Source: Hyphomicrobiales bacterium
GTDB lineage: Bacteria; Pseudomonadota; Alphaproteobacteria; Rhizobiales; Beijerinckiaceae
DNA length: 64,000 nucleotides
Reading direction: 5' to 3'
Assembly: GCA_947454055.1 (NCBI GenBank)
Contig: CANGIS010000008.1
Location: 1 to 64,000 of the forward strand
Part shown: one piece after another, positions 1 to 64,000 of the stretch
Numbering within the stretch: position 1 is the stretch's first letter
Layout: every line of letters begins with the position of its first letter
Notes under the pieces: generated by a model
The model's database searches: none
Told to the model about the DNA's origin: nothing
What the model saw: only the letters and a program-made list of their open reading frames with translations
Position numbers and translations under genes: made by a program

Positions 1-776
1 AAGCCCGGAACTTTGACCAGTGCGCGGAAAATATTACTGCCTTCCTGGAGCAGACAAATGCCATCGCCCGATTCCTCGGCGGCATTAAACTCGTCGACCT
101 TCGGCAATTTGAGATCCGGCACCGCCACATTATCGATCCGCTCCAATGTCGTGCCATCGGATTTCAGCAGAATTGCGACGAAAAAACCCAAGAAATACGA
201 ACGCGATTTCATGAATTCGTGAAAGCCAGCCTGATTATCGGCAAAAATGGGCTTGGCCTGCCCCATATCGGCGGCCATTAAGCGAACCTCGCGCCCAATC
301 GCACGGCACTGAAATTCCTGATAGGCGCGCGCAACCCCTACAGAGGTTTGCAGCAATTCCTTGATCTGGCCGCTGAAGGAGATATCGATCCCTTGTTCCA
401 GCGTCAGCCAGCCGACAATGGCCACCAAAACGGCAGGCGCCGCGGCAACAAAGCCGAACAAAGCCACAATTCGAACATGCAGGGCTGACCCGGCCACGCC
501 TGCCCGCCGCGCCTTCATCAAGCGGAAGGCTTCAACCCCGACCATCACCAGCAAAATGCCGATCAACACGCCGTTGACGCAAAATAGCCCGATGACCACA
601 TCGCGCGTGGGAACGACGGGCAAAAAATTGGCAAGCACCAAAAACGTTGCGAGCGCCGACATCAGCGCCAGAGCCACCACCACAATGCCGAAGGCACTGC
701 GCCAGAACGAGGATAGACGAACCCCCTGACGTTGGCTTGCCGACCGACGGGTTCCAAAAAAGCTCAATAGCGCCAT
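1..776 (-). CDS. ntrY: NtrY nitrogen-regulation sensor histidine kinase, N-terminal part (runs off the window)
   Basis: Membrane sensor kinase of the NtrY/NtrX two-component pair, which acts beside NtrB/NtrC in nitrogen and redox control. Only the first 258 or so codons are present; the kinase core lies beyond position 1. I read the ATG at 776-774 from the reverse strand. A first hydrophobic span (FGIVVVALALMSALATFLVL) is followed by a second (DVVIGLFCVNGVLIGILLVM), then the NtrY hallmark segment SALHVRIVALFGFVAAAPAV with a third span, and then a periplasmic sensor region. It lies 129 bp after ntrC on the same strand, the usual alphaproteobacterial order. The call is firm from the N-terminal pattern and context; catalytic residues cannot be checked here. 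Confidence 0.88.
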   Translation of the reverse strand, partial: MALLSFFGTRRSASQRQGVRLSSFWRSAFGIVVVALALMSALATFLVLANFLPVVPTRDVVIGLFCVNGVLIGILLVMVGVEAFRLMKARRAGVAGSALHVRIVALFGFVAAAPAVLVAIVGWLTLEQGIDISFSGQIKELLQTSVGVARAYQEFQCRAIGREVRLMAADMGQAKPIFADNQAGFHEFMKSRSYFLGFFVAILLKSDGTTLERIDNVAVPDLKLPKVDEFNAAEESGDGICLLQEGSNIFRALVKVPG

Positions 777-905
777 ACGTTCGTAGCCCGCTCCAGACCC
801 GCAAAGGAATGCAGATTCGCTGATGCAATCTAGCAACAGTGTTGCGAAATGACCACAGGCGCAGCCGATTTATCCCGTCCGAATGACGGTTGATCTCTGA
901 CGGAT

Positions 906-2351
<1,446 letters not shown>

Positions 2352-2354
2352 TGT

Positions 2355-3494
2355 TTATCCGTCACTTTCCACCGCACGGCCATCACGCGGTGCTTGCATC
2401 GACAAGAGCACTCTAAACATTGTCCGGCGTGGCAGCGATTCACACTCCACCACCCCGCCATGATCGCCAATAATCTTGGAGACCAAAGCAAGACCGAGGC
2501 CAGAACCCGAGGCCTTGGTCGAAATAAAAGGATCAAAGAGGTTTCGCATCATGTCTTCGGGCACACCGGGACCGTTATCGCGGACGCAAATTTCAAGCGG
2601 TAAGGCGACGCGGCTATTGCTGCCCGGCACCACCATCCGCACACCGGTGCGGTAGGCGGTGGACAATTCAATCTCGCCATCGACCGCATCCGGACCAATG
2701 GCCTCGGCGGCATTTTTGACGAGATTCAAAAAGACCTGAATCAATTGGTCACGATTGCACCATACCGGCGGCAAGGACGGATCATAGGTTTCCGTAAAGC
2801 GGATATGGCGGGCAAAACCGGAAATGGCCAAACGTTTGACGTGGTCAAGCACGCTGTGGATGTTGATCGGCTCGCGTTCGACCGGACGACCATCGGAAAA
2901 ATCCTCGAACCGGTCGACCAGTTTCACGATCCGATCGGTCTCATCGCAAATAAGGCGCAAGAGCGAAAGGTCGTCACCGGCCACCGAGGTTTCGAGCAAT
3001 TGGGCCGCACCTCTGATGCCCGAAAGCGGATTTTTTATTTCATGCGCCAGCATCGATCCCATCGCTGAAATAGAGCGGGCTGCCCCGCGATGCGTCATCT
3101 GCCTGTCCATTTTTTCGGCAATTGTCTTTTCTTGCAGCATGATGACCACATCGTTCGCATCATCCGATTCCAGCGTTGCGAAGATATCGACCACTTTGTC
3201 AAAGCCGATCCGCGGCGTGCCGATGTCGACGCGGTACTCGCTGACACTGCCCCTATTGGCTCGCACCTGATGCACCAGCGCCAGTAAAGGCGAACCAAAC
3301 GGCACGATATCCGCCAATTTATGACGCCGCAGCACCGAGAGACTCATCTGGAAAAACGATTGTGCCGATAAATTGGCCTCCAGCACCTCATCCGTTTCGC
3401 CAAAAACGATCACCGGTATCGGCAGCACATTAAGGATGGCATCGCCCCGCAGGTCGAAGGCCTTCTTGTCCATGGCGGAGGGAAAATTCGTCAT
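2355..3494 (-). CDS. ntrB: NtrB nitrogen regulation histidine kinase/phosphatase
   Basis: Cytoplasmic kinase that phosphorylates or dephosphorylates NtrC, normally under PII control. The 379-residue protein has an N-terminal PAS-like sensor (about 18-125), a HisKA segment with phospho-acceptor H151 in [20 protein letters not shown], and a HATPase domain with the N box ([10 protein letters not shown]) and G boxes ([16 protein letters not shown]). No membrane span is seen, as expected. The start codon overlaps the dusB stop by one base (TAATG), so dusB, ntrB and ntrC form one translational chain. Confidence 0.97.
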
Positions 3495-4501
3495 TACGCG
3501 CTCCGCTGGGGTTCGAACGAATAAAGCGTGCTCAAAAGTTCAATCACACGGGCGGGCCGCGACGTGGTTACGAGTTCCTGACGCCATTCAGTGGGCTGTT
3601 CTTCATCCAACGCCCCTGCATCCGTGGCATAGGCGGCAAGATGCTTGCGGGCATGGCGAACACCGGTCTCGATCCCCATCGCCGCCAGCAAGCCTTCATA
3701 ATGCTCGATGGCTGCGTCACGCCTCAGTCCGCGATCGGGTGCCTGCATCTCGAAGCCGTCTGCCAAGCCGCGGGCGATCTGCCCCACCAGCCAAGGCTTG
3801 CCGAGGGCCGAGCGGCCGATCATCACGCCATCGGCGCCTGACGCCGACACCATCGCCTTCGCATCCGAAAGATCATGGCAATCGCCATTCGCGATCACCG
3901 GAATGGAAACCGCGTCTTTGACCCGACGAATGGCCGCCCAATCGGCCTGGCCTTTGTAGAACTGACAGCGTGTGCGTCCGTGAATGGTGACGAGTTTGAC
4001 GCCGAGGGCTTCGGCACGGCGGGCGAGCTCGGGCGCGTTCAGGCTATTCTCGTCCCACCCCAACCGCATTTTTACCGTGACAGGGATGTTGACCGCCGCG
4101 ACCGTGGCCTCGATCAAGCGCGCGGCATGGTCGAGATCGCGCATCAGAGCGGAGCCGGCATAGCCACCGGTGACGCGCTTAGCGGGACATCCCATATTGA
4201 TATCGACGATGGCTGCGCCCGATGCTTCAGCAAGGCGGGCGGCCTCCCCCATCCATTGCGGGTCGCAACCGGCAATCTGGACGACATGCTGATCGATCCC
4301 GCCACCCTCGGCCCGAAGACGGGACTCTTCCGAGCCCTGCACGAAATCATCCGAGGCAACCATTTCGGAAATGACCAGCGAGGCGCCAAAACGCTTCGCG
4401 ATCCGACGCATGACATGATCCGTCACGCCCGACATCGGTGCCAGAAAGGCCCGACCATCCAACGAAACCGAACCAATCGCGAGGGTTGAGGGTAATTGCA
4501 T
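3494..4501 (-). CDS. dusB: tRNA-dihydrouridine synthase DusB (NifR3)
   Basis: FMN enzyme that reduces specific uridines in tRNA. The protein is a TIM barrel starting [15 protein letters not shown], with the catalytic cysteine in [12 protein letters not shown] and phosphate-binding segments VIANGD and [13 protein letters not shown]. In this order the gene is historically called nifR3, first gene of the nifR3-ntrB-ntrC operon. I chose the ATG at 4501; a TTG five codons upstream is possible but lies inside the promoter/operator repeat. No good Shine-Dalgarno precedes either start, and the predicted leader is only about 23 nt. Confidence 0.95.
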
Positions 4502-4503
4502 AA

Positions 4504-4559
4504 AATCTAGGCACAATTGAAACTGCCTAGATTATAACCTTTCTTGTGCATTGCAGCAA
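4504..4559 (-). promoter_or_regulatory. dusB-ntrBC promoter with a perfect 10-bp inverted repeat over the -10 box
   Basis: On the minus strand -35 TTGCTG (4559-4554) and -10 TATAAT (4536-4531) are separated by 17 bp. A perfect inverted repeat, AATCTAGGCA (4504-4513) and TGCCTAGATT (4524-4533) with a 10-bp spacer, overlaps the -10 box and the expected start point and ends 2 bp before the dusB ATG. The arm centres are 20 bp apart, two helical turns, which fits a dimeric repressor. The arms do not look like an NtrC site (TGCACC...GGTGCA). A weaker repeat, AAAGCC/GGCTTT at 4564-4586, lies just upstream of the -35 box. Confidence 0.65.
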
Positions 4560-4657
4560 GGATAAAGCCGCGTCCGATAGGGCTTTAACGAAGAACCAGT
4601 CATGGCCGTTGCAGCAACAAGTTGACCTCAAGGAACAAACGTTCCAAATCTCCCGCC

Positions 4658-5878
4658 ATGTCGTCGTTTTTAACCGTGCCTGACCGGATCAATGTCGCCG
4701 CCCTCATCGTGGCGGCGGGCCGGGGCATGCGTGTGGGAATCGACCTTCCCAAGCAGTATCTCGATCTACAGGGTGAAACGGTCCTTGTGCGCAGCATTCG
4801 CGCGCTTGCCGCCGATCATCGGGTCCGGTCGATTCTGTGCGTGATCCATCCCGACGATCGCGCTTTATACGATAGCGCCATAGCGTCGCTGGACGCTGCG
4901 AGTGCCGCGCGCCTGCTGGAACCGGCCTATGGCGGCTCAACCCGGCAGGCTTCTGGCCATGCCGGATTGGAAGCGCTGGCTGCGACCAGCAACCCGCCCG
5001 ATATTGTTCTGGTGCATGATGCCGCGCGTCCCTTTGCCAGCCCTGCCCTTGTCGGCCGCAGCATCGAGGCCGCCTATGCCAAAGGTGCCGCCATTCCGGG
5101 CGTGGCCGTCACCGACACCATCAAGCGGGTCGATGCGCAGGGCCAGATTACGGATACGCCACCGCGGCGTGATCTGAAGGCCGTGCAAACGCCGCAGGCC
5201 TTCCGGTTCGACGTTTTGTTGAAGGCGCACCGTTCCGCCGCCACCCAGAAGGGCCTCGACTTTACCGATGATGCCGCGATTGCCGAATGGGCGGGACATC
5301 CGGTCCATGTGTTTGACGGCGAACTTGGCAACCTCAAATTAACCACCGCGGCCGATTTTGCGACGGCCAGAGAGAGCAGCATGGGCGCGAGCGAAACCAG
5401 AACGGGCATCGGCTATGACGTCCATGCGTTCGAAGCAGGCGAAGCCATCATTCTTGGCGGCGTCACCTTGCCCCACAGCCACCAACTTTCGGGCCACTCG
5501 GATGCCGATGTGGTCTTGCATGCGATCACCGATGCCATTTTCGGCGCGTTGGCCGATGGTGATATAGGCTCCCATTTCCCGCCCTCCGACCCGCAATGGC
5601 GGGGAGCATCCTCGGGCATTTTTCTCGATTATGCGGTGAAACGGGTCAAAGAACGCGGGGGGCGGATTGTCCATCTCGATGCCACCATTATTTGCGAGGC
5701 GCCCAAAATTGGACCCCATCGCGACGCGATGCGGGAAAGCATTGCCGAAATTTGTGGTTTGACGGTGGATCGGGTCGGGATCAAAGCCACCACCACCGAA
5801 CAATTGGGCTTTACCGGCCGCAGGGAAGGCATCGCCACCCAGGCGATCGCGACGCTTTCCCTGCCCGTCAAGGATTAG
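4658..5878 (+). CDS. ispDF: Bifunctional IspD/IspF enzyme of the MEP isoprenoid pathway
   Basis: A fused enzyme of 406 residues. The N-terminal IspD half makes CDP-methylerythritol from MEP and CTP; it shows the nucleotide-binding [13 protein letters not shown] and the following PKQY. The C-terminal IspF half (about residue 245 to the end) makes the cyclodiphosphate and shows metal ligands in GIGYDVHAF and [11 protein letters not shown], plus [16 protein letters not shown]. The fusion is common in alphaproteobacteria. An in-frame TTG at 4622 would add 12 residues, but the ATG at 4658 fits the family start. It is divergent from dusB, with cinA 4 bp downstream. Confidence 0.96.
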
Positions 5879-5882
5879 AACC

Positions 5883-6383
5883 ATGGCCAGTTCGGAAGCG
5901 ATCGAGGCGCTGGCTTACGAGGTCATCGAGGTTTGTCAGGTGCGCGGTCTCAAGGTTGCGACCGCTGAATCCTGCACGGGCGGATTGGTGGCCGGCGCCT
6001 TGACCGGTATATCCGGCTCGTCGGCGGTCGTGGACCGCGGTTTTGTGACCTATTCTAACGAGGCCAAAGCCGAGATGCTGGGCGTGGAACCTGCGCTGAT
6101 CGAAACCCATGGCGCGGTAAGTGAACCGGTGGCACGGGCCATGGCGGAAGCGGCACTGGCCCATTCGCGTGCCGACATCGCGGTCGCCATCACGGGGATT
6201 GCAGGCCCCGGTGGCGGATCGGAGCTCAAACCCGTGGGGCTCGTGCATTTCGCCTGCGCCAGCAAAGCATCACCCACCCGCCATCTGGTGCGACGCTACG
6301 GCGAGCTCGGCCGCGAAACCGTGCGCGAGGCAGCGGTCAAAGATGCGTTGCTTTTGATTTCGGAGCAGGCAAAGTCCGATTAA
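5883..6383 (+). CDS. pncC: CinA-type nicotinamide-nucleotide amidohydrolase (PncC)
   Basis: Stand-alone CinA C-terminal domain of 166 residues, the usual size for PncC, which deamidates nicotinamide mononucleotide for NAD recycling. Visible motifs are the catalytic-serine segment [13 protein letters not shown] (S30), the loop [10 protein letters not shown] and the glycine-rich [17 protein letters not shown]. It lies 4 bp after ispDF and is probably co-transcribed. Its 3' end overlaps the convergent RatA-like gene by 4 bp. The name CinA (competence-induced) comes from the family and does not by itself imply competence here. Confidence 0.92.
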
Positions 6384-6835
6384 ATTATCTTGCCATAGAC
6401 AAGGCCCGCGCGCTCGACAAAGGCGTCGGAAAAACGTTTGAAGGCCGCTTCGAACATCGCCCCCATCAACATGCCCAACATGCGGGATTTGAAGGCGTAA
6501 TCGATAAAAAACTCGACCTTGGTTCCACTGCCCTCACTCACGAAAACCCAGCGGTTTTCCATGTGGCTGAACGGGCCATCGACATATTCGACCAGAATTT
6601 TGTTACCGGCCTGATCAAGCGTGACGCGGGAGGTAAACGTTTCGCGGATGGCCTTGTATCCAACCGTCATATCGGCCAGCAACACCTCGCGACCATCCTC
6701 TTGGCGCGTACGGCGGCGCACTTTCAGACCCTCGCAGAGCGGCAAAAACTCAGGATATTTTTCAACATCGGCCACAAGGGCAAACATCAGGTCGGGCGCA
6801 AAGCCGACGGTGCGGGAGGATTGGAAGGTGGGCAT
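6380..6835 (-). CDS. SRPBCC-fold protein, RatA/Coq10 family
   Basis: A 151-residue START-like protein of the polyketide cyclase/Coq10 group. The pattern is typical: an N-terminal strand with SSRTVGF, then [17 protein letters not shown], and a C-terminal helix ([12 protein letters not shown]-like). In mitochondria Coq10 binds ubiquinone and helps its use in respiration; the E. coli relative RatA has been described as a ribosome-association toxin. In alphaproteobacteria the gene regularly follows lipA, which favours a Coq10-like role. It starts 7 bp after the lipA stop and is co-directional with it. Confidence 0.88.
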
Positions 6836-6841
6836 CGGCTC

Positions 6842-7813
6842 TTATCGTCCCAAATTCTTGGCGCGCGCTGCCCGAAGCTTGGCAAAATCCTCGCCCGCAT
6901 GGTGCGATGAGCGCGTCAGCGGCGTAGCCGACACCAGCAGGAAGCCCTTTGTATAGGCGATGGTCTCGTAAGCCTTGAACGCGTCCGGCGTGATAAAATC
7001 AATCACGGCATGGTGCTTTTTGGTGGGCTGCAAATATTGGCCGATGGTGAGAAAATCGACATCCGCCGAGCGCAGATCATCCATCAATTGCAGAACCTCG
7101 TTCCGCTCCTCGCCCAGACCAACCATAATGCCTGATTTGGTGAAAATCGACGGATCAAGCTCTTTGACCCGCTGCAACAGCCGGATGGAATGGAAATACC
7201 GCGCACCGGGACGAACGGTGAGGTAGTTGGAAGGAACCGTCTCAAGATTATGGTTGAAAACATCAGGCTTTGCTTCAACAACCACTTCTAAAGCACCGTC
7301 TTTCCTTAAGAAATCAGGTGTTAGAATTTCAATCGTCGTGAGCGGCGATCGCGCGCGAATCGCGCGGATCACTTGGGCGAAATGCCCGGCACCGCCATCT
7401 TTCAAATCATCGCGGTCGACCGATGTGATGACCACATGCGAAAGGCCAAGTTTGGCAACCGCATCGGCAATTTTGGCCGGTTCATCGGCATCAAGTGCGC
7501 CCGGCATGCCGGTTTTGACATTGCAGAACGCGCAAGCGCGCGTGCAGGTGTCGCCCATGATCATGAAGGTGGCGTGCTTTTTCTCCCAGCACTCGCCAAC
7601 ATTGGGGCAACCCGCCTCCTCGCACACGGTGACAAGACCATGCTCTTTCACAATGCGGTTGGTTTCGGCCCAAAGCGGCGAGCCCGGCGCTTTGACGCGT
7701 ATCCAGTCCGGCTTGCGCTTGATCGGACTATCGGGCCGATTGGCCTTTTCAGGATGGCGCGCAGCGGAAGCCTTGCGTGGGTCATTGGTGAGCAGATCGA
7801 TAACGGTGGCCAT
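6842..7813 (-). CDS. lipA: Lipoyl synthase LipA (radical SAM)
   Basis: Inserts two sulfurs into octanoylated lipoyl domains, making the cofactor for the pyruvate dehydrogenase complex encoded nearby. The 323-residue protein has the auxiliary cluster cysteines ([12 protein letters not shown]) and the radical-SAM motif CTRACAFC, then [11 protein letters not shown] and a C-terminal RSSHHAGE arginine-serine region. A GTG two codons upstream is in frame, but GGAAG is well spaced only for the ATG at 7813. A ParDE pair separates it from lpdA, so it may be transcribed with the toxin-antitoxin genes. Confidence 0.97.
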
Positions 7814-7835
7814 GAACACTTCCGATTAAATCGTA

Positions 7836-8171
7836 TTATGCCGTTGGATCAATAACAGAAATCCAATCACGCGCCGAATGTAACACGCGAACAATATCTA
7901 TGCCGCTGGGGTGAATAAGAGGCTGATAAATGATCAAATGGCTCCGATAAACAAATACGCGGATCGTTGGATGGTTCTTGAACCGCACATTGCCCATTTC
8001 AGGACTATCAGCGAGCGTTTTTAGAGTCGCCTCAAGGCCATAGAGATAATTTTGTGCTGCGACCGGGTTATCGCGGGCAATCACACGATAGATTTCGATG
8101 AGATCAGCCTTCGCAAGCGGCCTCCGCCGAATAAGCCCATGCCTATCGTGCAATCGGTTGGGACGCCTCAC
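7836..8171 (-). CDS. parE: ParE/RelE-family toxin
   Basis: 111-residue toxin of the RelE/ParE fold: an N-terminal helix segment (AKADLIEIYRVIARDN), the middle LYGLEATLKTLADSPEMGN and the closing strands RVFVYRSHLIIYQ and IDIVRVLHSARDW. ParE members poison gyrase; RelE members cut ribosomal mRNA. The sequence alone does not decide which applies, though the partner and ending favour ParE. GTG at 8171 is supported by GGAGG nine bases upstream and lies inside the antitoxin gene, giving a 29-bp overlap. An out-of-frame ATG near 8139 would fit the usual family N-terminus less well. Confidence 0.85.
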   Translation of the reverse strand: MRRPNRLHDRHGLIRRRPLAKADLIEIYRVIARDNPVAAQNYLYGLEATLKTLADSPEMGNVRFKNHPTIRVFVYRSHLIIYQPLIHPSGIDIVRVLHSARDWISVIDPTA

Positions 8172-8403
8172 GAATTAAAGCCTCCATACCCTCCCACTCG
8201 ACAGATGGCCCACTTTCAAGTCCAGCCGCGATCTCGGTTTCAAACTCTTGAAGCCGGGCCAAACGCGAAAGCTCCGCACGTTCAAGCAGTTTAAGGCCCG
8301 CGCCAATAACGTCACTGGCCTCAACGAAGCGGCCCTGTTTCACCATCTCCGATATGAAAGCGGACTGCTTGGCATCCAAAGTTAGCTCAACGGAATGCTT
8401 CAT
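8143..8403 (-). CDS. parD: ParD/CC2985-type antitoxin
   Basis: 86-residue ribbon-helix-helix antitoxin. It begins MKHSVELTLDAKQSAFISEM, followed by VKQGRFVEASDVIGAGLKLLE, the typical ParD N-terminal DNA-binding fold; the acidic tail would wrap the toxin. The ATG at 8403 has GGAGG eight bases upstream; the GTG five codons earlier has none. Only 24 bp separate it from lpdA, so it either reads through from the lpdA-pdh region or has a promoter inside lpdA. ParD proteins normally repress their own operon. Confidence 0.87.
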   Translation of the reverse strand: MKHSVELTLDAKQSAFISEMVKQGRFVEASDVIGAGLKLLERAELSRLARLQEFETEIAAGLESGPSVEWEGMEALIREASQPIAR

Positions 8404-8427
8404 CTTTTCTGCCTCCACATGGAAGTC

Positions 8428-9870
8428 TTAAATATGGATCGCCCGCCCATAGGCATCAAGCACGCACTCATGCATCATTTCAGAAAGGGTCGGATGCGGA
8501 AAGACCGTGTGCATCAACTCTTCTTCCGTCGTCTCGAGGCCCATCGCGACCACAAAGCCCTGAATGAGCTCGGTGACTTCGGCGCCCACCATATGCGCGC
8601 CGAGCAATTTGCCGGTCTTGGCGTCGAAAATGGTTTTCACCAAGCCGTCAGGCTCGCCCAGCGCAATCGCTTTGCCATTGCCCATAAACGGGAAGCGGCC
8701 GACCTTGAGCGTAAAGCCGGCGTCCTTGGCCTTGGCTTCGGTTAAGCCAACGGAGGCGATTTGCGGGTGGCAATAGGTGCAGCCCGGTATCTTTTGTTTG
8801 TCCATCGCATGGACATGCAGGCCCTTGATCGCTTCAACGGTGAGCACACCCTCATGCTCGGCCTTATGCGCCAGCATCGGCGGGCCCGCGACATCGCCAA
8901 TCGCGTAAATGCCCGCGACATTGGTTTTGCCCAACCCGTCGGTGACGATGCAGCCGCGATCGGTCTTAACCCCCAAAGCTTCAAGGCCGAGGCCTTCGAT
9001 GTTGCCGATCACGCCAACCGCGGAGATCAGCCGATCAGCCGTAATATCGACGGAAGCGCCCTTCTCATCCACCACGGTGGCGGTTACCGAGTTGGCACCC
9101 TTCTTAACAGCGGTAACCTTCGCGCTCGACATAATCTTCATGCCGAGCTTTTCGAAGCGCTTGCGGGCGACCGCTGCAATATCCGCATCTTCCACGGGCA
9201 GGATTTGCGGCATGACTTCGACAACCGTGACCTCTGCGCCAAGCGAGCGGTAGAAACTTGCGAACTCGATACCGATGGCGCCCGACCCCATGACGATGAG
9301 CGATTTCGGCATAAAATCCGGAACCATCGCTTCAAAATAGGTCCAGATCAGCTTTTTATCCGGCTCGATGCCGGGCAAAGCGCGCGGCCTTGCGCCGGTG
9401 GCCACAATAATATGCTTGGCGGTGTAGGTGCCCTCGCCCAAAACGCCCTTCGGCACCGGATGTTGTGGCTGCACGGCAGGCTTGGTGGCCTTGCCGACGC
9501 TCACTTCGCCGGGTTTCGTGATTTTGGCTTCGCCCCAGATCACATCGACTTTGTTTTTCTTCAGCAAAAAGCCGACACCGCCATTGAGCTGCCCCGATAC
9601 GCCGCGCGAACGCTTGACGATGTCGGCAATGTCAAAGCCCATCTTGCCTTCAAGCGTCAGGCCGTAATCCTTGGCGTGCGTTGCCTGATGGAAAATCTCG
9701 GCCGAACGCAACAGCGCCTTGGTGGGGATGCAGCCCCAATTGAGGCAGATACCGCCGAGATGCTCGCGCTCTACCACCGCCGTTTTAAAGCCCAGTTGGG
9801 CCGCACGAATCGCGGTGACATAACCGCCCGGACCACCGCCAATGATGAGAATGTCGTAGGCTTGGGACAC
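8428..9870 (-). CDS. lpdA: Dihydrolipoyl dehydrogenase (E3)
   Basis: FAD flavoprotein that reoxidises dihydrolipoyl groups of the pyruvate dehydrogenase complex and passes electrons to NAD. The 480 residues show the FAD dinucleotide fold (ILIIGGGPGGYVTAIRAAQLG), the redox disulfide C42/C47 in GGICLNWGCIPTKALL, the NAD-binding fold (VMGSGAIGIEFASFYRSLGA) and the C-terminal catalytic His-Glu region (HPHPTLSEMMHE; the first H is the acid-base histidine). It lies 28 bp after pdhC, so pdhA-pdhB-pdhC-lpdA form one gene set. Confidence 0.97.
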   Translation of the reverse strand: MSQAYDILIIGGGPGGYVTAIRAAQLGFKTAVVEREHLGGICLNWGCIPTKALLRSAEIFHQATHAKDYGLTLEGKMGFDIADIVKRSRGVSGQLNGGVGFLLKKNKVDVIWGEAKITKPGEVSVGKATKPAVQPQHPVPKGVLGEGTYTAKHIIVATGARPRALPGIEPDKKLIWTYFEAMVPDFMPKSLIVMGSGAIGIEFASFYRSLGAEVTVVEVMPQILPVEDADIAAVARKRFEKLGMKIMSSAKVTAVKKGANSVTATVVDEKGASVDITADRLISAVGVIGNIEGLGLEALGVKTDRGCIVTDGLGKTNVAGIYAIGDVAGPPMLAHKAEHEGVLTVEAIKGLHVHAMDKQKIPGCTYCHPQIASVGLTEAKAKDAGFTLKVGRFPFMGNGKAIALGEPDGLVKTIFDAKTGKLLGAHMVGAEVTELIQGFVVAMGLETTEEELMHTVFPHPTLSEMMHECVLDAYGRAIHI

Positions 9871-9898
9871 GGTGGCCCTCCTCGAAAATAGGCTTGAA

Positions 9899-11209
9899 TT
9901 AAACCAGCATGCCGACCGGATTTTCGATCAGCGTTTTGAACGCCTGAATAAGCTCGGCCCCCAAAGCGCCATCCACCGCGCGATGATCGGTCGAGAACGT
10001 CACCGTCATCACGGTTGCGACCGAAAGCTGGCCGTTCTTGACCACCGCGCGCTGCTCGCCCGCACCCACCGCCAAAATGGTCGCGTGCGGCGGGTTGACG
10101 ATGGCCTGGAAGTTTTTCACGCCGAACATGCCGAGATTGCTCACCGCTGTTGAGCCGCCCTGATATTCCTCAGGCTTCAATTTGCGGTTCCGCGCGCGGG
10201 CCGCCAGATCCTTCATCTCGTTCGAGATGGCCGAAAGCGACTTCAACTCGGCCTTGCGCACAATCGGGGTAATCAGCCCGCCCGGAATAGAAACCGCCAC
10301 GCCGACATCGGCGTGTTTGTGCTTTAACATCGCGCCTTCCGTCCACGTCACATTGGCATCGGGCACGCGCATAAGCGCGACAGCCAAGGCCTTGATCACG
10401 AAATCATTGACCGAGAGCTTGTAGGCAGGCTTGCCATCCGCGCCCTTTGGCGCTGACGCATTGATGGCTTCGCGGGCCGCCAGCAAAGCATCGAGCTCGC
10501 AATCGGCCGAGACGTAGAAATGCGGGATCGTTTGTTTGGCTTCCAACAACCGCCGCGCAATCGTTTTGCGCATCGAATCGTGGGGGATTTCTTCGTAGGA
10601 GCCAGCTTCAAACAGCTTCTTGACGGTTTCGTCCGCCATGCCGGTGGCCATCGCCGGTGCAGCAACAGACGCCGCAGGCGCTGCGCGTTTTGGCGAGCCG
10701 CCTGCAAGGGCTGCTTTGATGTCCCGCTCGACAATGCGGCCATGCGGGCCGGAGCCGGCGATGGAGGCCAGATCGAGACCCGCCTCTTTCGCCATGCGCT
10801 TGGCCAGCGGCGACGCAAAAAGTTTTGCGCCGGAAGAGATAGGTGCGGCAATGGTTGCCACTACCGGTGCGGAAGCTGCGGCCGGCGCAGCGGTTGGCGT
10901 TGTAACTGGCAGAGCCGCAGGTTTCGGCGCACCCGCCCCCCCCGCTGCAACCTTGCCAACATCCTCGCCATCCGATGCGATCAGCGCGATGACCTGGTTG
11001 ACCGCCACATCCTGCGTGCCGCCCGGCACCAGAATTTTGGCCAAAATCCCTTCATCAACCGATTCTACTTCCATCGTCGCCTTATCGGTTTCGATTTCAG
11101 CCAGAATGTCGCCGGATTTGATCCGGTCCCCTTCTTTTTTCAACCATTTGGCGAGATTGCCCTTTTCCATCGTCGGTGAAAGGGCAGGCATCAGAATTTC
11201 AACGGCCAT
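9899..11209 (-). CDS. pdhC: Dihydrolipoamide acetyltransferase (E2) of pyruvate dehydrogenase
   Basis: Core of the pyruvate dehydrogenase complex, transferring acetyl from lipoamide to CoA. The 436 residues comprise one lipoyl domain (1-80, lipoyl lysine K43 in [10 protein letters not shown]), an Ala/Pro linker, a peripheral subunit-binding domain ([20 protein letters not shown] ... GRIVERDI) and the acetyltransferase domain ending with [10 protein letters not shown]. The lipoyl domain is nearly the same as that on PdhB. It starts 14 bp after pdhB. Confidence 0.97.
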
Positions 11210-11223
11210 GAGTGCCTCCCCGA

Positions 11224-12588
11224 TCAGCGATAGCAGACGGATTTAACCGCCTCGACGACCTCAGCCACATTCGGCAGCGCCAATTTTTCGAGATTGGCGG
11301 CATAAGGCATCGGAACATCCTTGCCGGTGATGCGCTTGACCGGCGCATCAAGATAATCGAATGCGCGCTCCATGATCTGAGCCGAAATCTCGGAACCGAT
11401 ACCCGATTGCGGCCACCCTTCTTCCACCGTCACACAACGACCAGTCTTTTGAACGGAGGCCAAAACGGTTTCGATATCCATCGGGCGGATCGTGCGCAGA
11501 TCAATGACTTCGGCCGAGATGCCGGCAGCAGCCAATTCATCGGCGGCTTTGAGCGCGTAAGTCATGCCGATCGAGAATGAAACGATGGTCACATCCGTGC
11601 CCTCGCGCGCAATGCGGGCTTTGCCGATCGGAACGACAAAATCATCCAATTTCGGCACCGGACCGGTCTGGCCGTAGAGAATTTCGTTCTCGAGGAACAC
11701 AACCGGGTTCGGATTGCGGATGGCGGCTTTCAAAAGCCCCTTCGCATCGGCAGCGGTCGAAGGCGAAACCACCAACAGGCCCGGCACTTGCGAATACCAA
11801 GCCGTGTAATCCTGACTATGCTGCGCACCCACGCGGGCGGCCGCTCCATTCGGGCCGCGGAACACGATGGGGCAACCCATCTGGCCCCCCGACATATAGA
11901 GCGTCTTTGCAGCAGAATTGATAATATGATCAATGGCTTGCATGGCGAAGTTAAACGTCATGAACTCGACAATCGGACGCAGGCCCGTGAGCGCAGCCCC
12001 CACCGCCATACCGGCAAAACCATGCTCGGTGATCGGCGTATCGACCACGCGGCGCGGACCGAATTCCTGCAACAGGCCTTGGGTGATTTTGTAGGCACCT
12101 TGATATTCGGCCACTTCTTCACCGATGACGAAAACGTTCTCATCCGAGCGCATTTCCTCGGCCATCGCATCCCGCAGCGCTTCGCGCATCGTCATCTGCA
12201 CCATTTCGGTGCCAGCTGGCACCTCGATGGAGGCGTCATGCGAAACCGCAGGTGCGACCGGCGCTGCGACCGAAGCCGCGACTGGCGCAGATGCGACCGG
12301 TGCAGCAGCAACGGATGCTGCCTTGGGTGCGTCCGATACCGTCTCGCCTTCTGCGGCAATGATGGCGATCACCTGATTGACCGGCACATCTTGCGCGCCA
12401 GCCGGAACCAGAATTTTGGCCAAAATGCCTTCATCGACGGCTTCGACTTCCATCGTTGCCTTATCGGTCTCGATTTCGGCAAGAATGTCGCCGGATTTAA
12501 TCCGGTCACCCTCGTTTTTCAGCCATTTGGCCAGATTGCCCTTCTCCATCGTTGGAGAAAGGGCGGGCATCAAAATATCAATCGACAT
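11224..12588 (-). CDS. pdhB: Pyruvate dehydrogenase E1 beta subunit with N-terminal lipoyl domain
   Basis: E1 beta binds with E1 alpha to decarboxylate pyruvate on thiamine diphosphate. The 454-residue chain carries an extra lipoyl domain (1-80, K43 in [10 protein letters not shown]) and an Ala/Val-rich linker before the E1 beta core (from about residue 128, [20 protein letters not shown]). The core shows [17 protein letters not shown], the [11 protein letters not shown] helix and a C-terminal transketolase domain ([13 protein letters not shown]). Lipoyl-bearing E1 beta is known in alphaproteobacteria. It starts 33 bp after pdhA. Confidence 0.97.
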
Positions 12589-12621
12589 GGCGCGCTGACC
12601 TTGGCTCAGGTTGAAACCGGC

Positions 12622-13683
12622 TTATTTCAAAATATCCGTCCAAAGCTCCGACGGATCGGGCTCAGGATCGTGGGTGGCAAATTCGGCGGCATCGTTGACG
12701 ATTTCACGGATATCGCCATCGACCTTTTTGAGATCGTCTTCGGACAATTTCCACTGGCCCAGAAGCCGCGCCCGAACCTGCTCGATCGGATCATGCTCTT
12801 CGCGCATCTTCTGCACTTCGTCCTTCGAGCGGTATTTTGCCGGATCGGACATCGAGTGACCACGATAGCGGTAGGTTTGCATTTCCAGAATATAAGGCCC
12901 CTTGCCCTCGCGGCACCATTGAATGGCGCGCTCGGCGGCATCGCGCACGGCGCGTACATCCATGCCGTCGACCTGCTCGCCCGGAATGTTGAACGAAATA
13001 CCGCGCTTGGAGAAATCGGTCTGCGCCGAGGCGCGGCTAACCGCCGTGCCCATCGCGTAACGGTTGTTCTCGATCACATACACGACGGGCAGCTTCCAAA
13101 GCTCCGCCATGTTGAAGCTCTCATAGACCTGACCCTGATTGGCCGCACCATCGCCGAAATAGGTGATCGAGACCTGCCCATTGTTGCGATAATGATTGGC
13201 GAAGGCCAGACCGGTGCCGAGCGACACCTGTGCGCCGACAATGCCGTGGCCGCCGTAAAAATGCTTTTCGACGCTGAACATATGCATCGAGCCGCCCTTG
13301 CCTTTCGACAAACCGCCGCGACGCCCCGTCAGCTCCGCCATCACACCCTTAGGGTCCATGCCGCAAGCCAGCATGTGGCCGTGATCGCGATAGCCGGTGA
13401 TGACCTGGTCACCATCCTTCTGCGCCATTTCCATGCCGACGACGACCGCTTCCTGCCCGATATAGAGATGGCAGAAACCGCCGATAAGACCCATGCCGTA
13501 CATCTGACCGGCTTTTTCCTCGAAGCGGCGGATCATCAGCATTTCATGATAGGCTTTGATGTCCTCTTCACGCGTGAATTCTGTCGGGACCGAATTTTTG
13601 CGGGAAGCGGAGCGCGGTGCGGACGACTTGGCAGATGCCGCCGATTTTGTGCTTCCGGTTGATTTCCGAGCGGCCAACGCCAT
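12622..13683 (-). CDS. pdhA: Pyruvate dehydrogenase E1 alpha subunit
   Basis: ThDP-binding E1 alpha, first gene of the pyruvate dehydrogenase set. The 353-residue protein starts with a Ser/Lys/Ala-rich tail (about 1-35), then the core EEDIKAYHEMLMIRRFEEKA, the substrate region YRDHGHMLACGMDP, and the ThDP motif GDGAANQGQVYESFNMAELW ending in ENN. Phosphorylation-loop residues typical of the family follow (YRYRGHSMSDPAKYRSKDEV). The ATG has GGAGG seven bases upstream. A terminator for ftsB lies 120-147 bp upstream, so the promoter should be between 13690 and 13800. Confidence 0.97.
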   Translation of the reverse strand: MALAARKSTGSTKSAASAKSSAPRSASRKNSVPTEFTREEDIKAYHEMLMIRRFEEKAGQMYGMGLIGGFCHLYIGQEAVVVGMEMAQKDGDQVITGYRDHGHMLACGMDPKGVMAELTGRRGGLSKGKGGSMHMFSVEKHFYGGHGIVGAQVSLGTGLAFANHYRNNGQVSITYFGDGAANQGQVYESFNMAELWKLPVVYVIENNRYAMGTAVSRASAQTDFSKRGISFNIPGEQVDGMDVRAVRDAAERAIQWCREGKGPYILEMQTYRYRGHSMSDPAKYRSKDEVQKMREEHDPIEQVRARLLGQWKLSEDDLKKVDGDIREIVNDAAEFATHDPEPDPSELWTDILK

Positions 13684-13803
13684 TGCGACCTCCGATTAAT
13701 TGATTGAGTTCAATATATCGAAAGTGAAGACCTTTGGCGAGGGGGTGATAACCGGTATTTTGGATGATGAGATATGGGTAAAATTGTTTTAAATCAATAT
13801 CTT

Positions 13804-13830
13804 AAAAAAATGAACCTATTGTCGGTTCAC
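13804..13830 (-). terminator. Rho-independent terminator after ftsB
   Basis: Minus-strand hairpin TGAACC-GACAATA-GGTTCA followed by seven T residues, 40-65 bp past the ftsB stop. It separates ftsB from pdhA. Confidence 0.75.
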
Positions 13831-13869
13831 TGGATTCCGTGGCTCTGGATCGACATTGCCGGACGCCGC

Positions 13870-14184
13870 TTAATCGGCTGCCATCACCACGACGTCGTTC
13901 CGATTGCCGCGATTGAGAACGATACGGGAGCGTTCCTCCAGCAAATCCGGATCAATAGTAAAAAGGCCAATCAGCGCGTTGCGCTTCTCAAGCGCCAGAC
14001 GTTCCGAGGTCAAACGCGATAGGTCGCCGGACAGACGGGCAATCTCGGTGATGAGGCTGTTGCGCGTTTCAATGCCACGACTGCCATTGCCGGCCTCGTT
14101 GATAAAATAGACGGCCGCCACCCCTGACACGAGGTAGAGCATGAAGGGCATCGCGATGCCACGGAATCGTCTTTTTACAACCAT
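13870..14184 (-). CDS. ftsB: FtsB/DivIC-type cell division protein
   Basis: Small bitopic protein of 104 residues of the septum-formation initiator family. It has a short basic N-terminus, one membrane span (about 12-28, MPFMLYLVSGVAAVYFI) and a periplasmic coiled coil (about 38-72, SLITEIARLSGDLSRLTSER) followed by IDPDLLEERSRIVLNRG, the usual end of this family. In the divisome FtsB works with FtsL and FtsQ. Its place between eno and pdhA is the standard alphaproteobacterial one. Confidence 0.88.
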   Translation of the reverse strand: MVVKRRFRGIAMPFMLYLVSGVAAVYFINEAGNGSRGIETRNSLITEIARLSGDLSRLTSERLALEKRNALIGLFTIDPDLLEERSRIVLNRGNRNDVVVMAAD

Positions 14185-14218
14185 GAGTTAGGCGTACACG
14201 GCAGTCGTAAACAGAATC

Positions 14219-14257
14219 TAAAAATGGCCCGTAACCTTGAAGGAAACGAGCCATTTT
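14219..14257 (-). terminator. Terminator hairpin between eno and ftsB
   Basis: A 12-bp stem, AAAATGGCTCGT with ACGGGCCATTTT on the minus strand (one G-U pair), and a 13-nt loop. It runs into TTTTTAGATT. It lies about 50 bp after the eno stop and should end the eno transcript. Confidence 0.7.
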
Positions 14258-14272
14258 GAAGCCGATATTGAG

Positions 14273-14298
14273 CCGACCTGTCACATGTGACAGGTCGG
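14273..14298. repeat. Perfect 26-bp palindrome after eno
   Basis: The half-site CCGACCTGTCACA is followed without spacer by its exact reverse complement. The end lies 8 bp after the eno stop codon. No T run follows on either strand, so it is not a classic terminator by itself, and a separate terminator follows at 14219-14257. It could be a protein-binding site or a 3' RNA stem protecting eno mRNA. I do not recognise a known regulator site. Confidence 0.8.
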
Positions 14299-14305
14299 AA
14301 AAGAA

Positions 14306-15649
<1,344 letters not shown>

Positions 15650-15727
15650 TAATACTTTTGTTGAATATTGCAATGCACCATTCGGATAGACGACGCCAAC
15701 AACCGTGGGCGACCTGCCTCCGGCGGC

Positions 15728-16675
15728 CTAGGCAGACCGACGCAGCCTTTCGCGCATTGCGCGCCGCGTCTCGAGCTTGTGCATGAAGCGCTTCATCTTA
15801 CCAACGACCGGCGCCTTTATCAGCTGGCCGAAGGGCACCACATTGGTTGTGTCGAATTCGAGCTGCGATTCAAGCGCATAGGTCCGTTCGCGCAAGACAT
15901 TCAAAAGCGTCTGCCGGTCGGTAAGCGGGGCCAATTCCTCATGCGGAATTGGCTTGCCGATCACCAGTGGTAATTCCGACCCGATCCGATCATGCACTTC
16001 CTTGAAAATAAGCGAAAGACGCAGCGTCGGGCTGAGATGACTTGCAATCTGGAACAGGCGGCTGTTCTGGCCCGAGAAGAAAATCGGAACGACCGTGGCC
16101 TTCGAACGCTGAATCAATTGCGCAGTGAAAGGCTGCCATGGCCAATCAATGGCCGGCTTGCGGCCGAGCTTGTCGGGGGCTGTCGAGACGGCTCCAGCGG
16201 GAAACACCACCACACATCCGCCATTGGCGAGATGTTTGCGCGCCGCATCACGCGACTCGAGATTGGTCTGAAATGCTTCCTTCGTGCCGGTAAAATCAAC
16301 CGGCAACAGGTTGGTTCGCGCTTCCGGCGCGCGAAGCAGCACGGAATGGGTCAGAACCAGAAAATCCTTGCGGACTTTCTCAATCAACCAGCACATCGCC
16401 AGCCCGTCGAGCACGCCGTAAGGGTGGTTGGCGATGATCACCACGGGGCCCGTGGCCGGAATATGGCTCAGATCATCGGCATGGAAAGTTGGTACCACTT
16501 CCAATTGCCGGATAGAGGCCTGCCAGAAGCTTTCGCCAGGCACGGGATTTTTCTGATTATCGAGATAGAGCCCGTACAGCAAAGGCTGTCCTGTGGCCTT
16601 TTCAATCAACTGAATAGCCTTCCGCTTCAACAGCGGCTGGGAATGATCCGAGTAGGAAAATTGAACGTCAGTCAT
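15728..16675 (-). CDS. Lysophospholipid acyltransferase-family protein (hemolysin-related acyltransferase)
   Basis: A 315-residue glycerolipid acyltransferase of the PlsC-like fold. The active-site block is IIANHPYGVLDGLAM, followed by LLPVDFTG (substrate block) and GGCVVVFPAGAVS (a FPxG-type block). Relatives include OlsA-like and hemolysin-annotated proteins that acylate lyso-lipids; the substrate cannot be read from the sequence. No clear membrane span; the basic C-terminal tail (ETRRAMRERLRRS) could bind the membrane surface. I chose the ATG at 16675 over a TTG ten codons upstream. It lies between kdsA and eno, genes that often adjoin each other in relatives. Confidence 0.82.
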   Translation of the reverse strand: MTDVQFSYSDHSQPLLKRKAIQLIEKATGQPLLYGLYLDNQKNPVPGESFWQASIRQLEVVPTFHADDLSHIPATGPVVIIANHPYGVLDGLAMCWLIEKVRKDFLVLTHSVLLRAPEARTNLLPVDFTGTKEAFQTNLESRDAARKHLANGGCVVVFPAGAVSTAPDKLGRKPAIDWPWQPFTAQLIQRSKATVVPIFFSGQNSRLFQIASHLSPTLRLSLIFKEVHDRIGSELPLVIGKPIPHEELAPLTDRQTLLNVLRERTYALESQLEFDTTNVVPFGQLIKAPVVGKMKRFMHKLETRRAMRERLRRSA

Positions 16676-16732
16676 GATTTTCCATCTACCGATTCTCGAT
16701 GACAATAGGGTGACAATTCGGCTCCGCCGGAA

Positions 16733-17590
16733 TCAGATTGAGAGAGGACGAGATTTCGCCAGCCCGTCAAAGGCCTTGAGATCCGTTAGCAGGGCTTCCA
16801 ACTGATGCAGCGGGACCATATTCGGGCCGTCTGACGGGGCATGATCCGGCGCCTCGTGCGTCTCGATAAAGACGCCCGCCACGCCCACAGCGATCGCCGC
16901 GCGCGCCAATACCGGCACGAACTCGCGTTGACCGCCCGAGGATGCGCCTTGTCCGCCCGGCTGCTGGACGGAATGGGTCGCGTCGAAAATCACCGGCGCG
17001 CCGGTATCCCTCGCCATGATGGGCAGCGAGCGCATATCCGATACCAGTGTGTTGTAGCCGAACGAGACGCCTCGTTCGCACACCAGCACATTCGGATTGC
17101 CCGCACCGGTGATTTTAGCCGCCACATTCTTCATGTCCCAAGGGGCTAGGAACTGTCCCTTTTTTACATTGATGACGCGGCCGGTTTCGGCGGCGGCCAG
17201 AAGCAAATCCGTCTGGCGGCAGAGAAATGCTGGAATTTGCAAAATATCAACGACTTCCGCCACCGCTATGCACTGGGTCGCATCGTGAATATCGGTAATC
17301 ACCGGCAGACCGAGCGTCGCTTTGATTTCGGCAAAAACATCGAGCGCTTTGGCAAGTCCGATACCGCGCTCGGCCGATGCCGAGGTGCGATTGGCTTTAT
17401 CAAACGAAGATTTATACACAAACGGGATACCCAGTCTTGTCGTCATTTCCTTGAGCGCGACGGCCATTTCAAACGCATGGGCGCGGCTCTCCATCTGGCA
17501 GGGACCGGCGATCAGCGCGAAAGGCAAATGCTGGCCAAACGAGACCGGACCAGCCGTAACGATGGAATTTTGCAAAACAGATGTTGTCAT
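16733..17590 (-). CDS. kdsA: KDO-8-phosphate synthase
   Basis: Condenses PEP with arabinose 5-phosphate to make KDO-8-phosphate for the lipopolysaccharide core. The 285-residue TIM barrel shows [20 protein letters not shown], the C-terminal [20 protein letters not shown] and [17 protein letters not shown]. The N-terminal strand reads IAGPCQMES with C31, the cysteine that marks metal-dependent (class II) synthases; E. coli has Asn there. It fits functionally with the lipid A genes near 37-42 kb. Confidence 0.97.
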
Positions 17591-17628
17591 AACAAACCCC
17601 TATAGCGCGGCAAGAAGGGTCTGGCGAG

Positions 17629-18489
17629 TCAACGCGTCACAAAGCGGATGGCCGTTCCAAAAGCGTGCGAGGCCGCGACGATGATTGCCCCCTGCACCGA
17701 TTGATAAGGGATCGCTTTATCAGCCAAGCGCTGTTTCACGGGCTCGAGATCGGGGGCGGCGATGGTAAAGGCCGCGAGCTCTGGGGCCCCTCCGGCCGTG
17801 GGCTGGCCATATTCATAAGAAAAAGCAGCGCGGGAAAGTACATCGAGATCACCCCGCGGTGTGGCAAACCGTAATCCGGCAGAGGTCGCCGAGAAAGCGT
17901 CGATGCCCGTAAATGCCCGCATAAATTCCGCATGATCTGAGGGCTCATCGGCGACCATTGCCACGCCCGCCAGGGCCACAGCCCCATTCGGGTGCTGTTG
18001 GGCTGCCGGATTCCAGAAATTCTCCGGCCGGTGCTGTTGGCAAACAAAAAAGCCGCATTGCGGGGCGAGCCGGTCGGCGGCAAAAGCCAGCGTGAACGAC
18101 ACGTCCACCGGCGTACCATCGGTTCGCATTCCTTTGCGCTCGAAAAAGAACGTCTCGAACCCACCAATGCCCGCTTTATCGAATGCCGCTTTGTCAGCCA
18201 CCGCATCGCGCGATTCAAGCACCAGCATGGCAAAGCCTTCGCGTTTATCGAGATAATCGCGAACAAAGGCGCCAAAGGAGAAAATGCCGGAAGCATGGGG
18301 CGGGATCACTGCCCCATCGCCCACGGCGATCAGTTCCAAAAACGCGCCCGGAAACTGCACGATGCGGTTTTCCGTGCCCCATGGATGGCGATTGCGCGCC
18401 CCGACCTTAAAGCCAAGCGCTTCATAAAACGCCCCCATCGCATCGAGATCACGGGTGGCTAGGACGAGATGGTCGAGGGGGCGGTGCAT
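17629..18489 (-). CDS. Glyoxalase-like (VOC superfamily) protein of unknown substrate
   Basis: A 286-residue protein starting LDHLVLATRDLDAMGAFYEAL, then GARNRHPWGTENRIVQF and LELIAV, the first VOC module of the glyoxalase-like family; a second, more diverged module follows (ENFWNPAAQQHPNGAVALAG). Such proteins use paired beta-alpha-beta-beta-beta units to hold a metal. The H in LDHLV and the E in FLELIAV are candidate ligands. Substrate unknown. It lies 38 bp upstream of kdsA on the same strand and is probably co-transcribed with it. Confidence 0.8.
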   Translation of the reverse strand: MHRPLDHLVLATRDLDAMGAFYEALGFKVGARNRHPWGTENRIVQFPGAFLELIAVGDGAVIPPHASGIFSFGAFVRDYLDKREGFAMLVLESRDAVADKAAFDKAGIGGFETFFFERKGMRTDGTPVDVSFTLAFAADRLAPQCGFFVCQQHRPENFWNPAAQQHPNGAVALAGVAMVADEPSDHAEFMRAFTGIDAFSATSAGLRFATPRGDLDVLSRAAFSYEYGQPTAGGAPELAAFTIAAPDLEPVKQRLADKAIPYQSVQGAIIVAASHAFGTAIRFVTR

Positions 18490-18501
18490 CGTGGGAAATC
18501 C

Positions 18502-18535
18502 TTGACAGAAACGCTATATGGCTTTATACACCATA
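18502..18535 (+). promoter_or_regulatory. Strong sigma-70-type promoter of the DUF6516 toxin-antitoxin operon
   Basis: TTGACA (18502-18507), a 17-bp spacer and TATACA (18525-18530). This is the best consensus promoter in the window. A small inverted repeat, TATGG (18517-18521) and CCATA (18531-18535), straddles the -10 box and could be the operator for the downstream HTH protein. Confidence 0.75.
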
Positions 18536-18569
18536 ACTCATTAGTCGCTCTCAAACGCCAGAGCAATGA

Positions 18570-18860
18570 ATGGCCAGAGCTTCTCTATTCTATGATGCGC
18601 GGCGAGACTATCCGGATGGCACGATTGTCCAGATCCGAATTTGGCGAATTCCTGAACCTGACGATGAAAGGCCGCATCGTTTTAAATATTCCTTGTTTTT
18701 CGGCAAACCGGGCGAGCGACTTGTGGGGTATGACAATGAACGTGGCAAGGGCGATCATAAACACATTAAAGGTTTGGAATCCCCCTATTTATTCACAAGT
18801 ATCGATCAACTTTTCGCCGATTTCAGGCGCGATATAGCCATGGTAAGGAGGCGCCTGTGA
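18570..18860 (+). CDS. DUF6516 family protein, TumE-like toxin
   Basis: A 96-residue protein with ARASLFYDARRDYPDGTIVQ, RIWRIPEPDDERPHRFKYSL and GERLVGYDNERGKGDHKHIK, the pattern of the DUF6516/TumE toxin group, where the GYDNERGKGDHKH stretch is the most conserved part. The toxic activity of this family is not something I can read from the sequence. It overlaps the following HTH gene by 4 bp and has its own strong promoter, about 35 bp upstream. The toxin-first order is usual for this family. Confidence 0.75.
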   Translation: MARASLFYDARRDYPDGTIVQIRIWRIPEPDDERPHRFKYSLFFGKPGERLVGYDNERGKGDHKHIKGLESPYLFTSIDQLFADFRRDIAMVRRRL

Positions 18861-19222
18861 AAGACCGTGTGCTTTATATTCATATTGAAAACGAAACGGA
18901 TTTCTTTGAGCGCGCGATAGCAGCTACCAAACGCATCGATGCCAAATTAACCGTTTCAGACCCGGAACACTTAAGCTTCACCACCTACGAGCAATTCATG
19001 GCGGCCTTGTCGGACAAGCGGATGGAGTTGCTGTCGGTATTGAAGGGCTTAGGCCCCTCCTCCATCCGCGGTTTATCGAAAGCGGTGACACGCGATTATA
19101 AAAGCGTCCATGGCGATGTCAGCCGGTTGATGGATATCGGCCTGATTGAAAAGCGCAAGGACGGCCTGATCGAGGCGCCCTATGACAAGATTGTGAGCGA
19201 AATCAGGTTGAAGGCGGCGTGA
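18857..19222 (+). CDS. HTH DNA-binding antitoxin partner of the DUF6516 protein (TumA/HVO_A0114-like)
   Basis: A 121-residue protein with a C-terminal winged helix-turn-helix (RMELLSVLKGLGPSSIRGLS, then DYKSVHGDVSRLMDIGLIEK), as in HVO_A0114-type regulators. The start is GTG at 18857, inside the toxin stop, preceded by a perfect AAGGAGG five bases upstream, which suggests strong translation of the antitoxin. It probably represses the operon through the repeat at 18517-18535. Confidence 0.77.
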   Translation: MKDRVLYIHIENETDFFERAIAATKRIDAKLTVSDPEHLSFTTYEQFMAALSDKRMELLSVLKGLGPSSIRGLSKAVTRDYKSVHGDVSRLMDIGLIEKRKDGLIEAPYDKIVSEIRLKAA

Positions 19223-19250
19223 TTTTTCGGGTTTGACAAAGCCCAACAAC

Positions 19251-19336
19251 CGTCCTTGCGAGGAGCAAAGCGACGAAGCAATCCAGCCTTTTCTTTCGTC
19301 TTCAACTGGATTGCTTCGCGTTTGCTCGCAAGGACG
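19251..19336. repeat. Palindromic dispersed repeat (CGTCCTTGCGAGGAGC type)
   Basis: Left arm CGTCCTTGCGAGGAGCAAAG... ending in GACGAAGCAATCCAG (19251-19286), 19-nt loop, right arm CTGGATTGCTTCGCG... ending in TGCTCGCAAGGACG (19306-19336). Sequences of the form CGTCATTGCGAGGAGC...GAAGCAATCCAG are dispersed palindromic units in many alphaproteobacterial genomes. This copy sits in the gap between the convergent toxin-antitoxin operon and pyrG, typical for REP-like or MITE-like units, and could serve both genes as a 3' stem. Confidence 0.8.
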
Positions 19337-19356
19337 GGTAAATTTTGGGCATTCTT

Positions 19357-20997
<1,641 letters not shown>

Positions 20998-21084
20998 CTA
21001 ATGACGATCGAACGATTCGACAAAGCATCTGGCGATTGTAAGTGGGGCTATCCACACCCATTCACGAAAATCCGCCTCCAAACT

Positions 21085-21117
21085 AAAAACGCCGGAAGCT
21101 AAACTTCCGGCGTTTCG
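21085..21117 (-). terminator. Strong rho-independent terminator after secG
   Basis: Perfect 12-bp stem AAACGCCGGAAG / CTTCCGGCGTTT with a 5-nt loop, followed on the minus strand by TTTTAGTTT. It lies 22 bp after the secG stop. The plus-strand reading ends in TTTCG and is weaker. Confidence 0.88.
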
Positions 21118-21139
21118 AAACTTTATATCGGCCTAAATC

Positions 21140-21502
21140 TTATTCGGCCGGCTTAGGCTGCCCTTCAAGCTGCTTGAGCTGGTCGAGAACACCGCCCGGT
21201 TGAGCAGGGGCAGCACCGGTTGCAGCAGGAACGGCCTGATCAATCACCGACTTCGGCGCGCTTGAATTTCCCGAAAGGATCGCCAGCAAAAGGCTCGTGC
21301 CGAAAAACGCCGCTGCCAGAATGGCCGTGGTCCGGGTCAGAAGATTGGCTTGGCCACGACCGGTCATCAACCCACCAAGCCCGCCGCCGCCGCCACCGCC
21401 GCCAAGGCCGCTCAAGGCGCCCTGCTCCGAGCGCTGCAGCAAAATCACCGCGACAAGCGCGATGACGATGAGAAGATGGATGACAATCAGGACTTGTTGC
21501 AT
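21140..21502 (-). CDS. secG: SecG preprotein translocase subunit
   Basis: Small subunit of the SecYEG channel. The 120-residue protein begins MQQVLIVIHLLIVIALVAVI (first span), then a glycine-rich cytoplasmic loop (QGALSGLGGGGGGGGLGGLM), RTTAILAAAFFGTSLLLAIL (second span) and an Ala/Pro/Gln-rich tail. The open frame extends 24 codons further upstream, but the family start is this Met. It sits between tpiA and pyrG as in other alphaproteobacteria. Confidence 0.93.
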   Translation of the reverse strand: MQQVLIVIHLLIVIALVAVILLQRSEQGALSGLGGGGGGGGLGGLMTGRGQANLLTRTTAILAAAFFGTSLLLAILSGNSSAPKSVIDQAVPAATGAAPAQPGGVLDQLKQLEGQPKPAE

Positions 21503-21626
21503 TTCAGCAGACGCTTTCAGATAGCAAGGAAAGAATTCAAACCGCGCTTTAACACGCGGATGCCTCCGGATCAAAGCACGAAAATCAAACGGCGTTCGGG
21601 CACCGTGAACAAAGGCGGTCTAACGG

Positions 21627-22388
21627 TTACCGGTAGGCAGCCGCAATGCCCAGAAAATCGTCGGCCTTCAGGCTCGCCCCGCCAACCAACGCGCCATCCA
21701 CATTGGCGACCGCCATCAGCTCCTTGGCGTTGGAAGGCTTGACCGAGCCACCATAAAGGATGCGGACTTTGGCCGCTTCGTCTTTACCGACCAGCTTTTT
21801 AAGATCGGCGCGGATCAGCGCGTGAACCTCTTCGACGTCTTTGGCCGTGGGTGTCAGGCCGGTACCGATCGCCCAGACCGGCTCATAAGCAATCACGATG
21901 TCACGCGCGGTCAACCCGTCCGGAACCGAGCCTTTCAATTGCCGGCGAACAATGGCCAGCGTCTTGCCGGCCTCGCGTTCCGCCCGCGTCTCTCCAACGC
22001 AGATAATGGTCAACAGGCCGTTGCGGTGAGCCGATTCGGCCTTGGCGCGCACCATCGCGTCGGTCTCGCCATGGTCGGCGCGGCGCTCCGAATGACCAAC
22101 GATCACCGCGGTTGCGCCCGCATCGGCCAGCATGGCGGCCGAAATATCGCCCGTATGCGCCCCACTGTCCTTAGCGTGACAATCCTGCGCACCAATCATC
22201 ACGGCCTGCCCGACCGCGGCGTGCGCCAAGGCCGAGATCAGGGTCGCCGGCGGGCAGATCATCAGATCGACGGCGCGACGCAAGGAAGCATCATTGCCCG
22301 CCCCGATCTGGTCGAATTCATCCAAGGAAACCTGCAAGCCGTTCATTTTCCAATTACCTGCGACGAGAGGGCGGATGGAGGGCGTCAT
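21627..22388 (-). CDS. tpiA: Triose-phosphate isomerase
   Basis: Interconverts dihydroxyacetone phosphate and glyceraldehyde 3-phosphate. The 253-residue barrel shows AGNWKMNG (N12, K14), the catalytic His in IVGHSERR, the catalytic Glu in [12 protein letters not shown] and the phosphate-binding [12 protein letters not shown] and GALVGGASL. The frame is open 19 codons further upstream; the ATG at 22388 has AAGGA seven bases before it and fits the family. It is divergent from ppiD. Confidence 0.97.
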
Positions 22389-22527
22389 GGGAATCCTTTC
22401 GAGAACAAAATGCGCTATTTTTCGCTGTACCCGCTTAGAAGACATAATATGCGACAGAAATAAACAGGCGTGACGCTAGTTTTGCTTGCATCCGGCCGCC
22501 AAACGCGCTTTGCCAGCGCTTGATCGG

Positions 22528-22567
22528 ATCGGATCCGATTGCAGGTTGCCGACGCTCTCCTTATGCT
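22528..22567 (+). promoter_or_regulatory. Likely promoter of the ppiD-trpE transcript with a 12-bp palindrome
   Basis: TTGCAG (22539-22544), 17-bp spacer, TATGCT (22562-22567), about 40 bp before the ppiD start. The 12-bp palindrome ATCGGATCCGAT (22528-22539) ends on the first base of the -35 box and may be a regulator site. Confidence 0.5.
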
Positions 22568-22607
22568 AGGAAGCATCGCATGACACGAGTAGAATGGATC
22601 GCTTCTT

Positions 22608-24512
22608 ATGATGGATGGTTTTCGCAAGGCATCGCATAGCGTCATTGGCCGTATTATTATCACGGTCATGTTCGGCTTTCTGATCTTCAGCTTTGCCCTG
22701 TGGGGAATTGGCGATATTTTCCGCGGCTATGGCCAGCGTACGGTGGCAACCGTCGGCAAGACCGAGATTGACACCCAAGCCTACCGCCAGGCTTTCCAGA
22801 ATGAATTGCAGGTCATGGCACGCCGCTACGGTCACGCAATTACGACCGAGCAAGCGCTTGGCGCCGGTGTTGATCGCGAGGTGCTTGGACGTCTTGTTTC
22901 CGAAGCAGCGCTTGATGACAAAGCCCATGCCATGAAGCTCGGCATTTCGGACGAGTCCATCGTGAAAAAGCTTTTAACCAGCAGCACCTTTGTGGGTGCC
23001 AATGGCCAATTTGACAAAGCGCGGTTCAATGACGCCCTTCGTCAGGCGGGCTACACCGAAGCAAGCTTTATTGCCGAACAGCACAAGCTGGATGTTCGCC
23101 AGCAGATCATTCAATCGATCTCGGGCTTGCCCGTGGCCCCCTCGCTGATCAGCGATGCGATGACCGTTTATGCCAATGAAGAGCGCGCAATCGAGTATGT
23201 CGCGTTTGGAAAAGATCAACTGGAAGCTGCGGCAACGCCCGACGAGGCCACGCTTAAAAAGTTCTATGACGAGAACCAATCGGCTTTCCGGGCACCCGAT
23301 TACCGCAAATTCGTCTATGTTTCGCTCTCCCCTACTGACCTTGTGGATCCCGAGTCGATCGCGGAGGCCGACGCCAAGGCCAAATACGATACCGATTTGG
23401 CAACCCGTTACACGGTAGCGGAAACGCGTGCCGTTCGGCAGCTCATCTTCCAGACGGAAGAGGATGCAAAAGCCATAGCCGACCGTCTGAAGGCAGGCAC
23501 TGCCTTTGACGACGTCGTTGCCGAAAGAAAACTACAAAAGGCCGATACCGATCTCGGTGTCGTCGAGAAAAGCACGATTGCCGATCCAGCCGTTGCCGAT
23601 GCTGCGTTTGCTTTGGAAAGCAATGCGGTGAGCGATGTCATCAAAGGAAAATTCGGCTTCATCCTTGTGACCGTCGGCGAGATCAAGCCGGCCACGGTCC
23701 GTTCGTTTGAATCCGCCTTGCCGGAAATCCGCGCCGCCCTCTCGATTTCCAAGGGCAAAGAAATGATCCGCGATCTGCACGACAAGATCGAAGACCAGCG
23801 AGCCTCCGCCAAGCCGCTGCCCGAGATTGCGAAAGACTTGCCATTGAAACTCGTGACGCTTGATGCTGTTGACCGTTCCGGCCGCACGCCGGATGGCACG
23901 GCTATTGACGGAATTCCGGAGCATGATGCGTTGCTGAATGCCGCTTTCAGCTCGGACGTCGGTGTCGATAACGAGGCGGTCGCAACACGGACGGGCGGAT
24001 ATGTCTGGTTCGATGTGTTGGGCATTACACCGGCTCACGACCGGCCGCTCGACGAGGTAAAAGCTCAGGTTTTATCAGCCTGGCAGGACGACGATACCAA
24101 TGGCAAGCTTGCAGCAAAAGCGGCAGAGCTGGTGGTTGGCCTTTCAAGTGGAAAGACCATGCAGGATATTGCAGCGTCTTTGGGTGTCGAGGTTAAGACG
24201 CTCACCGGCCTCAAGCGGAACAGTAAAAATGCAGACTTGTCCCAAAGTGCCATCGGTCAGGCGTTCAGCGTGCCAGAAGGCGGCGCCGGCTTTGCGATCG
24301 GCCACCAGGCGCTGGAGCGCATCATTCTCCGCGTGACAAAAGCTGACGTTGCAGCGTCCGCAACGGGTTTGGCGGAAACGGGTAAAATGACGAATGAGAT
24401 CAAAAACTCGCTTTCGGATGACTATGCCAATGCCTATGTCGGCGAAGTCCAGAAGGAACTCGGTGTATCGGTCAACGACAAGGTGATCGGCATGGCGCTG
24501 GGTACGAATTGA
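22608..24512 (+). CDS. ppiD: Peptidyl-prolyl isomerase, PpiD/SurA-like, membrane anchored
   Basis: Periplasmic folding factor anchored in the inner membrane. The 634 residues have an N-terminal span (IGRIIITVMFGFLIFSFALW), a SurA_N-type chaperone region (about 40-170) and a parvulin domain (about 240-360; AVRQLIFQTEEDAKAIADRL ... KGKFGFILVTVGEIKP), then a long C-terminal chaperone part. It works with the Sec machinery on outer-membrane proteins. Two ATGs are in tandem at 22608 and 22611; neither has a good Shine-Dalgarno. trpE starts 7 bp downstream, so the trp cluster is read through from here. Confidence 0.92.
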   Translation: MMDGFRKASHSVIGRIIITVMFGFLIFSFALWGIGDIFRGYGQRTVATVGKTEIDTQAYRQAFQNELQVMARRYGHAITTEQALGAGVDREVLGRLVSEAALDDKAHAMKLGISDESIVKKLLTSSTFVGANGQFDKARFNDALRQAGYTEASFIAEQHKLDVRQQIIQSISGLPVAPSLISDAMTVYANEERAIEYVAFGKDQLEAAATPDEATLKKFYDENQSAFRAPDYRKFVYVSLSPTDLVDPESIAEADAKAKYDTDLATRYTVAETRAVRQLIFQTEEDAKAIADRLKAGTAFDDVVAERKLQKADTDLGVVEKSTIADPAVADAAFALESNAVSDVIKGKFGFILVTVGEIKPATVRSFESALPEIRAALSISKGKEMIRDLHDKIEDQRASAKPLPEIAKDLPLKLVTLDAVDRSGRTPDGTAIDGIPEHDALLNAAFSSDVGVDNEAVATRTGGYVWFDVLGITPAHDRPLDEVKAQVLSAWQDDDTNGKLAAKAAELVVGLSSGKTMQDIAASLGVEVKTLTGLKRNSKNADLSQSAIGQAFSVPEGGAGFAIGHQALERIILRVTKADVAASATGLAETGKMTNEIKNSLSDDYANAYVGEVQKELGVSVNDKVIGMALGTN

Positions 24513-24519
24513 GGCAAAA

Positions 24520-26040
24520 ATGATCGTTCAGCCCGATTTTGACAGGTTCGAGGAAGCCTATCTCGACGGCGAGACCCAATTGCTGCGCACGGTGCTGGTT
24601 GGCGATCTGGAAACACCGGTTTCGGCGTTTTTAAAGCTCACGGCCGATGACGCCCGCAATGCGTTTCTTCTGGAATCGGTCGAAGGGGGCGCGGTTCGCG
24701 GCCGTTATTCGATCATTGGCTTAAAGCCGGATCTGATCTGGCGTTGCCGCGGCTCAGACGCCGAGATCAACCGGAATGCGTTGCAGGACCGGACGCATTT
24801 CGAGCCTTGCGGCAAACCCCCATTGGCCGCCCTGCGCGAGCTTCTGGCTGAAAGTGCCATTCCGTTTGAAAGCGCACTGCCTCCGATGGCAAACGGCGTC
24901 TTCGGATATCTGGGCTACGATATGGTTCGCCATATGGAACGGCTTGGCGAGCCCAATCCCGACGCGCTCGGCGTGCCGGATGCCATTATGGTTCGCCCGA
25001 CCGTTATGGTTATTTTCGACTCGGTCAAAGACGAAATCACCATCATCACGCCCGCCCGTCCCAAAGCGGGCGTCAGTGCACGCGCTGCCTATGAAGCGGC
25101 CCTGCTCCGGCTTGAAGAAGCCGGCGATGCGCTGGACCGGCCTTTGCCCGCAGGCACGCAGGCGCCGGCTGATGTGGCGGCCATCGCCCCATCACAATCC
25201 AACACCACCGAGACCGAATATCTCGGTATGGTGGAACGCGCGAAAGAATATATCCGCGCCGGCGATATTTTTCAGGTCGTTTTGTCGCAGCGGTTTGAAA
25301 CATCCTTTCAACTACCGCCCTTTTCGCTCTATCGGGCGTTGCGCCGCGTCAATCCTTCGCCGTTTTTGTCCTATTTCGATTTCGATGGCTTCCAGCTGAT
25401 TTGTTCGTCACCGGAAATCTTGGTCAGGGTACGCAACAACCGCGTCACGATCCGTCCGATTGCCGGCACGCGCCCCCGCGGAGCGACCGAAGCGCAGGAC
25501 ATTGCGCTAGGCGAGGAATTGCTGGCCGACGAGAAAGAACGCGCCGAACATCTGATGTTGCTCGACCTTGGACGCAACGATGTGGGGCGTGTGGCCAAAA
25601 CCGGCACGGTCGAAGTGACCAATTCCTTTTTCCTCGAACGCTACAGCCATGTGATGCATATCGTGTCGAATGTGGAGGGCGATCTCGACCCGAAATATGA
25701 TGTGCTCGATGCGCTAGCCGCCGGATTTCCGGCTGGCACCGTTTCAGGTGCGCCGAAAGTTCGCGCGATGCAGATCATCGACGAGCTGGAACGCGACAAA
25801 CGCGGGCCCTATGGCGGATGCATCGGCTATTTCGGCGCGAATGGCGAAATGGACACCTGCATTGTGCTGCGTACCGCAATCGTGAAAGACGGTAAAATGC
25901 ATGTGCAAGCCGGCGCTGGCATTGTTTACGATTCAAACCCGATGTCCGAGCAGCAGGAATGCATCAATAAATCCAAGGCGCTATTCCGCGCTGCTGACGA
26001 GGCGGTACGGTTTGCGAGCTTCGCCAAACGGGGCCAATAA
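24520..26040 (+). CDS. trpE: Anthranilate synthase component I
   Basis: Makes anthranilate from chorismate with TrpG, the first tryptophan step. The 506 residues start with the regulatory region (FLKLTADDARNAFLLESVEG; the LLES element belongs to the tryptophan feedback site), then the chorismate-binding core with QVVLSQRFE, IAGTRPRGAT, DLGRNDVGRV, SHVMHIVSNVEG and FPAGTVSGAPKVRAMQIIDE. It is not fused to TrpG, unlike in Rhizobium and Brucella. The TAA stop lies in the loop of a hairpin. Confidence 0.97.
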   Translation: MIVQPDFDRFEEAYLDGETQLLRTVLVGDLETPVSAFLKLTADDARNAFLLESVEGGAVRGRYSIIGLKPDLIWRCRGSDAEINRNALQDRTHFEPCGKPPLAALRELLAESAIPFESALPPMANGVFGYLGYDMVRHMERLGEPNPDALGVPDAIMVRPTVMVIFDSVKDEITIITPARPKAGVSARAAYEAALLRLEEAGDALDRPLPAGTQAPADVAAIAPSQSNTTETEYLGMVERAKEYIRAGDIFQVVLSQRFETSFQLPPFSLYRALRRVNPSPFLSYFDFDGFQLICSSPEILVRVRNNRVTIRPIAGTRPRGATEAQDIALGEELLADEKERAEHLMLLDLGRNDVGRVAKTGTVEVTNSFFLERYSHVMHIVSNVEGDLDPKYDVLDALAAGFPAGTVSGAPKVRAMQIIDELERDKRGPYGGCIGYFGANGEMDTCIVLRTAIVKDGKMHVQAGAGIVYDSNPMSEQQECINKSKALFRAADEAVRFASFAKRGQ

Positions 26041-26060
26041 AGCCCTTTTTGGCCCCTTTC
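26030..26060 (+). terminator. Hairpin overlapping the trpE stop codon (likely terminator)
   Basis: GGGGCCAA (26030-26037) and TTGGCCCC (26049-26056) form an 8-bp stem; the trpE TAA stop is in the 11-nt loop. TTTC follows. A ribosome reaching the stop would melt the hairpin, so ending would depend on translation. It separates trpE from vapBC and trpG. Confidence 0.55.
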
Positions 26061-26064
26061 ATCC

Positions 26065-26094
26065 ATGATATACATTGCTGAAATTGTATATCAT
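26065..26094 (+). promoter_or_regulatory. vapBC operator: perfect 10-bp inverted repeat over the promoter
   Basis: ATGATATACA (26065-26074), 10-bp spacer, TGTATATCAT (26085-26094). The left arm holds a TATACA -10 box (26069-26074) with a poor -35 (TTTTTG at 26046). The right arm ends 10 bp before the vapB ATG. VapB-type antitoxins bind such paired half-sites to repress their own operon. Confidence 0.75.
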
Positions 26095-26104
26095 GGAGGA
26101 CCCG

Positions 26105-26359
26105 ATGCTGGTCTCGAAATGGGGTAATTCCCTCGCCATCCGCCTGCCCAAAGAGATTGTCGATCGGCTGGCCCTGAAAGAGGGTGACGACATCAAGGTA
26201 ACGATGCAGGCCGGAGACGGCACCTCGATGGTCGTCGAAAAGCCACGCAAAAAGCATGAATTGCTCGAAGGTTTGCGGAAGTATCGCGGTTTACTCCCTG
26301 CTGATTATAAATTTGATCGAGAAGAAGCCAATGCGCGCGGCAAATGGGATGACGAATGA
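26105..26359 (+). CDS. vapB: VapB antitoxin (AbrB/SpoVT swapped-hairpin)
   Basis: An 84-residue antitoxin with the AbrB-type DNA-binding fold at its start, MLVSKWGNSLAIRLPKEIVD, then RLALKEGDDIKVTMQ; the charged C-terminus would bind VapC. The ATG at 26105 has GGAGGA five bases upstream. Upstream Met codons at 26075 and 26093 lie inside the operator repeat and have no ribosome site. The stop overlaps the vapC start (ATGA). Confidence 0.9.
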   Translation: MLVSKWGNSLAIRLPKEIVDRLALKEGDDIKVTMQAGDGTSMVVEKPRKKHELLEGLRKYRGLLPADYKFDREEANARGKWDDE

Positions 26360-26760
26360 CGCATGGCGTTTTCTTTGACACCAATATCTTCGTCTATCTC
26401 TTCGTCGGCGATCCGATAAAGGCCGATATCGCGGAATCGCTAATCCGGCGTCGCGGTATCATAAGCGTCCAGGTGCTTAATGAGTTTATCTCGGTTACTC
26501 GCGGAAAGTATCGTTTTAGCTGGGATAAGGTCGAAGAAAGCCTCTCCGCCATCCGTGAGGAATGCAAAATCATTCCGCTTGACATTGCCGTCCACGAGCA
26601 AGCCATTGAGATTTGTCAGGAAACCAAACTCTCGATTTACGACAGTTTGATCGTCGCCGCCGCTCTCACCGCGGGCTGTGACACGCTCTACAGCGAAGAC
26701 ATGAACCACGGGCAAAGGATTGGTTCTCTTACGATCATCAATCCGTTCCGGTCCGTATAA
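26356..26760 (+). CDS. vapC: VapC toxin (PIN-domain ribonuclease)
   Basis: A 134-residue PIN-domain protein. Likely metal ligands are D8 (GVFFDTNIFVYLF), E43 (QVLNEFISV), D96 (LSIYDSLIVAAAL) and D115 (LYSEDMNHG), so the active site looks intact. VapC toxins cut tRNA or rRNA at specific sites; this target is unknown. The pair sits between trpE and trpG. If expressed, it would need VapB for the cell to survive. Confidence 0.92.
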   Translation: MTHGVFFDTNIFVYLFVGDPIKADIAESLIRRRGIISVQVLNEFISVTRGKYRFSWDKVEESLSAIREECKIIPLDIAVHEQAIEICQETKLSIYDSLIVAAALTAGCDTLYSEDMNHGQRIGSLTIINPFRSV

Positions 26761-26828
26761 ACCCTTTGGCTTGACGAGACGGGGCTAGATGGTCGAAATG
26801 CTCCTCGCAATCAGGATCAAGATTTTCC

Positions 26829-27443
26829 ATGCCCCGCGTCACATTGATCGACAATTATGACAGCTTCACCTTCAACCTGTTTCACGATCTCGGGAAACTG
26901 GGAGCGGAGGTGCTTGTCATCCGCAATGACGACATCACGACCGAAGCGCTGATCGCATCGTCTCCGGACGCGATTGTGCTGTCGCCGGGACCTGGAACTC
27001 CGAATGATTCCGGCATCTGTCTCGATGTTTTGGAAAAGGCCGGCGCCACCATTCCGATTTTCGGCGTTTGCCTCGGGATGCAGGCGATGGGGCAATGTTT
27101 TGGCGGCGACATCATTCGTGCGCCTTTGCCGATGCACGGCAAGATGTCGACGGTACACAATCAAGGTAAAACGGTTTTCCGCGGGATCAACGGGCCGTTT
27201 CGGGCGACCCGCTACCATTCGCTGATCGTGGATCGCGCCACCTGCCCGTCCGATCTGGAAATTACCGCCGAAACGGAGGATGGCCTGATCATGGGATTGT
27301 CCCATAAGACGCTGCCGGTTCATGGCGTACAGTTCCATCCGGAAAGCATTCTCTCGGAGCATGGTCTCGTGATGTTCAAGAATTTTCTTGATCTGGCGTT
27401 CGCATGGAACGCCAAAACAGGCCGCAATCAGGGACGTGCCTGA
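26829..27443 (+). CDS. trpG: Anthranilate synthase component II (glutamine amidotransferase)
   Basis: Supplies ammonia from glutamine to TrpE. The 204 residues show [11 protein letters not shown], the oxyanion segment [10 protein letters not shown], the catalytic Cys C81 in [12 protein letters not shown] and the His-Glu pair in [10 protein letters not shown]. It may also serve folate (PabA) synthesis, since no other copy can be judged here. It begins 68 bp after vapC; its stop overlaps the trpD start. Confidence 0.97.
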
Positions 27444-28456
27444 TGGATACGATCAAGCCCATCATCGCCAAACTGGCCAATGGAACCACGCTATCGCGCA
27501 GCGAGGCGGAAGATGCGTTTGGCCAAATGTTGTCGGGTGAGACAACGCAGGCCCAGACGGCAGCTTTTCTGATGGCGCTTCGTCTCAGGGGCGAAACCGT
27601 GGATGAAATCGCAGGCGCCGTATCGGCGATGCGGTCAAAAATGCTGCGGGTCGAGGCACCCTCCGACGCTATCGATATTGTCGGCACGGGCGGCGATAAT
27701 TCGGGCAGCTACAATGTTTCAACGCTGGCCGCGATCATCGTTGCAGCAGCCGGTGTTCCGGTCGCCAAACATGGCAACCGCGCTTTATCCTCGCGCTCGG
27801 GTGCCGCCGATGTGCTCACAGCACTCGGTGTTAAAGTGGGCCTTGATCCGGAGGGGGTAACCCGCTGCATCCAGCAAGCGGGCGTCGGCTTCATGTTTGC
27901 ACCGACCCATCACGCCTCGATGCGCCATGTCGGACCCGTCAGGGTCGAGCTTGGCACGCGCACCATTTTCAACCTGTTGGGTCCGCTTTCCAACCCAGCG
28001 AGCGTCAAGCGGCAACTCGTCGGCGCGTACTCGTCGCAATGGCTGGAACCGATGGCCGATACGTTGCGATCGCTCGGCTCTGAGCGGGTTTGGCTAGTGC
28101 ATGGCTCGGACGGGCTTGATGAGATTACCACGACAGGTGCAACCGATATCGTCGAATTGCGTGACAGACAGTTGCATCGCTTTACCATAACGCCGGAAGA
28201 AGTAGGACTTTCCCGCGCTGATCCCTCAGCCCTTAAGGGTGGCGATGCAGAGCATAACGCCAAAGCCCTGATGGCAGTGCTCACCGGCGAACAATCCGCC
28301 TATCGCGATATTGCGCTGATCAATGCAGGAGCAGCGCTCGTCATCGCCGGCAAAGCCCGAACCTTGAAGGAAGGCGTAACGATAGCCGCCGAGGCCGTGG
28401 ACAGCGGAGCCGCCAAGGCCACGCTTGACCGCCTCGTCGTCGCGTCGAATACGTAA
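27443..28456 (+). CDS. trpD: Anthranilate phosphoribosyltransferase
   Basis: Adds a phosphoribosyl group to anthranilate. The 337-residue protein has the PRPP-binding [18 protein letters not shown], the [20 protein letters not shown] segment and [14 protein letters not shown]. The ATG overlaps the trpG stop (TGATG), so I rejected the longer in-frame start at 27404. It is followed by trpC 6 bp later. Confidence 0.97.
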
Positions 28457-28462
28457 CACACC

Positions 28463-29263
28463 ATGACCGATATTCTCGCCAAGATCGAAGCCTATAAGCG
28501 CGTTGAAATCGCCGAGGCGAAAGCCCGCGTGCCGGAGGCCGAGATCCGTCGATTGGCCACCCAAGCCGCCCCTCCGCGCGGGTTTGCCAAAGCGATCAGC
28601 CGCCACCTTGCGGCAGAACGCCCCGCGCTGATTGCGGAAATCAAGAAAGCGAGCCCGTCAAAAGGTCTGATCCGCGCCGATTTTGACCCGCCCTCGCTGG
28701 CACGCGCCTATGAGCTGGGTGGGGCTACCTGTCTATCCGTGCTCACCGATACGCCCTCGTTCCAAGGTCATCCCGATTTTCTACGGCAAGCGCAGGCTGC
28801 CACCGCCCTGCCCGCGCTGCGGAAGGATTTTTTATATGAGCCCTATCAGGTCTATGAGGCCCGCGCCTGGGGAGCCGATTGCATTCTGGTCATCATGGCG
28901 GGCGTGGACGACGCCACCGCGCGTCTCTTGACCGATACGGCGCATGAGCTTGGCATGGATGTGCTGGTCGAAGTCCATAGCCGCGCCGAGCTTGATCGCG
29001 CGCTGCCTTTGGGCACCAAGCTGGTCGGCATCAACAACCGTGATCTGCGGACCTTCGAGGTCTCCCTGACCGTGTCCGAAACGCTCGCCCCTTTGATCCC
29101 CGACGATCGGATCATCGTCGGGGAAAGCGGCATTTTCACGCATGACGATGTCAAACGTCTGGCCAAGGCCCATATCCATACTCTGCTCGTCGGCGAGAGC
29201 CTGATGCGGCAAGAGGATGTGGCGGCCGCCACCCATTCGCTGTTGTTTGGACAAGCCTCATGA
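28463..29263 (+). CDS. trpC: Indole-3-glycerol phosphate synthase
   Basis: Closes the indole ring. The 266-residue barrel carries the catalytic Lys in [34 protein letters not shown] (second catalytic Lys), the ING-type segment [13 protein letters not shown] and VGESGIF. trpF, trpB and trpA are not in the window, as in other split alphaproteobacterial trp sets. It overlaps moaC by 4 bp (ATGA). Confidence 0.97.
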
Positions 29264-29739
29264 GCAAGCTCACCCATATCGATGAGACGGGCGCGGCCTC
29301 GATGGTCGATGTGTCGGACAAAGCGGTCACCGAACGGGAAGCCACTGCCGAAGGGCGCGTCGTAATGGAGCCCGCAACGCTGGCCCTTATATTGGCGGGC
29401 AACGCCAAAAAGGGCGATGTTCTGGGTGTCGCGCGGATCGCCGGCATTATGGCGGCCAAGAAAACCCACGAGCTGATCCCGCTCTGCCATCCTCTGATGC
29501 TGTCCAAAATCAGCGTGGATCTGGAACCCGATGCGGCTTTGCCGGGTATTCTGATCAGGGCAACGGCCAAATTGTCGGGTCAAACCGGCGTCGAGATGGA
29601 AGCGCTGACCGCCGTCTCGGTGGCCTGCCTGACCATTTACGACATGGTGAAGGCGGTTGACCGCTCGATGCTGATCGAAGGCATCCGGCTGGTTGAAAAG
29701 CGGGGCGGCAAATCCGGCCATTTCCGCGTGAAGGATTAA
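29260..29739 (+). CDS. moaC: MoaC, cyclic pyranopterin monophosphate synthase
   Basis: Second step of molybdenum cofactor synthesis, after MoaA. The 159 residues show [33 protein letters not shown] and [20 protein letters not shown] with the active-site Asp near its end. Translationally coupled to trpC and followed by moeA 4 bp later, so two pathways share one transcript. Confidence 0.97.
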
Positions 29740-29743
29740 GGTT

Positions 29744-30952
29744 ATGTCGCTCATCAGCGTCGAGGAAGCACTCCAACGGGTTTTGGCTTCGGCGCGCCTT
29801 CTGGGCGACGAAACGATCGCGATCGACGAGGCACATGGCCGGACGCTGGCAACGCCTTTGGTGTCCAAGCGCACCCAACCGCCCTTTGATGCATCCGCGA
29901 TGGATGGCTATGCGGTACGCGGGGCCGATATCGCGGTTGTGGGAACAGCCTTGCGGGTGGTGGGCGAGGCAGCGGCAGGCCATGGCTTCAACGGCGAACT
30001 CGGTGCGATGGAGGCGGTGCGTATTTTTACCGGCGCGCCCGTGCCGAAAGGCGCCGATACCATTCTGCTGCAGGAATATGCCCGCCGCGAGGGCGACACC
30101 GTTCTTGTGGAGACGAGCGAAGTCACAGGCCGCCATATCCGCCACACCGGCCTCGATTTTGCCAAAGGCGATCCTTTGCTCAAAGCGGGCCACCGTTTGA
30201 ACGAGCGTAGTCTCGCACTCGCCGCTGCCATGGACCATGGCGCCCTCACCGTACACCGCAAGCCCCGCGTCGCGATCCTTGCGACCGGCGACGAATTGGT
30301 CCGCCCCGGTGAAGCGGCGCGGCATGACCAGATTGTAGCCTCCAACCACCTGACCGTTGCAGCCCTTGTGCGCGCGGCGGGCGGTGAACCCGTTCAACTC
30401 GGTATTGCGGGCGACAGTTTCTTCGCGCTCGAGCGTGGTATCATCGCCGCCGAAGCCGAGCATGCAGACATTCTGGTCACCTTGGGCGGGGCATCGGTCG
30501 GCGACCATGACCTTGTGCAATCAGCCCTCGCCCGTCGCGGCATGGAGCTCGGCTTCTGGCGCATTGCCATGCGGCCCGGCAAACCGCTGATCCATGGCAG
30601 GCTCGGAGCGATGGCCATTCTCGGACTGCCCGGCAATCCGGTTTCCTCCTATGTGTGCGCAAGGCTGTTTCTGATGCCGCTGATTCGCCAGATGCAAGGC
30701 GATCCGGATGCCGCACATGACCCGACTGAGCCCGCCATTCTCGGATGCGACGTTCGCCAGAACGACAAACGGCAGGATTATCTGCGGTCAAACCTTGTGA
30801 ACGATCCAGGCGGCCTGCCGGTGGCAACACCCTATGATGTGCAGGATTCCTCCATGATCCGCGTCTGTGCGGAAGCCGGCGCGCTTGTTCTGCGCCCACC
30901 CCATGCGCCGCCTCAGCGCAAGGGCGAAAAATGCCGGATTATCCGGTTATAG
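29744..30952 (+). CDS. moeA: MoeA, molybdopterin molybdenumtransferase
   Basis: Inserts molybdate into adenylated molybdopterin, the last Moco step. The 402 residues show [58 protein letters not shown] and [11 protein letters not shown], the MoeA landmarks in order, plus the C-terminal MoeA_C domain. The lexA promoter starts 13 bp after its stop. Confidence 0.97.
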
Positions 30953-30964
30953 CCAAATTGCCGC

Positions 30965-30993
30965 TTGCAGAACACATAGAGAACAGATAGGTT
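30965..30993 (+). promoter_or_regulatory. lexA promoter with LexA (SOS) box
   Basis: -35 TTGCAG (30965-30970), 17-bp spacer, -10 TAGGTT (30988-30993). The spacer contains GAAC-ACATAGA-GAAC (30970-30984), the alphaproteobacterial LexA box (GTTC-N7-GTTC on the other strand). LexA would thus repress its own gene. A short leader hairpin, AGCCCCGA-G-TCGGGGCT (31011-31027), follows. Confidence 0.85.
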
Positions 30994-31049
30994 TGTTCAT
31001 CTTTTGTTTTAGCCCCGAGTCGGGGCTGAAGAACGGAGCGAACCGCCTA

Positions 31050-31748
31050 ATGTTGACCCGCAAACAAATCGAGCTTCTCCGTTTTATCCAGGACAGTCTG
31101 GCGCGGGATGGTGTGCCGCCCTCTTTCGATGAAATGAAGGATGCGTTGGATTTGAAGTCAAAATCCGGCATTCACCGCTTGATTACCGCGCTGGAAGAGC
31201 GCGGGTTTATCCGGCGTCTGGCCAATCGTGCCCGCGCGATCGAGGTGATCAAACTGCCCGAGCAGGCGCTGCCGAACCATACGCCGCGCGCCAAATTCAA
31301 CCCGAGCGTGATTGAAGGCGACCTCGGCCGTATTCGGCCGAGTGCGGCCAATGATGCGCCGCCTTTCGTGTCGATCCCCGTGATGGGCCGGATTGCGGCA
31401 GGAACACCCATTTCGGCGATTCAGTCGCGCAGCCACACGATCGGGATGCCACCGGACATGCTGTCGAGCGGGGACCATTACGCGCTTGAAGTCCGCGGCG
31501 ATTCGATGATCGAGGCCGGCATTTTTGATGGCGACACGGTGATCATCAAGCGGCAGGAAACGGCGGACACGGGCGATATTGTGGTGGCGTTAATTGATGA
31601 TGAGGAAGCAACCTTGAAGCGGTTGCGCCGTCGCGGTTCGTCGATTGCCCTTGAAGCGGCCAATCCGGCCTATGAAACCCGCGTTTTGGGACCCGATCGC
31701 GTGCGTATTCAAGGTAAACTCGTCAGCCTGATGCGCCGTTACCACTAA
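31050..31748 (+). CDS. lexA: LexA SOS repressor
   Basis: Repressor of DNA-damage genes, inactivated by RecA-stimulated self-cleavage. The 232-residue protein has an N-terminal winged helix ([40 protein letters not shown]), a cleavage site at A117-G118 (GRIAAGTP), the nucleophile S152 ([14 protein letters not shown]) and the Lys base K190 ([10 protein letters not shown]). The ORF is open upstream, but the ATG at 31050 follows the promoter. Its box type matches the one at 54243-54257. Confidence 0.97.
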
Positions 31749-31764
31749 GAGCCTCATGAACGCC

Positions 31765-34062
31765 CTAGCGGGGCGTTAGCGGCCTTTGGGTCGGATCTTC
31801 GGGCTCTTGGGGAGGTGGTGGTACGCCATCCGCTGCGACACTGACGGCTTTGGGCGACCAAGGCCGGTTATAGGTGGGACTTCGCGCGCCGTGGATGGCA
31901 TAGTGCCCATCTCCTTTTGGCAAAAGTTCTATGCTACCCAAGGCGGCCGACAGCGTTTGGTCAATCGCCGTCGCCCGACAATCGTTTGGAGCGGCCAAGG
32001 GCGTAATCAGCACCGATGCCAGGGCACAATCCTCCGCCAAATCGCGTGGCTGCAGGGTCAGCGTCAGGGTTTGGCCATCGGTCAGCTTGGCGATGCATCC
32101 GGTAGCGTTACAAAGCGGGCCGCGGCGCACGCTCGGATCGGTCGGTTGGCGCATATCACCATCGGCTGACAGCCATTGCGCCACGACAAATTCAGATGCG
32201 CCCTTGCCCATCACCGCCAGACGGCCATCAGGCCCGCGGGCCGCAACCGAAAGACCGTCCCGCGCAACCACGACATCCGGCTTGCTGCCCGACACCGCCA
32301 TCAGGATCCCGAGCAAGACCGGAGCCATGCCGATCAGGCGGAGGCGCGTCGACCACAGCGTCAACCACAACAGCCCTAAAGACAAACATATTACCGAGGC
32401 GATGGAAATTGCGGGCAAAGCGCGTGTCGCAAAGGGCACCGAGGCCACAAGGGTCGAGACATCGAGCATCAGATCGACCGAATAGCCCATGATTTTCCAG
32501 AAGGGGCCATCAAGCCCGAACGGGATCGCCAACATACCGATAAAGCCTATCGGCATTGCCAGACTTTCGATCAGCGGAATCGTGAGCGAATTTCCGATCA
32601 GGCCCAGAGGCTGGAACCGTTGAAAATGGAACGCCGAAAACGGGCCAGTCGCAGCCTCCGCCAACAATGTGGTCAAGAACACAGTTCTCGCATGATTGAA
32701 GAACCACTGCCTCATCCGCTGAAAAAAACCTGCAGGTGGTCCCTCTTTAACCGGAGTATGGATTAGCGATACGACAACAGGGTGACGGTTCGGCGCAGGC
32801 GGTAAGCGCTCAAAGGCTGCAATCAAGGCGGCAACGGCTGCAAACGACATCTGGAAACTTGGCCCCAAAACGGTTTCGGGTTCAATCAACAAGATGACAA
32901 AGGCCGAAAAGACCAGATTGCGCATCGAAAGCGCCCGACGCCCGACCAAGATCGCGCCGAACAGGATCAAGGTCATAATTAACGACCGCTCGGTGGCAAC
33001 CTCCGAGCCTGCAAAAATATCATAGGCGACCGCGCCGAGCATCGCGCTGGCCGCTGCCCATTGCTTGACCGGATAGCGCAGCGCCACCCCCGGCAGCAGA
33101 ACCAAAAACCCGCGCACCAGAAAAAACACCATACCCGCGGCCAACACCATATGCAGACCCGAAATCGAAACGACGTGATAAATGCCCGCTGCCCGTAAGA
33201 CATCGTTGGTGGTGTCCGAAATATAGCCGCGCTTGCCGGTAAATAGGGCGGCCGCAACCGCGCCGCTCTGCCCGCCAACGGCTTGGGCGATGCGGTCTGT
33301 CAGCGACAAGCGCAGCCGGTCAACGTCAGTCATCAGCCGCAAGGTCCAATCCATCGGAGCAGGTCCAAGAACGGTAACCGTGCCGAGAAGAGAGCCCACC
33401 GCCCCGATGCGGGCGAAATAGGCATCGCGCGCAAAATCATATCCGCCCGGACGGGCCGGTTGCGGCGGCGGCATTAGCCGGATCGTGCCGGCGATGTGAT
33501 CCCCCGGCTTAAGGGCCGGATGCCCCGCCACTGTCGCCCTTATCCGGAAGGGCAATCCCAAGGTACGGTTCTGTAGCACAAGGGGACGGAGCAAAAGATG
33601 CCCACCTTTCGCGCTCCAGTCGATGGACTCGACGATGGCCTCGTATCGCCCGATCATGCCGTCATGGAGGATCGGTGCATCGGTTCTGATCGTCCGCAAC
33701 GTCGCCGAACTGAAACCGATTGCGACGGCCAGTAGCGCCAGCAGCGTATAGCGCAACGAGGCGCGAGCCTCCCTCCATCGAAAAAGGGCAACCATCAACC
33801 CCATCGAAAGGGTGAGCGGTGCCCAGAGCGCCGGTTCTTCATCGGCTGCGAAATAGAAGAGCACGCCGAGGATGGCGAGCGGCGCCAACCATAAAAACGG
33901 CCGTCGGGCGGTGGCTTCCGCCTCGATACAAGCAGCTAGAGCAAGCCGAAGTGCGGCCAGCAGCTCCCCCGCACTGCGCGTTGCGACCTGTTCGCGAAAG
34001 CCCTCCAGTGCCTTGGCAGCGGTCCGCGCGCGTTTGAAAGGAGGCGGACCATCCTTTTGCAT
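31765..34062 (-). CDS. comEC: ComEC/Rec2-family membrane protein
   Basis: A 765-residue multi-span protein of the DNA-uptake channel family. It has an N-terminal DUF4131-like part (about 1-200, two or three spans), then the Competence domain (about 250-560) with the signature [20 protein letters not shown] and [16 protein letters not shown]. The last 170 or so residues have no HxHxDH metallo-beta-lactamase motif. Members carry DNA across the inner membrane, but many alphaproteobacteria have comEC without known competence. It is convergent with lexA; AACGCCC-TAGCG-GGGCGTT at its stop may be a shared terminator. Confidence 0.9.
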
Positions 34063-34193
34063 GCCCTATGGGTTCCTTCCGACGATCCGTGCTTAACCTT
34101 GGCCCCGTTCAATGCTACATGAGCCTCGCGATGAGGCCAGAACCGCAAGGTTGCAGGTTTACCCATTGCAACCATGAAGTTCAGGAAGCCCCG

Positions 34194-35630
34194 ATGTCCG
34201 CACCCGTCATTACCCGCTTTGCCCCCTCGCCTACCGGTTTCTTGCATATTGGAGGCGGCCGCACCGCGTTGTTCAACTGGCTATATGCCAAGCGCTTCGG
34301 CGGTAAAATGCTGCTCCGGATCGAGGATACCGACCGCGAGCGTTCGACGGATGCTGCTATCGAGGCCATTCTGGATGGCATGCGCTGGCTGGGCATCGAT
34401 TGGGATGGCGAGGTCGTGTATCAATATTCCCGCGCCGCCCGCCATCGTGAAGTCGCTGAATCGCTGCTGGCGTCGGGTAATGCCTATTATTGCTATGCCT
34501 CGCAGCAGGAACTCGAAGAGATGCGCGAGCGCGCGCGTGCGGACGGTAAGCCAATGCGCTATGATGGCCGCTGGCGTGATCTCGGCGGAACAGAGGCTGA
34601 AAAACAGGCCATTGCCGAGGGACGCAAACCCGTCATCCGCCTGAAAGCGCCGCAAGACGGGGAAACCGTGGTCAACGACCATGTGCAAGGCCGCGTCGTC
34701 TGGCAGAACAAGGACCTCGACGATCTCGTTCTCCTGCGATCCGACGGCAATCCGACCTATATGCTCGCCGTCGTCGTGGATGATCACGATATGGCGGTCA
34801 CCCATGTCATTCGTGGTGACGATCATTTGACCAATGCCGCCCGCCAAACCCATATTTATCAGGCAGCAGGCTGGAAAGTGCCTGAAATGGCGCATATTCC
34901 GCTGATCCACGGCCCCGATGGCGCCAAACTCTCCAAGCGCCACGGTGCCCTTGGCGTCGATGCCTATCGGGCGATGGGCTATCTTCCGGCCGCCATGCGC
35001 AATTATCTGGTCCGGCTGGGCTGGAGCCATGGCGATCAGGAATTCTTCTCCACCGACGAAATGAAAGAGGTCTTTGGCCTCGAAACCATCGGGCGTTCGC
35101 CGGCCCGCTTTGATTTCGCCAAACTCGAGCACATTAATGGCCATTATATGCGGGCAAGTTCGGACACCGATCTTTTGGCGGCAATCGAGATCATTTTGCC
35201 GGAAGTGGGCCCCGGTAGGGGCTGGCCGGCCAGCCTGTCGGACAAAGCCCGTGCCGATTTTCTGACGGCCATGCCGGGCTTGAAAGAGCGGGCAAAGACT
35301 TTGTTGGAACTCGTTGATTCCGCTTATTTTATCTACGCAATACGGCCGTTGAATTTCGAGCCCAAGGCAGACGCGATTCTGGCCGATGGCGGCCGCGAGC
35401 GGATCGCCGCTCTGCTTCCCAAACTGGCAGCGCTCACTGAATGGACGGCTGCTTCGACCGAGGCCACCGTTCGACGGTTTGCCGAAGAAGCGGGCCTCAA
35501 GCTCGGTCAGGCAGCCCAACCCTTGCGGGCGGCATTGACGGGGCGGTCTACCTCGCCGGGTCTGTTTGATGTCATGGCCGTGCTTGGTCAAGCCGAATGT
35601 CTTGCCCGACTGAGCGATGTGGCCGCCTGA
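34194..35630 (+). CDS. gltX: Glutamyl-tRNA synthetase
   Basis: Class I aminoacyl-tRNA synthetase of 478 residues. The ATP signature is [20 protein letters not shown] (a HIGH variant), the KMSKS-type loop is [11 protein letters not shown], and IEDTDRERS is the usual tRNA-acceptor region. The open frame reaches 42 codons upstream; the ATG at 34194 has AGGAAG seven bases before it and fits the family. Alphaproteobacteria often also charge tRNA-Gln with Glu and amidate it with GatCAB. Confidence 0.97.
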
Positions 35631-35707
35631 ACCGGCGACGGTTACCCTGTTGTTTTGGGTAATGCTGCACTGCAAGAATTAGCCTTAAGCGTGATTGTGC
35701 GGCGCTT

Positions 35708-35765
35708 CCAAGTGGAGTAGCTTTTCAATCGTTGATCACTTGGCGCCAAGGCCTTCCGGCTTTTT
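35708..35765 (+). promoter_or_regulatory. Possible gltA leader with competing hairpins
   Basis: CCAAGTG (35708-35714) can pair with CACTTGG (35737-35743); the latter is also half of the palindrome CTTGGCGCCAAG (35739-35750). Right after comes GCC-TTCC-GGC with five T residues (35751-35765). Overlapping arms of this kind are seen in attenuators, but the last stem is only 3 bp, so this is tentative. Confidence 0.35.
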
Positions 35766-35793
35766 CGCCTGCTCCGTTCAGGAAAGCTCCCGC

Positions 35794-37080
35794 ATGTCGA
35801 ATCCCGTTACACTGAATGTCGCTGACCATTCCCTTGAACTGCCTGTAAAGGATGGTTCCATCGGTCCGAGCGTTGTTGATATCGGCAAACTCTATGCCCA
35901 AACGGGCATGTTTACCTATGATCCGGGCTTCACCTCGACCGCGAGTTGTGAATCCAAAATCACCTATATTGATGGTGACGAAGGCGTCTTGCTCTATCGC
36001 GGCTTCCCCATCGACCAATTGGCCGAACACGGCGATTTTCTCGAGACCTGCTATTTGCTGCTCTACGGCGAATTGCCGACGCCAGCGCAGCGCTCCGATT
36101 TCAATTACCGCGTCACGCGCCACACGATGGTGCACGAACAGATGATGCGCTTCTTCCAGGGCTTCCGTCGCGACGCCCATCCGATGTCCGTGATGGTGGC
36201 TTCCGTTGGCGCGCTTTCGGCGTTTTATCATGACTCGACCGATATTGCGGATGAGAACCAGCGCATGATCGCCTCGATGCGCATGATCGCGAAATTCCCG
36301 ACGCTTGCGGCCATGGCCTATAAATACTCGGTTGGCCAACCTTTCGTGTATCCGCAGAATGATCTCGACTATACGTCGAACTTCCTGCGCATGTGCTTTG
36401 CGGTGCCGTGCGAGGAATACAAGGTCAATCCGGTGCTCTCCCGCGCGCTTGACCGCATCTTCATCCTGCATGCCGATCACGAGCAGAATGCCTCGACCTC
36501 GACGGTACGCCTTGCAGGCTCCTCGGGTGCCAACCCGTTCGCCTGTATTGCAGCCGGTGTGGCGTGCCTTTGGGGACCAGCCCATGGTGGCGCCAATGAG
36601 GCAGCGCTGAAAATGCTGCAGGAAATCGGTTCGGTTGACCGTATTCCTGAGTTCATCGCGCGCGCCAAGGACAAGAACGATCCGTTCCGTTTGATGGGCT
36701 TTGGCCATCGCGTGTACAAAAATTACGATCCCCGCGCCAAAATCATGCAGAAGACGGCGCATGAAGTGCTCAACGAGCTCGGCATCAAGGATGATCCGTT
36801 GCTCGACATCGCCATCGAGCTCGAGCGGATTGCCCTCAGCGACCCCTATTTCATCGAGAAGAAGCTTTACCCGAATGTCGATTTCTATTCGGGCATTACG
36901 CTGAAAGCGATGGGCTTTCCGACCTCGATGTTTACCGCGCTGTTTGCGCTGGCCCGCACGGTCGGCTGGATCGCGCAGTGGAAGGAAATGATTGAGGATC
37001 CGTCACAAAAGATCGGTCGCCCGCGGCAGCTTTATACCGGCGCCCCGAAGCGCGATTATGTGCCCTCGCATATGCGTTGA
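35794..37080 (+). CDS. gltA: Citrate synthase (type II)
   Basis: First TCA-cycle enzyme. The 428-residue protein has the N-terminal beta domain of hexameric type II enzymes ([20 protein letters not shown]), [11 protein letters not shown], the catalytic His in [20 protein letters not shown] and in [10 protein letters not shown], and the catalytic Asp region [15 protein letters not shown]. The start at 35794 has AGGAAA upstream and is preferred to a longer in-frame start at 35695. It ends in a strong terminator. Confidence 0.97.
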
Positions 37081-37106
37081 TCGAGAGATCTGACGTTCAA
37101 CCATCA

Positions 37107-37143
37107 AATAAGGGGATGCTTAACGGCATCTCCTTATTTTTTT
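37107..37143 (+). terminator. Strong terminator after gltA, shared with lpxB
   Basis: Stem AATAAGGGGATGC / GCATCTCCTTATT (13 bp with one wobble pair), loop TTAACG, then seven T residues. It lies 27 bp after the gltA stop and touches the convergent lpxB stop, so it may also end the lipid A transcript. Confidence 0.88.
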
Positions 37144-38308
37144 ATCGCTGGATCATACCAGCGATGATGTCTGCCGCTTTTGCGCTCGGGCTATCCTCGC
37201 CAATCGACATGGCGGATGACAATTTGGCAAAACCCGCTAACTGGCGGAGACGCTCCGGCGTATCGGAAAGCAAGGGCAAGAGGTCGGCTGCAAGCTGCTC
37301 CGGATTGCAATCCCCCTGGATCCGCTCGGGCACCACATTCTCACCGATGACCAGATTGGCCAGTACAATCGACGGGACATGGATGATATGCCGGATTTGT
37401 CCCTCGATAACGCCCACCCGATAGCCCACCGCCATCGGCACCTGGGCGAGTGCCAATTCCAGTGTCACCGTTCCCGATGCCGCCAGTGCCGCTCGTGCCC
37501 TACTGAAGGCTGCGTATTTTTCAGCCTCACCGGAAAGAAGCCGCGGCTTGATCGGCCAATCCGCAATCATAGCCTCAATCAACGGCCGGACGTGATCCAC
37601 CGCTGGCAAGACAAACTCGATGTTCTTGCCATAGGCCTCTGCCGTCCGCAGAACCGCATCGCGAAAAACCGGCATCATCCGCACTATTTCGGAGCGACGG
37701 CTTCCCGGCAGCACCACAACACAAGGCGGCTCACCGTCGCGTAACCTTTGCACCTGACCGTCGGGACGCAGCTCCCCGAGGCGCTCGATCAACGGATGGC
37801 CCACATAGGTGCAGGGCGGCCCGCCGAGCCGCCGATGTACCTCGGGCTCGAACGGCAAAAGGGCGAGAACATGATCGATATAGAATGCCATTGCCCTGGC
37901 ACGGCCCGGCCGCCAAGCCCAAACCGAGGGACTGACATAGTCCACAACCGGCAGATCGGGCAGAGTTGCCCGAACCCGTTTGGCCACCCGATGGGTAAAA
38001 TCGGGGCTATCAATGATGATGAGCAGGTCAGGCTTGAAGGCGATGAGCGCGTCGCTCGTTTCCCGAATTCGACGGAGAAGGGACGGTAGACGCTTCATGA
38101 CGGGCACAATGCCCATGACCGCGATGTCTTCGAGCGGGAAAAGGCTTGTCATCCCCTCTCGCATCAGGGATGGGCCTGCCACGCCGAAAAAGTGCACCTC
38201 GCGGCCGGCCAAACGGGTCCGCAAGGCCGGAACAAGCTTGGCACCCAGCGCGTCACCCGATATTTCGCCTACCACTAGGCCAATTCGAAGAGGTGATACT
38301 GCGGTCAT
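37142..38308 (-). CDS. lpxB: Lipid-A-disaccharide synthase
   Basis: Joins UDP-diacylglucosamine and lipid X to form the lipid A disaccharide. The 388-residue GT-B family protein starts SPLRIGLVVGEISGDALGAK and has HFFGVAGPSLMREG, VDYVSPSVWAWRPGRAR, YVGHPLIE and VVLPGSRRSEI. The ATG overlaps the lpxI stop (ATGA), so I preferred it to the start three codons earlier. It is last in the lpxD-fabZ-lpxA-lpxI-lpxB run. Confidence 0.97.
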   Translation of the reverse strand: MTAVSPLRIGLVVGEISGDALGAKLVPALRTRLAGREVHFFGVAGPSLMREGMTSLFPLEDIAVMGIVPVMKRLPSLLRRIRETSDALIAFKPDLLIIIDSPDFTHRVAKRVRATLPDLPVVDYVSPSVWAWRPGRARAMAFYIDHVLALLPFEPEVHRRLGGPPCTYVGHPLIERLGELRPDGQVQRLRDGEPPCVVVLPGSRRSEIVRMMPVFRDAVLRTAEAYGKNIEFVLPAVDHVRPLIEAMIADWPIKPRLLSGEAEKYAAFSRARAALAASGTVTLELALAQVPMAVGYRVGVIEGQIRHIIHVPSIVLANLVIGENVVPERIQGDCNPEQLAADLLPLLSDTPERLRQLAGFAKLSSAMSIGEDSPSAKAADIIAGMIQR

Positions 38309-39153
38309 TCGGCCCAAACTCCCGTCACGAAAAGCCCCTCGCGATCGGCCAGAGCGAGCAGTTTCGCGCGCTCGACGAGAACCACGTCATGCGACGCCAG
38401 GGCAATCCCGATCAGGCCTGCCTGTTTGGCCAAGTGTACGGTTCGCGGTCCGATCGCGGGAAGGTCGACTCGACGATCCTGCCCGGGCTTTGAGGCCTTC
38501 ACCAAGATCGCGGAAGGTGTGTCGAGGCTCACGCGGCGGTTTTTCTGCATCTCGGCAACCCGTCTGAGCATCGCATCGGTGCCCTCGGGGCCCTCGATTG
38601 CAAGAATGCGCGAACCGGCCACCACCACACCCTGCCCGACATCAAACCGGCCAAGCGTCTTCAGACAATCCAACGCGACCTGAATATCGGCGTCCCTAGC
38701 CTGCTCCGGCTTGATCTTCCCGAGAGGTCCCAGAGCGGCCAGCACGTCGGGCGCGGCCTCATCGACGCCCAGCACCTTGAAACCGTTTTCCTCGAACAAT
38801 TTAATCACCCCCCGAAGGATGCGATCATCGCCGCCCGATACGATGCGGCGCAATTCCTCTCGGTTTCTGAAAAACGTGTAGATGGAAAGCAACGCCAGCG
38901 GACCCGGTCGGGATACGCCGCCCGCCAAAATCACCTTGTCGATGCCACGATGGTGTAACGCCTCCAAAATCGCATGCGGATCAAGCATATCGGCCACGAT
39001 ATGCGGATAGGCCTTGAACTCGCGCTCCGCGAACCCGCGTAAGGCTACAATGAAAACCGGAAGGTTAGAACGGGTGAGCGAGGCTGCAATTTCGAGCGGA
39101 AATGCTCCACTGCCTGCAATAATTCCGACCGTCCCGTCCGCACGGCCGAGCAA
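38305..39153 (-). CDS. lpxI: UDP-2,3-diacylglucosamine pyrophosphatase LpxI
   Basis: Hydrolyses UDP-diacylglucosamine to lipid X, the alphaproteobacterial replacement for LpxH. The 282 residues match the former DUF1009 family: GIIAGSGAFPLEIAASL at the N-terminus, KVILAGGVSRPG, and the C-terminal SILVKASKPGQDRRVDLPAIG followed by TVHLAKQAGLIGIALAS. Sits between lpxA (3 bp) and lpxB (overlapping), which supports the call strongly. Confidence 0.94.
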   Translation of the reverse strand: MLGRADGTVGIIAGSGAFPLEIAASLTRSNLPVFIVALRGFAEREFKAYPHIVADMLDPHAILEALHHRGIDKVILAGGVSRPGPLALLSIYTFFRNREELRRIVSGGDDRILRGVIKLFEENGFKVLGVDEAAPDVLAALGPLGKIKPEQARDADIQVALDCLKTLGRFDVGQGVVVAGSRILAIEGPEGTDAMLRRVAEMQKNRRVSLDTPSAILVKASKPGQDRRVDLPAIGPRTVHLAKQAGLIGIALASHDVVLVERAKLLALADREGLFVTGVWAE

Positions 39154-39156
39154 GGA

Positions 39157-39966
39157 TCAGTTTTCCTTGCTGTCGCGCGGCGTGCAAACAGAACGCGAAC
39201 CCGCGCCGCGCAAAAACGCGACGATTTCGGTGACAATGTGATCGTTGGCAAAATCACCCGCCACATCCTCGATCCGCTCCTGAAGCGTCCCTTCCTCGGC
39301 AAACAAGAGCCGATAGGCGCGGCGAATATCCTGAATGGCTTCCCGCGAAAAGCCGCGGCGCTTCAGGCCCACCATGTTCAAACCGGCGAGATGGGCACGG
39401 TTACCAAGCGCAATGCCGTAGGGAATGACATCGTTCTCGACACCCGACAATCCGCCGATAAAGGCATGGGCGCCAATCCGACAAAATTGATGCACGGCCG
39501 CGCCACCGCCGAGAATCGCAAAATCACCCACCTGACAATGGCCGGCCAACATCACATTGTTGGAAAAAATAACGTCGTTGCCGACGATGCAGTCATGCGC
39601 CACATGCGAATTAGCAAGGAACGTGCAGCGATCGCCGATCCTCGTCACCAATCCGCCACCCTCGGTGCCTGGATTGATGGTCACGCCTTCGCGCACCATG
39701 CATTTGGCGCCGATCTCGAGGACCGAGGCTTCGCCGTGATATTTGAGATCCTGCGGAATGTGACCAATCGACGCGAAAGGATAGATGCGCGCCTCCGGAC
39801 CAATGGAAGTGCGGCCAGCAAGCGCGACATGGCTGACCAATTCTGATCCATCGCCCAACTCAACCTCGGGGCCAATGGTGCAAAAGGGGCCTACCGTTAC
39901 ACCGACGCCCAATTTGGCCGCCGGATCAACAACCGACAAAGCGTGAATGCGTGTCTCGTGTGCCAT
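39157..39966 (-). CDS. lpxA: UDP-N-acetylglucosamine acyltransferase
   Basis: First lipid A step, adding 3-hydroxyacyl to UDP-GlcNAc. The 269-residue left-handed beta-helix protein begins ALSVVDPAAKLGVGVTVGPF with repeating hexapeptides; the catalytic His is in SHVAHDCIVGND and GAAVHQFCRIGAHAFIGG follows. A helical C-terminal region (SREAIQDIRRAYRLLF) is typical. The ATG at 39966 is used; a TTG five codons earlier overlaps the fabZ stop and is less likely. Confidence 0.96.
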   Translation of the reverse strand: MAHETRIHALSVVDPAAKLGVGVTVGPFCTIGPEVELGDGSELVSHVALAGRTSIGPEARIYPFASIGHIPQDLKYHGEASVLEIGAKCMVREGVTINPGTEGGGLVTRIGDRCTFLANSHVAHDCIVGNDVIFSNNVMLAGHCQVGDFAILGGGAAVHQFCRIGAHAFIGGLSGVENDVIPYGIALGNRAHLAGLNMVGLKRRGFSREAIQDIRRAYRLLFAEEGTLQERIEDVAGDFANDHIVTEIVAFLRGAGSRSVCTPRDSKEN

Positions 39967-39977
39967 CAGATCAACCT

Positions 39978-40436
39978 TCAACTTACCAGCATCGCGCTGA
40001 GCTCTGCTTCGCAGACGGTCTTGCCATCCACCTTAGCGATGCCTTGGAACCACCACATATTCGCGCGCTGACGAAGCTTTTTCAAATGATAGTGCACGAC
40101 ATCACCCGGGCCGACCGGCTTTCTGAATTTCGCATTATCGATGGTCATGAAATAGACGAGCCGTGGTGCGGCATCGTCTTTCGACGCCACACAAAGCGCA
40201 CCCGCCGTCTGGGCCATGCCTTCGATCAGCATGACGCCCGGCATCACAGGGCGCCCAGGAAAATGCCCGTTGAACTGTGGTTCATTAAAGGTGACGTTCT
40301 TGATCCCGATGCACGACTCATCACCATCCATCTCGATAATCTTATCGACGAGCAAAAACGGATAACGGTGCGGCAATAATTCGAGAATGCGAAGGATGTC
40401 AGCGGTGCCCAATTCTTTCTTCTCGGTATCACTCAT
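39978..40436 (-). CDS. fabZ: 3-hydroxyacyl-ACP dehydratase FabZ
   Basis: Hot-dog-fold dehydratase of fatty acid elongation that shares the 3-hydroxyacyl-ACP pool with LpxA and LpxD. The 152 residues show [19 protein letters not shown], the catalytic His in [20 protein letters not shown] and its Glu. Two ATGs are possible (40442 and 40436); GGAG is spaced properly only for 40436. It overlaps lpxD by 8 bp. Confidence 0.96.
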
Positions 40437-41559
40437 CGTCATTCTCCGTTGTCGCTCGCTTCGCCTGCTGCTGATCTGCCATTGTGCCGCCCCGCGTCAT
40501 TTGCGCGAGCTTGCCCAAGACGGCCACTTCTCTAAACCATTGCTTGATCGGCCGGGCCGGATAACCGCCAACTTTCGAGCCAGCCGGCAAATCCGCAATG
40601 ATCGAACTACCGCCTGCGATCTGCGTACCGCGTCCGATTTTGACATGCCCGTTCATGCCAACCTGTCCGCCGATGACCGAAAAATCTCCGACCTCCGAGC
40701 TGCCCGCTATCCCCGTCTGTGCTGCGATCAGGCAATGACGGCCAATCACCACATTATGGCCGAGATGGACCATGTTATCGATCTTGCTGCCCTCGCCCAC
40801 AATCGTGTCGCGCACGCCGCCGCGATCAATCGTAACATTAGCGCCAAGCTCAACCTTGTCCTGCAAGATCACACGGCCAATCTGGGGCACTTTGCTATGC
40901 CCCTCACGGCCGATGGCAAAACCAAATCCGTCCTGCCCCAAAGAGGTTCCCGAATGGATGATGACATCATTGCCGATAAGCGAATGGACAATCGTCACGT
41001 TCGAACCAATATGGCAATGGCGGCCAATACGCACAAAGGGGCCAATGACGGTATTGGCCGCAATCGTCGTGCCCTCGCCGATTTCCGCACCAGGCCCGAT
41101 CACCACGCCAGGATCCAGCGAAACGCCCGTCTCCAACCGTGCATCGGCATGAACCGTCGCACCCGGAAAAATGCCGGAAAGGCCAAAAACGGGTGATGGA
41201 AATGCCGCATCGGGGAAAATAGCCAGCGACACCTTGGCAAAGGAGGCATAGGACTGCGCAACAACCAGAGCGATGGTTCCGACAGGGACCAACTCTGCGT
41301 CGCTCGCGGAAACAAAACACGCACCAGCGCGGGTTTGCTTCAGTTGCTCGCGGTATTTCGGATTATCAAGAAACGAAACATCAGATGCTCCGGCCCGATC
41401 AAGCGTCGCCACATTGCTAAACAACAGCGACGGGTCAACACCATCCTCAACCGCGGCGCCCGATAGCGCCACGATCTCGGACAGGCTGAGCGGCGTCGGT
41501 GTAAAGAAAACGCCATCGCTCGGAATTGCCAAAGCCCGTAAACCTGCTGCTCGAGACAA
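40429..41559 (-). CDS. lpxD: UDP-3-O-acylglucosamine N-acyltransferase
   Basis: Adds the second acyl chain to lipid A precursor. The protein has the N-terminal uridine-binding LpxD domain ([15 protein letters not shown] ... [20 protein letters not shown]), then hexapeptide repeats with the catalytic His in [20 protein letters not shown]. No ATG or GTG fits at the start: the frame opens with TTG at 41559, 20 bp after bamA, with no good ribosome site. The start is therefore uncertain. The C-terminal tail after GGTMADQQQ is unstructured. Confidence 0.93.
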
Positions 41560-41579
41560 AGAAGACGACGGGACCCGTA

Positions 41580-43856
41580 TCAGAACACGGAGCCAGCGGA
41601 GAAGCGGAAGACCTGCGTCTGATCGAACTCGCCCTTTGTAACAGGCATCGCAAAATCAAGACGGATCGGACCGATCGGCGAGGACCATAATACGCCAGCA
41701 CCCACAGAACTACGGATTGCGCCATCGTCGCCCACGACATCGACGCCGTTCGTTGTTCCCGAATAGCCGAACAAGGTGCCAGCATCGGCAAACACGGCAC
41801 CACGAATACCGACCTCACGGGGCATACCTAAAATCGGGAACTGCAATTCAGACGAACCACCGAAATAGGTCGTGCCACCCAAGGCGTTCTTGGAGACAGC
41901 CCGGCCACTATCACGCGCACCGATACCCGAAAGAGCAAAGCCGCGCACCAGATCCGGACCCATAAAGAACCCGTCAATGATCCGGAGATCGTCGGAGTAG
42001 ACATACCCTGCCTGACCGCGCAGCAAGCCCACGAAATTATCCGTGATTTCGCGATAGAATTTCAGGTCATTGGTTGTCTTGATGTAGCGCGAGTCGCCAC
42101 CAAAACCGGCGAGATCCTGTTTGAATTCGTTCAGGACACCGTTCCGGGGATTATTAATATTGTCGACCGTGTTGTAGCTCAACGTATAGCCGAACGCGGA
42201 TGTGAGATTATTCCCCTCGGCACTTTGAATGGCCAAAGAAGCATTCGCCGGATCCGTGATCGTCAAGTTGTTATTATAGAGCGAATAACGACCGACGATC
42301 GAGAACTCTTCCGTCAAAGGCGCGCCGACGCGAAGTGTACCACCGGTTTTAACGTTGGAATAATAAGCGTAGCGCGAATTGTCATTCTGCTTCGAGTATA
42401 GATCGAAGCCGCCAGCCAGATGGCGGTCAAGGAAGTAAGGCTCCGTGAAATTAAGCTCTACACCCTTCGAATACTGGCCTGTCGACCCCTTGATGCTGGC
42501 ATACTGGCCGCGCCCGAGGAAGTTGGATTCCGACACACCCACCTGAGCGAGCAATCCTTCCGACGACGAATAACCGCCACCGATCGAGAACTGGCCCGTC
42601 GACTTGTCCTCGACATCCACATTCACAATGACGCGATCCGGTGTCGAGCCAGGCTCGTTGGAAATGCGCACGGTCTTGAAGAAACCAAGATTGTTAAGGC
42701 GACGTTCGGTCCGGTCGATCAACACCTTGTTATACGCATCACCCTCGCCAATATCGAACTCGCGACGGATCACCGCGTCCCGCGTACGCGTGTTGCCGCG
42801 AACATTGATGCGCTCGATGTAAACGCGCGGACCTTCATCGACGACGAACGACAATTTGATCGTACTATTGGCCGCATCGCGATCGCCCTTCGGCCGTACC
42901 TGCGAGAAGGCGTAACCACGGGCCGAAACTTCCGTTGTGATCCCCAAAATCGTCTTCTCGACGAGGTCGGCATTGTAAACGTCACCGGCACCAAGGAGCA
43001 CACGGCCCTTCAGCATGTCGGGCGTAATTTCGGCAATCTTCGACTCGATATCGACCGAACCGACTTTGTACTGCTTGCCTTCATCAATCGACACAATAAC
43101 GTGGTAGCCGGCCGCTGCCTCGTCATAATCCACTTTGGTATCGGTGACGCGCATATCCGCATAGCCGTGCTTCAGGTACAGACGACGGACAAGTTCGGTA
43201 TCGGCCGCAATCCGGTCTGCGTCATAAACGTCGGTTGTCTTGATCCACGACAGCCAGTTGCTTTCCGTGGTCTGCATCTCATCGCGCAAGCGACCGGACG
43301 AGAATGCTGTATTGCCGTTAAATTCAATCGACTTGACGCCCGTCTTCTTGCCTTCATCGACCGTGAACACAACGTCGATCTTGCCATTCTCAAGCTGAAC
43401 GATACGCGACTTGACATCGACGCTCGAACGACCGACGCGCTGGTAAATTTCTTTGATACGCGCAATATCGGCATCAAGGGCGGCCTGCGTGAACGAACCA
43501 CGTGGCTTCAATTGAAGCTCACCCTCGAACATTTCCGACTTCAAACGCTTGGTACCCTCAAACGCCACGCGATTGATGATGTTGTTTTCCTTTACCGTCA
43601 CGATAATCGTGTCGCCTTTTTTGACGACCTCGACGCTCGCGAACAGCCCCGTTGCCAACAGATCTTTCTTCGCAACATCCGGCGTCTGTCCAGTCACATA
43701 GGACTGGATGGTCGTCGAATCGATCCGGCTATTGCCCTGAACCACGATGGTTTCAGCATGCCCCGGAACCGAAGAACCGATCGAAATAACCAGCACAGCA
43801 AGAACCGGTACGATGATCCGACGAGCGAAACGAAGAAGCGTTTTGGCAGAAAACAT
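41580..43856 (-). CDS. bamA: Outer membrane protein assembly factor BamA
   Basis: Central barrel of the BAM complex. From the ATG at 43856 it is 758 residues with a signal peptide (RRIIVPVLAVLVISIGSSVP, cut after GHA), five POTRA domains (about 35-430; start ETIVVQGNSRIDSTTI) and the C-terminal barrel (YSSSEGLLAQVGVSESNFLG onward) with the VRGF motif (DLVRGFALSG) and a final aromatic (SAGSVF). An ATG seven codons upstream is also possible. It lies between rseP and lpxD, the standard place. Confidence 0.96.
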   Translation of the reverse strand: MFSAKTLLRFARRIIVPVLAVLVISIGSSVPGHAETIVVQGNSRIDSTTIQSYVTGQTPDVAKKDLLATGLFASVEVVKKGDTIIVTVKENNIINRVAFEGTKRLKSEMFEGELQLKPRGSFTQAALDADIARIKEIYQRVGRSSVDVKSRIVQLENGKIDVVFTVDEGKKTGVKSIEFNGNTAFSSGRLRDEMQTTESNWLSWIKTTDVYDADRIAADTELVRRLYLKHGYADMRVTDTKVDYDEAAAGYHVIVSIDEGKQYKVGSVDIESKIAEITPDMLKGRVLLGAGDVYNADLVEKTILGITTEVSARGYAFSQVRPKGDRDAANSTIKLSFVVDEGPRVYIERINVRGNTRTRDAVIRREFDIGEGDAYNKVLIDRTERRLNNLGFFKTVRISNEPGSTPDRVIVNVDVEDKSTGQFSIGGGYSSSEGLLAQVGVSESNFLGRGQYASIKGSTGQYSKGVELNFTEPYFLDRHLAGGFDLYSKQNDNSRYAYYSNVKTGGTLRVGAPLTEEFSIVGRYSLYNNNLTITDPANASLAIQSAEGNNLTSAFGYTLSYNTVDNINNPRNGVLNEFKQDLAGFGGDSRYIKTTNDLKFYREITDNFVGLLRGQAGYVYSDDLRIIDGFFMGPDLVRGFALSGIGARDSGRAVSKNALGGTTYFGGSSELQFPILGMPREVGIRGAVFADAGTLFGYSGTTNGVDVVGDDGAIRSSVGAGVLWSSPIGPIRLDFAMPVTKGEFDQTQVFRFSAGSVF

Positions 43857-44026
43857 TATGACGATATCCCAATCCATACATCAGCGCAGCCCACAGCAAT
43901 GGAAAGCCTGATGCGACTTTTTTCTTTTAACCGTTTTGAACGCAACTGCAAACACGTCACCGGCATTTTATCAGCAGGTTTCTTCGAATTGTCGATTCAG
44001 GATTATCCAAAGGTTAACGCTACCCC

Positions 44027-45154
44027 TCACCGCAAATCGATATAAAGCGAAAACAGGGTCAAACAGAGGATAAAAGCGAGGCCAATCCGAAAAATAAAGT
44101 CGGTTGCCCGCTGATTGAGCGCCCGTTTGCGCAGGGCTTCCACACCATAAAGAACAAGATGGCCGCCATCGAGCAGCGGGATCGGCATCAGGTTCAACAG
44201 GCCGATCGATACCGAAATCAGGCCGGCAAAGCCAATCAAGGCACTCACCCCCGATTTGGCTACCTCCCCCGACATTTTAGCGATTCCGATGGGGCCGGAC
44301 AGTTGATCCGGCGACGAACGTCCCGAAAATAGCCCGGCGATGAAATCACCGCTGCTCGCGATCACCTCCCAACTCTGGCGAAAACCAAAGCCGATCGCAC
44401 CCGCCAACGTTTCCTGCCTGATCTGGATTGTGGTCTCGTCGCGAGCGGCAGAAATGCCGAGAACGCCCATCCGCCGTTGTCCGGCAATGGATTCGCGAAG
44501 CTCCGACCGTGGCGTTGCCACCAGAGCGAGCTCTGTCGCCTCGCGCTGCACGCGGAAATGGAGTGCAACGCCGGCATTCATCCCCACAATGCGCTGCAGA
44601 TCAATAAAGCTCTCGACAGGCTGCCCTTCAACCGACAGCACAATATCGCCGGCCTGAAAGCCTGCTACATCAGCGGCACTGTCGGCCATGACGCTGGCGA
44701 CTTTCGGAATAAGCACCAGACGGCCAAACAGATAAGCATTGGAAGAAAATATCACCACGCCGAGCAAAATGCTCGCAACGGGGCCCGCCAAGACAATGAG
44801 AAAGCGCTTCCAGACCGGTTGGAAGATGAAGCTAACCGCCTTTTCCTCTCTGGACATTCCGGCTGCCGATTCAAGATCGGGCGTGCTGGCGGCGTCGGCA
44901 TCTCCGAAAAAGCGCACAAAGCCACCCAACGGAAGCAACGCAACCCGCCATCTGGTCCCATGGCGATCGTTCCAGCCCCAGATTTCAGGACCAAAGCCGA
45001 TGGAAAAGGTCGAAACCCGAACACCGCACCAGCGCCCGACCAAAAAATGTCCCAACTCGTGAAAAAACACGATCACGGTCATCACAAACAGAAACGGAAC
45101 AATCGTATGGATAAAGCCGCCAGCCACATAGGCAGGAAGGTCGTAAAGGCTCAT
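44027..45154 (-). CDS. rseP: RseP/MmpA site-2 membrane metalloprotease
   Basis: Inner-membrane zinc protease that cuts membrane-bound substrates such as anti-sigma factors (RseA) or PodJ in Caulobacter (MmpA). The 375 residues have HELGH at 32-36 in the first span, a PDZ domain (about 130-220; IPKVASVMADSAADVAGFQA), the GFGFRQSWEVI region and LMPIPLLDGGHLVLYGVEAL with the third zinc ligand Asp. Only one PDZ domain is evident. dxr is absent between it and cdsA. Confidence 0.95.
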   Translation of the reverse strand: MSLYDLPAYVAGGFIHTIVPFLFVMTVIVFFHELGHFLVGRWCGVRVSTFSIGFGPEIWGWNDRHGTRWRVALLPLGGFVRFFGDADAASTPDLESAAGMSREEKAVSFIFQPVWKRFLIVLAGPVASILLGVVIFSSNAYLFGRLVLIPKVASVMADSAADVAGFQAGDIVLSVEGQPVESFIDLQRIVGMNAGVALHFRVQREATELALVATPRSELRESIAGQRRMGVLGISAARDETTIQIRQETLAGAIGFGFRQSWEVIASSGDFIAGLFSGRSSPDQLSGPIGIAKMSGEVAKSGVSALIGFAGLISVSIGLLNLMPIPLLDGGHLVLYGVEALRKRALNQRATDFIFRIGLAFILCLTLFSLYIDLR

Positions 45155-45233
45155 CGCGCCGCCCTTTCAGTCATCAGTCATCTCTATCAGAAAAAATATG
45201 GGGCCCAATATGGCCGATGCGAGGGGTCGGGGG

Positions 45234-46097
45234 TCAAATACCCAAAAGGGTACCGATGAGAAAAACATAGAGCGCCGCCGCACAATATGAATCGAGACGG
45301 TCCATCATCCCGCCATGCCCCGGAATGATCGCCCCCGAATCCTTCACCCCAAAGCGCCGCTTCATCGCGGACTCGAACAAATCGCCCGCTTCAGCAACCA
45401 CGGCGGTTGAAAGCGACAGCATCACCAAAGACCAACCCGTGAGCCATACCGGACCAAAAATGGCCTGAACCGCGAGGACAAAGCCGACCGACACCACGGT
45501 TCCAGCGACCAATCCGCCAACCGATCCGGACCACGTCTTTTTTGGGCTGATCGAGGGCCATAATTTTGGGCCCCCAAGCGTACGGCCTACAAAAAAGGCG
45601 CCAATATCCGAGATCCACACGACGAGGAATAACCAGATCAGAATGACGAGCCCGTCCGAAGTCCGGCTGCGCAACGCCAGCGGTCCGACAATGATCGAGG
45701 CTGCGTAAAGGGGACCAAACCCGTTCCAAAGCCAAGAAATCCCCGACTTGGGCAACCAGAACACCAAAATCAGACCCGCAAGCACGGCCGGACCAAAGGC
45801 GAGCAGCGCCGACGGCACTGGCAGAAACAAGACCATGATCGAGGTCAGAATGCCCAGAGCGCCTACCACGAAGGGCGGCGCTGTCCATCCCCCGTCGACC
45901 CCGATGATCGTCATCCATTCGCGCAACACAATCAGCGCCGCCACGCCCCAGACACAGGCAAACGCGACGCCACCAAACCAGCCGCTCACCAAGGCCAAAG
46001 AAGCCAAGGCCAGCGACGAAAGTACCCGTTTGGAAAGTTCAGAGCGACGCTTGGCATCGACCGGGGAAGCTGTGTAATGAGCCTGCGGGTCCGTCAT
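45234..46097 (-). CDS. cdsA: Phosphatidate cytidylyltransferase
   Basis: Makes CDP-diacylglycerol for phospholipid synthesis. The 287-residue protein has about eight spans and the family signature SISPKKTWSGSVGGLVAGTV, then EAGDLFESAMKRRFGVKDSG and PGHGGMMDRLDS at the C-terminus. The ATG overlaps the uppS stop (ATGA); a much longer in-frame start (46241) would run inside uppS and is rejected. It ends 79 bp before rseP. Confidence 0.95.
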   Translation of the reverse strand: MTDPQAHYTASPVDAKRRSELSKRVLSSLALASLALVSGWFGGVAFACVWGVAALIVLREWMTIIGVDGGWTAPPFVVGALGILTSIMVLFLPVPSALLAFGPAVLAGLILVFWLPKSGISWLWNGFGPLYAASIIVGPLALRSRTSDGLVILIWLFLVVWISDIGAFFVGRTLGGPKLWPSISPKKTWSGSVGGLVAGTVVSVGFVLAVQAIFGPVWLTGWSLVMLSLSTAVVAEAGDLFESAMKRRFGVKDSGAIIPGHGGMMDRLDSYCAAALYVFLIGTLLGI

Positions 46098-46831
46098 CGG
46101 TTGCCACCCATGGCTGCCGAAATACCGCCATACCGCCGGTCCCGCTGGCGATATTCCTCGATCGAGGCATTGAGCGCCTCGCGCCCGAAATCGGGCCACA
46201 GCACGGGGCTGAAAACCAGTTCCGAATAGGACGCCTGCCACAGCATGAAATTTGACAGACGCTGCTCGCCGGAGGTGCGGATCACAAGGTCGGGGTCCGG
46301 AATACCCACCGTGTTCAATCGCCCGGCCACCATCTCCTCGGTAATTTCCGAAGGGGCCAACCGGCCGGCGGCAACATCCTCGGCCAGACTGCGCATGGCA
46401 TCGGTCATCTCGCGACGTGACCCGTAATTGAAGGCTACCACAAAGGTCAGACCGGTATTGGCCGCGGTCAGCTTTTCCGCATCCTCCAATAGTGCCACAA
46501 TATCGGGCGAAAGCCCGTCCTGGACACCCATCACCCGAATGCGGACATTGCGTGCGTGCAAATCGGCCAGATCATTGCGGATGAACCGGCGCAACAGGCC
46601 CATCAATTCGGTGATTTCCGTGACCGGACGGCGCCAATTCTCGGATGAAAAACTGTAGACGGTGAGATAGCGGACACCCAGTTCCTCGGCGGCCGTAATC
46701 GTGCGCCGGAGCGATTCCAACCCGCGCCGATGGCCTTCGAACCGGGGCAGACCGCGTTGCGATGCCCAACGGCCATTCCCATCCATGATGATGGCAATAT
46801 GGGTCGGAACGCAGGGGCTCTGTTCATTCAT
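46094..46831 (-). CDS. uppS: Undecaprenyl diphosphate synthase (cis-prenyltransferase)
   Basis: Makes the C55 lipid carrier for peptidoglycan and O-antigen, using products of the MEP pathway (IspDF here). The 245-residue protein has HIAIIMDGNGRWASQRGLPR with catalytic D17, EGHRRGLESLRRTI, YSFSSENWRRP and the C-terminal IRTSGEQRLSNFMLWQ and FSPVLWPDF. A TTG 17 codons earlier is open; the ATG at 46831 fits the family better. Confidence 0.96.
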   Translation of the reverse strand: MNEQSPCVPTHIAIIMDGNGRWASQRGLPRFEGHRRGLESLRRTITAAEELGVRYLTVYSFSSENWRRPVTEITELMGLLRRFIRNDLADLHARNVRIRVMGVQDGLSPDIVALLEDAEKLTAANTGLTFVVAFNYGSRREMTDAMRSLAEDVAAGRLAPSEITEEMVAGRLNTVGIPDPDLVIRTSGEQRLSNFMLWQASYSELVFSPVLWPDFGREALNASIEEYRQRDRRYGGISAAMGGNR

Positions 46832-46920
46832 GGATGTGACAATCGGGCTGTCCGACAACGAACTCACGATACGACGGAGCAAAAAATCAAGCGGTTAACC
46901 CGCCATACGAGTGGAGCAGG

Positions 46921-47481
46921 CTAGACCTGCATGATTTCTTTTTCCTTGGCCCCAAGGATCTGGTCGATTTCGACAATCGACTGGTCGGTTGCCTTTTGAA
47001 CCTGATCCGAATGACGCCCAACATCATCTTCGCTCATCTTGCCGTCCTTCTCAAGTTTCTTGAGGAGATCCATGCCGTCGCGGCGAACATGGCGTACGGC
47101 AACGCGTGCGTCTTCGGCATATTTATGGGCGGTTTTGACCATTTCCTTGCGGCGCTGCTCGTTCAGCTCCGGAATACGGACACGAATGATCTGGCCTTCC
47201 GTCTGCGGGTTCAGCCCGAGATTGGCCTCGCGAATGGCCTTATCCACCGCCATCGACATCGAGCGGTCCCAAACCTGCACGGAAAGCATACGCGGCTCCG
47301 GAACCGTCACGGTGGCCACCTGGTTGAGCGGCATGGACGAGCCATAGGCCTCGACCTGAACCGAATCGAGCATGTTGGACGATGCGCGACCGGTCCGTAA
47401 TCCGGCCAGATCATGCTTGAAAGAAGCAATCGTAGCCTGCATGCGCCGCTTGATATCGGCCAGATCAAAGGTACCGCTCAT
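46921..47481 (-). CDS. frr: Ribosome recycling factor
   Basis: Splits post-termination ribosomes with EF-G. The 186-residue tRNA-mimic has the three-helix bundle with [20 protein letters not shown], the small second domain ([20 protein letters not shown]) and [20 protein letters not shown]. It lies 64 bp downstream of pyrH. Confidence 0.97.
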
Positions 47482-47545
47482 GGTTTCGAAGCCTCCAACA
47501 GATTAAATTCGCTTGCGCTTTGATTACGACGAAGGCTTGAGCCGT

Positions 47546-48259
47546 TCAAGGCGTTACCAGCGTGGATTTCGCTTCGCCGCGCAAAATGGCGGTAATAGCC
47601 CCCTCACCATGGGCCGAGCCGACCAGAATATTCAGCCGGTTCTCGCGCGCCAACGCAAAGGCCGCCGTATCCATGATCTTGAGATCGCGCGCAATCGCGT
47701 CATCATGGGTCAAACGGTCAAAGCGCGTGGCCGTCGGATCCTTGTTCGGATCAGCGGTATAGACGCCATCCACCTGCGTAGCCTTCAAGACGGCGTCGCA
47801 TTTAAGTTCAACAGCCCGCAACACGGCTGCCGTATCGGTGGTGAAGAAGGGACTACCCGTCCCGCCCGCCAACACAACAATGCGACCCTTCTGCATGTGG
47901 TGCGATGCGAGCTGCCGCGCATAGGTCTCGCAGATGGTCGGCACCGCAACAGCCGACAGCGTGCGCGCCGAGGTGCCCTGCGCCTCGATGGCACCTTCCA
48001 GCGCAATCGAATTCATAATGGTCGCCAGCATGCCCATCGAGTCGGCCGTTGCGCGGTCGATCCAACCGGCTGCGCCCACTTTTGCACCCCGGATGATGTT
48101 GCCGCCACCGATCACCACCGCAATCTCATAGCCGGCGCGTGAGGCCGCAGCCAGATCCGCCGCCAACCGCATCAAGGTGGCTGGTGCCAACCAATAGCCA
48201 TCCGAGGCAATCAGAGCTTCGCCAGACAATTTAACAAGAACCCGCTTCATCTCGGCCAT
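47546..48259 (-). CDS. pyrH: UMP kinase
   Basis: Phosphorylates UMP to UDP, feeding CTP synthase (pyrG in this window). The 237 residues show the amino acid kinase fold: RVLVKLSGEALI, VIGGGNIIRGAK, DSMGMLATIMNSIALEGAIE and VLAGGTGSPFFTTDTAAVLR. The start ATG has GGGAGGC eight bases upstream. A terminator lies between tsf and this gene, so it needs its own promoter in the short gap at 48260-48292. Confidence 0.97.
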   Translation of the reverse strand: MAEMKRVLVKLSGEALIASDGYWLAPATLMRLAADLAAASRAGYEIAVVIGGGNIIRGAKVGAAGWIDRATADSMGMLATIMNSIALEGAIEAQGTSARTLSAVAVPTICETYARQLASHHMQKGRIVVLAGGTGSPFFTTDTAAVLRAVELKCDAVLKATQVDGVYTADPNKDPTATRFDRLTHDDAIARDLKIMDTAAFALARENRLNILVGSAHGEGAITAILRGEAKSTLVTP

Positions 48260-48292
48260 AAGCGCCTCCCTGTAAGACCATTCAACCCGTCA

Positions 48293-48322
48293 AAAAAAAG
48301 GCGGCGCCCGGCGCCGCCCTTT
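48293..48322 (-). terminator. Rho-independent terminator after tsf
   Basis: Minus-strand GC-rich stem GGCGGCGCC / GGCGCCGCC-type with a two-base turn, followed by eight T residues, about 12 bp after the tsf stop. It separates rpsB-tsf from pyrH-frr. Confidence 0.9.
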
Positions 48323-48333
48323 GAAGTAGTGGC

Positions 48334-49257
48334 TCAGGCTTTAACGCCCGAAGCCGCCGCGACTTCCGCCGCGAAATCCGATTCCTGCTTCTCGATGCCC
48401 TCACCGAGCGCATAGCGGTAGAAGCCCTTGAGTTCGATGGCAACGCCCAATTTGTTGGCCGCTTCCTTCACGGCCTGGGCAACCGTCTTGGTCGAGTCAT
48501 GAATGTAGGACTGCTCGAGCAGGCAAACTTCCTTGTAATAGGTCTTGATGCCGCTCTCGACAATCTTTTCGAGCACATTGGCAGGCTTTCCGGCATTCTT
48601 TTCCGCCAGCACTGCCTTTTCACGGGCAACGGTGGCCGGATCCAGCCCGGCAGCTTCGAGCGCCTGCGGATTGGCTGCAGCCACATGCATCGCAATCTGG
48701 CGACCAAGCAACACAAGCTCGTCCGACTTCGATGGCGATTCAAGCGCTACGATAACGCCGATCTTGCCCAGACCATCGGCAATGGCCGAATGGATATACG
48801 AGCCGATGACGCCTTCGTGTACGGTCAATTCCGCTGCACGACGCAGCGTCATGTTTTCGCCGATCGTGGCAATCGCGTTCTGGATCGCTTCCTGCACGGT
48901 TCCGCCGCCTGGATAATGCGCCGTGTTGAGCGCGTCGACATTGGCCGACTTCTCAAGCGCCACATTGGCGATGGTCAGAACCAGCGACTGGAATTCCTCG
49001 TTGCGGGCAACGAAGTCGGTCTCGGAGTTCACCTCGACGACAACGCCCTTATGGCCCGAAACGCGAAGGCCGATGAGACCTTCCGCCGCAACGCGACCGG
49101 ATTTTTTGGCCGCCTTGGCCAGACCCTTCGTGCGCAACCAATCGATAGCGGCTTCGATATCACCGTCGTTTGAGTCAAGCGCGGTCTTGCAATCCATCAT
49201 GCCGGCGCCGGTCTTCTCGCGAAGATCCTTCACCATTGCTGCGGTAACAGTCGCCAT
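48334..49257 (-). CDS. tsf: Elongation factor Ts
   Basis: Nucleotide exchange factor for EF-Tu. The 307 residues have the N-terminal UBA-like part ([20 protein letters not shown]), [12 protein letters not shown], the core segment [40 protein letters not shown] and the C-terminal [10 protein letters not shown]. It follows rpsB after a 149-bp gap with a stem-loop. Confidence 0.97.
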
Positions 49258-49367
49258 GGACTATCCTTTCAAAAGTTGTGCGGATGAAACGGCGACACCC
49301 GTCAGCCGTCCCCTGTTCATAAGAATGACGGCGACCCGAAAGCCGCCGCCCCGAAGATCACAAGCGC

Positions 49368-49398
49368 CGATTCGCATGACAATCGTGCGGATCGGCAG
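49368..49398 (-). other. Stem-loop between rpsB and tsf
   Basis: Arms GCCGATTCGCA and TGCGGATCGGC pair over 11 bp with one wobble; the loop is 9 nt. It lies 9 bp after the rpsB stop and has no T run. It may attenuate, or stabilise the rpsB end of the shared mRNA. The rest of the 149-bp gap shows only a smaller GGCGAC...GCCGCC stem. Confidence 0.5.
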
Positions 49399-49406
49399 AC
49401 TTCAAA

Positions 49407-50414
49407 TCAAATGGCTTCGACGAAACCACGGGCCGTTGCGACCCAGCCGTCACGACCCACGCGACCATTGAGCTTAAGCTCGGTGTCGAGCGTCGCAATG
49501 TCGGCGTCGGTCATCGCGGCAACCTGCCAGTAATGGTAAATGCCAGCCTCGTTGAGCTTCTGCTCGAGCTGCGGGCCAACACCGGTGATCTTCTTCAAAT
49601 CGTCCGGAGCGCCGCGGGGAACAGGAAGACGCTCAAATGCGTCACCCGAATAGGCCGAGCCTTCAACGGGAAGGATTTCAGCCGCAGGCGCAACCATCGC
49701 GCCGATATCCATGCCCGAAGAGCCCTGGCTGCGCGAAATGCCGTCCAGCGCCGCACGGGCAACCAGATCGCAATACAGCGCAATCGCACGGCCGGCGTCG
49801 TCATTGCCTGGAACCGGGAAGGTGATGCCGTCCGGATCGCAATTCGTGTCGATGATGGCCGCAACCGGAATACCAAGGCGCTGCGCTTCCTGAATGGCAA
49901 GCTGCTCCTTGTTGGTATCGATCACAAAGATCAGATCGGGAGTGCCGCCCATTTCGCGAATACCGCCGAGCGCCTTGTCGAGCTTTTCCTTCTCGCGGGC
50001 GAGCATCAGACGCTCTTTCTTGGTGAGGCCGGTTGCGCCGCCCGAGAGCAATTCATCAACCTTCTTGAGGCGCTGGATCGAGCCGGAAATCGTCTTCCAG
50101 TTCGTGAGCATGCCGCCGAGCCAACGCGAATTGACATAATACTGTGCCGAGCGACGGGCTGCATCGGCAACCAGATCGGAAGCCTGACGCTTCGTGCCGA
50201 CGAAGAGAACGCGGCCGCCATTGGCAACCGTATCGGAAACGGCCTGCAACGCGCGGTGCAGCATTGGCACCGACTGCGCGAGATCGATAATGTGAATGTT
50301 GTTACGCGTGCCGAAAATGAACTGCTGCATTTTCGGGTTCCAGCGATGCGACTGGTGGCCGAAATGGGCGCCCGCTTCGAGCAATTGACGCATAGAAAAA
50401 TCTGGCAAAGCCAT
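49407..50414 (-). CDS. rpsB: Ribosomal protein S2 with C-terminal helix-hairpin-helix-like extension
   Basis: Small-subunit protein S2. The 335-residue chain has the normal S2 core ([71 protein letters not shown]) to about residue 245, then about 90 extra residues. The extension ends with a [20 protein letters not shown]-type hairpin as in NuoE-like and HhH domains, followed by [18 protein letters not shown]. Such tails are known in Bradyrhizobium and relatives. I chose the ATG at 50414, 20 codons inside the open frame. Confidence 0.96.
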
Positions 50415-50438
50415 TGGGTATTCTCCGGTTATGTCCTC

Positions 50439-50548
50439 TGCGGGGGATGTGGACCAGCCCTCATGGCCAGCCACCGGAAAGAGCCCGAAGGCCCAGTCCC
50501 CGCATGTGTGATAGGGGGTGCTATACGCGGGAGGGGAGCGATTGGCAA
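50439..50548 (-). promoter_or_regulatory. rpsB promoter and structured leader
   Basis: Promoter on the minus strand: TTGCCA (50548-50543), 17-bp spacer, TATAGC (50525-50520). The transcript leader of about 100 nt contains TGCGGGGA (50504-50497) that pairs with TCCCCCGCA (50447-50439), closing a multi-branch fold with smaller GGCC/GGCT stems. A closed leader of this sort could be the S2 autoregulatory site. Confidence 0.55.
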
Positions 50549-50563
50549 GAGGTGACGCAGCAA

Positions 50564-53500
50564 TCAGCCATGCTCTACAGCCACAACCCCCGGAACGGTT
50601 CGGATCAGCCCCGCCATTTGGGGTGTGGCGCGGAAACCGCCCGCCAATTTCATTTCGACCTCCCGCATACCGCCGTCAATCGGCAACACGATCAGCACCT
50701 CGCCGTCGCCACGGTCCTTCAGCAAATCGGACAGAGCCGGCATCGGGGAAGCGTCGGCAACGGTGATGCGCAGTGAACTCGGTAACCGGGACGCCGCGCG
50801 CTCGAGCGGTTCGGCCGACTGGATGCGGATGCGCACATCCTCGCCCTCGACCTGCGCCTGAACGATCAGGACGACCGCATGCCCCGGCTCCAGCACATCG
50901 CGGAACTGGTTCAGTCCTTCCTGGAAAATGATCGATTCAAAATGTCCGGTCTGGTCGGAGAGCGCAAAAATACCCATTTTGCTGCCCGATTTCGTCCGCC
51001 GCTCACTGCGATCAAGCACCGTTGCCGCCAATTTGCCCACCGTTGCGCCGCTGCGGGCCGCACGCGCAAATTCCGTATAGCTCTGCACCTTGAGGCGCTT
51101 CAGGATACCCGCATAATCATCCAGCGGATGGCCCGAGAGAAAAAAGCCGATCGCATCATATTCGCGCTGCAACCGTTCAGAGGCCTGCCATGGCGAATGG
51201 GGCGGCACCCGCAATGCCTCGGGCTCGCCCAACCCGCCGAAAATATCGCCCTGTCCCGCCATCGCCTCTTCTTGCGACCGGTTGGCCATTCCCATAATGA
51301 CATCCACCGCCGCAAAGCATTTGGCACGATCCTTCTCGATTTCATCGAGCGCGCCGGCCGCGATCAAACTTTCCAGCGTCTTTTTGTTGAACACACGCGG
51401 GTTGATCCGCCGCGCTAGATCTCCCAGATCGCGGAACTTCATATCGCCCCGCGCGGCCACCAGACTTTCGACGGCTTGGGCACCAACCCCCTTAATGGCT
51501 GCCAGCGCATAGCGAATCGACAGCTGGCCATCATGGTCCTGATGCACCTCGAAGGTGACGCCCGATTGATTGACGGAGGGCGGATCGACCCGAAACCCGA
51601 GACGCTGCGCTTCCCGCCGAAACTCCGAGAGCTTATCGGTATTCGACATATCGAGGGTCATGGACGCGGCCAGAAACTCGACCGGAAAATTCGCCTTCAG
51701 ATAGGCGGTTTGGTAGGCAACCAAGGCATAGGCCGCAGCATGGCTCTTGTTGAAGCCGTAATCGGCAAATTTCGCCAAGAGATCGAAGATCGTATCCGCA
51801 ATCGACGTTTCCAACCCGCGCTCAACCGCGCCCGACACGAAACGTTCGCGCTGGGCATCCATCTCGGCCTTGATCTTCTTTCCCATCGCGCGGCGCAGCA
51901 GATCGGCTTCACCCAGCGAGTAGCCGGACAGGATCTGGGCGATCTGCATCACCTGTTCTTGATAAATGATAACGCCGTGGGTTTCTTTAAGCGAAACCTC
52001 CAGTTTCGGGTGAAGATATTCCGGCACTTCATGGCCGTTTTTGCGCGCATTATAGACCGGAATATTCGCCATCGGGCCCGGACGGTAGAGCGCCACGAGA
52101 GCGATAATGTCCTCAAAGCGATCCGCCCGCATATCGGCAAGCGCCTTGCGCATGCCCGCACTTTCAAGCTGGAATACGCCGACGGTCTCGCCCCGCCCGA
52201 GCATGTCAAAGGTGCGGCTGTCGTCGAGCGGAATCGAGTCGAGATCGACCGTAATCCCGCGGGCACGGATCAGCTCAACGGCCTTTTGCAAAACGGTCAG
52301 GGTTTTGAGCCCCAAAAAGTCGAATTTGACGAGGCCCGCGGGCTCGACCCATTTCATATTGAATTGGGTCACCAGCATATCGGACTTCGGATCGCGGTAG
52401 AGCGGAACCAATTGCTCCAGCGGCCGATCCCCGATCACCACGCCCGCGGCATGGGTCGACGCGTGGCGGTGCAGCCCTTCCAGAACAAGTGCGATATCGA
52501 GCAAACGCCGAACGGTCGGGTCTTCGTCGGCGGCCTGCCGCAACCTGACCTCGGTTGAAATCGCCTGTTCAAGCGTCACCGGATTGGCGGGATTTTGTGG
52601 CACGAGCTTGGTCAGCTTGTCGACCTGGCCATAGGGCAATTCCAAAACGCGCCCCACATCGCGCAGCACCCCGCGCGCTTGCAGCGTGCCGAATGTGATG
52701 ATCTGCGCCACCCGATCCGCGCCATATTTGCGCTGGACATAGCGAATGACCTCGTCGCGACGGTCCTGGCAAAAATCAATATCGAAATCCGGCATCGACA
52801 CGCGGTCCGGATTGAGAAAGCGCTCGAACAGCAGACCAAACCGCAAGGGATCAAGATCGGTAATCGTGGTCGCATAGGCGACAAGCGATCCTGCACCCGA
52901 TCCACGCCCCGGCCCTACCGGAATACCCTGCGCTTTGGCCCAGCGGATAAAATCGGCAACGATCAGAAAATAGCCCGGATATTTCATCCGCTCGATGACG
53001 GACAGTTCGAAATCGAGCCTTTTTTCGTATTCCCCGACGCTCAAGCCTTCCGCCGGTCCGTGCGCCTTCAACCGCGCGGCCAAGCCAGCGACCGCCAATT
53101 CGCGCAGAGCAATGGCTTCATCGGTTGGGACATCCTGCTCGCCAACGGTAAAATTCGGCAAAATCGGTTTGCGGGTCTGGGGACGGAAGGAACACCGCAG
53201 CGCAATCTCAATCGTATTGGTGAGCGCCTCGGGCAAATCGGCAAAGAGCTTGCGCATCGCGGCGCGCGATTTGAAATCATGTTCTTGCGTGACGCGGCGC
53301 CGTTCGGGATCGGAAACCAGACGCCCCTCGGCAATGGCCAACAACGCATCATGGGCGGCATAGGAATCAGGTTTGGCGAAATAGGCCTCATTGGTCGCCA
53401 CCAACGGCACGCCATGCGCATAGGCCAGTTCAATCAGTTGCCCTTCAACGGCGGTTTCATCCGCCGTGCCATGCCGCTGCAGCTCGATATAGAGCCGGTC

Positions 53501-54025
53501 GCCAAAAAGCTGCATCAACCGCTGGAGCCGTGTTTCGGCCAATTCCCGCTGGCCAGACACCAAGGCCCGATCAACCGGACCTTTCGGGCCACCCGTCAAC
53601 GCGATCAATCCGTCGGAAGCGGCCAGCAAGGTCTCGAAATGCACATGCGGCGTTTCCCCCGTCTCGGGGGAAAGATAGGCTAGCGACGACAGCTTCATGA
53701 GATTGTCGTAGCCCGCCTCGGCAGCAGCCAACAGCACCACCGACGGAAAGACCGCATGCACCGCCACCGGACGACCCGAAATCTGGTCCTGCATGTCGAG
53801 GGCAAGCTCTACCCCCGTGATCGGCTGGATACCCGCACCCGCGAGCTTCTCCGAGAATTCGAGTGCGCCAAAGAGATTATTGGTATCGGTAAGCGCCAAG
53901 GCCGGCATCCGGTCTTTGGTCGCGAGCTTTTTGAGCTCGTCGATCTTTAGCGCGCCCTCGAGCAATGAGAAGGACGAATGGACATGGAGATGCACAAACC
54001 CGACCTCCTCCAAAATCCGACTCAT
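50564..54025 (-). CDS. dnaE: DNA polymerase III alpha subunit
   Basis: Replicative polymerase. The 1153-residue protein starts with a PHP domain ([26 protein letters not shown]), then the C-family polymerase core with catalytic Asp in [46 protein letters not shown] and [13 protein letters not shown], an HhH region, and an OB-fold near the C-terminus. The ATG at 54025 has AGGGGG upstream. The in-frame extension to 54136 would run through the stop region of the 30-codon gene and is rejected. With no terminator between the two, dnaE is probably read from the SOS promoter at 54236-54265 and perhaps others. Confidence 0.96.
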
Positions 54026-54114
54026 CTCAGCCCCCTTGTTTCGCCTGTTTCTTTCATGCCCTGCAAGGGCAATCGCAGGCAAGCGGGGAGTGATCGGCCT
54101 TAAGTGGATAAAAT

Positions 54115-54207
54115 TCAGATAAACACGCTCGACCAAGCGTAGATGGTGCCGAGAAAGGCGGTGAGCACTGCGAGTTCGGTAACGTCTTCAACGAGTGAGA
54201 GAAGCAT
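54115..54207 (-). CDS. SOS-controlled 30-residue membrane miniprotein, SidA-like
   Basis: ATG at 54207-54205, TGA at 54117-54115, GGAGG five or six bases upstream. The 30-residue product begins MLLSLVEDVTELAV and has an uncharged hydrophobic stretch from residue 12 to the end (LTAFLGTIYAWSSVFI), so it should form one membrane span with a short acidic N-terminus. A promoter with a perfect LexA box lies just upstream. Caulobacter SidA is a 29-residue, single-span, SOS-induced inhibitor of division acting on FtsW/FtsN; size, topology and control match, and I recall sidA near dnaE there, unverified. Homology is not proven, as the sequence is too short. Confidence 0.7.
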   Translation of the reverse strand: MLLSLVEDVTELAVLTAFLGTIYAWSSVFI

Positions 54208-54235
54208 GGGAACCTCCGTCCGATTGCGATGATAG

Positions 54236-54265
54236 AGTATATGTTCACGTTTTGTTCTATTGCAA
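54236..54265 (-). promoter_or_regulatory. SOS promoter: LexA box inside the spacer, upstream of the miniprotein and dnaE
   Basis: Minus strand: -35 TTGCAA (54265-54260), 18-bp spacer, -10 TATACT (54241-54236). The LexA box GAAC-AAAACGT-GAAC fills 54257-54243, between the two boxes. It has the same orientation and place as the box in the lexA promoter. Bound LexA would block polymerase; DNA damage would release it. The start point should be near 54229, about 22 nt before the ATG. Confidence 0.85.
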
Positions 54266-54315
54266 GACGAAAGTGAAAACACGCCATTCGGTGTATCGAC
54301 GAGGTTAATAAATTC

Positions 54316-55023
54316 TTAATTTAATTCGACGACGAGGCCGTCCCGAATGGTCACGCGGCGATCCATTCGCGCGGCCAGATCGAGATTATGGGTGGCAATC
54401 AACGCCGCAAGGCCTGTGACTTTGACCAGCGAGAGCAGCGTTTCAAACACCCTGTTCGAGGTCTCGGGATCGAGGTTTCCGGTAGGCTCATCGGCGAGCA
54501 GGACGCGGGGGCGATTGGCCACAGCGCGCGCGATGGCAACACGCTGCTGCTCGCCGCCGGAAAGCTCGGCGGGGCGGTGGGTCAAGCGTTCGCCAAGACC
54601 AAGATAACGCAAAAGGTCAACCGAGCGCGTCCGTGCCTCGTCCTTATCCAGTCCCGTGATCATCTGCGGCAGCATCACATTTTCAAGCGCCGTGAATTCC
54701 GGCAGTAAATGATGGGCCTGATAAACGAAGCCCAGCTCGTTACGGCGAATGGCGGTACGCTCTTTATCCGGCAGTGCCATGGTCGGGTGGCCACTAATAT
54801 AAATCTCGCCGGCATCGGGCCGCTCCAGCAATCCGGCAAGCTGCAACAGCGTCGATTTTCCTGTTCCCGAGGGGGCCACCAAGGCGACCGATTGTCCGGG
54901 CCACACCGCCAGATCGGCCCCTTTGATGATGTTGAGCGTCTGCTCGGCATCGACAAAGCGACGCTCCACCTTCCACAGGAAGAGAACGGGATCGGCTGGC
55001 TTTTGGATGGCGCTATCGGTCAT
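54316..55023 (-). CDS. lolD: LolD, ATPase of the lipoprotein-releasing ABC transporter
   Basis: Drives release of outer-membrane lipoproteins from the inner membrane. The 235 residues show Walker [12 protein letters not shown], signature [14 protein letters not shown], Walker [16 protein letters not shown] and the switch His in [11 protein letters not shown]. It overlaps lolC by 4 bp. The gap between its stop and the SOS promoter has no clear terminator. Confidence 0.96.
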
Positions 55024-56312
55024 TCGTATCGCAAAGCCTCAACCGGATCGAGTTTCGCCGCCCGCCAAGCCGGATAGAGCGTGGCCAAAAGCGACAACAC
55101 AAGCGCCATACCCACCACGACGGCCACCTCGTTGGGGTCCACATCGGCGGGCAGATGGCTTAAAAAATAGAATTCAGCCGGAAACAGATTGGTCTGGGTC
55201 AGCTTGGAAACCAAGGCCCGCAAATTCTCGACATTCACCGCAATGATGGTCCCCAGCGCAAAGCCCGCAAAAGTACCGACAAAGCCAATCGCCGCGCCGG
55301 TAATCAGGAAAATGCGCATGATCGCCCCTCGGGTGGCCCCCATGGTCCGCAAGATCGCAATATCGGCGCTCTTGTCTTTGACCAGCATGATGAGACCCGA
55401 AACAATATTGAGCGCGGCCACCAGCACAATCAGCGTCAGGATGAGGAACATCACGTTCCGCTCGACCTCCAGCACGCCGAAAAAGGTTTTGTTGCGTTGC
55501 CGCCAGTCGGTCAGGAACACCGGACGCTCGATCTGTGCGTTGATCGCGGCCTTCGCCTCGTCAACCCGATCGGGGTTGGCCAAAAAGAGTTCAATCGCGC
55601 TGACATCGCCCTCGCGGTTGAAATAGGCCTGGGCTTCTTCAAGCGGCATATAAACAAAAGCCGAATCAAACTCCGACATGCCGATCTCGTAGACGGCAGC
55701 GACCGGATAAGTCTTGATCCGCGGCGCGGTGCCAAACGCCGTTTGCGGCCCCTTTGGCGCCGTCAGGGTAATCATATCGCCGGGGCGGATGAACAATTGC
55801 TCGGCCAAGCGCTTGCCGATCACAACGCCTGAATTGCCGCTGAAGCCGTCAAGCGAGCCCTGCTTGATGTTGTTGGCAATCGCCGGAATGCGCTTGATAT
55901 CCTTCTCGCGCACGCCCCGCACCAGAACACCGCCCGCACCCGCTGGCGCCGAGGCCAAGGCCTGCCCCTCCACCAGCGGCAACGCCAGAACGACCGAAGG
56001 GATACGTTCCAGTGCCGTCGAAAGAGCGGCGTAATCGGTCAACGGCTTGTCAATCGCTCCGACAAACACATGGCCGTTGATGCCGACAATCTTGTCGAGC
56101 AATTCCTTGCGAAAGCCGTTCATGACCGACAGCACGATGATGAGCGTCGCAACACCGAGCATGATGCCCACAAAGGAGAACCCGGCGATCACCGAGATAA
56201 AGCCTTCCTTGCGGCGCGCGCGGAGGTAGCGCAACGCAATCAGCCATTCGAAAGCGGCAAACACCCCCGAACCCGATGTGCGAACACCCTGCACTGCCCC
56301 GCTATCGGTCAT
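55020..56312 (-). CDS. lolC: LolC/LolE lipoprotein-releasing membrane subunit
   Basis: Membrane partner of LolD. The 430 residues have one N-terminal span ([20 protein letters not shown], then [12 protein letters not shown]), a large periplasmic domain (about 60-270) and three C-terminal spans (about 280-310, 325-355, 385-410; [20 protein letters not shown]; ending [18 protein letters not shown]). A single LolC/E gene is common in alphaproteobacteria, where the protein may work as a homodimer. Confidence 0.95.
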
Positions 56313-56316
56313 GGGC

Positions 56317-57639
56317 TCAGGCCAAAAGCCGTGCGAGCGTTTCCTCGATCGTGAGCAATACGCGTTCGCCGGTCTTGCGGCGCTTCAATTCCACTTTGCC
56401 CTCGGCAAGCCCCTTCGGCCCCACAAGCACCTGCCAGGGCGAGCCGATCAGATCGGCAGTGGCAAATTTAGCCCCCGTCCGCTCGTCGCGATCGTCATAG
56501 AGCACGTCTTTGCCGCGTGCGCTCAGCGCCTTGTAAAGCGTCGCGCAGGCTTCATCGGTACCCGCATCGCCCACTTTCAAATTGAGCAGCGAGACATCGA
56601 ACGGGGCCACTGCATCCGGCCAGATGATGCCGGCCTCGTCATGCGAAGCTTCGATCAAGGCCGCCACCAGCCGCGACGGGCCGATGCCGTAAGAGCCCAT
56701 ATGAACCGGTGTTTCGCGGCCATCCGGCCCCGTCACCGTTGCTTTCATCGGCTCCGAATATTTGGTGCCGAAATAGAAGATATGGCCGACTTCAATGCCG
56801 CGGGCCGAAATCTGCCGGTCGGCGGGAACGGCGTTATAAGCCGCCTCGTCATGCATTTCCGACGTGGCCGCATAGGGCTTCGTCCAGGCTTGGAAGATGG
56901 CGTCGAGGGCCTCACGGCTATCGAAATCTGTATCAACCGCCGGAATGGGCTGATCGAGTACCGCTTTGTCGGCAAACACTTCGCTTTCGCCGGTTGACGC
57001 CAGAATGATGAATTCATGGCTGAGATCGCCGCCAATCGGGCCGGTATCGGCGCGCATCGGAATAGCGGTCAGCCCAAGCCGCGCGAAGGTGCGCAGATAG
57101 GCCACGAACATGCGGTTATAGGAGTGGCGCGCGCCTTCCTGATCGAGATCGAAGGAATAGGCGTCCTTCATCAGAAATTCGCGGCTGCGCATCACACCAA
57201 AGCGCGGGCGAACCTCGTCGCGGAATTTCCATTGAATGTGGTAAAGATTAAGCGGCAAATCCTTGTAGGAGCGAACCGATCCGCGGAAAATTTCCGTGAT
57301 CATTTCCTCATTCGTCGGCCCGAATAGCATTTCGCGCTCGTGCCGGTCCTTGATGCGCAGCATTTCCTTGCCATAGGCATCATAGCGGCCCGATTCCCGC
57401 CACAGATCGGCCGATTGAATAACCGGCATCAAAAGCTCAACCGCACCGGAACGGTTCTGCTCCTCGCGGATAATCGCGTTGATTTTGTTGAGCACTTTCA
57501 AACCCAGCGGCAGCCAAGCATAAATGCCCGCCGATTCCTGCCGGATAAGCCCCGCCCGCAACATCAGGCGGTGAGACACAATTTCCGCCTCTTTCGGCGT
57601 TTCGCGGAGGATGGGCAGGAAATATCGCGACAGGCGCAT
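56317..57639 (-). CDS. proS: Prolyl-tRNA synthetase (short type without insertion domain)
   Basis: Class II synthetase of 440 residues. It shows [20 protein letters not shown], motif 2 ([20 protein letters not shown]), motif 3 ([20 protein letters not shown]) and the anticodon-binding C-terminus ([20 protein letters not shown]). The length is about 130 residues less than in E. coli because the editing insertion is absent, as is usual in alphaproteobacteria. I used the ATG at 57639 (MRLSRYFLP); the frame is open seven codons upstream. Confidence 0.97.
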
Positions 57640-57740
57640 GATGGGTCTCTTCTTGGGCAAAACGGAATCAAAATCGAGCTTCGTTTGAACCGCATCGACG
57701 CGAAAAACACAAGCGACCCTGCGTCCCCTGCGGACCCAAT

Positions 57741-57779
57741 TATCGGCGAAAGCCTGTTTATTGGGCTTTCGTACTTTTT
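57741..57779 (+). terminator. Hairpin with T run upstream of proS (plus-strand reading)
   Basis: CGAAAGCC and GGCTTTCG pair over 8 bp around a 9-nt loop, and TACTTTTTT follows on the plus strand. No plus-strand gene precedes it, so its role is unclear; it could end an RNA antisense to the proS start. Confidence 0.4.
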
Positions 57780-57986
57780 TGTGGCATTTTCATGTCACGC
57801 AGGATGACAGCCCTAGAAAAGTAGGGTAGCAATATGTCGCCTAGGATGAAATAGAGGTCGCGCCCATGCGGATGACGGCACATGGTCCAGGTCTGGGGAG
57901 GAATATCCGCCAATAACGGTAGAGACATTAAGTCCGGCCGCTTTGTTCATGCGGCTCCGTGTTGGTGGTGACTGGAATAGAATTGA

Positions 57987-58016
57987 AAAGGCAGGGTTTA
58001 CCCTGCCTTTTTTATT
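57987..58016 (+). terminator. Strong hairpin terminator, bidirectional
   Basis: AAAAGGCAGGG-TTTA-CCCTGCCTTTT: an 11-bp perfect stem. The plus strand reads into TTTTTTATTATT; the minus strand ends in TTTTC, 24 bp after the DUF1467 gene stop. It probably ends the mce-DUF1467 transcript and possibly a plus-strand small RNA. Confidence 0.8.
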
Positions 58017-58039
58017 ATTATATCAATGAGTTAAGACGT

Positions 58040-58267
58040 TTATTCAACGTATTGTATAAACAAGGAAAGCGCCGCCGCAACCGGCATGGCCACCAGACTG
58101 GTAATCAGTACTTTACGCCACAGACGGGGAATCGCCGGAGCGCCCGCCTCCGTCCCCGGTGTCACGTCACCCATCTCGGTCTGGCTTTTGATGCCGAACG
58201 GGAGAATTGTGAACAAAGTAAGCCACCAGGAGATGCCGTAAATAGCGAGAATCGTAGCAATCGACAT
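58040..58267 (-). CDS. DUF1467 family small membrane protein
   Basis: A 75-residue protein with two likely spans: ILAIYGISWWLTLFTILPFG at the N-terminus and VLITSLVAMPVAAALSLFIQ at the C-terminus, joined by the polar GIKSQTEMGDVTPGTEAGAP loop, which is the conserved part of the family. Function unknown. It usually lies between mce and proS in alphaproteobacteria, as here, 12 bp after mce. Confidence 0.88.
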   Translation of the reverse strand: MSIATILAIYGISWWLTLFTILPFGIKSQTEMGDVTPGTEAGAPAIPRLWRKVLITSLVAMPVAAALSLFIQYVE

Positions 58268-58279
58268 GGTCGCCCTATC

Positions 58280-58684
58280 CTAGATTTGTTCGAGTTCAAT
58301 GAGCGTGCCATTGAAATCCTTGGGGTGAAGAAACAGCACCGGCTTGCCATGCGCGCCAATTTTAGGCTCCCCGTCGCCGAGCACCCGAGCGCCACCGGCT
58401 TTCAACCGTTCGCGCGCGGCCAACAGATCGTCGACCTCATAGCAGATATGATGGATGCCGCCGTCGGGATTTCGCTCCAAAAACTTGGCGATAGGGCTCC
58501 CCTCGCCGAGCGGTTCCAGCAATTCAATCTTGGTATTGGGCAGTTGGATGAAAACGACCGTCACCCCATGCGCCGGTTGAGGTAGCGGGTCTGACACCTC
58601 GGCACCCAGCGTTTCGCGATATAACTTCACCGCACTCGCCAGATTGCCCACCGCAATCGCCACATGGTTGAGACGTCCAATCAT
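58280..58684 (-). CDS. mce: Methylmalonyl-CoA epimerase
   Basis: Interconverts the R and S forms of methylmalonyl-CoA on the propionyl-CoA path to succinyl-CoA. The 134-residue VOC protein starts LNHVAIAVGNLASAVKLYRE (H7 is a metal ligand), then VVFIQLPNTKIELLEP (Glu ligand), the second His in GGIHHICYEVDDL and LHPKDFNGTLIELEQ (last Glu). The methylmalonyl mutase is not in the window. Confidence 0.95.
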   Translation of the reverse strand: MIGRLNHVAIAVGNLASAVKLYRETLGAEVSDPLPQPAHGVTVVFIQLPNTKIELLEPLGEGSPIAKFLERNPDGGIHHICYEVDDLLAARERLKAGGARVLGDGEPKIGAHGKPVLFLHPKDFNGTLIELEQI

Positions 58685-58695
58685 CCGCAGCCCCT

Positions 58696-60369
58696 TTAGA
58701 TCAGCACCACTTGGACATGGCAGACAGGCTTTTTACCCCAGCTGTTATTCACCGTGGAGCGCACAGCCTTTTCGATCGCTGTTTCGACCAGATCCGGATC
58801 CCGCCTTTTGCTCTTGGGCAGATTATCAAGCACCGCGAACACGGCTTCCTCGATCAGATCCTCGAACGACCGGCCCGCGCGATCGACCTGCGGAATACCC
58901 GATACCGCAAAGGCCGGATCACCCAGAAGCTCGCCTTTGCTATCAAGCGCGATCGCGACCGACACCAGGCCGGCAAAAGCCAGCTTGCGGCGTTCCGGAA
59001 TGGCCGGATCGGCTGCAGGCGCGAGCACATCGCCGTCTTTGTATAATTTGCCATGGGCGGCTTCGTCGATAATGGCAGGATTGCCCGGCGCAAGACGGAC
59101 AATATCGCCATTCGTCGCCATCACGACGTCGGGGATACCGCATTCAATCGCGTATTTCCGGTGCTCGTCGAGATGCAGCGGCTCGCCATGGGCGGGAAGC
59201 AGCGTCTTGGGCCTTACCCACTCATACATCTTCTTGAGCTCGCCGCGACGCGGATGGCCGGAGACATGCACCAAAGCATGACGATCGGTGATCACATCCA
59301 CCCCTTGTTGCACCAAGCCGTTGATGATGCGGCCAACCGCCTTCTCGTTGCCCGGAATCGTGCGCGACGAGAAAATCACCGTGTCGCCCGCCGACAGGGT
59401 CACATCGGGATGCTGGTCTTCCGCCACCCGCGAAAGCGCGGCCCGCGGCTCGCCCTGGCTACCCGTCAACAGGCAAATCACCTTATCGCGTGGTAAATAG
59501 CCATAGGTTTCGGGCGAGCGGAACTCGGCCACCCCTTCAAGATAGCCACATTCGGTCGCCACCTGAATGGCGCGGTCCATGGCGCGGCCGATCGCCACCA
59601 CTTCGCGGCCCAGCTCCTTGGCGGCCAGTGCAACCGAGCGGATACGCGCAACATTGGACGCAAAAGTGGTAACCGCCACGCGGCCCTTTGCCTTGCTGAT
59701 AACTTCCGCCAGCCCCTTGGCGACATCCGTTTCGCTCAAGGATTCGCCTTCGCGCATCACATTGGTCGAGTCGCAAATCAGCGCCAGAACGCCTTCATCG
59801 CCAATTTCGGTCAAACGCTTTGAATCGGTCGACCAACCCGCCACCGGCTGCTCATCGATCTTCCAGTCCCCCGTATGCACCACGGTGCCGAGCTGCGTAC
59901 GGATGGCGAGCGCCGTTGATTCAGGAATCGAATGGGCCACCGAGATGATCTCGACGTCGAAGGGATCAAGCGACAACCGGTCACCCGGCTTCATAATGTT
60001 GAGCTTGATGCGCTTGGCACCCTGCTCGTTCTGGCGGCGAATATCGAACAGGCCAGCGGCAAACGGCGTGGCATAAACCGGTGGCGCGCCGAGCCGCGGA
60101 TATAGATCAAGCAAGGCGCCGATATGGTCTTCATGCGCATGGGTGATGATAATGGCTTTAAGCCGGTTCTTCTGCCCCTCGATAAATTTCAGATCGGGCA
60201 TGATCAGATCGATGCCCGGCAGATCGTCGCCTGCAAAGCTAACGCCGCAATCGACCAGAATCCATTCGCGCTTGGCGGGAGGACCATAGCCATAGAGCGC
60301 CGCGTTCATTCCGATTTCGCCGAGACCACCCAGCGCGCAAAACACAAAATCATCCTTGGGCCCAACCAT
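58696..60369 (-). CDS. rnj: Ribonuclease J
   Basis: Metallo-beta-lactamase/beta-CASP nuclease with 5' exonuclease and endonuclease activity on RNA. The 557 residues have the zinc motif HAHEDH at 77-82, VVHTGDWKIDEQP, LICDSTNV, a beta-CASP part (VTTFASNVARIRS; CLLTGSQGEPRAALSRVA), HVSGHPRRGELKKMYEWVRP and a C-terminal domain. AAAGGAGGG precedes the ATG at a good distance. Together with RNase E it may process rRNA and mRNA ends. Confidence 0.97.
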   Translation of the reverse strand: MVGPKDDFVFCALGGLGEIGMNAALYGYGPPAKREWILVDCGVSFAGDDLPGIDLIMPDLKFIEGQKNRLKAIIITHAHEDHIGALLDLYPRLGAPPVYATPFAAGLFDIRRQNEQGAKRIKLNIMKPGDRLSLDPFDVEIISVAHSIPESTALAIRTQLGTVVHTGDWKIDEQPVAGWSTDSKRLTEIGDEGVLALICDSTNVMREGESLSETDVAKGLAEVISKAKGRVAVTTFASNVARIRSVALAAKELGREVVAIGRAMDRAIQVATECGYLEGVAEFRSPETYGYLPRDKVICLLTGSQGEPRAALSRVAEDQHPDVTLSAGDTVIFSSRTIPGNEKAVGRIINGLVQQGVDVITDRHALVHVSGHPRRGELKKMYEWVRPKTLLPAHGEPLHLDEHRKYAIECGIPDVVMATNGDIVRLAPGNPAIIDEAAHGKLYKDGDVLAPAADPAIPERRKLAFAGLVSVAIALDSKGELLGDPAFAVSGIPQVDRAGRSFEDLIEEAVFAVLDNLPKSKRRDPDLVETAIEKAVRSTVNNSWGKKPVCHVQVVLI

Positions 60370-60444
60370 GGAGCCCTCCTTTCAGTCCGTCATTTCAAGA
60401 GGTCAGCCCGAATGGTCCTGACCGATATTCGCCGTCCACATTTC

Positions 60445-61194
60445 TCAATAAAACACGTCGCCCGCGATGACCGGTGTGACCGTGCCATCGCGTTCGAGCA
60501 ATAATTTCCCTTGCGCGTCGAGGCCCTGGAAAATGCCTTCAAGGACGCCATCGGATTGGCGAACCGTCAACGGCCCCCCGATACCGCGCGCCAGCTTGAT
60601 CCAACGCTCGCGAAGCATACCGAAGCCCGCTCCCTGATCGAACCGGTCAAGCGCGCCGCGAAACGAACCCACCAAGGCGGCACACACATCCGGAACCGAA
60701 ACAGAGACTCCCGATGCGGCCAGATCGGTTGCGGGATAGGGCGTATCCTCAGGATGGAAGCCGACATTGATACCACAGCCAATCACGGCAGCAAAATGGC
60801 CATCGGGGAGCGTGCCCCCTTCCACCAAAATGCCGGAAAGTTTCGCCCCGTCCAGCAGAACATCGTTTGGCCACTTCAGGGAGAGATGGTGCGGGCTAAC
60901 GCCTAGCGCAATGAGCGCATCATAAATCGCCAGCGCCGCGACAAAGCCGAGCTGGTATCCGCTCGCCATCGGACAAGGTTCGCGCAAAGCGAGCGAGGCG
61001 TAGAGATTGCCCTTGGGCGACGACCATTGCCGTCCGAGCCGACCCTTGCCGCCGGATTGCTCATCGGCAATCACCCAGTGATCGCCGGCCCCGCTCTTCC
61101 GCAAATGGGCCATCGCCTCGTCATTCGTCGAGCCGATGGCAGCGAGATGGGTCAGGGTAAAGCGGTGCTCAGCACAGGCTGCGGTGAGCGTCAC
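60445..61194 (-). CDS. birA: Biotin--[acetyl-CoA carboxylase] ligase, monofunctional
   Basis: Attaches biotin to carboxyl carrier proteins. The 249-residue chain has GSTNDEAMAHL, the biotinyl-AMP loop SGGKGRLGRQWSSPKGNLYA, LKWPNDVLLDGAKLSGILVE and GCGINVG, with a C-terminal SH3-like cap (LEGIFQGLDAQGKLLLE). There is no N-terminal HTH, so it is not a repressor of its own pathway. The start is GTG at 61194, 1 bp after the nuoN stop; the longer open frame lies inside nuoN. Confidence 0.95.
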   Translation of the reverse strand: MTLTAACAEHRFTLTHLAAIGSTNDEAMAHLRKSGAGDHWVIADEQSGGKGRLGRQWSSPKGNLYASLALREPCPMASGYQLGFVAALAIYDALIALGVSPHHLSLKWPNDVLLDGAKLSGILVEGGTLPDGHFAAVIGCGINVGFHPEDTPYPATDLAASGVSVSVPDVCAALVGSFRGALDRFDQGAGFGMLRERWIKLARGIGGPLTVRQSDGVLEGIFQGLDAQGKLLLERDGTVTPVIAGDVFY

Positions 61195-61195
61195 G

Positions 61196-62638
61196 TCAGA
61201 ACAAAGACCGTGCAGCCGCGTTGGCAACCTCAACCAGCGTCGAAGGAGACAACGCAAAGACAACAACCAACACAGCCGACAGTGCCGCGATCAAGCGAAC
61301 GGATGCGGCAGCAGGCGTGAACGCCTCTTTCGGCTCATCGAAATAGATGATTTTGACGATGCGCAGGTAATAGAACGCGCCGACAACGCTGGCGATAACA
61401 CCCACAATGGCCAATGCATTCAGACCCGCATGGACGGCGGCGGCGAACACATACCATTTCGCAAAAAAGCCCGCGAGCGGCGGAATGCCCGCCAGCGAGA
61501 ACATGATCATCGCAAAGGCAAAGCCGAGCGCCGGATTGGTGCGCGACAGACCCGCCAGATCGCTGATATCTTCGCAATAGTGCCCGTTCCGCTCCATCGA
61601 GAGCACACAGGCAAAGGCACCGATCGTGGTCACGAGGTAAATCGCGATATAGATCGCCACACCCGCCACGCCGTCAATATTGCCCGCTGACAGGCCGACC
61701 AGCACATAGCCGATATTGCCGATCGAGGAATAGGCCAGCAGGCGCTTGATGTTGGTCTGCCCGATAGCGGCAAACGCACCCAGCACGGTCGATGCAATGG
61801 CGACGAAAACGATGATTTGCTGCCATTGGCCGGTGATCGAAGGGAAAGCCTGCTCGACAACCCGCACCAGCAACGCGACCGCAGCCGTTTTGGGGGCCAC
61901 AGCAAAGAAGGCGGTCACGGGCGTCGGTGCGCCCTCATACACATCCGGCGTCCACATATGGAACGGAACGGCTGATACCTTGAACGAAAGGCCGGCAAGC
62001 ACAAAAGCGAGACCGAAAATGGCGCCAATGCCAGCGCCGCCCTTTAACGCCGTCGCAATGCCCGAAAACGATACCGTACCCGTCATGCCGTAGACCAACG
62101 ACGCTCCGTAGAGCAGCATGCCGGAGGAAAGCGCGCCCAGAACAAAATATTTGAGACCCGCTTCGGTTGATTTAACCGAGTCGCGATCAAACGACGCCAC
62201 CACATAGAGCGCGAGCGAGGACAATTCCAAGCCAAGATAGAGCGCGATCAAATCATGCGCCGAAATCATCAGCATCATGCCGATCGTCGAGATCAGCACA
62301 AGCAGCGGAAACTCGAAGGCCTGCCGCTTGGTGTTTTTCAAATACGCTTCCGCCAAGAATAGCGTTAAAACAGAACCGCTTAGCGTCGCAACCTTCATAA
62401 ATTGCGCGAAGCTGTCGGAGATAAACGAACCGCCGAACGCTTCCACCGTCTGTCCACCACCCATCGCCACCAGGACGCCGGCGACGATCAGCACCAGAAG
62501 CGTCAATCCGCGCACGAGGCCATAGGATTTGTCGCCACCCACGGCGCCGATCAAAACGAGAACCAAGGCACCCGCCCCCATAAAAATTTCAGGGAGCGCA
62601 GGGGCCATGACCGGAAGGACAGAAAGGGTCGAAGACAT
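61196..62638 (-). CDS. nuoN: NADH-quinone oxidoreductase subunit N
   Basis: Proton-pumping membrane subunit of respiratory complex I. The 480 residues contain about 14 membrane spans of the Mrp-antiporter type; visible core segments are GLKYFVLGALSSGMLLYGAS, FKVSAVPFHMWTPDVYEGAP and RLLAYSSIGNIGYVLVGLSA with the conserved Lys in span positions typical of the family. It follows nuoM 14 bp later; birA starts almost at its stop. Confidence 0.97.
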   Translation of the reverse strand: MSSTLSVLPVMAPALPEIFMGAGALVLVLIGAVGGDKSYGLVRGLTLLVLIVAGVLVAMGGGQTVEAFGGSFISDSFAQFMKVATLSGSVLTLFLAEAYLKNTKRQAFEFPLLVLISTIGMMLMISAHDLIALYLGLELSSLALYVVASFDRDSVKSTEAGLKYFVLGALSSGMLLYGASLVYGMTGTVSFSGIATALKGGAGIGAIFGLAFVLAGLSFKVSAVPFHMWTPDVYEGAPTPVTAFFAVAPKTAAVALLVRVVEQAFPSITGQWQQIIVFVAIASTVLGAFAAIGQTNIKRLLAYSSIGNIGYVLVGLSAGNIDGVAGVAIYIAIYLVTTIGAFACVLSMERNGHYCEDISDLAGLSRTNPALGFAFAMIMFSLAGIPPLAGFFAKWYVFAAAVHAGLNALAIVGVIASVVGAFYYLRIVKIIYFDEPKEAFTPAAASVRLIAALSAVLVVVFALSPSTLVEVANAAARSLF

Positions 62639-62652
62639 CGGGGTTTGTGACC

Positions 62653-64000
62653 TTATGGCAGGGTAAGAGCGGCCGTCTTGACCGTGCCAACCGCTGCGTG
62701 GATCGCAGCAAGCAATGGCTCGGTCGGGACAGCGAAGATGTCGAGGATGGCATTGGCGTGGAAGCCAAAATAGATCGTCAGGAAGGCGAGTGGTGCCAAA
62801 AGCGCAAACTCGCGGACGCTCAGATCCTTGATATCCATCAAAGCGGGCTTTTCAAGCTTGCCGAGCACGACGCGGGCATACATCCAGAGCGCATAGGCCG
62901 CCGACAAAATAACGCCCGTGGTAGCAAACACCGCCACCCACGAATTGGCAATTCGCGAACCGAGCAGCGTCAGGAACTCGCCGATAAAGCCGCAGGTACC
63001 GGGCAAGCCGACATTGGCCATGGTAAAGATCATCAAGGCCGCCGCATAAAGCGGCATCCGGTTCACAAGGCCGCCATAGGCTGTAATCTCGCGGGTATGC
63101 ATGCGGTCATAGATCACGCCGACGCTCAAGAAGAGCGCTGCCGACACAATCCCGTGGCTGACCATCTGGAACATCGCGCCTTCGATACCTTGCGGCGTCA
63201 ATGTGAATATGCCCAGCGTCACATAGCCCATATGGGCAACCGACGAATAAGCGATCAGCTTCTTCACGTCTTCCTGCACCAACGCCACGAGCGAGGTGTA
63301 GACAATGGCACCCAGCGACAGCGTGAACATGAACGGCGCGAAATAGGCCGACGCATTCGGGAACATCGGCAGCGAGAAGCGGATAAAGCCGTAACCACCC
63401 ATCTTCAACAAAATCGCCGCCAGAATAACCGAACCGGCAGTGGGTGCCTCAACGTGGGCATCCGGCAACCAGGTATGCAGCGGCCACATCGGCATCTTGA
63501 CCGCAAACGAGGCGAAGAAGCCGATCCAGAGCCAGGTCTGCATATGGACGGGGAATTTGAAGTTCAGCAGCGTCGGAATATCCGTCGTTTTCGCCGTCCA
63601 ATACATCGCCATAATGGCGACCAGCATCAAGACCGAGCCGAACAGCGTGTAGAGAAAGAATTTGAAGCTCGCATAGATGCGGCGCTTGCCACCCCAAATG
63701 CCGATGATCAGGAACATCGGGATCAGGCCGGCCTCGAAGAACAGATAGAACAGCACAAGGTCGAGCGAGGAGAACACGCCGATCATCAACGCTTCAAGCA
63801 CCAGAAACGCGATCATATATTCGGAAACACGCTTCTCGATCGAGATCCACGACGCCACGATGCAGAACGGCATCAGGAAGGTCGAAAGCAGGATGAAGGG
63901 CATCGAATAACCGTCAACGCCCAGCTTGAAGCGGATCGCCTCGGAAAGCCAGGCCCCCTCCTCTACCAGCTGAAAAGCAGGGCTCGTCGGATCAAACCGG
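62653..64000 (-). CDS. nuoM: NADH-quinone oxidoreductase subunit M (5' end beyond the window)
   Basis: Antiporter-like proton channel of complex I. The visible 448 residues start in [20 protein letters not shown], a stretch that in NuoM lies about 70 residues from the N-terminus, so only the first part is missing. The frame continues upstream past the ATG at 63903, which is internal. Landmarks are [40 protein letters not shown] and [20 protein letters not shown]. nuoL is expected just outside the window. Confidence 0.97.

Follow-up and report, generated by a model that had tools for sequence, protein, structure and literature searches.

The locus considered here raises the question of whether a reading frame of only 30 codons, located upstream of dnaE in a 64,000-nucleotide stretch of Hyphomicrobiales DNA (the whole of which is referred to below as the window), is a gene at all and, if it is, whether its product is a counterpart of SidA, the 29-residue SOS-induced inner-membrane protein that acts on FtsW (PMC4211646).

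A short frame behind a LexA-type promoter

The frame opens with an ATG codon at position 54207 and closes with a TGA codon at 54115-54117; the peptide read from it is MLLSLVEDVTELAVLTAFLGTIYAWSSVFI. A consensus search of positions 53900-54400 retrieved a single promoter-like site, TTGCAA and TATACT with 18 nt between them, and 15 of the 18 spacer bases are covered by an exact GAAC-N7-GAAC box, GAACAAAACGTGAAC. The sequence-only reading had listed the 30-codon frame, a GGAGG ribosome-binding site, the two hexamers with their spacing and the perfect box in the spacer; upon re-reading, every one of these details was correct. The AF2 model of the peptide, obtained for the lone 30-mer and silent as to a partner, is a single helix comprising residues 2-29 (pLDDT 95), and the product is predicted to be a single-span membrane protein. 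None of the Pfam and NCBIfam models matched the peptide, and the earlier suggestion that the frame may be unannotated is borne out to that extent. A search of a plasmid collection yielded no worthwhile match.

Features of the locus are collected in Table 1. The start codon of dnaE, at 54025, is 89 nt downstream of the frame, with no strong terminator in between; the lone terminator-like stem on this strand (54141-54124) is weak and is located inside the frame. Across the class, dnaE is the recurrent neighbour. A lolD-like gene is the upstream neighbour in this bacterial family, and the C-terminal motif of lolD was found upstream in many same-family loci.

Table 1. Positions of the frame, its control elements and related genes in the window
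Feature	Position	Strand	Basis or remark
Second exact GAAC-N7-GAAC box, the sole other in the window	30970..30984	+	Precedes lexA
lexA, predicted repressor of the small frame	31050..31745	+	TIGR00498, 179 bits (cut-off 110.95); Pfam LexA_DNA_bind, Peptidase_S24
dnaE, DNA polymerase III alpha subunit	50564..54025	-	NF004226, 1463 bits (cut-off 1002)
SidA-like small frame	54115..54207	-	30 codons and a stop codon; predicted to span the membrane as one helix
GGAGG ribosome-binding site	54213..54217	-	Direct reading; kept in nearly all same-genus relatives
-10 hexamer TATACT	54236..54241	-	Consensus promoter search
Putative LexA box, exact GAAC-N7-GAAC	54243..54257	-	Within the promoter spacer; kept across relatives
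-35 hexamer TTGCAA	54260..54265	-	Consensus promoter search; TTG core kept in congeners
lolD-like ABC transporter ATPase	54316..55023	-	TIGR02211 best match, 239 bits, below the cut-off of 307.75

Two exact GAAC-N7-GAAC copies were seen in the window against 1.9 expected. The whole genome contains 56, mostly due to chance, and the reversed control motif outnumbers the true one, so genome-wide counting of boxes was uninformative and was rejected as evidence. Since an exact box would turn up in 64 kb by chance alone, the case has to rest on comparison: it is the position and the conservation of the box that exceed chance, and not its mere presence. In the same genome, exact copies with an A/T-rich spacer precede recA, an imuA-like gene and rmuC, and a further copy lies between ssb and uvrA. 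Because these genes, and lexA in the window, carry the motif upstream, GAAC-N7-GAAC appears to be the operator that LexA binds in this organism, and the motif on which the sequence-only reading had based SOS control is thus the host's own.

Upstream of lexA, a near copy with one mismatch, AAACAAAAGATGAAC, is present on the minus strand (30995-31009) beside the exact box; with both boxes in front of it, lexA is likely autoregulated. On contig 9 of the same genome, the box GAACAAAAGATGAAC is flanked by rmuC and, in divergent orientation, a deformylase-like gene, so that one LexA site may serve both. On contig 19, GAACATTAAGAGAAC is found between two divergent genes without confirmed function, which are candidates for further SOS targets.

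Conservation of the frame and spread of the arrangement

The frame is present once in each of 12 same-genus genomes (its own included), the other 11 copies being 54-93% identical to it. When 11 same-genus frames of equal length were compared, variable sites at codon positions 1, 2 and 3 numbered 10, 4 and 27 of 30, respectively. Judged from this alignment, the pattern is a signature of protein-level selection, and the frame is a real gene. Residues L12 and F18 are invariant. Upstream of the frame, the CTTG and GAACAAAA...GAACA elements are fixed among the congeners compared, with the same core and the same spacing, while the flanking bases diverge. Weaker profile matches come from other genera of the family; where the locus was read, most of them fall ca. 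200-300 nt before dnaE, and in same-family loci the box is generally ca. 50 nt from the start codon. The sequence-only reading had named loss of the frame and of its membrane span from the lolD-dnaE gap of relatives as an outcome that would speak against it; both are kept.

We searched 169 dnaE-upstream regions for a box with at most one mismatch followed within 25-75 nt by a frame of 24-40 codons, itself within 600 nt of dnaE, preceded by a Shine-Dalgarno-like site and encoding a hydrophobic span (Kyte-Doolittle value of at least 1.2 over 17 residues). The arrangement was retrieved from 44 of 46 Caulobacteraceae, from 5 of the 6 genomes of the window's own family, from 31 of 56 genomes of other families of its order and from 7 of 61 genomes of other orders; the sample was spread evenly over families, and these counts are not frequencies in nature. 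In total, 87 regions matched, compared to none on the opposite strand in the same 169 regions and almost none in shuffled sequence. Many members of the class are without the arrangement. Two genomes of the order that the rule missed (G458 and G500) have a SidA-like frame 700-800 nt before dnaE, as opposed to ca. 250 nt in their congeners, indicating that other sequence came between the frame and dnaE. In another genome missed by the rule (G614), a weaker match to the frame is located further upstream of dnaE.

Relation to Caulobacter SidA

In order to find SidA itself, we relied on the offset between CC and CCNA gene numbers, which, judging from other gene pairs, would be ca. 61 to 83 in that part of the Caulobacter chromosome. 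With such an offset, CC1926, the dnaE locus (PMC1839093), would adjoin CCNA_02004, the sidA locus (PMC10769358), and the dnaE neighbourhood was therefore read in Caulobacteraceae. A PopZ query run against a single genome of each family failed to locate Caulobacter, but the CtrA of one family (f69) was closest to Caulobacter CtrA. Within f69, the PopZ of one genome, G708, is 100% identical to the C. crescentus PopZ query over 177 residues, and this match vouches for the query. The FtsW of G708 has Ala31, Phe145 and Ala246 where the literature places them, and a 29-codon frame is found behind LexA-type boxes directly before dnaE. By locus, size, boxes and the identity of the genome as judged from PopZ and FtsW, we take the product of this frame to be SidA.

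SidA and the window frame are alike in being encoded next to dnaE and on the same strand, in having a LexA-type box in the promoter, in size (29 and 30 residues, respectively) and in the possession of one span. The Leu and Phe anchors of SidA and the window peptide align (E-L-A-x-L-x-x-F against A-L-A-S-V-x-x-F). Unlike SidA, the window peptide has an acidic N-terminus, a trait of its clade, and it has neither the S-x3-F-V-W-M core nor the SidA arginines. The loci differ as well: in G708, there is no lolD directly upstream, and SidA promoters of Caulobacteraceae usually contain two or three tandem GAAC-N7-GAAC-like boxes spaced ca. 17 nt from one another, in many cases an exact copy together with a GAAT variant, whereas the window locus has a single box.

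A SidA profile did not recognize the window peptide (p 0.46, stratified shuffles), nor did a profile of the window genus recognize SidA; 30 diverged residues carry little information. Pairwise BLASTP of one intermediate sequence against one SidA returned nothing. Since the direct match is not significant, homology is claimed only through intermediates. A Hyphomicrobiales profile built without the window genus retrieved the window peptides with a z of ca. 7, and the same profile matched 36 of 37 SidA sequences at p<0.05 with the hydrophobicity pattern held fixed. Profile-to-profile comparison by hhalign aligned 26 columns, in the register expected, with a probability of 85% and an E value of 7e-6; the score was reached by none of 200 free and none of 200 hydrophobicity-preserving column permutations, and the reversed profile scored far below it. 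Taken with the common place and the common operator, this link makes common descent much likelier than convergence. The resemblance to SidA noticed in the sequence-only reading thus most probably reflects common descent, as the dnaE locus, LexA control, size, span and profile link via intermediates all suggest.

The genome under study encodes FtsW, in which the residue corresponding to A31 of Caulobacter FtsW is Leu. In Caulobacter FtsW, the A31K mutation specifically defeats SidA. The substitution, seen in a comparison of few sequences from which FtsW picks of two further genomes were left out as wrong frames, may reflect a joint change of peptide and target or an altered contact.

Proposed action, alternatives and meaning

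We consider it quite probable that the window frame encodes a diverged ortholog of SidA and that its product halts division when DNA is damaged, presumably via FtsW. Judging from the place of the box between the -35 and -10 elements, LexA bound to it would keep the promoter shut. LexA cleaves itself upon stimulation by RecA when DNA is damaged. At this locus, such cleavage would open the promoter, and the 30-residue peptide would be made. It would then insert into the inner membrane as one helix and, by analogy with SidA, bind the late divisome at FtsW, so that septal wall synthesis would stop until LexA recovers. In the published model, SidA holds FtsW/FtsI/FtsN inactive (PMC4211646), and by descent this is also the likeliest act of the window peptide. 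Caution as to the FtsW mechanism is called for because of the acidic N-terminus, the loss of the FVWM residues and the Leu at the A31 site.

Small damage-induced division inhibitors of other origin are known. DidA of Caulobacter, which is damage-induced but SOS-independent, DriD-controlled and 71 aa in length (PMC4211646), binds FtsN and, like the window peptide by analogy of function, is a small single-span protein of this sort. Since the window frame has 30 residues and a LexA-type box while DidA has ca. 71 and is SOS-independent, assignment to the DidA kind was ruled out; the locus is different as well. In Gram-positive bacteria, YneA was shown, and DivS, ChiZ and SosA were modelled, to contact FtsW (PMC13396833). 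These membrane proteins, which are likewise SOS-induced and arrest division at a late stage, are longer, belong to other phyla and have been described as unrelated to SidA (PMC4211646).

The peptide could instead be an SOS toxin of the TisB/DinQ kind, which would depolarize the membrane and slow growth without binding to the divisome. The E. coli peptides TisB and DinQ match it in size, single hydrophobic span and LexA control, and a target cannot be read from sequence. However, neither of them is known to be linked to dnaE or to occur beside it. DinQ is a LexA-controlled small single-span toxic peptide subject to antisense RNA control (PMC3567139), and this toxin-type action sets the pair apart from SidA. 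Position and profile link are shared by the window frame with SidA, for which an action on FtsW has been published (PMC4211646), and we find a toxin unlikely.

The notion that the frame is mainly a leader of dnaE, with the SOS promoter raising dnaE expression and the peptide being a by-product or a translational coupler, draws on the short distance to dnaE, the lack of a strong terminator and the weak stem within the frame. It fits poorly with conservation of the peptide itself (the 10/4/27 pattern, the invariant L12 and F18) and with the frame being 700-800 nt away from dnaE in G458 and G500, and we regard it as very improbable.

We give just as little credence to convergence, that is, to SOS peptides of separate origins that arose in the same gap and have only size and hydrophobicity in common. 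The direct comparisons of the window peptide with SidA, and BLASTP of the intermediate, would be in keeping with it, but the same place, the same operator, the gradation of the intermediates and a profile match that holds up when columns are permuted with hydrophobicity preserved are not. Finally, a functionless chance frame behind a chance box has next to no likelihood: the box alone could be expected by chance in 64 kb, but the codon-position bias, conservation across genera and the 0/169 matches in opposite-strand controls already contradict this.

No report of SidA outside Caulobacter was found in the open-access literature (subscription papers were mostly outside the search), and the class-wide sidA-dnaE arrangement is apparently undescribed and far wider than described in the literature examined. 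A dnaE-adjacent SidA homolog is now a concrete candidate in many genera, which can be found by a simple rule (GAAC-N7-GAAC and a frame of 24-40 codons before dnaE). The homologs make up a conserved gene family missed by protein-family libraries, probably owing to its small size, and provide naturally occurring variants with which the contact between SidA and FtsW can be mapped. On balance, we are inclined to view SidA, instead of being peculiar to Caulobacter, as an old alphaproteobacterial checkpoint that travels in the form of a sidA-dnaE module, in which one LexA promoter would tie together a block of division and, possibly, polymerase supply. In the Hyphomicrobiales branch, where the N-terminus is acidic and the FtsW contact site is altered, the manner or the place in which the peptide grips the divisome may have shifted.
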